Below, piece after piece: positions 1 to 33,930 of a DNA stretch of 33,930 nucleotides. The notes under the pieces are model-generated. The model was not told the DNA's origin and made no database searches. It saw nothing but the letters and a program-made list of their open reading frames with translations. The translations under genes were made by a program, and so were the position numbers. This stretch comes from an uncultured bacterium (GTDB taxonomy: Bacteria; Armatimonadota; HRBIN16): the NCBI GenBank assembly GCA_937132045.1, contig CAKZNX010000386.1, forward strand, positions 1 to 33,930, in the 5' to 3' direction. How positions within the stretch are numbered: the stretch's first letter is position 1; each line of letters starts with the position of its first letter.

Positions 1-19
1 TCGCCTACCGCGGGCCGCA

Positions 20-61
20 GGGGATTGCTTCGCCAGCCTGAAGGCAGGCTCGCAATGACAC
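20..61. repeat. Dispersed palindromic repeat copy (ATTGC...GCAAT with inner AGCCTG-aagg-CAGGCT hairpin)
   Basis: ggggattgcttcgccagcctgaaggcaggctcgcaatgacac shares GGGGATTGCTTCG...CTCGCAATGACAC with the 48-bp repeats at the right end of the window. Confidence 0.7.
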
Positions 62-147
62 AGTGTGCCTGTCGTGTGCTGATGCAGGCTCGCCATCACA
101 CCCTCGTTGCCCAGTAGTAAGATTCCTCTCGCCACCCTCCGCGCCTC

Positions 148-176
148 TTGACATCTGCAGCGACCTGCCGTATAAT
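148..176 (+). promoter_or_regulatory. Consensus sigma70-type promoter for the tRNA operon
   Basis: TTGACA (148-153), 17 nt, TATAAT (171-176), about 22 nt upstream of the tRNA-Leu. Confidence 0.85.
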
Positions 177-197
177 TTATAGTGCAAACGTCCGATA

Positions 198-282
198 GGG
201 CGAGTGGTGAAACTGGTAGACACGCCAGACTTAGGATCTGGTGCCGAAAGGCGTAGGAGTTCGAGTCTCCTCTCGCCCACCA
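198..282 (+). tRNA. tRNA-Leu (anticodon UAG)
   Basis: Acceptor GGGCGAG/CTCGCCC, anticodon loop ctTAGga, long variable arm, GTTCGAGTC T-arm, encoded CCA. Confidence 0.96.
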
Positions 283-302
283 CTCCAACCCAGAGGGCAC
301 GA

Positions 303-378
303 GCGGGAGTAGCTCAGTTGGTAGAGCGTCTGCTTGCCATGCAGAAGGTCGCGGGTTCGAATCCCGTCTCCCGCTCCA
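303..378 (+). tRNA. tRNA-Gly (anticodon GCC)
   Basis: Acceptor GCGGGAG/CTCCCGC, anticodon loop ttGCCat, GGTTCGAATCC T-arm, encoded CCA. Confidence 0.96.
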
Positions 379-402
379 TTTTTCTTGCTGAGGTCTTGCG
401 CC

Positions 403-1179
403 TTGGACTCCCCCAGAGTGACCGCTGTGGTGCTGGCAGGCGGCAAAAGCAAGCCTGACCTGATCGCGGCGACCGGCGTATCCAACCGCGCCCTGCTTCA
501 AATCGAGGGTGAAACCATGCTCGCGCGCGTGGTGCGAGCACTGCGCGATAGCCACTGCGTGCAGGAAGTCACCGTCGTGGGCGATGTCACCCCGCCAGCG
601 GGATGTCACTCCCTGCCCGATAGTGGCGATTTCGTGGAGAACGTCCTGCAGGCAACTTCGCTGGCGCCCGACGAGTCGTTTATCCTGTACGCCACCGCCG
701 ATACGCCGTTCCTGACTCCCGAGGCAGTTGCCGATTTCGTACGACGAAGCCTGCGGTCGGGAGCGGACATGTGCTACCCCATCATCCCGCTGGACCTGTG
801 CGAACAGCGCTTTCCCCACATGCCGCGCACCGCGCTTCGCCTGCGCGAGGGCACATTCACCGGCGGCAATCTCCTGCTGGTGCGGGCGGGGGTGGTACAC
901 CGGCAAGCCGAGCTTCTGCGTCGGGCATTTGCTGCGCGGAAATCGGTGTGGGGCATGGCGAAGATCCTGGGACCGGCTATCATCGGGCGCGTCGTGCTGG
1001 CGAAACTGCTCTCCCCGCGGTGGCTGTCTGTTCTGCACATCAAGCGCCGTGTGGAACAGCTGATGAGCGCCTCTGCTCAGGAAATCCCCACCGACTACGC
1101 CGAAATCGGCGTGGATATCGATAAGCTGGAACATCTGCAGGTACTGGCAGAAGCTGGCTACCGTGTGGGCAGCCGCTGA
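403..1179 (+). CDS. MobA/IspD-like NTP transferase (nucleotidyltransferase, GT-A fold), uncharacterised
   Basis: VVLAGGKS N-terminal motif, ATADTPFLT, C-terminal VDIDKLEHL. Probable TTG start at 403 with GAGGT 8 nt upstream; GTG 418 is the alternative. Confidence 0.8.
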   Translation: MDSPRVTAVVLAGGKSKPDLIAATGVSNRALLQIEGETMLARVVRALRDSHCVQEVTVVGDVTPPAGCHSLPDSGDFVENVLQATSLAPDESFILYATADTPFLTPEAVADFVRRSLRSGADMCYPIIPLDLCEQRFPHMPRTALRLREGTFTGGNLLLVRAGVVHRQAELLRRAFAARKSVWGMAKILGPAIIGRVVLAKLLSPRWLSVLHIKRRVEQLMSASAQEIPTDYAEIGVDIDKLEHLQVLAEAGYRVGSR

Positions 1180-1193
1180 TACCCGGAGGGGCT

Positions 1194-2591
1194 ATGGACC
1201 TGCTCCCCGTTGTCGAGCGCACTTTACAGGAACGGTCTCTGGTGTTGCAGGGGCAAAAGGTTCTGATCGCCTTCTCCGGAGGGGCAGACTCTACCGCGCT
1301 GTTGCACCTGTTCTGTCGCCTGCGGGAAAGCTGGGGGTTGCAGGTGTCGGCGGCGCATCTCAACCATGCCCTGCGCGGTGCTGACAGCGACGCCGATGAA
1401 GCCCATTGTCGGCAGGTGTGCGCCGACTGGCGTGTGCCCTTCTTCTCGCGCCGGGTGGAGGTGTTGCGGCAGGCGCAGGAACGGCACGTCAGCGTGGAGA
1501 TGGCAGCGCGCGAGGTTCGCTATGCGTTCCTCGAAGAGGTGGCGGATGCCGTCGAGGCGGATGTCATCGCTCTGGGACATACCCGCGACGATCAGATAGA
1601 GACGGTGTTGCTCAATCTGGTTCGGGGCGCAGGCATAGATGGTCTCGCTGGAATGCCCATGCGGCGTGGAAGGCTGGTTCGCCCCCTGCTTCATATCAGT
1701 CGCGAGCAGATCAGAGCATACTGCACCATGCAAAACCTGCCTTCTGTGGAAGACCTTTCCAACCTCGACGAGCGCTACAGCCGCAATCGCATAAGGCACG
1801 TGGTGTTGCCCCAGCTGCGCCTGCTGAACTCCGGCGTCGATTCCGCCATCGAACGCCTGTCTGTGCTGGCACACGACGAGGAGCAGTGGTGGAAGGACTA
1901 CCTGCGCCTGCTGGAGCCGACGTTCACCCTGCGCCGTAGCGATCAGGAATGGCAGGTATCGCTGGAGTGGCTGGCTGGTAAGCCACCGGCTTTGCAGAGG
2001 CGGGTCATCCGCTACGTGGTAAGGGAGCTATCGCCGGAGGGCAGGGAACTGCAGTTCGAACAGGTGGAACGCCTGCGCGAGGCGATGAACAGCGGCGGAC
2101 AGTGCGGTGTCACCCTGCATGGCGGGAACGTGCGCGTAGCGGTCGGTAAGCGCACGCTGAGGGCGATGGTGAAACGCGGAGAGGTTACCACCGCGTATGA
2201 AATGGTGGTGCAGCTACCCGGAACGACACCTGTCCCCTGCGTACATGTCACAGTGTATGCCGAGTACTCGGCGTTACCGGATGCATCTCAGTGGCGTCGA
2301 GATAATTGGGAAGTGTGGTGCGACGCTTCGCAGATTCGTGGGCGCCTTGTGGTGCGCAGCTGGCGGCAGGGCGACAGGCTTCAGCCTCTGGGGCTATCGG
2401 GGCATCGTAAACTCTCCGATATCTTTATAGACCGAAAGGTGCCCCCTTCATTACGTCGGTGCCTTCCGATCGTTTGCGACGACGAGGGTATCGTCTGGGT
2501 AGTGGGCATCTGTCTGGCGGATCGGGTGCGCTGTACATCTGAAACGGAACAGACCGTTCATCTGCGGGCGCAACCCAGCGGAGGATGGTAA
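1194..2591 (+). CDS. tilS: tRNA(Ile)-lysidine synthase
   Basis: PP-loop motif LIAFSGGADSTALLHLF, AAHLNHALRG, GHTRDDQIETVLLNLVRGAGIDGLAGM; TilS C-terminal RSWRQGDRLQPLGLSGHRKLSDIFIDRKVP. Confidence 0.95.
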   Translation: MDLLPVVERTLQERSLVLQGQKVLIAFSGGADSTALLHLFCRLRESWGLQVSAAHLNHALRGADSDADEAHCRQVCADWRVPFFSRRVEVLRQAQERHVSVEMAAREVRYAFLEEVADAVEADVIALGHTRDDQIETVLLNLVRGAGIDGLAGMPMRRGRLVRPLLHISREQIRAYCTMQNLPSVEDLSNLDERYSRNRIRHVVLPQLRLLNSGVDSAIERLSVLAHDEEQWWKDYLRLLEPTFTLRRSDQEWQVSLEWLAGKPPALQRRVIRYVVRELSPEGRELQFEQVERLREAMNSGGQCGVTLHGGNVRVAVGKRTLRAMVKRGEVTTAYEMVVQLPGTTPVPCVHVTVYAEYSALPDASQWRRDNWEVWCDASQIRGRLVVRSWRQGDRLQPLGLSGHRKLSDIFIDRKVPPSLRRCLPIVCDDEGIVWVVGICLADRVRCTSETEQTVHLRAQPSGGW

Positions 2592-2673
2592 CAGAGTCAA
2601 TAGACAGATTTCGATGTGGTATAATTTCAACGCAACGGCGCTAAACGAGGAAAGGCGCTAAGAGGAGGAAGAC

Positions 2674-4608
2674 TTGAATCGCAGCCTGCGAAACGCCTTA
2701 GTGCTTGTTTTTCTGGGATTGGCATTCTACCTTGTCGTACGCGGCGGACCCTTCCGCGCGTTCGACTCGCCACAAGAGGTGAAGTATAAACGTCTCCTTG
2801 ACCTGCTGGAGGAAGACCGGGTTCTGCAGGGCGAGTTCGACAAAGACACCTTCCAGTTCCAGACAGACGACGGCTCGCGCTACTATGTGGTTCTTCCCGA
2901 CACCCCGGAGTCGCGTACCGACCTGCACCGCAAGCTGGAGCAGAAGCGGGTCAATTTCACATTCCGACGGTCGGTCTTCTCGGATGCTCTGCAGGGACTG
3001 CTGCCCATGGTGTTGCCGCTGGTGCTGGTGGTCTTCTTCTGGTTTCTCATTCTTCGCCAGATGCAGGCAGGAAGCAATCAGGCGCTTTCCTTCGGGCGCA
3101 GCCGCGCCAAGCGCGCTTCCGAAAACGTGCCTAAAGTGACCTTCGATGATGTAGCAGGCATCGAGGAAGCGAAGGAGGAGCTTCAGGAGATTGTGGAGTT
3201 CCTGAAGAACCCCAAGAAGTTTCAGGCGCTGGGCGCGAAGATACCCAAAGGGGTGCTGTTGCTCGGTCCTCCCGGCTGCGGCAAGACGCTGCTGGCTCGC
3301 GCTATCGCAGGAGAGGCGGGCGTGCCATTCTTCCACATCAGTGGCTCCGACTTCGTGGAGATGTTCGTCGGTGTGGGCGCGTCGCGCGTGCGCGACCTGT
3401 TCGATACCGCCAAAGCGAACCGCCCCTGCATCATCTTCATCGATGAGATCGACGCGGTGGGACGCCAGCGCGGTGCCGGACTGGGCGGAGGGCACGATGA
3501 ACGCGAGCAGACGCTCAACCAGCTGCTGGTGGAGATGGACGGTTTCGACCCCAACGCCGGTGTCATCCTGCTGGCAGCCACCAACCGCCCCGACGTGCTG
3601 GACCCGGCTCTGCTTCGCCCTGGACGGTTCGACCGCCGCATCGTGGTGGACGCCCCCGACGTGAACGGGCGACGCGACATCTTCAAGGTGCACCTGAAAG
3701 GCAAGCCGATCGCCGATGACGTGGACGCCGAAATACTGGCTCGCCGTACGCCCGGCTTCACCGGGGCAGATATCGCCAACCTGGTGAACGAAGCGGCTCT
3801 GCTGGCTGCACGGCGGGACAAACAGCGCATCGATATGTCGGACTTTGATGACGCCATCGAACGAGTCATCGCCGGTCCGGAAAGGCGCAGTAAACTCATC
3901 AGTGAGAAAGAGCGCGAAATGGTCGCCTTCCACGAGGTTGGTCATGCTATCGTGGGCGAGCTGCTGCCCAACGCCGACCCCGTGCAAAAGGTCACCATCC
4001 TTCCGCGCGGCAGGGCGCTGGGCTATACGCTACAGCTGCCGGAGAGAGACCGCTATCTGCTGACGCGGGCGCAACTGCTGGACGAAATCACCACACTGCT
4101 GGGCGGGCGCGCCGCGGAGAAGATTGTCTACAGCGAAGCAACTACCGGCGCTAACAACGATCTGGAGCGCGCCACCGAGATCGCGCGCGCCATGGTTTGC
4201 GAATACGGTATGAGTGAGAAGCTCGGGAACCTGACCTTCGGCAGGCGACATGGCAACCCGTTCCTCGGGCGCGACATCATGGAGGACAGGAACTACAGCG
4301 AGGAGGTTGCCTACGCGATAGACCAGGAAGTACGCGCCATCATTGATGAGTGCTTCCGGCGCGCGGTAGACATCCTCTCCACCAACGACGAGAAGATGCA
4401 CGAGGTGGTGCGGGTGCTTCTGCAGAAGGAGACCATCGAGCGCGAGGAGTTCCTGGCGCTGATGGAGGGCGCTCAGCCTGCGGAGCCGATTAATACCTGG
4501 AGCTCGACGCGCCCTGAAAGCGAAGGGGAGCAAACGTCCGAACAGCCAGAGGCGACGCCGCGCACGCCGATCACCAAGCGACTTCGCACCGAGCCGGGAA
4601 TCGCGTAA
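2674..4608 (+). CDS. ftsH: ATP-dependent zinc metalloprotease FtsH
   Basis: Two N-terminal TM segments, Walker A GPPGCGKT, second region of homology, HEVGH zinc site; TTG start with AGGAGG RBS. Confidence 0.97.
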
Positions 4609-4631
4609 CATGGTGTAGATGAGTGAAGCCG

Positions 4632-4652
4632 AGGGGCAGTATCACTGCCCCT
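4632..4652. terminator. Hairpin between ftsH and the SPOR gene (possible terminator or processing site)
   Basis: AGGGGCAGT-atc-ACTGCCCCT perfect 9-bp stem; no good T-tract. Confidence 0.45.
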
Positions 4653-4681
4653 TCTCGTGCAGGTAGTGGGAGGGGAATGCC

Positions 4682-5479
4682 ATGCGTTACTCCGGGACAA
4701 ACAGCGGGCAATCCGACCTGTGGCAGCGCATTCTGTTCGTGCTGCTGGGCGCGGCGTGTGTGGTGCTCTGTTACTTCGCCGGAGCCTACCTGATCGGTCC
4801 GTGGCTGCACCGCGTACGGCAGGCGCAATCTCCGGCAACTTCCAGCACCGTCTCTGTGCCATCTACGGCTGGTGCCGTGAACGTGCCTCCGACCGCTCCT
4901 GTGCTCAGCCCGCCGGGTGCGCCCAAGCTGGCAGGCGTGCAAATACGCGAGGTCACTCCCGCAACCCTGCCCGATACCGTTCGGGTTATTCCTTCTGGAA
5001 ATGGCGCTGCCGGCGACAACAACGTACCCACCGAGGAACCGGAGCCGTCCGTTACGCTGGAAGACCAGCCATCCGTACCTCCACCGCCTGCCAATCTCTG
5101 GGCGCCTGCGCCATCCCCGCCCGCCCCCTCGCGCCCTGCCAGCGAGCCGGCTCCGTCGACGGGCGGTGTGCAGGTGCCACAGCTTCTGAACGACGAACCT
5201 GTCCCGTCGGGCGCTGTGTCCGGCAGTGCGCCCGCGGCAGATGTACTCTATCGGGTGCGCCTGCCCGATGCTTTCGACACCCGCGAGGAAGCCGATGCCG
5301 CCGTGCGCGCGATCGCCGAACGAGGACTGTCGGCTGCAGTGGTCACCGACACGTTGGGCGGGCGAAAGGTGTTTCGCGTGCAGCTGGGTGTCTACCGCAA
5401 CCGCACCAATGCAGAGAAGCTGGCAGATCAGGCGCGTCGCGCCGGAGTCTCGGCTGAGGTTGCTGCACCGTCGCCATGA
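4682..5479 (+). CDS. Membrane-anchored SPOR-domain protein
   Basis: N-terminal TM, Pro-rich linker, C-terminal FRVQLGVYRNRTNAEKLADQARRAGVSAEV. Confidence 0.8.
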   Translation: MRYSGTNSGQSDLWQRILFVLLGAACVVLCYFAGAYLIGPWLHRVRQAQSPATSSTVSVPSTAGAVNVPPTAPVLSPPGAPKLAGVQIREVTPATLPDTVRVIPSGNGAAGDNNVPTEEPEPSVTLEDQPSVPPPPANLWAPAPSPPAPSRPASEPAPSTGGVQVPQLLNDEPVPSGAVSGSAPAADVLYRVRLPDAFDTREEADAAVRAIAERGLSAAVVTDTLGGRKVFRVQLGVYRNRTNAEKLADQARRAGVSAEVAAPSP

Positions 5480-5529
5480 GTTGCTGTCTTGTTCCACACA
5501 CGGTTCAACCAGAGGAGGGTCCCCGTCGT

Positions 5530-8500
5530 ATGCGGAAGTGTCTTATCCCCCTGCTCACCCTGCTTGTGAGCCTGCTTCTGTTCGCCACCTCGGCGATGTG
5601 CTCCCCGCCCATTATCCGCGTTCGCGAGATGAAGCCCGGCATGAAGGGCTATGGCTTGACCGTTTTTCAGGGAACCAAGATCGAGCGTTTCGAGGTGGAA
5701 GTGCTGGGCGTGTTGCCCAAAGCGAACGTGGGGCATGACCTCATCTTCATCAGGATGGTGGGGGGTCCTCTCCATTCGCGCGGAGTGAACATCGCTGCGG
5801 GCATGAGCGGTAGCCCCATCTACATCAACGGCAGGCTGGCTGGGGCGGTGTCCATGACCTTCTGGGGGTTCCCGAAGGAACCGCAGTGTTTGGTGACGCC
5901 GATCGAGGATATGCTGGAGGCGCTGGACCCTCGTCTGCCCAGAGAGCCTGCCGGAATGGTGCGCGCGCAGGCGGAACCGCAAACGGTGACCTTTGGCGGT
6001 AAACGTATTATCATCCGTCCGGACAACGCTCCACCCGCCGGGGAGGGCGAACTGGTGTTCACGCGCACACCCGTGCCGGTGATGGTGAGTGGGCTTTCCG
6101 CACGTGGCGTTCAGCGGCTGAACGCTCTGCTTCAACCCTACAACATGTTTGCCATGCCCGGGCCGGGTCGCGCCGAAAATCTGGCGAGACAGGTGCCTCC
6201 TCTTCAGCCCGGCTCGGCAGTGGGAGTGGCGCTGGTGACCGGTGATGTGGACGTGAGCGCCATCGGCACGGTGACCTACCGCGACGGTGACCGCGTGCTG
6301 ATATTCGGGCATCCCTTCATGGGCATTGGGGCGATTGAGGCGCCTCTCACCAGCGCGTACGTCTTCGATGTGGTGCCGAGTTATTCCAGGTCAGTGAAGA
6401 TTGCCGCACCGGTGAGCGTCATCGGCAGGGCAACGCAGGACAGGCTCTTCTCGGTGGCGGGGGAGCTGGGCAGGCGTCCGGCGATGGTGCCTGTAGCGGT
6501 GGACGTGGAGGATGTGGCTACCGGTCGCAAGCGTCGTTTCCATGCGCAGGTGGTTCAGCATCCGCTGTTGACGGGGCAACTCGTGTCGCTGGTGGCGTAT
6601 GAAACGCTGTCGCAGATACGAGGAACGCCCGGCGACTCGCTGGCGCGGGTGCAGATGAGCGTCAGTGCGGACGAGGTGGGCACCATCACCCGCGAAAACG
6701 TGGTGTTTGACGATGTGGACATCGCGGGCAGCGCCACCGCTGACCTCGACAGCCTGATGAACATCCTCACGGCGAACCCCTTCTACCCGGTGCCAATCCG
6801 CAACGTTAACCTGCGTGTGCGCATTGAGAGCCGACGGCAAACCGCCACCATCGAGCGGGTGTTCGTCCGGAGAGGGCGCTACGAACCGGGCGAGACGGTG
6901 GAGCTGGGGGTGGTGCTGAAACCCTATCGCGGCGAGCCAGTGACCCGCAGTGTGAGCCTGACCCTGCCGCCCAGCCTGCGCAGCGGACGCTACACCCTGC
7001 AGGTGCGTGGCGGTCTGGCGCCTTCACTGACTTTGCTGCCCGGGCTGGTGATTCGCACCACCGCTCCGGAACAGGCGCCTCCCACCAGCCTGAGGCAGAT
7101 GGTCAACCGCTTTCTGGAGCGCGAGCGCAACAACGATCTGGTGGTGCGCCTGCTGTTGCCAACCACTACCGTGAATATCGGCGGGGAGAGGTTTAGCCAG
7201 CTTCCGCCCACCATGGGCGCGCTGATGCGCTCGGGTAAGAGCAGTGCCCTGCGTCTGGAACGAGACGAGATCAAGCTGGTACTGCCAACCGAGTGGGTGG
7301 TCAGCGGCACGCAAACACTGATACTGAACGTTCAGCGAAGGGACTCGTCTGAAACGCGCCCTGCCGAGCCTCGAATGCCGCCCCCTGCCGAATCGCTTCC
7401 GCCAGACGCACCGCCTCCTCCTGCGCCTCCGGGCGTGCCAGCGATGCTGGATGGAGACACAGTCACGGAGGATATTCAGGCTTTCGCGGAGGTGGTATCT
7501 CTGAGCCAGCAATCCCGGCAAAGCCCGAACCCTGCACAGGGTGGTAGCACAGCGTCAGCGCCGTCCGGGCAAGAGGGCAGGGGCACGGCGCGGGACACTG
7601 CTGAAAAGGAAGAGAAACCGGTAGCACGTGCTGCGCAGGTCTGGACACAAACGGAGCAAGCGGACTTCGCCAAGGGGTTCTTCAATCGAACAGCAGCGTC
7701 TTCGGAAGGAGATGTGCGTCTTTCCCTGTCGCTGGCGCGGGCGCTGGACACCGGCAGACCGTTTGTCTGGAGCCTGCTTCCTGCTGGCGAGGATGGCTTG
7801 CTTGCGGGCACGGGACATGAGGGAGAAATCCTGCGCGTGCATTCAGACGGGAAGGTGTCTGCGCTGTGCCGCCTGCCGGAACTGGAGGTGCACTGGCTCC
7901 TTTCCGACGGCGATGGCTGGCTGGCTGGCACGTCGCCGCGTGGGCGCATCTATCGCGTCTCCTCCAGCGGCCAGTTCCAGCAGGTGGCGCAGCTCGAACA
8001 GAGCTATCCGGTGTGTGCGGTGCGTCGTGGCCGCGACTCCGTTCTGGTAGGAGCGGGCGGCAGTGCTGGTATCGTATACGAACTGCGTGATGGTCAGGCG
8101 ACCAGCCTTCTGCAGACGGGACAGAACCACGTCACCGCGCTGGCTGTAAGCGGGGATGGCACGGTATACGTGGGCACGGGCGATAGTGCCATGCTGTGGC
8201 GCATCCTGCCCGACAATTCCGCACAGGCGGTGCGCGACTTCGGCGATGGCGCGGTGTCTGCCCTGCAGGTATGGCAGGATGGTTCGGTGCTGGTGGCGTT
8301 GCAGTCGCGCCAGCAGGTCATCCGCCTGTACGCCGACGGACGCACCAGGACGCTTATCGAACGCAGTGACAACCCCGTCCTGGCGTTCATCCCGGCTCCG
8401 GACGGCAGCGTCTTCGCGTCCGGTAGCGGTGTGTTGTACCAGATATTCCCGGACAACCGGGTGAATCTGGTGGAGAACCGGCTGGACGTGGACTTCGCCA

Positions 8501-9753
8501 CCGGGGTGTGGTGGCGCGATACGCTGTGGCTGGGCACGGCAAACGGCGGCGAGATATACACGGCACGGCTGGATGGCTGGGAAGGATTGTACACTTCGGC
8601 GGTGCATGATGCCCGATACCCGGCTCGCTGGGGAGCGCTGTACTGGCTGGCGGAGACACCGGAAGGCACCTCCCTCCAAATCAGCACGCGCAGCGGAAAC
8701 GTCGCCGAACCCGACGCCAGCTGGAGCGACTGGAGCAGTCCTCTGACCAGTCCGGGCGACCGTATCACCAGCCCGCCGGCGCGCTACGTGCAGTATCGGG
8801 CGGTGTTGCGCACGCGCAACGCGCAGGTCAGTCCTCGTCTGCTGTCGGTAACCCTTTACTATCGCACGCAGAATCAGCCGCCGCGGGTGACCATCCGTGC
8901 GCCAAAGGGCGGAGCTATGCTGTCGGGAGAGCAGACCATCGAGTGGCAGGCGGACGATCCGGACAAAGACACCCTGAGCTACCGCGTTTACTACCGTGCC
9001 GAAGGCGAACGCGAGTGGCAGGAGATTGCGACATCGGGCAGAGGAAACACGCCGCCTGAACCGCGTCCGTCTCAGCAGAAGCCAGCGGGTCAACAGGCAT
9101 CGGCGGACGAACAGGTGCCCACAGTGGAGGAGATGATGGCAGACTTGCGTCAGCAGGTGGACAACGACCCGACCATCCCCGCGGACGTGAAGGCGCAGAT
9201 CCTGGCAACCGCAGAGCGAGACCTTCCGCAGGTGCGTGCCGCCATGCAGGAACAGGTACGGGCACAATCGCAGGCGGGCAGGGAGTCGGAAGTTCCACCT
9301 CCCACTCCGCCGCAGACGTCCACCTCACGCAAGTGGGACACGAAGTCGGTGAAGGACGGGGTGTATCGTCTGCGAGTGGTGGCGATGGATCGTCCCTCCA
9401 ACGCCTCCGATGCCCTATCCGCCGAGGCGATCTCCGAGCCGATAGTGGTGTGCAACAGCAAACCGGTGATCGTGGTGCCATCGCAGGATGGCGTTCGGGT
9501 GGAGCCGGACGCAACGGTGCAGGTATCGGGCTTTGTCTTACAGAAATTAGTGCCTGTGACCTCCGTACAGGTGCGCATCGGCGCAGGGGAGTGGCTTGCG
9601 GCGGAGGCAGCCGACGGCGTGTTTGACAGCCCCCTGGAATCTTTCCGGTTCCGCTCTGAACAGCTCTCCAGGGGCGAGCATCAGGTAACGATACGGGCAT
9701 ACAATGCGGCGGGCTTGAGCAACACCTGGCAGGGGAAGGTGACGATAAAATAG
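5530..9753 (+). CDS. Secreted SpoIVB-type (S55) peptidase-domain protein fused to beta-propeller-like repeats and Ig/FN3-like domains
   Basis: Signal peptide; NIAAGMSGSPIYINGRLAGAV; GTVTYRDGDRVLIFGHPFMG; repeated GTVYVGTGDSAMLWRILPD-type blades; RVTIRAPKGGAMLSGEQTIEWQADDPDKDTLSYRVYYR. Start chosen from AGAGGAGGG RBS; ATG 5476 is an alternative. Confidence 0.8.
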   Translation: MRKCLIPLLTLLVSLLLFATSAMCSPPIIRVREMKPGMKGYGLTVFQGTKIERFEVEVLGVLPKANVGHDLIFIRMVGGPLHSRGVNIAAGMSGSPIYINGRLAGAVSMTFWGFPKEPQCLVTPIEDMLEALDPRLPREPAGMVRAQAEPQTVTFGGKRIIIRPDNAPPAGEGELVFTRTPVPVMVSGLSARGVQRLNALLQPYNMFAMPGPGRAENLARQVPPLQPGSAVGVALVTGDVDVSAIGTVTYRDGDRVLIFGHPFMGIGAIEAPLTSAYVFDVVPSYSRSVKIAAPVSVIGRATQDRLFSVAGELGRRPAMVPVAVDVEDVATGRKRRFHAQVVQHPLLTGQLVSLVAYETLSQIRGTPGDSLARVQMSVSADEVGTITRENVVFDDVDIAGSATADLDSLMNILTANPFYPVPIRNVNLRVRIESRRQTATIERVFVRRGRYEPGETVELGVVLKPYRGEPVTRSVSLTLPPSLRSGRYTLQVRGGLAPSLTLLPGLVIRTTAPEQAPPTSLRQMVNRFLERERNNDLVVRLLLPTTTVNIGGERFSQLPPTMGALMRSGKSSALRLERDEIKLVLPTEWVVSGTQTLILNVQRRDSSETRPAEPRMPPPAESLPPDAPPPPAPPGVPAMLDGDTVTEDIQAFAEVVSLSQQSRQSPNPAQGGSTASAPSGQEGRGTARDTAEKEEKPVARAAQVWTQTEQADFAKGFFNRTAASSEGDVRLSLSLARALDTGRPFVWSLLPAGEDGLLAGTGHEGEILRVHSDGKVSALCRLPELEVHWLLSDGDGWLAGTSPRGRIYRVSSSGQFQQVAQLEQSYPVCAVRRGRDSVLVGAGGSAGIVYELRDGQATSLLQTGQNHVTALAVSGDGTVYVGTGDSAMLWRILPDNSAQAVRDFGDGAVSALQVWQDGSVLVALQSRQQVIRLYADGRTRTLIERSDNPVLAFIPAPDGSVFASGSGVLYQIFPDNRVNLVENRLDVDFATGVWWRDTLWLGTANGGEIYTARLDGWEGLYTSAVHDARYPARWGALYWLAETPEGTSLQISTRSGNVAEPDASWSDWSSPLTSPGDRITSPPARYVQYRAVLRTRNAQVSPRLLSVTLYYRTQNQPPRVTIRAPKGGAMLSGEQTIEWQADDPDKDTLSYRVYYRAEGEREWQEIATSGRGNTPPEPRPSQQKPAGQQASADEQVPTVEEMMADLRQQVDNDPTIPADVKAQILATAERDLPQVRAAMQEQVRAQSQAGRESEVPPPTPPQTSTSRKWDTKSVKDGVYRLRVVAMDRPSNASDALSAEAISEPIVVCNSKPVIVVPSQDGVRVEPDATVQVSGFVLQKLVPVTSVQVRIGAGEWLAAEAADGVFDSPLESFRFRSEQLSRGEHQVTIRAYNAAGLSNTWQGKVTIK

Positions 9754-9812
9754 GGGCTGTGAAAGCATGTGATGCCCACGCGGATGAAGGACGTCACGCT
9801 GGAGGGGACAAG

Positions 9813-10652
9813 ATGAAACTCTCGGTTATCACAGACGAAATATCGCAGGACCTGGAACATGCAGTCAGGGTGATGGGTGAATACGGCGTCAGGGGCGCGG
9901 AGCTGCGCGGCGTGTGGAACGTCAACATCGCCGATATCGACGACGCCACTGCCCGCCGTGCCAAGAAGCTGCTGGATGCGAACGGTATTCAGGTTTCCAG
10001 TATCGCCTCGCCGTTTTACAAGTGCGACCTGTATGAGGAAGGCGCCGAGGTGAAGGGACCGATGCATCTGGCAACGCCGCGCGACCTCAGCGAGCAGATG
10101 GACATGTTGCATCGTTGTATGGACCTGGCGCACTTTTTCGAGACGCCGATTATCCGCGTGTTCTCGTTCTGGAAGCGCGGCGAGCTGACACCGGAGATCG
10201 AGAAACGCATCGTCGATTCCTTTGCCGAGCCGGTGAAGGTCGCCGAGCGCAAGGGCGTGGTTCTGGCTCTGGAGAACGAGCACGCCTGCTATCTGGGCAC
10301 GGGTGCCGAGGTGGCACGTGTGGCGCGGGCGGTGGGGTCGCCGCACCTGCGTCTCTGCTGGGACCCGGGTAACGCCCTGTGTGCCGGCGAAACGCCCTAT
10401 CCTGATGGCTACAACGCCGTTCGCGACCTCGTCGTCCACGTGCACGTGAAGGATGGCGTGCTGGTGGACGGCACGGTGCGCTTCGTGGTGGTGGGAGTAG
10501 GCGCTATCGACTACGCCGGGCAGTTCGAAGCCCTGCGCCAGGACGGATACACCGGCTGGATTTCGCTGGAGACACACGCGCGCATCGACGGCGACAGCGA
10601 ACGCGCATCGCGTCTGTGTCTGCAAGCACTCAGAGAATGGATTGAGGAGTAG
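9813..10652 (+). CDS. Sugar phosphate isomerase/epimerase (xylose-isomerase-like TIM barrel)
   Basis: LRLCWDPGNAL, VHVHVKDG, GYTGWISLETH; RBS ggagggg before ATG 9813. Confidence 0.85.
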   Translation: MKLSVITDEISQDLEHAVRVMGEYGVRGAELRGVWNVNIADIDDATARRAKKLLDANGIQVSSIASPFYKCDLYEEGAEVKGPMHLATPRDLSEQMDMLHRCMDLAHFFETPIIRVFSFWKRGELTPEIEKRIVDSFAEPVKVAERKGVVLALENEHACYLGTGAEVARVARAVGSPHLRLCWDPGNALCAGETPYPDGYNAVRDLVVHVHVKDGVLVDGTVRFVVVGVGAIDYAGQFEALRQDGYTGWISLETHARIDGDSERASRLCLQALREWIEE

Positions 10653-10659
10653 ATGCAAG

Positions 10660-12300
10660 ATGGCAAGACAGAACGACGTGCCCAAGCGCACGAAAACACC
10701 CGACGACGATTTGCTCTCCCTGCGCAACATCCGCACAGGGTTCGCGAAGAAGCTTCAGGCGATATCGCTGGTCTTCGTTTTCGTCATCGCTGCCAGCCTG
10801 ATCACCTACTTTGCTGCGGTGCCAACCGGCGGACCAACCGGCGGTGAAGGAGCAGCACGCACCGTAGCACAAGTGAATAACGAGCCTATCCCGCGCGATC
10901 AGTTCGAGGCGCAGGTGGAAGACCGCTCGCGTGAACGCCTGATGCTGACCGGGGACGCGATGGGAGCCATCGGTGTACGCGCGGAGGTACTGGAAGAGCA
11001 GATTACTCAGGCGCTGATTGCGCAGGCGGCGAAAAAGGAGGGTATCTCCATCTCCGACCGCGATCTGAACCGCGAGATCGACAAACTCGTGGATGAACAG
11101 GTGAAGCAGGAGCGCGAGCGCGCCGCACAGGGCAAGGACATGACCGACCAGCAGTTCGAGATGGTCATCCGCAACTCGATGGGCAAGAGCCTTGCGGCAT
11201 GGCGCGAGGAGCTGAAGCAGAGCTGGGAACCGCGCAGACCGCTGATTCGACAGGCACTGCTCCACCAGAAGCTGACCGAGAAGGTGGCGAAGGTACCCAA
11301 TCCCTCGGACGAGGAGCTGAAGCGCAGCTACGATCTGCTAACGATACACCACATTCTCATCAGCACCGACAAGCGCACCGAGGAACAGGCGCGCAAACGG
11401 GCGGAAGAGATTATGCAGAAGCTGAAAGCGGGGAGGGATTTCGCCCGAATCGCCAGAGAGTTCTCGGACGACCCAGGCAGTAAGCAGACGGGCGGAAGCC
11501 TCGGTGACATCCCGCGCTCGCAGGTGGCGCTGATGTTTGTGCCGGAGTTTGCCAAAGCGGTAGAGGCTCTGCAACCCAAGCAGATCAGCGACCTGGTGAA
11601 GACTCAGTTCGGTTTCCACATCATCCGTCTCGACTCGGTAAAGCCAAACGTGCCTGCTGACTTCGACAAGAAGAAGGAAGAGTACGCAAAACAGTACGTG
11701 GAGACCCGACGCAACGCGCGGTGGCAGCAGTACCTGACGGAGTTGCGTCGCACTGCCAAGGTGGAGATACTCGATCCCGAGCTGCAGGCGTTCCAGACCC
11801 TCGAGGAGCTGCGCACCAAAGCGGGCACTCCCGAGTACACGGCCGCTCTGAACAAAGCGATCGAGGCGTTTGAGAAGGCGTCGAAGGAGTTCCCCTCGGC
11901 AGAAGGCATGGTGGTGTTGGGGTCACTGTATCGCACACAGTCGGAGCTGCCGGGGCTGGCAGAACCGGCTCGCAAGAAGGCACGCGAGTCCGCCATCACC
12001 GCATGGCAGAACGCCCTGCAGCGCCTCGAGAGCATCCAGTTGCGCCTGATGCTGGCGGAGCTGTACCGAAAGGAGAAGCAGCATGACCTTGCGATCAAAC
12101 AGTACGAGGAAGTGGGCAAAATCGCCTGGGACAAGCCGGATGTCCATGCTCAGCTGAAGAGCATCTACAAGCAGATGGGCAGGCAGGACCTGGTGCAGAA
12201 GGAGATTGAGTGGGAGCGCAAATACCAGGAACGGATGCGCGCGGAGCGGGTGCCGCCGCCCTCATCGGCTCCACAGCCTGCGGGTACCCAGAAACCCTGA
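10660..12300 (+). CDS. Membrane-anchored PpiC/SurA-type peptidyl-prolyl isomerase with C-terminal TPR-like region
   Basis: Single N-terminal TM, SurA_N-like VNNEPIPRDQFEAQV, PpiC core HHILISTDKRTEEQARKRAEEIMQKL...FGFHIIRLDSV. Confidence 0.9.
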   Translation: MARQNDVPKRTKTPDDDLLSLRNIRTGFAKKLQAISLVFVFVIAASLITYFAAVPTGGPTGGEGAARTVAQVNNEPIPRDQFEAQVEDRSRERLMLTGDAMGAIGVRAEVLEEQITQALIAQAAKKEGISISDRDLNREIDKLVDEQVKQERERAAQGKDMTDQQFEMVIRNSMGKSLAAWREELKQSWEPRRPLIRQALLHQKLTEKVAKVPNPSDEELKRSYDLLTIHHILISTDKRTEEQARKRAEEIMQKLKAGRDFARIAREFSDDPGSKQTGGSLGDIPRSQVALMFVPEFAKAVEALQPKQISDLVKTQFGFHIIRLDSVKPNVPADFDKKKEEYAKQYVETRRNARWQQYLTELRRTAKVEILDPELQAFQTLEELRTKAGTPEYTAALNKAIEAFEKASKEFPSAEGMVVLGSLYRTQSELPGLAEPARKKARESAITAWQNALQRLESIQLRLMLAELYRKEKQHDLAIKQYEEVGKIAWDKPDVHAQLKSIYKQMGRQDLVQKEIEWERKYQERMRAERVPPPSSAPQPAGTQKP

Positions 12301-12326
12301 CAGAAGCGCTTACAGGACTCGAGAAG

Positions 12327-12355
12327 AAGTGGAGAGGCAATCCCTCTCCACTTTT
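12327..12355. terminator. Intrinsic terminator between convergent ppiC-like and pfkB-like genes
   Basis: AAGTGGAGAGG-caatc-CCTCTCCACTT perfect stem followed by TT on the + strand. Confidence 0.8.
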
Positions 12356-13332
12356 CAGCGTACAATGCCCCTCAGTGCGCCCTGCAGAACCTGTTGGAGC
12401 TCGTCCGCTGTTGTCCACAACACATCGCCCGGCACCGTATGCTTGAGGGCGGACAGGGCATCGGCACAGCGCATTGCCAGCGCGAGGTCACCCTGAAGAT
12501 AGCCGTACAGGAAGCCTGCATCGTAGGCGTCGCCGCTGCCGATGGGGTCTACTACCTCGAACAAGCACCCTTCCGACTGCATCAGCCCATCGGCAGTGGC
12601 TACCACGCTGTAACGGCGCCCGGCGGTGGCGGTTTGCTGGTCGCGTAGCGGCGTGGCAACGATGGGCACTCCGGTGCGCTGACGCACCGCCTGAGCCACA
12701 GCGATGTCTTCCGCGTGCACGTCCAGCACGGTGCGCGCATCAGCAGGCGACACAATCAGAAGGTAAACCAGAGGCAGCAGCGCTTCGATTACCGCGCGCG
12801 CCTCCTCAGGCGTCCACAGCAGAGAACGGTAGTTGAGGTCGAACGAGACGGGTATGCCCATCTCGCGCGCGATGCGCAGGGCTTCGAAGGTAGCTTCCCG
12901 GCAGGTGTCGCTGAGCGCGGGGGTGATGCCGGTGGCGTGCAGCAGTTTTGCCCCTTTCAAAAGGTTGTGCCAGTCCCATTCGCCCGGTTTCCATCGGCTC
13001 ATGCACGAGCCTTTTCGGTCGTAGTAAACCCGTGTGGGGCGCGGTGTGACGCCTGCTTCCACAAAGTACAGCCCCAGACGTCCGTCAGCGTCCCATGATA
13101 CGTGGGTAACATCCACGCCCAGAGCCTGCAGGCGCTGTGCTATCATGTGTCCCAGAGGGTTGTCGGGCAAGCGCGACAGCCACGCGACCGATATTTCCAG
13201 CTGCGCGAGCACGGCGGCGGTGTTGCTCTCGGTACCTGCCACCGATACTTCGAAGCGTTCCGCCTGTACCAGGCGCTGGTAGCCCGGCGGCGACAGCCGT
13301 AACATCGTTTCGCCAAAAGTAAGCACCTGCAT
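12355..13332 (-). CDS. PfkB-family sugar kinase, 2-keto-3-deoxygluconate kinase-like
   Basis: LTFGETMLRLSPPGYQRLVQAERFEVSVAGTESNTAAVLAQL, C-terminal VDPIGSGDAYDAGFLYGYL. Confidence 0.88.
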   Translation of the reverse strand: MQVLTFGETMLRLSPPGYQRLVQAERFEVSVAGTESNTAAVLAQLEISVAWLSRLPDNPLGHMIAQRLQALGVDVTHVSWDADGRLGLYFVEAGVTPRPTRVYYDRKGSCMSRWKPGEWDWHNLLKGAKLLHATGITPALSDTCREATFEALRIAREMGIPVSFDLNYRSLLWTPEEARAVIEALLPLVYLLIVSPADARTVLDVHAEDIAVAQAVRQRTGVPIVATPLRDQQTATAGRRYSVVATADGLMQSEGCLFEVVDPIGSGDAYDAGFLYGYLQGDLALAMRCADALSALKHTVPGDVLWTTADELQQVLQGALRGIVR

Positions 13333-13386
13333 CGTCCGGCTCCTGCCACTTCCATTCGGTGGTATGTCTCGCGACTCCTGCGGTCA

Positions 13387-13415
13387 TTGATGCGGGCAAC
13401 CATATCAGGTATACT
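13387..13415 (+). promoter_or_regulatory. Predicted sigma70-type promoter
   Basis: TTGATG-17 nt-TATACT upstream of the TIM-barrel gene at 13450. Confidence 0.65.
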
Positions 13416-13449
13416 ACCGGCGTACAACCTTTAGGAGGTACCCGCCCGC

Positions 13450-14292
13450 ATGTCGCATCTCTGCCTCAGTATGTGGAGCTTTGCACTGGAGTTCCAGCGG
13501 CGCAACATGGACATCGAACGCTTCCTCAACGTCTGCCGCGACCTGCAGGTGGACTGTGTGGAACTGGTGGACCATTTCTGGATACCGGTTGGACAGCCCC
13601 TGCATCTGCTGACCGACTGCGGGCTGTGCGTGTGCGCCTATGACATTGCGAGCGACTTTGTGCATCTGGCCCCTGCCTCCAGGCACCAGCAACTGGAGCT
13701 GGCATACGCAAGCGTTGAGGAGGCAATGCGTATTGGGGCAGAGATGGTGCGCCTGTTGCCGGGCAGGATGAAGGAGGGCATCGCGGACGAAGATGCTCTG
13801 CAGATGGTGGTGGAAGCGGTGTCCTCGGTGGCACGTTACGCCCATAAAGCCGGAATCAGGGTGGTTCTGGAACCGCATGGGGATGTGGTGAACTCTGCCG
13901 AGACTCTGCGATACGTGCACCAGCAGGTGCACTCCTCAGCCTTCGGGGTGAGTGCCGATTTGTGTACCTTTTTGTTGAGTGGGCTGGACCCGGTGCGCGA
14001 GTGCGCGGCGATTGCCGATATCTGTGCGCTTGTCCATCTGAACAACTTGCGCCGCGTTCACCGGGGATACCCGGGCTACCTGTATTACAGCACGACGGGC
14101 GAAACCTATGCGGGAACTGGAGTGTGTGACGGCGAAATAGACATCCGGAGATGCATCGAGGCGCTGGTCGCCGGGGGATTCCGAGGCATTTCCAGTGTGG
14201 AGTGTCTGAGCATGTCGGAAACCCTCTCGGGTGTGCGACAAAGCCTGGACGACGTTCGAGCGATACTACAGGAGGTAAGAGACCGTGAGTAA
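13450..14292 (+). CDS. Sugar phosphate isomerase/epimerase (TIM barrel)
   Basis: AP-endonuclease-2-like pattern: VDCVELVDHFW, IRVVLEPHGDVVNSAETL, FRGISSVECL; AGGAGG upstream. Confidence 0.82.
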   Translation: MSHLCLSMWSFALEFQRRNMDIERFLNVCRDLQVDCVELVDHFWIPVGQPLHLLTDCGLCVCAYDIASDFVHLAPASRHQQLELAYASVEEAMRIGAEMVRLLPGRMKEGIADEDALQMVVEAVSSVARYAHKAGIRVVLEPHGDVVNSAETLRYVHQQVHSSAFGVSADLCTFLLSGLDPVRECAAIADICALVHLNNLRRVHRGYPGYLYYSTTGETYAGTGVCDGEIDIRRCIEALVAGGFRGISSVECLSMSETLSGVRQSLDDVRAILQEVRDRE

Positions 14293-15256
14293 CCACACAC
14301 TTCGCGTTGGTTTGATTGGAGCAGGCGGCATCGGACGAACGCACCTTGCCAGCTACGACCGCGTGCGTGAAGCACAGATCGTTGCAGTGGTGGATATCAA
14401 TGAGCAGATCGCACGCAACGCCGCGCGGCAGGTTGGGGCGCAGGCTTTCGATAGCGTGGAGCAGATGCTCAACGAGATAGAGCTGGATGCAGTGGATATC
14501 TGCACGCCTCCCGCCGCACACCTCGAGGCAGCGCTGCCTGCCATCGAGCGCGGCCTGCACGTGCTCTGCGAGAAGCCACTGGCGCACCATCCCGATGCCG
14601 CTCGCGAGATAGTCAGTGCTGCTGAGAAGAAGGGTGTGAAACTGATGACCGCTTTCTGCCATCGTTTCCATCCACCCGTCATGGCGCTGAAGCGCCTCAT
14701 CGACGCTGGCGAGCTGGGCGAGGTGGTGATGTTCCGCAACCGGTTTGCGGGTCCGTTCACGGGGGTGGAGGAGCGATGGTTCTCGGATAAGGAAGTGGCT
14801 GGCGGCGGAGTGCTGATGGACACCAGCGTGCACAGCGTCGACCTGTTTCGCTTTCTGGTAGGGGAGGTCTCGCGTGTGCAGGCGGTGATTCGGCAGACCA
14901 GTCCCGCCATTGGTGAGGTGGAAGATACCGCCATCGCCCTGCTGTCCACCGAAGATGGACGCATGGGAGTGGTGGAAGCCAGCTGGGTGCTTGTCGCGGG
15001 CTTCAACGTGGTGGAGGTGTACGGCACGGAAGGCGCGGCAATGGTACACTACTGGGACGGCTTCAAGAGCCGATACAAGACAAACCGGATGGAGGACTGG
15101 CAGCCGCTGGAGGAAGTGGGTCCTGACCGATTCGTGGGCGAGCTCCAGCACTTCGTCGATGCCTGTCTGGGCAGGGCACCCCTGCAGGTCACCGGTTTCG
15201 ACGGACTGCGCGCAGTGGAGGTGGTATACGAGGCATATCGGGCAGCGCAGGGATAG
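14285..15256 (+). CDS. Gfo/Idh/MocA family oxidoreductase
   Basis: Rossmann VGLIGAGGIGRTHLASY, VDICTPPAAHLEAALPAIERGLHVLCEKPLAHH. Confidence 0.93.
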   Translation: MSNHTLRVGLIGAGGIGRTHLASYDRVREAQIVAVVDINEQIARNAARQVGAQAFDSVEQMLNEIELDAVDICTPPAAHLEAALPAIERGLHVLCEKPLAHHPDAAREIVSAAEKKGVKLMTAFCHRFHPPVMALKRLIDAGELGEVVMFRNRFAGPFTGVEERWFSDKEVAGGGVLMDTSVHSVDLFRFLVGEVSRVQAVIRQTSPAIGEVEDTAIALLSTEDGRMGVVEASWVLVAGFNVVEVYGTEGAAMVHYWDGFKSRYKTNRMEDWQPLEEVGPDRFVGELQHFVDACLGRAPLQVTGFDGLRAVEVVYEAYRAAQG

Positions 15257-15284
15257 TCGCTGGATGGTTTTCCCCAACCTTCCT

Positions 15285-15317
15285 GCCTCCCTTTCCACTT
15301 CGGGAAGGGAGGCTTTT
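15285..15317 (+). terminator. Intrinsic terminator
   Basis: GCCTCCCTTTCC-acttc-GGGAAGGGAGGC followed by TTTT. Confidence 0.82.
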
Positions 15318-15339
15318 GCTTGCAGCTCCTGCCACCCTA

Positions 15340-16026
15340 CTATGAGCGCAGGGAGAACGGGTTGAAATCGGTATCGTAGTCGTAATAGTCTTCCTGCTCA
15401 GCGCGCTTGAGAAAGCCCACCACCGCGTAGGTGAGCGGCGTTGCCAGCGCTTCATACAGCACCTTCGCCATGTAGTTCCACAGGATCACCCTCAACAGCA
15501 GACCCGTATCCCACACCCCTGCGAAGGCGATGGTCTGGAACAGTACGGTGTCCACCGCCTGCCCAACCACCGTACTGCCAACCGTCCGCGTCCACAGATA
15601 CTGTCCGCCTGTCCAGATTTTCATCTTTGCCATGATATAAGAGTTCACGAATTCCCCGCACCAGAACGCGATGAGGCTTCCGAGCACAATGCGCGGTGTT
15701 TGTCCCAGAATGGTTGCGAAAGCCTCCTGCATCTGCCACTCGGGAGAGGGCGGCAGGTGGACAATGATGGTGAACAGGAGCGCAGCAAAAAGATTAAAAG
15801 CGAAGCCCATCCAGATGACGCGGCGCGAGCGGGCATAGCCATACACTTCCACCAGCACGTCCCCAAAGATGTAGGAAATAGGAAACAGCAGGGTGCCGGC
15901 GTCGAGGTCCATCTGGAACAGGTTGAACAACCGTACGGGCTTCACTGCCACAATGTTCGACAGCAGCAGCACCACCACAAAGCTCACCGTGATGACGTCC
16001 AGGTAGCGGTATGGTCGTGTGCTCAG
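15340..16026 (-). CDS. Queuosine precursor transporter (YhhQ/QPTR family)
   Basis: Multi-TM; YLDVITVSFVVVLLLSNIVAVKPV...LLFPISYIFGDVLVEVYGYARSRRVIW. Start proposed as CTG at 16026 overlapping the argH stop; the ORF track starts at GTG 15987. Confidence 0.82.
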   Translation of the reverse strand: MSTRPYRYLDVITVSFVVVLLLSNIVAVKPVRLFNLFQMDLDAGTLLFPISYIFGDVLVEVYGYARSRRVIWMGFAFNLFAALLFTIIVHLPPSPEWQMQEAFATILGQTPRIVLGSLIAFWCGEFVNSYIMAKMKIWTGGQYLWTRTVGSTVVGQAVDTVLFQTIAFAGVWDTGLLLRVILWNYMAKVLYEALATPLTYAVVGFLKRAEQEDYYDYDTDFNPFSLRS

Positions 16027-17408
16027 TGCGGATCACCTCCCAGCAGCTGCTGCGCCCGTGCGATCTGCGCCTGCACCGCTTCCGGCGCCGTACCTCCGCG
16101 CGTTCGTCGGCTTTGCAGAACGGTTTCCGGCTGAATTGCCACAACCGCCTCTTCGTCGAACAGGTCGCTGAACTGTCGCAGTTCGTCTACCTGCAGGCTT
16201 TCCAGCGTGCGCCCGCTTCGGAGGCAGTACTGAACCACTCGCCCCACCACCTCATGCGCCCGGCGGAAGGGCATCCCTTTGCGCACCAGGAAGTCGGCGA
16301 GGTCGGTAGCGTTCGAGAAGTCGCCCTGAACCGCCTGCCTCAATCGCCCGGTGCGCCATTGTGCCCGGCTGAGCATCAGGTGCATCAGCGCCACGCCATC
16401 GCGTGCGGTGTCCAGCGCGTCGAACAGGAAGCCCTTGTCCTCCTGCAGGTCGCGGTTGTAGGAGAGGGGCAGCGCCTTCAGCATCACCAGCGCCCCCGTC
16501 AGGTCGCCCACCACGCGCCCCACGCGCCCGCGAATCAGCTCGGCGACGTCCGGGTTCTTTTTCTGAGGCATGATACTGCTACCGGTGGTCACGCTGTCGT
16601 CCAGCTCCACAAAGCCGAACTCCGGCGTGCTCCACAGGATCAGCTCTTCGGCAAGGCGCGAGAGGTGTGTCATCAACAGGGCGACGCCGCTGAGAAACTC
16701 CACCACGAAGTCACGGTCGGACACGGCATCCAGGCTGTTCTCGCAAATGCCTTCGAATCCCAGCTCCTGCGCCACCATCTCCCTGTCCAGCGGGAACGAG
16801 GTGCCAGCCAGTGCAGCGGTGCCCAGCGGCATCTGGTTCACTCTCTTCCGGCAGTCGCTCAGCCGTTCCCGGTCGCGCTGAAGCATCCAGAAATATGCCA
16901 TCAGATGGTGGGCGAGGCTCACCGGCTGGGCGTGCTGAAGGTGAGTGAAGCCCGGCAGGATTGTGTGCAGGTGCTGCTGTGCAGAGTGTACCAGCCACTC
17001 CTGCAGGTCGCGGATTGCTGTGCGCAGGACGTCGATGCCTTCCCGAAGGTAGAGGCGCGTATCGGTTGCCACCTGGTCGTTGCGGCTGCGGGCGGTGTGC
17101 AGTTTGCCCGCTACAGCGCCGATACGCTCTGTCAGCAGGCGCTCTATCTCCGAATGGATATCCTCCGCTCTCGGGTTGAAGCTGACTCTGCCTGCCCTGA
17201 TCTCCTCGTGCAACGCCTGCAGTCCCGCGACGATGGTCTGAGACTCTTCCTGAGTCAATACACCCACCTTGCCCAGCATCCGCGCGTGGGCGATACTTCC
17301 GCGGATATCCACCTCCCAGAGACGGGCATCCACACCGATCGAGGCGGTGAAAGCCTCCACCGCCTCGTCAGTTCCCTTCTCGAAACGTCCACCCCACAGT
17401 TTGCTCAT
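16023..17408 (-). CDS. argH: Argininosuccinate lyase
   Basis: KLWGGRFEKGTDEAVEAFTASI, GSSIMPQKKNPDVAELIRGR. Confidence 0.97.
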   Translation of the reverse strand: MSKLWGGRFEKGTDEAVEAFTASIGVDARLWEVDIRGSIAHARMLGKVGVLTQEESQTIVAGLQALHEEIRAGRVSFNPRAEDIHSEIERLLTERIGAVAGKLHTARSRNDQVATDTRLYLREGIDVLRTAIRDLQEWLVHSAQQHLHTILPGFTHLQHAQPVSLAHHLMAYFWMLQRDRERLSDCRKRVNQMPLGTAALAGTSFPLDREMVAQELGFEGICENSLDAVSDRDFVVEFLSGVALLMTHLSRLAEELILWSTPEFGFVELDDSVTTGSSIMPQKKNPDVAELIRGRVGRVVGDLTGALVMLKALPLSYNRDLQEDKGFLFDALDTARDGVALMHLMLSRAQWRTGRLRQAVQGDFSNATDLADFLVRKGMPFRRAHEVVGRVVQYCLRSGRTLESLQVDELRQFSDLFDEEAVVAIQPETVLQSRRTRGGTAPEAVQAQIARAQQLLGGDPH

Positions 17409-18607
17409 CGCTGTGCTTCGTGCTTCTGGCGCAGTGCGTGATACATGCGCGCCTGCAGTCCGAAGATTTTCACCATGCCGGTGCTTTCGCGCTGGTCGAA
17501 GGTGGTGGTATCGAAGGAAGCCAGTTCCTCCGAGTAAAGCGCCCAGGGGCTGCTCCGCCCAATCACCTGCAGGCTACCCTTGTACAGCCGCAACCACACC
17601 GAGCCGGTAACGCGCTTCTGCGTGCTGGCGATGAATGCCTCGAGGTCTTCCTTGAACGGGTCGAACCACAACCCGTAGTATGCCAGCTGAGACCATTCGG
17701 CGTCCACCAGCGCCTTGAACCGCAGCTCCTCGCGTGTCAGCACCAGCGCTTCAAGGGCATGGTGTGCGGCGAGAATGGTAATGGCTGCGGGGCATTCGTA
17801 GTTCTCACGAACCTTCAAACCCAGCATACGGTCTTCCATGATGTCGATGCGTCCCACGCCGTTCTCGCCCGCCACGCGGTTCAGTTTCGCAATCAGTTCG
17901 GCAGGGGAGAGGCGCTCCCCATCGACGGCGACCGGCACACCCTCCTCGAAGTCCAGCTTCAGCTCGCGCGGTGCATCCGGCGCGTCCAGAGGGCTGCGCG
18001 TCCAGCGGAAAATCCCCTCTGGCGGGGCATAGTCCGGCTCTTCCAGCCTGCCTCCCTCGATGGACCGTCCCCACAGGTTTTCGTCGATGCTCCAGATTTT
18101 CTCCAGGCTCTGGGTGATGGGTATTCCGCGCGACTTCGCGTATTCGATCTCCCACGAGCGGGTCATGTTGCGCTCGCGGATGGGCGCGTGGATGGTGGCG
18201 TCGGGCATCAGCGCCCGAATGGTGAACTCGATGCGAAACTGGTCGTTGCCCTTGCCGGTGCAGCCATGCGCGAACGCCGTCGCGCCTGCCGACTTCGCCA
18301 CTTCCACCGCCTTCGCTGCGATGATGGGGCGGGCGATGGAGGTGCTCACCGGATAGCCTTCGTAACTGGCGTTCGCCTTCACCGCGGCGAAGCAGTAGGT
18401 GCGGGCGAACTCCTCTCTGGCGGGCACGGTGTAGTGTTCGGTGCCGAGGGTGCGTGCCTTCTCTGCTGCCTCACGGATGTCCTCTTCCGGTTGTCCTACA
18501 TCCACGGTGACGGTAATCACGTGGTCGTAACCGTATTCTTCACGCATCAGCGGGATGCATACGGAGGTATCCAGCCCGCCGGAATAGACCAGTACCACTT
18601 TCTTCAT
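17405..18607 (-). CDS. argG: Argininosuccinate synthase
   Basis: KVVLVYSGGLDTSVCIPLM, AFAHGCTGKGNDQFRIE, GRIDIMEDRMLGLKVRENYE; ATGA overlap with argH. Confidence 0.97.
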   Translation of the reverse strand: MKKVVLVYSGGLDTSVCIPLMREEYGYDHVITVTVDVGQPEEDIREAAEKARTLGTEHYTVPAREEFARTYCFAAVKANASYEGYPVSTSIARPIIAAKAVEVAKSAGATAFAHGCTGKGNDQFRIEFTIRALMPDATIHAPIRERNMTRSWEIEYAKSRGIPITQSLEKIWSIDENLWGRSIEGGRLEEPDYAPPEGIFRWTRSPLDAPDAPRELKLDFEEGVPVAVDGERLSPAELIAKLNRVAGENGVGRIDIMEDRMLGLKVRENYECPAAITILAAHHALEALVLTREELRFKALVDAEWSQLAYYGLWFDPFKEDLEAFIASTQKRVTGSVWLRLYKGSLQVIGRSSPWALYSEELASFDTTTFDQRESTGMVKIFGLQARMYHALRQKHEAQR

Positions 18608-18638
18608 GATGTTTACTCTCCCGTCGGATAACGCTTAG

Positions 18639-18667
18639 ATTATACGAGAACCCTGAGGAGAGTGCAA
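18639..18667 (-). promoter_or_regulatory. Predicted promoter of argG operon
   Basis: Minus strand TTGCAC-17 nt-TATAAT. Confidence 0.75.
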
Positions 18668-18679
18668 GTTACGTGGCAT

Positions 18680-18708
18680 TTGCACTTTTACCCCTTTCGC
18701 TTTATAAT
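18680..18708 (+). promoter_or_regulatory. Predicted promoter of the GGDEF gene cluster
   Basis: TTGCAC-17 nt-TATAAT. Confidence 0.75.
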
Positions 18709-18741
18709 GTGCTAAAGAGCCTCGAGTGGAGCGGTTGACCC

Positions 18742-20388
18742 GTGCGCAGTCTCCAACGCAAAGGGAGGGTGATATGGGCGCTTGCGCTCGCCGGAATAGT
18801 GGTGTGCTGGTGGCTTCAGCCCCCACCTGCACCTGAGGCTTTCCCACTGCTGGTGCTTCTTCTGCTTGCTGTTCTCACAATGTCCGTACCGGTGGGCCGT
18901 ATGGGACCTCGCGCGGTGCGGTTCGGGGGCTCAGTGGTGTTCTTTGCCACACTGCTGTACGGCGCAGTGGAGGGCGCAGCAGCTGGGTTGCTGGCGGGTT
19001 CTCTGGCGCAGTACCAGCGTCGTGACCGGCGTGAAATCCTGGAATACGCGCCTGCTGTGGCAATCGCTGCACAGTGTAGCGGTTTGCTGTATCACTTTGG
19101 GGCGTTTCCCGTTCCCTCGTATCCGTTGAGCTGGCAGGGCTGGCTAAGGGTACTTGCCGCCGCGCTGACCTTCAGCGTCGTGCGCATCGTGATTCTCTGG
19201 TGGGTGGACGGTAAAAGGCGGACCTACCTGCGCCCAATTCTGCGCGCCGAGGCGATTGTGGATGCCGTCACTCTGCCGGCTATCCTGGCGGCGCTTTCCA
19301 TCTATCGGGAGTGGGGATGGCTGTCGGTACTTCTGCTTTGTGGGCTGGGCGCTGCCGGGCTGTTCTCGGCGCGGGCGTTCATCGAGGCGCATCTGGCGCA
19401 ACGGCAGATACGCGCCCTGCAAACCATGCATCAGCGCCTGATCGCGCACGCGCACCCTGACCGCCTCCTGCAGGAGCTGGGCAACGAGCTGCGACGCCTG
19501 CTACCTTTCGGGCGGCTGAGCCTGTGGAGCTATGCCCGGCAGGAATCGCACCTGCAAATTGTAGGCGCGTACCCACAGGGGGACCGCTCAGAGTTTCCTG
19601 CCTACATGGACGTGGAAGGTGTATTCAGCGCGGCGGTGGATTATGCGAAGCCCATGGTGATTGCAGACGTACTACGACAGCACCACCGCGAACTGGCGAA
19701 CTACTTCTCCGGACACCTGTTCATCATCCCTCTGGCAGTGCACGACTATCGTTGGGGGCTGCTGGTGCTGGAGCGTCCGGCGCATCAGGAGCCTTTCGTC
19801 CGAGCGGACTACGAGGTGGTGCGTGTGCTGGTGGAACACCTTGCTATCCTGCTGGAAAACATCCGCCTCTATCGGCAGACGATGGACCTGGCGGTTCGCG
19901 ACGGGCTGACCGGATTGCTGAATCACCGGCGACTGCACGAGCGACTGAAAGAGGAGGTCTCCCGCTGCCTGCGTTACCACCACTCGATGTCTCTGCTGAT
20001 GATCGACGTGGACTACTTCAAACGGTACAACGACACCTACGGTCACCAGCAGGGCGATGAGCTGTTGCGCATTCTCGCCGAGACGCTCGAGCGTAACGTG
20101 CGCCAGACCGACATCGTGGGCAGGTACGGAGGCGAAGAGTTCGCTATCATTCTGCCGGAGACGGACAAGCAATCCGCGGTGGTGCTGGCTCAGCGCCTGT
20201 GCGATACGGTGGCGCGTACGCCGTTCCCGGGGGTGCCAGGCGGTCCTGCCACTCGATGCACTATCAGCGTGGGCGTGGCGAGCTTCCCTGATGATGGTCT
20301 GACCATATCCGACCTGGTGGCTGCGGCGGACACCGCCCTGTATCGGGCAAAGCGGTACGGCAAGAACCGTGTGGTGGTGGCGCCGTGA
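18742..20388 (+). CDS. Membrane diguanylate cyclase: N-terminal multi-TM region, GAF-like domain, GGDEF
   Basis: GRYGGEEFAIILPETD with upstream I-site RQTD; RDGLTGLLNHRRLHERL; hydrophobic N-terminal half. Confidence 0.93.
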   Translation: MRSLQRKGRVIWALALAGIVVCWWLQPPPAPEAFPLLVLLLLAVLTMSVPVGRMGPRAVRFGGSVVFFATLLYGAVEGAAAGLLAGSLAQYQRRDRREILEYAPAVAIAAQCSGLLYHFGAFPVPSYPLSWQGWLRVLAAALTFSVVRIVILWWVDGKRRTYLRPILRAEAIVDAVTLPAILAALSIYREWGWLSVLLLCGLGAAGLFSARAFIEAHLAQRQIRALQTMHQRLIAHAHPDRLLQELGNELRRLLPFGRLSLWSYARQESHLQIVGAYPQGDRSEFPAYMDVEGVFSAAVDYAKPMVIADVLRQHHRELANYFSGHLFIIPLAVHDYRWGLLVLERPAHQEPFVRADYEVVRVLVEHLAILLENIRLYRQTMDLAVRDGLTGLLNHRRLHERLKEEVSRCLRYHHSMSLLMIDVDYFKRYNDTYGHQQGDELLRILAETLERNVRQTDIVGRYGGEEFAIILPETDKQSAVVLAQRLCDTVARTPFPGVPGGPATRCTISVGVASFPDDGLTISDLVAAADTALYRAKRYGKNRVVVAP

Positions 20389-21191
20389 ACGCAGAGCTGG
20401 CGGTGGTATTGACGGCGGGCGGACGAGTTCCCAGGGCGCAGTTTGCCCACGCCGCATCGCTGGACGATGGTTCGGATTCGTACGACGGAGACGAGAGCGG
20501 AATGATCAAGGCACTGCTGAGGGTGGGTGGGCGGAGCCTTCTGGAGATTGCCCTGAGCGCGGTGCTTCCTGTTGCTCGTGGTGGTACGGTGGTGGTTGTG
20601 GGACATTCCGTGCTGAAAGAGCGGCTCAGCAAGTGGGCAGTGCAGCTGGTCCCCGAGCATCGGGAGGCGCACGAGAACCTCATTGCCGGGCTACAGGCTG
20701 TGGTAGACCACCCGCGTGCCCTTTACCTGACGACCGACCTGCCGTTCGTTACTGCCGAGGCAGTGCGTCAGTTCGTGGACGCCTGCCCTGTTGACAAAGG
20801 ACTATGTTATGCCATAGTGCGGCGCGACGTATTTGACCGACGGTTTCCCAATTCGCCAAGCACCTATGCCCGACTGCGCGATGGCGAGTTCGTGGCGGGA
20901 TGCGCGGCAGTGGTAAGCCCTGCACGATTGCTTCAGCGTGCGCAGTGGATCCGCCGGGTGGCGCAGCGGCGCAAGAGCCTGTGGAAGCTTGCCCTGCTGG
21001 CAGGGGGCAGAGTGCTGTGGAGATACGCCATCAGGCAGTTGACGGTGGCTGATGTCGAGCTCCGCGCCGAGCAGCTGCTGGGAATACGTTGCGGTGCTGT
21101 GGAAAGCCCCCCTGAGCTGGGTTACGATATCGATACCCCGCAAGAGTACCTTTATGCGTTGAGGGCGGTCGCTGATGTCGGACCTGCATAA
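20385..21191 (+). CDS. MobA-like NTP transferase, paralog of the gene at 403-1179
   Basis: LTAGGR...KALLRVGGRSLLE, LTTDLPFVT, C-terminal YDIDTPQEYLYALRA; GTGA overlap with the GGDEF gene. Confidence 0.78.
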   Translation: MNAELAVVLTAGGRVPRAQFAHAASLDDGSDSYDGDESGMIKALLRVGGRSLLEIALSAVLPVARGGTVVVVGHSVLKERLSKWAVQLVPEHREAHENLIAGLQAVVDHPRALYLTTDLPFVTAEAVRQFVDACPVDKGLCYAIVRRDVFDRRFPNSPSTYARLRDGEFVAGCAAVVSPARLLQRAQWIRRVAQRRKSLWKLALLAGGRVLWRYAIRQLTVADVELRAEQLLGIRCGAVESPPELGYDIDTPQEYLYALRAVADVGPA

Positions 21192-22059
21192 GCGTGTGCT
21201 GACTGCCCTCATCGGGATTCCGGTGTTCCTGCTCGCACTGGTGGGACCTCCTCACGCCGTCCTGCCTGAAGGAAGCACCTGGACGGCGCTGGTCATGTTG
21301 CTCTCTCTGCTGGGCGCGGTGGAGATGCTCTCGGCGGTGGAGCGGCAGCAGCCGGAGGTGCGCGTGAATCGGCTTCTGGCAATGCTGGCGGTGTACCTGC
21401 CGTTCGACGCATGGCTGAGTGTTCACGAGCAGGCAGTGTTTTTGATGACCGCTCGCTCCACGGTCGTCGTCGCGCTGCTGATGGCGTTTGGGTGGGAGGT
21501 GTGGCAGGCAGAGCGACGGGGCAGGCTGGCGGTGTGGCAGAATGTGGGCTATGGTGCGCTGATTGCGCTGTACCTGGGAATGCTGTTCAGCGCGTGGGTG
21601 CGCCTGCGCGTGGTGGATACCGGGTGTGCCCGCAGTGCACTGGGGCAGTCGGATGGTCTGAGTCTGGTACTGATGACCTGTGCTGCGGTGTGGGCGTGCG
21701 ATACGGCGGCATACTTTGTGGGCAGGCGGTATGGGCGGCGACCGATGTCTCGTCTGCTCAGCCCGCACAAGAGCTGGGAGGGTGGCGTTGCCGGAGTGCT
21801 TTTGGGAACAGGCGCGGCGTTGCTGGTGTCTGTGCCGTTGAGCCTGTCACCGCTGTCGGCGCTGGTGTTTGGCATCGCTGCGACCGCCGCCGGACAAGCA
21901 GGAGACCTGTTCGAGAGCGCCCTGAAGCGCGAGTTGCAGGTGAAAGACTTCGGCGGGCTGCTTCCGGGGCATGGTGGGGTAATGGACAGGTTCGACAGTC
22001 TGCTGTTCGCTTTACCGGTTGTTTACCTTCTGAGCCACTTTCTGCCGATTTGCCCGTAG
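21175..22059 (+). CDS. cdsA: Phosphatidate cytidylyltransferase
   Basis: SPHKSWEGGVAGVLLG, GDLFESALKRELQVKDFGGLLPGHGGVMDRFDSLLFALP. Confidence 0.95.
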   Translation: MSDLHKRVLTALIGIPVFLLALVGPPHAVLPEGSTWTALVMLLSLLGAVEMLSAVERQQPEVRVNRLLAMLAVYLPFDAWLSVHEQAVFLMTARSTVVVALLMAFGWEVWQAERRGRLAVWQNVGYGALIALYLGMLFSAWVRLRVVDTGCARSALGQSDGLSLVLMTCAAVWACDTAAYFVGRRYGRRPMSRLLSPHKSWEGGVAGVLLGTGAALLVSVPLSLSPLSALVFGIAATAAGQAGDLFESALKRELQVKDFGGLLPGHGGVMDRFDSLLFALPVVYLLSHFLPICP

Positions 22060-22130
22060 CTCTAACAGAACGCGCTTCCCTCCTGTTGTGGAACGAACCC
22101 GTCGGACTCTTTTTGAGGAGAGGATTGCGC

Positions 22131-23039
22131 ATGTTTGTTGTACTGGCGGAGAGTATGATTGTCTACCAGCCTCCGGCATGGTGGCAGCGTGCGCTCGTAG
22201 CAGATGGACAATCGTGGGTGTGGATTGGCACGCTCGTCATCAGTCTTACCCTGATCGCCGTTCTTGCCCTGCGATATCTCTACTCCCAGTGGTGGCTGCA
22301 TCGCATTCGCCTGCTTCGCAGTCAGGGGCTTATCTCCTCTTCGGAACTGCACGTGGGGCAGTGTGCCCATCTGCAGTTGCTGGAAGGCAGTGAAGAGGAG
22401 CGGCTTCGCCAGTGGCGCACGATGGTACGGCGGGTGGAACCCAACGCAGTGCACGTCGACCTGCCTGTATCGCCGGATGGCAGATGTCGCTTCACCCGCG
22501 GCGTGAGGGTGGCACTGGCGGTGAACGCCATCGATTCGCTGTATGTCATGGACACGGAAGTAATGGATGCCGACAACAGTGGTTCCGGTATCCTGCGGTT
22601 GCGCCGGCAGCCCCTCCTGCATCGCCTGCAGCGACGTCAATTCGCGCGGGTGGAACTCTTCACTCCAGCCACGGTGGAGGTGGTGGGTGGAAAGGGTATC
22701 GGCAGATATGCGGGGATGGTTCTGGATATCGGCGGGGGCGGGATGTGCCTGCTGGCGCCGGTAGCTGTCGATCCGGGCAGCGTCGTTCGCGTCGATGCTC
22801 CCGAACTGTCGGATGTCCTGTGTGACCAGGTGCGACTAACGGTGGTTGGGGTGTCCGAGGCGGTAGCGGATGGGCGTCTGGAGTACCGCCTGCATTGCGC
22901 CTTCGCCGATCTGAACACGGAGCAGATGGAGCGCATCGCGCGCTTCGTGCACCACAAACAGCGCGCAGTGGCCGCAGGGCGAAGATGGCGCGTGCCGCAG
23001 GAGGGCGCACTCTCGGACCTGAGCTCTTCTGCCTCGTAA
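22131..23039 (+). CDS. PilZ-domain protein (YcgR-like) with N-terminal TM
   Basis: HRLQRRQFARVELFTPATVEV and LDIGGGGMCLLAP; RBS GAGGAGAGG before ATG 22131. Confidence 0.8.
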   Translation: MFVVLAESMIVYQPPAWWQRALVADGQSWVWIGTLVISLTLIAVLALRYLYSQWWLHRIRLLRSQGLISSSELHVGQCAHLQLLEGSEEERLRQWRTMVRRVEPNAVHVDLPVSPDGRCRFTRGVRVALAVNAIDSLYVMDTEVMDADNSGSGILRLRRQPLLHRLQRRQFARVELFTPATVEVVGGKGIGRYAGMVLDIGGGGMCLLAPVAVDPGSVVRVDAPELSDVLCDQVRLTVVGVSEAVADGRLEYRLHCAFADLNTEQMERIARFVHHKQRAVAAGRRWRVPQEGALSDLSSSAS

Positions 23040-23084
23040 GCCGATAATGCTTTCGACAGCATTGCAGGCGGTGGAGAGATATCC

Positions 23085-23714
23085 GTGTTTCATGCTGGCG
23101 ACCCTGTACAAATCCAATTCAAGCTGGGCAACAGCGCCGTCGCATTGCGCGGGAAGCTGGCGCAGGCTGTGCGCTCGCTGATCGAGGTGCATCTGACGGA
23201 CGAGCCGGTGCATGACGGTTCGCTGAAGCCGGGTTCAGGCGTGGTGGTTGTTATCAGCAGCAGCACGGGTATCTACACCTCGGAGGCGACGGTTCAGCGC
23301 TACTATCCGCCGACAGGACAGCTCGTGGTCACCGTCAACGGATGTTTCCGTCATCAGCAGAGGCGCCAGCACGAGCGCTACCGTTGCGAGATGCAGGTAC
23401 ATCTGCGAGCCGCGGGAGAAACGGACTGGATAGCCGGTATCTGCCGCGACATCTCGGCGGGGGGAGCACGCATCTACGTGCCACAGGAACTTGTGCTGAA
23501 GTCCACCTCGCTGGAGGTCGTCTTCATCTCTCCCTCCAACCAGCAGGCTGTGCGCGCGATGGCAGAGGTGGTGCGCACCAGCAAACTGCTCGACGATGTC
23601 GGGTGGGAGCTGGGAGTGCGCTTCACCGAGATGAATCGCATGGAGAAGATCCATTTCGCCCGCCTGCTCCAGCACTGGGCATCTGTGGGCGAACGCGAGC
23701 CGATCCAGCCCTGA
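23085..23714 (+). CDS. PilZ-domain protein (YcgR-like)
   Basis: RRQHERYRCEMQVHLRA and CRDISAGGARIYVP. Confidence 0.88.
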   Translation: MFHAGDPVQIQFKLGNSAVALRGKLAQAVRSLIEVHLTDEPVHDGSLKPGSGVVVVISSSTGIYTSEATVQRYYPPTGQLVVTVNGCFRHQQRRQHERYRCEMQVHLRAAGETDWIAGICRDISAGGARIYVPQELVLKSTSLEVVFISPSNQQAVRAMAEVVRTSKLLDDVGWELGVRFTEMNRMEKIHFARLLQHWASVGEREPIQP

Positions 23715-24479
23715 TCAGCCCGCCATCAGCTCTGCCAGCCTGTCTACCAGTATCGTCCCTTCGAACAGCAGAACCCCGTCCCCAATAGCCACACGATCCA
23801 CTCGAATGGGCGCTTTCACCTCCGAGAGATCGATGAGGGGACGGTTCAGGAAGAGTTCCGATAGCAGGTCGCGCACCCTTTCGGGCACGGAAAGCCCCAC
23901 GACCCGCACTTCGGAGGCTTCGAACCACACTTTGGTGCTCTCTCTAAGCCGAATCTGCCCCATGAGCTCTCCGGACAGTTTCAGCCCCAGCCGGGTGTGC
24001 ACGTCGATGGACAGTTTCACCTCGCCCGCGCGGCTGCGTACCTGCAGGTTGGAGAGATGCGAGACCACCAGATTCCACGGCGAGCGGATGGGGGGCAGTA
24101 AGCCTGTCAGGTACGATCGTAACGCCGTGTCGTCCAGCGTCGCATGAAACGAGCCCGCCTTCGCCCGCAACGGTTCGTTCTGGCGATATTCTATCTCCTG
24201 CAGTTCCACCACCAGCTCACGCAGGACAAAGCCGGGCTGTATCTCCACCCCTTCGCCCACAATACGGGCAGACTGAACCTTTCCCTGAAACATTCTTTCA
24301 TGCCTCCCATAAAGGTAAGCGCGATAGCGTTTTGCCGGACCAATGAGTTGAGGCAGGCGCGACTCCACGCGCTTCTCAGCAATGCGACGGGGACTTACCC
24401 CACATCCGGCAAGTGTTGCTGCTACCGCCAGGCACAGTGCGCACAGCCTGAATATGCTCGGATTCACAGGGCATCTCAT
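23715..24479 (-). CDS. DUF2993 (LmeA-like) lipoprotein
   Basis: Lipobox LAGC after a hydrophobic signal; RRIAEKRVESRLPQLIG...VEIQPGFVLRELVVELQEI. Confidence 0.72.
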   Translation of the reverse strand: MRCPVNPSIFRLCALCLAVAATLAGCGVSPRRIAEKRVESRLPQLIGPAKRYRAYLYGRHERMFQGKVQSARIVGEGVEIQPGFVLRELVVELQEIEYRQNEPLRAKAGSFHATLDDTALRSYLTGLLPPIRSPWNLVVSHLSNLQVRSRAGEVKLSIDVHTRLGLKLSGELMGQIRLRESTKVWFEASEVRVVGLSVPERVRDLLSELFLNRPLIDLSEVKAPIRVDRVAIGDGVLLFEGTILVDRLAELMAG

Positions 24480-24583
24480 GCATGTAAGTATACCCTGTGT
24501 ATTCGTTATACCCTGCGCAGGCGCACTTCCTGCGAGAGTCTGCGGATTGTTCGGAAAATTCTTCAAATTTTCACGATGATGTA

Positions 24584-24612
24584 TTGATTTTTTGAAAGTC
24601 AGCGTGTATAAT
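24584..24612 (+). promoter_or_regulatory. Predicted sigma70-type promoter
   Basis: TTGATT-17 nt-TATAAT upstream of the DUF2089 gene. Confidence 0.78.
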
Positions 24613-24635
24613 TTGAAGCAGTGGAGGTGATGAAC

Positions 24636-25028
24636 ATGTACTCCGTTCCTGCAAGGTGCCCGGTATGCGGTGGTAGTCTGCGGATCCGCGAAGTGGTCTG
24701 CGAGAGCTGCCATACGCAGATGCGCGGTGAGTTCTCGGCATCCACCTGCCGCTATTGCGGACTGGATGCAGAGCAGAGGCAGTTTCTGGAGGTGTTTCTG
24801 CGCTGTCGGGGAGTGTACAACTGTGTGGAACGCGAGCTGAACATCTCATATCCGACCGTGAAGGCGCGTCTGGAGGCTTTGTTGCAGGCGCTGGGATTGG
24901 CGACTGTCGGCGAAGAGAAAGCCGAAGAGATGGACGTGCTGAACCGCCGCCAGGAGATACTGGATGCTCTGGAGCGCGGCGAGATCACCGCAGAAGAGGC
25001 AGCAGACGAGCTGCGCCGATTGCGGTAG
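24636..25028 (+). CDS. DUF2089-family zinc-ribbon/HTH protein
   Basis: CPVCGG...CESCHT...CRYCGL cysteines; QRQFLEVFLRCRGVYNCVERELNISYPTVKARLEALLQALG; C-terminal ILDALERGEITAEEAADELRRL. Start could be 24621, 24630 or 24636. Confidence 0.82.
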   Translation: MYSVPARCPVCGGSLRIREVVCESCHTQMRGEFSASTCRYCGLDAEQRQFLEVFLRCRGVYNCVERELNISYPTVKARLEALLQALGLATVGEEKAEEMDVLNRRQEILDALERGEITAEEAADELRRLR

Positions 25029-25040
25029 GAGGTGTTTGCG

Positions 25041-26216
25041 ATGAATGAGGAACTGAAGCGAATCCTGCGAATGGTACGGGAAGGCAAGATCACCCCAGAG
25101 CAGGCGGAGATGCTGATCGAAGCACTGATGGCGAAGCCCGGCGAGCGCGGCAAGCGCCGACAGGAAGATGCCTTCGAGGAGGCGATGCAACAGTTGCGCA
25201 AAGCCTTCCAGGGCGTGGATTGGCGGCGCATTCAGCAGGAGTGGCGCCGTATCAGCGAGGAGATTCGGGAGCAGACCCGCCGCGGCTGGGAGGAGGCGGC
25301 GCGTGCCTTTCGCGGTATGGGACGCTGGGACATCGACCTGCGGCTGGGGGCGGTGCAGGACGTGGAGTTTGAACAGACGATAGACGTCCAGCCGGGCACA
25401 CGTCTGATCGTGCAGAATGTGCTGGGTGATGTGCGCGTGCGGGCTGCGGAGGGCACTGCGCAGATGCGCATTCGTGCCGAAGGTGCCGTCCGCGCCGAAG
25501 CGCCAGAGCAGGCAGAGCAGAGCGCAGGGGAGTGGTCGCCAGTGGTCGAACAGCGCGGGGATGTGGTGTTCGTGCGGGTGGCGCGAGCGGGAAAGTTCGC
25601 CTCCGCGGATGTGGACATCACGGTGCCTGCTGGCACTCCGGTGGAGATTCAGTCCACAGCGGGTGACGTGCTGCTGGAGGGCACGAAGGCTGCAGCCAGT
25701 GTGGAGAGCGCCAGTGGCGATATTATCGCGCGGGAACCGGCAGGGAAAGTGCGACTGATCTCCGCCAGCGGAGATGTGGTGCTGGAGCATGCCCGATGCG
25801 AGAGCGCCGACCTGCAGACACAGAGCGGCGACATTCGGTGCGAAATGAGCACGTTCGCCGGCGCCGAGGGATTGCGCGCCCGCACCGCCAGCGGCGACAT
25901 CTCGGCACGACAGGTCAGCAGCAGGTTTGTATCGCTCACCACTGCCAGTGGCGACATCTCTCTGGATTTCGCGGAACCGTTCAATGGGGAGGCGCAGGTG
26001 CAGTCCGCCAGCGGCGACGTGTCGGTGGGTCTGCCTTCCGGTTCCTCGTGCTCGTTGCGGGTCATCGCTACCGACGGCGAGGTGCAGAACCAGCTGGGTG
26101 TTGAACTGAACCGCAACGAGCGCGGTGAGTGGGAAGGCACCTTTGGCGCGGGACCCGAGGTGGGCACGCTGGTGGCGCGCACGATACGCGGAGATGTGAA
26201 ACTGCGGCCGGTGTAA
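25041..26216 (+). CDS. DUF4097-family beta-strand repeat protein with N-terminal short helical (YvlB_N/SHOCT-like) domain
   Basis: N-terminal LKRILRMVREGKITPEQAEMLIEAL; serial (S/T)xSGD(I/V) repeats; GGAGGTG RBS. Confidence 0.87.
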   Translation: MNEELKRILRMVREGKITPEQAEMLIEALMAKPGERGKRRQEDAFEEAMQQLRKAFQGVDWRRIQQEWRRISEEIREQTRRGWEEAARAFRGMGRWDIDLRLGAVQDVEFEQTIDVQPGTRLIVQNVLGDVRVRAAEGTAQMRIRAEGAVRAEAPEQAEQSAGEWSPVVEQRGDVVFVRVARAGKFASADVDITVPAGTPVEIQSTAGDVLLEGTKAAASVESASGDIIAREPAGKVRLISASGDVVLEHARCESADLQTQSGDIRCEMSTFAGAEGLRARTASGDISARQVSSRFVSLTTASGDISLDFAEPFNGEAQVQSASGDVSVGLPSGSSCSLRVIATDGEVQNQLGVELNRNERGEWEGTFGAGPEVGTLVARTIRGDVKLRPV

Positions 26217-26260
26217 GCCCTTATCATACCAACAACAAAACAACGTACCCCCTGACCTTA

Positions 26261-26287
26261 GACGCTGGCAAACCAGCGTCTTTTTTT
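26261..26287 (+). terminator. Strong intrinsic terminator
   Basis: GACGCTGG-caaa-CCAGCGTC-TTTTTTT. Confidence 0.95.
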
Positions 26288-26301
26288 CGTCAATCGCGCT
26301 G

Positions 26302-26330
26302 TTGACATCGATACGCAGGTGGTGTTATCT
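26302..26330 (+). promoter_or_regulatory. Predicted sigma70-type promoter
   Basis: TTGACA-17 nt-TTATCT. Confidence 0.7.
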
Positions 26331-26365
26331 TAGACTGCGGAGAAACGGTTGAAGGGGGTTTCGTT

Positions 26366-27121
26366 ATGGCACAGCCGACCCGTGCAGAAGTGATGGAAGC
26401 CGAACTTCAGCGCATCATTCCCATCGTTATCTGGGGAGTGGTGGTGCTGCTTCTGGGGTTGTTCTTGCTGTACCTTTCCACTATTGCGGCGTGGATGCCG
26501 TTTTTCATCGGTGTAATCGTGACGATAGCGGGCGTGGGCATCGCGGGGTACGGCGGGTGGCAGTATATGCAGTTGAACAACATGCCCTCGTATCGCGCGC
26601 TGTGCCCTTACTGTAATCAACCAACGCTGTTCCTTGCTCCACCAGCGGAAGACTACACCTGCGAGCACTGCAAGCGTGTGGTAGCCATCGAGGGCGGACA
26701 GGTGGTGCCTCCGCTGGTGCTGGTGTGCCGGCATTGTGGCTCGCCCCAGAAGGTATCGCCTCGCGCGAGGATGTTCATCTGCGACAACTGCAACGGGCAG
26801 AACGACCTCAAGCCTGCCAAACCTGGCGTCGCTGCGGCAACCGCAGGAGCGGGCGAGGAGAGCATCGAGTACACCACCTACGACCTGGTGCTGGTGAACG
26901 CGGGACACGACACCGAAGAGGTGCTGGAAATCCTGTGCACCATCCTGGCGGCGCCGCGCGACCACTGCCGGGGTATCCTGAAAGACCTGCCGATGGTGAT
27001 TCTGGTAGACCTGCCCCGACGCAAGGCGGACTCGTACCGCCGGATGCTGCGTGAGGCAGGCGCTACCGTCGAAATACATCCCACAGGGCAGTATCGCCCA
27101 CCGGCGAAACAGGGGATGTAA
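26366..27121 (+). CDS. Two-TM membrane protein with double zinc-ribbon-like region and ribosomal protein L7/L12 C-terminal-like domain
   Basis: Two TM helices; CPYCN...CEHC and CRHCG...CDNC; TTYDLVLVNAGHDTEEVLEILCTILAAPRDHCRGILKDLPMVILVDLPRRKADSYRRMLREAGATVEI. Confidence 0.75.
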   Translation: MAQPTRAEVMEAELQRIIPIVIWGVVVLLLGLFLLYLSTIAAWMPFFIGVIVTIAGVGIAGYGGWQYMQLNNMPSYRALCPYCNQPTLFLAPPAEDYTCEHCKRVVAIEGGQVVPPLVLVCRHCGSPQKVSPRARMFICDNCNGQNDLKPAKPGVAAATAGAGEESIEYTTYDLVLVNAGHDTEEVLEILCTILAAPRDHCRGILKDLPMVILVDLPRRKADSYRRMLREAGATVEIHPTGQYRPPAKQGM

Positions 27122-27125
27122 AAAA

Positions 27126-27151
27126 GCCCCCTCCGGGTGCCGGAAGGGGGC
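27126..27151 (-). terminator. Terminator of the prepilin-like gene
   Basis: GCCCCCTCCGG/CCGGAAGGGGGC stem (one bulge) with a T-run on the minus strand. Confidence 0.8.
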
Positions 27152-27190
27152 AACTGCATCGCATGTAATTGCAGGAGGAACTCTCAATTC

Positions 27191-27940
27191 CTAATCGCGG
27201 GTGAAGTGGGCGTCGGTCATCTGCGTCTGGCTCATGGCTTTGACATGTCCGTCGCAGAAGACCACGTTCGCCAGCCCGCGATGTTTTACCGTTTGGGTGG
27301 CTGAGTCCACATCCTTACGGTTGTCGACGTGCCTGAAGTCTACGGTAGGGTTGCCCCACCACATAGATGGCGGGTCGATGAAGGGCGTCTCCCACATGGT
27401 ACCGTCGCCGCCATACCACGGCACGTTGAAGAAGCCGCTATCGGCAAACATCACCTTCTCGGCAGGGCGCGATAGAGCACCCTCGCTGGCGGGGTTCTGC
27501 AGGTTGGGCCAGGTTCTCCAGTTGAAGGTAATGTAGATGTCCGAGCCGATATAGCCCCAGTTGTAGCCGTAGCCGTTGCCATCACCGAAACGGGTGCGTC
27601 CGCCCCAGCTGGAGCATCGCTGAATCTGCCCGTTCTTCATGTAGGGATAGAGCAGGCTCCCTGTCTTATCCCACACGTTGGGCGAGGTCTCCCGTCCGAA
27701 CCAGCACTGCCGCAGAGAGCCACTGTAGGCGTACTGCGCGATGGGGTAGGTCTCGTCGTAGTCCTGCAGGTACATCAGCGTGGCAAGACCCAGCTGCTTC
27801 ATGTTGCTCTGACAGCTTGCCTGTCGTGCCTTTTCGCGCGCCTGCGCGAAAACGGGGAAGAGGATGGCTGCCAGTATCGCGATAATCGCGATAACCACCA
27901 GCAGCTCAATCAGCGTGAAGGCGTTGCGTTTGGTTGGCAT
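27191..27940 (-). CDS. Prepilin-type N-terminal methylation / DUF1559 domain protein
   Basis: [60 protein letters not shown]-terminal [23 protein letters not shown] before ATG 27940. Confidence 0.93.
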
Positions 27941-28023
27941 GTTTCCCTCCTTACCAAAAAGTTCACCGCTCACGACGCGCGGAGGGAAACGTCGGAAGCG
28001 GTGTGTGCTTTCGGCGCGTCAAC

Positions 28024-28053
28024 AAAAAACCTGATGCCCTTCCGCACCAGGTT
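28024..28053 (-). terminator. Intrinsic terminator of the riboswitch expression platform
   Basis: Minus strand AACCTGGTGC-ggaagg-GCATCAGGTT followed by TTTT. Confidence 0.85.
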
Positions 28054-28136
28054 GGTTGACATGCGCCCGATTCACCTTCGGGTCACGTCCCCCTCCCTCC
28101 GCGAAGGGGTACCCTGCCTCAGGCAAGGAGTGACCA

Positions 28137-28256
28137 GCCGTCGCCGGGCATTCGGGCTCGTCCCCATTCCGGAGACACACCGTAGCGGGCCTGCGCCGGA
28201 TTCTCACCGGACTTCCCCCGATATTTCAGCTCCGATACGATCGGAGCGCAGACGGC
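28137..28256 (-). ncRNA. Cobalamin riboswitch aptamer
   Basis: Minus strand: P1 GCCGTC/GACGGC; conserved core GGGGGAAGTCCGGTGAGAATCCGGCGCAGGCCCGCTACGGTG; B12-box-like GAGCCCGAATGCCCGGC; hairpin GCTCCGAT-cgt-ATCGGAGC. Confidence 0.93.
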
Positions 28257-28278
28257 TTTCCCTATGCGATTTGGCTAC

Positions 28279-28307
28279 AGTTTATCAGACCCTTCAGTGG
28301 ATGTCAA
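28279..28307 (-). promoter_or_regulatory. Promoter of the riboswitch transcript
   Basis: Minus strand TTGACA-17 nt-TAAACT, just upstream of the aptamer. Confidence 0.8.
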
Positions 28308-28412
28308 GGCATTTTGCGCGGTTGTCTTAGAAAATTGTGGTGGTTTTCCCCGACGGTTGGGCAAGGTCCGGTGATCGTCGTTCGCTGGACGTGGCAGCTA
28401 TGTATGCTGGCG

Positions 28413-28441
28413 TTGCACCCTGTCAAAAATGCTGGTATCAT
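28413..28441 (+). promoter_or_regulatory. Predicted promoter of the patatin gene
   Basis: TTGCAC-17 nt-TATCAT. Confidence 0.65.
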
Positions 28442-28475
28442 GAGAGCATTCCTGCTCAAGGAGGCAAATACAACC

Positions 28476-29483
28476 ATGCCGAACGGTACCAAACGCCTGG
28501 ATGCGGTTTTCGAAGGTGGTGGCGTAAAGGGCACTGCGCTGGTTGGCGCGGTAGCCGTTACCCAGAACCTCGGTTACCAGTTTGTGAACCTTGCGGGCAC
28601 CTCGGCGGGAGCGATTGTGGCAGCCCTGCTCGCTGCAGGCTACACCGCAGAGGAGCTCAAGACGGTGATGGACGCCCTCGACTACAACCGCTTCAAAGAC
28701 GAGGGACTGGTGGATAAAATCCCCGTGTTTGGTCACCTGCTCAGCCTGGGTTTCGAGAAGGGCATCTACGAAGGGGCATACTTCGAGGGATGGATACGCG
28801 ACCTGCTGCAGGCAAAAGGGGTGCGCACCTTCGGCGATCTGGTGATGGAGGAGAGCAAGGACAATCCGCGCTACCGCTACAAAGTGCAGGTAATCGCCAC
28901 CGACATCTCTCGCGGAAAGATGCTGGTGCTGCCGCGCGACATCACCGACTATGGGCTGGACCCCGACAGGCTGGAGGTGGCGCGCGCGGTGCGGATGAGC
29001 ATGAGCATCCCCTTTTTCTTCGAGCCGGTGCTGCTGCACGACGTGAACGGCACACCGAGCTACATAGTGGACGGTGGCGTGCTGAGCAACTATCCCGTGT
29101 GGCTCTTCGACGATGGCACTCCCGACCCGCCGTGGCCCACCATAGGCTACAAGCTGGTGGAACCGAGCGAAGGCAAGCCGAACACGGTGCGCGGACCAAT
29201 TAGCCTCTTCGCGGCGCTGTTTGCCACGATGATGGAGGCACACGATGCGCGCTATATCCAGGACAGCAACTTTGTGCGAACGGTGCCCATTCCGACACTG
29301 GGCGTGCAGACCACGGAGTTCGACCTGTCCCCCGAGCGACGCGACGCCCTGTACCAGTCCGGTGTCAAAGTCGCGGAGGAGTTCTTCGCGCATTGGGACT
29401 TCGAAGGATATAAGCGCACCTACCGGCATGCGCCTGCTCCTCGCCGTCACGAGCGACTGTGGGAACAGACCGCACAGCCTTGA
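28476..29483 (+). CDS. Patatin-like phospholipase
   Basis: FEGGGVKGTALVGA oxyanion motif, GTSAG nucleophile, DGG catalytic Asp; RBS AAGGAGG before ATG 28476. Confidence 0.93.
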   Translation: MPNGTKRLDAVFEGGGVKGTALVGAVAVTQNLGYQFVNLAGTSAGAIVAALLAAGYTAEELKTVMDALDYNRFKDEGLVDKIPVFGHLLSLGFEKGIYEGAYFEGWIRDLLQAKGVRTFGDLVMEESKDNPRYRYKVQVIATDISRGKMLVLPRDITDYGLDPDRLEVARAVRMSMSIPFFFEPVLLHDVNGTPSYIVDGGVLSNYPVWLFDDGTPDPPWPTIGYKLVEPSEGKPNTVRGPISLFAALFATMMEAHDARYIQDSNFVRTVPIPTLGVQTTEFDLSPERRDALYQSGVKVAEEFFAHWDFEGYKRTYRHAPAPRRHERLWEQTAQP

Positions 29484-29508
29484 CGCAGCCTTACGGATAG
29501 CGTAAGAT
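29480..29508 (+). promoter_or_regulatory. Predicted promoter of the subtilase gene
   Basis: TTGACG-17 nt-TAAGAT. Confidence 0.6.
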
Positions 29509-29556
29509 AGGCGTACTGATAGTCATTTTGCGTTTTGAGGGAAGGGAGAGTGGAGG

Positions 29557-31590
29557 ATGAGGCGCTTTTTTCTGCCGTTGTTGCTCCTGCTGTGTGCGGT
29601 GTTGCGCGCCGATCAGGCGCTGGAACCCGTGCTTACCTCCCAAACTCGCGTGCTGGCGGCGCCCGACCGCATTATCGTGCGATTCCCGCATGTTGCCGCC
29701 AGCAGAGCGGTTCGGCAGATGGGCTATACGGTCATCCGCGAGATACCCCAGCTGGGCTACGCAGTGCTGAAGGTGCCACGCGGTCAGGTCGATGAGACTA
29801 TCGCGCAGCTCAAAGCAAAAGGGCTGGTTCGTGAAGCCTTCCCAGACCGGGCATACCGGCTGGCATACACCCCCAACGACCCTCTGGTGTCATCTCAGTG
29901 GAACCTGTTCCGCATGAACGTGCCTGCCGCATGGGACATCACGCAGGGGCATCCCGATGTGGTGGTGGCGGTGCTGGATACCGGTGTGGACTACTATCAT
30001 CCTGAGCTGGAGCCAAATATCTGGCGTAATCCGGCAGAGGTGCCCGGCAACGGCGCAGATGACGACAACAACGGGCTCGTGGACGACGACCTTGGCTGGG
30101 ACTTCGCGTATGGCGACCGCGATCCGATGGATGACCACGGTCACGGCACGGCGTGCGCAGGCATTATTGCCGCTGTGGGCGATAACGGCTTCCAGATGGC
30201 GGGTGTTGCCTATCGGTGTCGGGTGATGTGCGTGAAGATTGGGTTGTCGAACGGCTATTCCTACGATTCCATGTTTGCACCCGGCGTGGTATACGCGGCA
30301 GATATGGGAGCGAAGGTGCAGAGCATCAGCTACTTCAGCGACGACCTGACGCCTCTGCTTCGCGCCGCGGTGGACTATGCGTGGAGCAAGGGCTGTCTGG
30401 TGCTTGCTGCGGCTGGCAATTTCGACGAGCCGTATCCCATCTATCCCGCCGGTTACGACAGGGTGGTGGCTGTGGCAGCAACCACCACGCTGGACCGTAA
30501 GGCGAGCTTCTCCAACTACGGTACGTGGGTGGATGTGAGTGCCCCCGGCGTCAGCATCCATGCCACCACGCTGGGCGGTGGCTATACCAATCGCTTCGCA
30601 GGCACATCCGCTGCTACACCGAACGCGGCGGGAGTGGCTGCCCTGCTCTGGGCGCTTCAACCAGATGCCCCCATCGATCGCATTCGCTCGGCGCTGGAAT
30701 ACGCTTCGATCCCGTTGAACGACCCGGTGGTGGGCGCCTTCGCAAACTACGGGCGTGTGGATGCCTGGCGTGCGCTGAATCTGTTACCTCTTCAGTCGCC
30801 ATGGTATCCCACCACGCCCGCCATCCACTGGATCAGTCCCCACCGCATCCCGGCGAGCGGAGGCACGGTAACTGTCTTCGGGCAAGGATTCGGCTGGCAG
30901 TGGGGTAGCGTGAGCCTGCAGGCAAGACAGATGCTGACGCTGGCAGTGCGCCCGACGCCTCGCCCCAAGCCTGTGCTGCAGATACTGGAGTGGAGCGATT
31001 CGCGCATTGTGGTACAGCTTCCGCCGGGTGCGTCGTCGGGCTGGCTGGAGGTAGAGGTGCGCGGACGGAAATCGAACCGTCTGTGGCTCACCGTTACCTC
31101 TACCTCTGCCGCGTTTACTACCGCGCCGAGCGACGTGGGAGTCGTAGGGCGATATGGGCAGGGTGCGCAGATGTCCGGCGGGTATGCGGAGCTTCTGGAA
31201 GCAGATGGCAGGACGCTGGTGGCTCGCCCTCGCAGCGACAACAACGGAAAGACCATCGAACTGAAACTGCTGGTACGCGGTCTGGACAAGCAGACGGTAT
31301 CGTCCATCGCGTGTGAGTATCTCCGGCAGTATGCTGGCGTGGTCAACAACCCGCTGGAGAGTATACTGATATATGATTTTGGCAGCGGCAGCTATCCCTA
31401 CGGCAACTGGGTGAAGGTGTTCAGCGCGCAGGCGGGTAACCACGCGGGGCAGACGCTGACCTTCAACCTGCCGGCGCCCGCCAGCCGGTGGGTCTCTTAC
31501 GAAGGCGACCTGTTCGTGCGCATCGTGGTCAACACCGGCAGCGCGGACGCCAGCCTGCTCATCGACAAACTATGGTTTCTGTGGCAGTAG
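29557..31590 (+). CDS. Secreted S8 subtilisin-like serine protease with propeptide and C-terminal IPT/TIG-like region
   Basis: Signal peptide; VVVAVLDTGVDYYHPEL, DDHGHGTACAGIIAA, FAGTSAATPNAAGVAALL; ISPHRIPASGGTVTVFGQGF. Confidence 0.95.
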   Translation: MRRFFLPLLLLLCAVLRADQALEPVLTSQTRVLAAPDRIIVRFPHVAASRAVRQMGYTVIREIPQLGYAVLKVPRGQVDETIAQLKAKGLVREAFPDRAYRLAYTPNDPLVSSQWNLFRMNVPAAWDITQGHPDVVVAVLDTGVDYYHPELEPNIWRNPAEVPGNGADDDNNGLVDDDLGWDFAYGDRDPMDDHGHGTACAGIIAAVGDNGFQMAGVAYRCRVMCVKIGLSNGYSYDSMFAPGVVYAADMGAKVQSISYFSDDLTPLLRAAVDYAWSKGCLVLAAAGNFDEPYPIYPAGYDRVVAVAATTTLDRKASFSNYGTWVDVSAPGVSIHATTLGGGYTNRFAGTSAATPNAAGVAALLWALQPDAPIDRIRSALEYASIPLNDPVVGAFANYGRVDAWRALNLLPLQSPWYPTTPAIHWISPHRIPASGGTVTVFGQGFGWQWGSVSLQARQMLTLAVRPTPRPKPVLQILEWSDSRIVVQLPPGASSGWLEVEVRGRKSNRLWLTVTSTSAAFTTAPSDVGVVGRYGQGAQMSGGYAELLEADGRTLVARPRSDNNGKTIELKLLVRGLDKQTVSSIACEYLRQYAGVVNNPLESILIYDFGSGSYPYGNWVKVFSAQAGNHAGQTLTFNLPAPASRWVSYEGDLFVRIVVNTGSADASLLIDKLWFLWQ

Positions 31591-33630
31591 TGTCTCCACC
31601 AGCTCGCTCTCTACCGACAGCTCGCCGAGGGTGGACACGGCAAACCGGTTGACCTGTGAGAACCAGTAGATGTCTTCTGGTCTCTGGCGCAGGTCTACCA
31701 CCCATTCAAACGTATCCGGTCCCACTGTGGCAACGGGAAACCATGGGCGGTCGTTCAACCCATCGCTGGACACCCGGCGGTACAGCCGATACCCGATCGC
31801 GCGGTCCAGATACTGTGTCTCGCGGATGGTCTGGGGTTTCTCCCAGGTGACCTTCACATGGTGCTCGTCGATACGCTCGACCTTCACATTGCGCGGCGGA
31901 AGCGGCGAATCGACGGAGCGGTAGGGCGTTTTCAGGGTCATGACGAATCGGTCTTTTTGCCCTCGGAACCATGCCGTGATGAAATCGGTAATCTCCAGCC
32001 AGTAATAGCATGGGCGGTCATATTTGGTAACCTTTGCCAGCATCAATCCGCGTCCACCAACCACGTTGATGTTGCCGAATGGATTGGGACGGCGGTGGAA
32101 GCCGTTGAGGGTGCGAACTTCCTTCACGGGGCGGTTGGGCAGGCGTAACATCCCGTCGGCGTCCGTCTCGCCCACAATGACGGGGTCTTTGGAGACCGGA
32201 TAGTCGAAGTTGCCGTCCTCGACCACCGGATAGTACTTCACCCCTGCTTCCTCGCCCGGCTGACCGCTGGGGTCCACCACACAACCGCGCTGGTAGATTT
32301 CCACTTTTGCACCGGCAACGGGCTTGCCATTCACATCCACGATGCGCAGGAAGTTCTCGGCAGGGATGGCAAAGTAGTGGTCACCGAAGTGCCCACGCGG
32401 TTTGTCCCACGTCATGTTCAGGTAGCCGGCATCCGCCTCCGACCATACCTGCGGTCCATGCCAGTGCATCATGGTGACGGGGTGGGTCATGAAATGAGCG
32501 ACGAGGTCGCCGTTGTCGGGCATTTTGTGGTGCTCATGCCCGGCATAGTCCAGCGCATACCAGTCGGTCAGACCCAGCTGGTGCCCCAGCTCGTGCGGCA
32601 GCGACCACTCGGTGTTTTGTCGCCATTCCTTCGTGGGTGGTTCCCACTTTCCTGCCTTCTCTTCGGGGCTGTCGCGCCATATCCATCCGCCCTGGTGGTA
32701 GGCAATGCCGTCCTGCGCCACGAGGCTCTGCACCGCCTTGTCCACATCGTCGGTGACGATGATGCGGTCGAGGCGCACGCGCGCTTTGATGCCCTCGGGT
32801 GAGGCGGGAAAGATGGCGTGCTCGAACAGCAGGTTCATGATGTGGATATGCCATCGGTAGTAGTCTTCGAAACAGAAGGTGCCGTATGCACTGCGGAAGG
32901 TATGCCACACCTGCAGGCGCTTGTTGTTGACGATGTAGAAGAAGCCCCAGCCCCACAGCGGATCGGTGACCTCGTTGTTGATGGTGGCGATTTCGCGCTG
33001 GCTGGTAACGACGCGGAAGGTGACATGATGGAAACCTTCCTGCCAGTTCCAGCGGAGGGTGAAGGTGGCTTCCTGCATCTCGCCAAGCCTGCCGCGGTGC
33101 CTGCCCCGGCTCACCTCCTTACCGTCAATCAGCCAAACGTACTCGAACGGCTCCGCGGTGGCAAAGCCGACGTTTTTGACGTGCGCGGTGAGGGTAACCG
33201 GCTCGCCCGGCTGGTACTTCAGCTTCAGCTGCCTGACAAGCTGTTCAGGCTTCAGGTAGCTCTCCTCGCCGAGGTCGGGCAGTATCGGCGCTCCCGCGAT
33301 TTTCGGACGTCCCCACTGGTCGTAGTGCACCCTGCCGTGCAGTCCTGCCAGCTTGGGGTTCAACTCGATGAAGGTCACAGTGAGGTCGGGCAGGTTGGGA
33401 CGGGCGTCCCACGAGTCATCTCGCTCCACCTTGAAGCTCTTCACCGCGCTTCGTGGATATTCTCTGGCGGGTCCGCCCACCTGTTGCATGTTCTCCCAGA
33501 CGAGCAGACGCACCCCCTCATCGCGAATAAAGCAATCGCGGAGGACGGTTCCATCGGTCAGTTCCAGAGTATCGGCATTTGCCCCCAGTGTGATCGCTAT
33601 CAGTGTCAGCACTATCGTCCAGCGTTTCAT
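31570..33630 (-). CDS. Secreted putative zinc metallopeptidase (HExxHxxGxxD) with CARDB-like and FN3-like domains
   Basis: Signal peptide; LPHELGHQLGLTDWYALDY; YQPGEPVTLTAHVKNVGFATAEPFEYVWLIDGKEV; C-terminal PLPPRNVKVERIDEHHVKVTWEKP. Confidence 0.75.
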   Translation of the reverse strand: MKRWTIVLTLIAITLGANADTLELTDGTVLRDCFIRDEGVRLLVWENMQQVGGPAREYPRSAVKSFKVERDDSWDARPNLPDLTVTFIELNPKLAGLHGRVHYDQWGRPKIAGAPILPDLGEESYLKPEQLVRQLKLKYQPGEPVTLTAHVKNVGFATAEPFEYVWLIDGKEVSRGRHRGRLGEMQEATFTLRWNWQEGFHHVTFRVVTSQREIATINNEVTDPLWGWGFFYIVNNKRLQVWHTFRSAYGTFCFEDYYRWHIHIMNLLFEHAIFPASPEGIKARVRLDRIIVTDDVDKAVQSLVAQDGIAYHQGGWIWRDSPEEKAGKWEPPTKEWRQNTEWSLPHELGHQLGLTDWYALDYAGHEHHKMPDNGDLVAHFMTHPVTMMHWHGPQVWSEADAGYLNMTWDKPRGHFGDHYFAIPAENFLRIVDVNGKPVAGAKVEIYQRGCVVDPSGQPGEEAGVKYYPVVEDGNFDYPVSKDPVIVGETDADGMLRLPNRPVKEVRTLNGFHRRPNPFGNINVVGGRGLMLAKVTKYDRPCYYWLEITDFITAWFRGQKDRFVMTLKTPYRSVDSPLPPRNVKVERIDEHHVKVTWEKPQTIRETQYLDRAIGYRLYRRVSSDGLNDRPWFPVATVGPDTFEWVVDLRQRPEDIYWFSQVNRFAVSTLGELSVESELVETLLPQKP

Positions 33631-33762
33631 GTCGTGTTCTCCTCTGTGTGGGAATCAAGAGGCAGCTTTCGTATGGGGTGACGAGAGTCCTGCGCGCGGA
33701 GGTTGGGTTGGTGCGCAGACCGCGGGGCTTCTGGCATCTCGTAAGGACTGTGCGGTAGGTGG

Positions 33763-33930
33763 CGGATGGGGATTGCTTCGTCGCTTCGCTCCTCGCAATG
33801 ACACGGGGTGCGGATGGGGATTGCTTCGTCGCTTTGCTCCTCGCAATGACACGGGGTGTGGATGGGGATTGCTTCGTCGCTTCGCTCCTCGCAATGACAC
33901 GGGGTGCGGATGGGGATTGCTTCGTCGCTT
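33763..33930. repeat. 48-bp tandem repeat, at least 3.5 units, truncated by the window end
   Basis: Unit ggatggggattgcttcgtcgcttcgctcctcgcaatgacacggggtgc recurs at 33763, 33811, 33859 and 33907 (exact 48-nt period) with single-base variants. Confidence 0.95.

Follow-up and report, generated by a model that had tools for sequence, protein, structure and literature searches.

A cobalamin riboswitch linked to a DUF1559 type IV prepilin in Armatimonadota and a possible pilin-type part in B12 acquisition

The riboswitch-prepilin unit

The window is the whole stretch of 33,930 nucleotides analyzed here, a contig from an uncultured bacterium of Armatimonadota (HRBIN16). A single transcription unit with one gene lies on its minus strand, made up of the following features:

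28279..28307, minus strand: sigma-70-type promoter TTGACA-17-TAAACT with a TG extension (10/12 matches)
28137..28256, minus strand: cobalamin aptamer, closed by P1 (RF00174 and covariation; coordinates read from the sequence)
28256-28251 and 28142-28137, minus strand: P1 of the aptamer, GCCGTC/GACGGC
28247-28229, minus strand: P2 hairpin of the aptamer
28210-28196, minus strand: P5/L5 of the aptamer
28176-28160, minus strand: P6 extension of the aptamer
28159-28143, minus strand: B12-box-like segment of the aptamer
28081..28135, minus strand: post-P1 hairpin GGTCAC...CCCCTTCGCGGAGGGAGG...GTGACC (from the alignment and relatives)
28022..28053, minus strand: intrinsic terminator before the gene (stem 28053-28028, then a T-run)
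27945..27952, minus strand: ribosome-binding site AAGGAGGG (from the sequence; conserved in the genus alignment)
27191..27940, minus strand: DUF1559/H-X9-DG type IV prepilin, 249 aa, the sole gene of the unit (PF07963, PF07596, TIGR02532, TIGR04294)
27126..27151, minus strand: intrinsic terminator closing the unit

Elsewhere in the window, a divergent patatin-like phospholipase gene (28446-29483; PF01734, E = 9e-33) adjoins the riboswitch promoter, and two tRNA genes lie at the window start (198-279 and 303-375; Rfam 57.4 and 75.4 bits).

The original prediction described a cobalamin aptamer with a closed P1 and a core, and named a covariance-model search as a check. Rfam cmscan of the whole window placed RF00174 at 28086-28265 on the minus strand with 36.9 bits (E = 5e-6), above the curated gathering score of 31.5, and RF00174 was the top family of its clan at the leader. 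P1 and the core were present and aligned in nine species of the genus, and the core was invariant among them. The nine leaders could be aligned over their full length, and promoter, core, post-P1 hairpin and terminator were kept in all of them. For covariation, 13 leaders were used: those of the nine genus species and four from members of two other families. Their consensus fold contained 46 pairs, 12 of which showed compensatory changes, and 564 of 582 cells paired; P1, P2 and P6 were among the covarying helices. The alignment indicates that the leader RNA is under selection. The full leader folded with a z-score of −2.95 and the isolated aptamer with only −0.85, so folding energy on its own was weak evidence.

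The helix GGTCAC...GTGACC had been called an intermediate helix. The helix is present, but its likeliest identity is the P13/L13 kissing-loop regulatory hairpin. Such a hairpin is usual in the cobalamin riboswitch class, and equivalents were found in relatives from two other families. The 3' half of the Rfam alignment passes through this post-P1 hairpin, whereas the true aptamer closes at 28256-28137; this misplacement probably lowered the score in the window's genome. RF00174 scores in the genus were 33–45 bits, versus up to 126 bits elsewhere in the phylum, as would be expected if the leader were a cobalamin-riboswitch-like RNA that had drifted to another ligand or did not switch. However, prepilin-linked relatives reach 126 bits, and both the invariant core and the covarying helices argue against drift, which we consider very improbable.

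The intrinsic terminator with its T-run provides an expression platform between aptamer and gene. It was kept in the nine species, and analogous terminators were read in four other genomes (G042, G052, G047 and G022). The order in relatives was likewise aptamer, hairpin, terminator and prepilin. The promoter motif was found once versus 0.4 expected in shuffles, and its TTGAC and TGATAnACT elements aligned across the nine genus members. Promoter and terminator thus stood as they had been described.

The prepilin matched PF07963, the class III signal, with E = 6.6e-9 and PF07596 with E = 8.8e-14, the latter over residues 33-71, which correspond to the start of the DUF1559 domain. The C-terminal H-X9-DG motif (TIGR04294) scored 20.7 bits against a cut-off of 19. 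The protein has a canonical pilin N-terminus, with a hydrophobic helix and an invariant glutamate, E12, at the +5 position. Orthologs in the genus were 90–96% identical. The next gene downstream (26366-27121) is convergent to the prepilin gene, and the unit is therefore monocistronic, in agreement with the predicted lone prepilin with its own ribosome-binding site and terminator.

The AlphaFold2 model of the prepilin (mean pLDDT 68) has a long N-terminal helix and a small β domain; residues 176-216 are unresolved and much of the C-terminal half is of low confidence. Neither a B12-binding residue nor a B12-binding fold could be recognized in the prepilin. A fold search with the model placed type IV pilins on top at non-significant values (E = 0.2 at best) and so gave no information on a ligand. 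Apart from one marginal match (E = 0.07), the PDB sequence search returned just the N-termini of pilins. Neither search gave a match to a B12 binder. One prepilin subclade (L078, L076, L099, L100, L082, L071 and L070) carries a C-terminal EF-hand-like DxDxDGxxxTDELFDL after the H-X9-DG region.

Linkage across Armatimonadota

The window's genome and 60 relatives from Armatimonadota, 61 genomes altogether, were compared. RF00174 matched in 57 of them, and the window's genome (3.5 Mb) contained a single match. The surroundings of 80 matches were taken for neighbor analysis. By motif search, a same-strand prepilin lay behind 50 of the 80, in 45 genomes. The prepilin of G032, 3.6 kb away, was excluded and G014, missed by the filter, was added, which again gave 45 genomes, at distances up to 1.3 kb. 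A DUF1559 prepilin was thus the first or near-first riboswitch gene in 45 of the 57 riboswitch-bearing genomes, at 49 loci.

On a wider scale, the riboswitch was found in 246 of 291 Armatimonadota genomes. We took the 42 further genomes that were strong in both riboswitch and subfamily listings (best rows). Among the matches listed, the best subfamily match lay 123–494 nt behind the riboswitch in 37 of the 42, and the mirrored upstream position was occupied in none.

DUF1559 prepilins are numerous; most genomes had at least about 44 matches scored. In a tree of 90 DUF1559 proteins, all 42 riboswitch-linked rows fell into one clade (SH-aLRT 98), which also held 10 unlinked rows; the other 38 unlinked paralogs fell outside it. 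The labels changed nine times on the tree, versus 30 times when shuffled, and none of 500 shuffles was as low. One of the 10 unlinked clade rows had a sub-threshold cobalamin match directly upstream. A scan of 40 paralog stretches for any Rfam riboswitch at gathering score gave none. The tree, the mirrored-position control and the paralog-stretch control ruled out that the riboswitch merely adjoins an abundant gene family by chance. As judged from the genomes compared, the linkage is genuine as well as old and specific, and the linked prepilins are one old subfamily.

The original prediction had named a recently deleted or moved B12 gene as a possible owner of the riboswitch, and the prepilin would then be a bystander. 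The window's unit does lack a B12 gene, with btuF/btuC at another place in the genome. Against this, leader and prepilin stay together in nine species of the genus and across the phylum, and the linked prepilins form a clade. At homologous loci in many genera, the first gene under riboswitch control is conserved, and it is the prepilin. A relic riboswitch was ruled out by this conserved synteny, and we give the idea almost no credence.

In 30 riboswitch loci from other phyla, a small sample, a DUF1559 prepilin was located within about 550 nt in four, all from Planctomycetota, so the pairing may reach past Armatimonadota. In these four (L281, L283, L284 and L291), the cobalamin riboswitch is followed by the prepilin. 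A scan with the subfamily alignment matched the generic prepilin N-terminus; its top-listed rows served the structure alignment and the outside-phylum test.

B12 genes, partner genes and pilus machinery

CbiC, used as a single marker of corrin-ring synthesis, was found in none of the 61 genomes, and control genomes were positive. Armatimonadota apparently lack B12 synthesis. The window's genome encodes MetH (1376.8 bits, over the cut-off), a corrinoid protein, PduO and a BtuF/BtuC-type pair. These genes, together with the absence of CbiC, indicate an organism that makes use of B12 and seems to rely on taking it up. Its BtuF/BtuC genes (L147, G000:C214, 848-5421) lie behind a LacI-type regulator and a DUF1559 prepilin of another clade. 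A hidden riboswitch was looked for at this btuF locus, and none was found. The same order of LacI-type regulator, other-clade prepilin and BtuF/BtuC occurs in G005 (L150).

Recognized partner genes were found downstream of the prepilin, on the same strand and within 4 kb, at 15 of the 49 linked loci, and on the opposite strand at none. They were mostly btuF/btuD/btuC or cobU/cobT/cobS. Ten of these 15 loci contained uptake or salvage genes, and five contained only two secreted families that recur behind riboswitches. Representatives of the downstream clusters were a BtuF-type binding protein, an ABC ATPase, a FecCD permease, a TonB receptor and a BtuG-like propeller. In several relatives the prepilin stands directly in front of BtuF. 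G060 has the riboswitch first, then PduO and then the prepilin. G059 has no riboswitch match, and its ortholog of the prepilin lies behind a gene for the B12 adenosyltransferase PduO; a search for a hidden riboswitch at that locus found none. The G059 arrangement is a linkage to B12 genes independent of the riboswitch. The genetic linkage to btu/cob genes was thus present in relatives and not in the window itself.

Secreted-looking proteins recur right behind cobalamin riboswitches, both at L123, L124, L110 and L111 (family f17) and at non-Armatimonadota loci (L292, L299, L303, L305 and L308). They had no Pfam match where tested and are candidate new B12-binding proteins.

Genomes with a riboswitch-linked BtuB rarely had a riboswitch-linked prepilin (3 of 11, versus 42 of 46 others; Fisher p = 4e-5 with kinship ignored, and 1.4e-4 with one genome of the window's own genus). 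The two were nearly exclusive. Among riboswitch-bearing genomes without a detected TonB plug domain, a set in which drafts can miss genes, 20 of 23 had the riboswitch-linked prepilin. The window's genome has one TonB-receptor gene, with no substrate assigned, away from the recognized B12 genes. In one species (G006; L148, 3891-6533), the riboswitch-prepilin unit directly adjoins a divergent TonB receptor gene, which has genes for a YfiR-like protein and a hybrid histidine kinase behind it.

The partner genes bear on whether the prepilin deals with B12 at all. The riboswitch could place a pilus or pseudopilus under B12 control in the service of adhesion, aggregation or movement toward neighboring cobamide producers, for example, with a prepilin that never touches B12. 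DUF1559 prepilins are not all tied to B12, and 34 of the 49 linked loci, the window's included, have no recognized partner gene behind the prepilin, both of which would fit. However, the partners that were recognized are mostly btuF/D/C, cobU/T/S and PduO rather than pilus or motility genes, and the linked prepilins are one old subfamily. We regard a purpose apart from B12 acquisition as unlikely.

The window's genome also encodes four PilC-type frames, PilB and PilT. A prepilin-peptidase-like ORF was recognized by eye; it had no NCBIfam match. These genes bear on a second possibility, that the prepilin is a membrane-anchored corrinoid binder whose prepilin signal serves export and anchoring only, with no filament. 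Its position directly before BtuF in several relatives is consistent with this, as are BtuG, BtuH and BtuJ of Bacteroides, which lie beside btuB, btuCD and btuF in riboswitch loci (PMC13398666, PMC6143338). The canonical N-terminus with E12, the long helix and the encoded assembly ATPases and PilC argue instead for assembly. We hold an anchored binder without a filament to be a tentative option. It is a version of the explanation that we prefer, not its opposite, and our confidence in the two overlaps.

Proposed role and comparison with known systems

We consider it likely that the unit encodes a B12-repressed prepilin that is made when B12 is scarce, is displayed by pilus machinery and serves corrinoid acquisition. 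From the observations above, we infer the OFF logic, surface display, filament assembly, and B12 binding or transfer. At high cellular B12, the riboswitch would stop transcription of the prepilin gene; at low B12, the terminator would be bypassed and the prepilin made. The OFF logic fits, since the same riboswitch class precedes the B12-independent isozymes MetE and NrdD in the phylum. The prepilin would then be cut by prepilin peptidase and displayed via the type IV pilus or type II machinery. Most likely it would act together with BtuF/BtuC as a capture part, located at the surface or spanning the periplasm. This would take place in a phylum without apparent corrin synthesis, in which a TonB-dependent BtuB under the riboswitch is often missing, and the prepilin perhaps stands in for BtuB. 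Several observations count against this reading: neither a B12-binding residue nor such a fold was recognized in the prepilin, the window's unit lacks a B12 gene and its genome's BtuF/BtuC genes showed no riboswitch, the same genome has a TonB-receptor gene, and ten unlinked rows share the prepilin clade.

The original prediction had suggested, marked as inference, a surface structure or pseudopilus for corrinoid acquisition or under corrinoid regulation. This gained support, as the same prepilin heads riboswitch-controlled B12 uptake or salvage operons elsewhere. A function in B12 acquisition is well supported by association and unproven; B12 capture by the pilin and replacement of BtuB are hypotheses that the data allow. 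The boldest form, in which Armatimonadota and perhaps some Planctomycetota have a dedicated B12 pilus or pseudopilus whose DUF1559 pilin captures corrinoid, passes it to BtuF and replaces BtuB, is speculative and in our judgment somewhat doubtful.

The analysis points to an undescribed pilin-type part for B12 scavenging. DUF1559 prepilins form a large family with no known function and number in the dozens per genome in these bacteria; one of their subfamilies now has a testable role. The analysis also suggests a possible B12-gathering route for organisms without a riboswitch-linked BtuB, often without a detected TonB plug domain. Should pilins be able to act as capture parts for particular nutrients, further DUF1559 paralogs may do so for nutrients other than B12. 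In the open-licence literature, we found no papers on DUF1559 and B12, on a pilin under a cobalamin riboswitch or on cobalamin riboswitches of Armatimonadetes.

By PF07963, PF07596 and TIGR04294, the window's protein belongs to the DUF1559 (PF07596, SBP_bac_10) H-X9-DG prepilins, for which the Pfam entry gives no function. It differs from DUF1559 at large in belonging to a B12-riboswitch-linked subfamily with its own clade. Its leader shares the aptamer family and the terminator-type platform with RF00174 riboswitches elsewhere. The known targets of RF00174 are B12 uptake, salvage and B12-independent enzymes, and the genes behind it in this phylum also include btuB, btuF/C/D, cobT/U/S, metE and nrdD, whereas the window's target is a DUF1559 type IV prepilin.

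The likeness to the ComG pseudopilus and type IV pili for DNA uptake is an analogy only. The common element would be a prepilin-based device that moves a scarce substrate toward a membrane transporter.

The nearest concept is found in Bacteroides, where riboswitch loci encode surface B12-binding lipoproteins beside btu genes (PMC6143338, PMC13398666). BtuG, BtuH and BtuJ (DUF4465) resemble the window's case: they are exported, are not transporters, and are encoded next to btu genes in B12-riboswitch loci of scavenging-dependent organisms (PMC6143338, PMC10404256, PMC13398666). No sequence shared between them and the prepilin was found. They are lipoproteins, differ in fold and act together with BtuB, whereas the window's protein is pilin-type and usually occurs without a riboswitch-linked BtuB.
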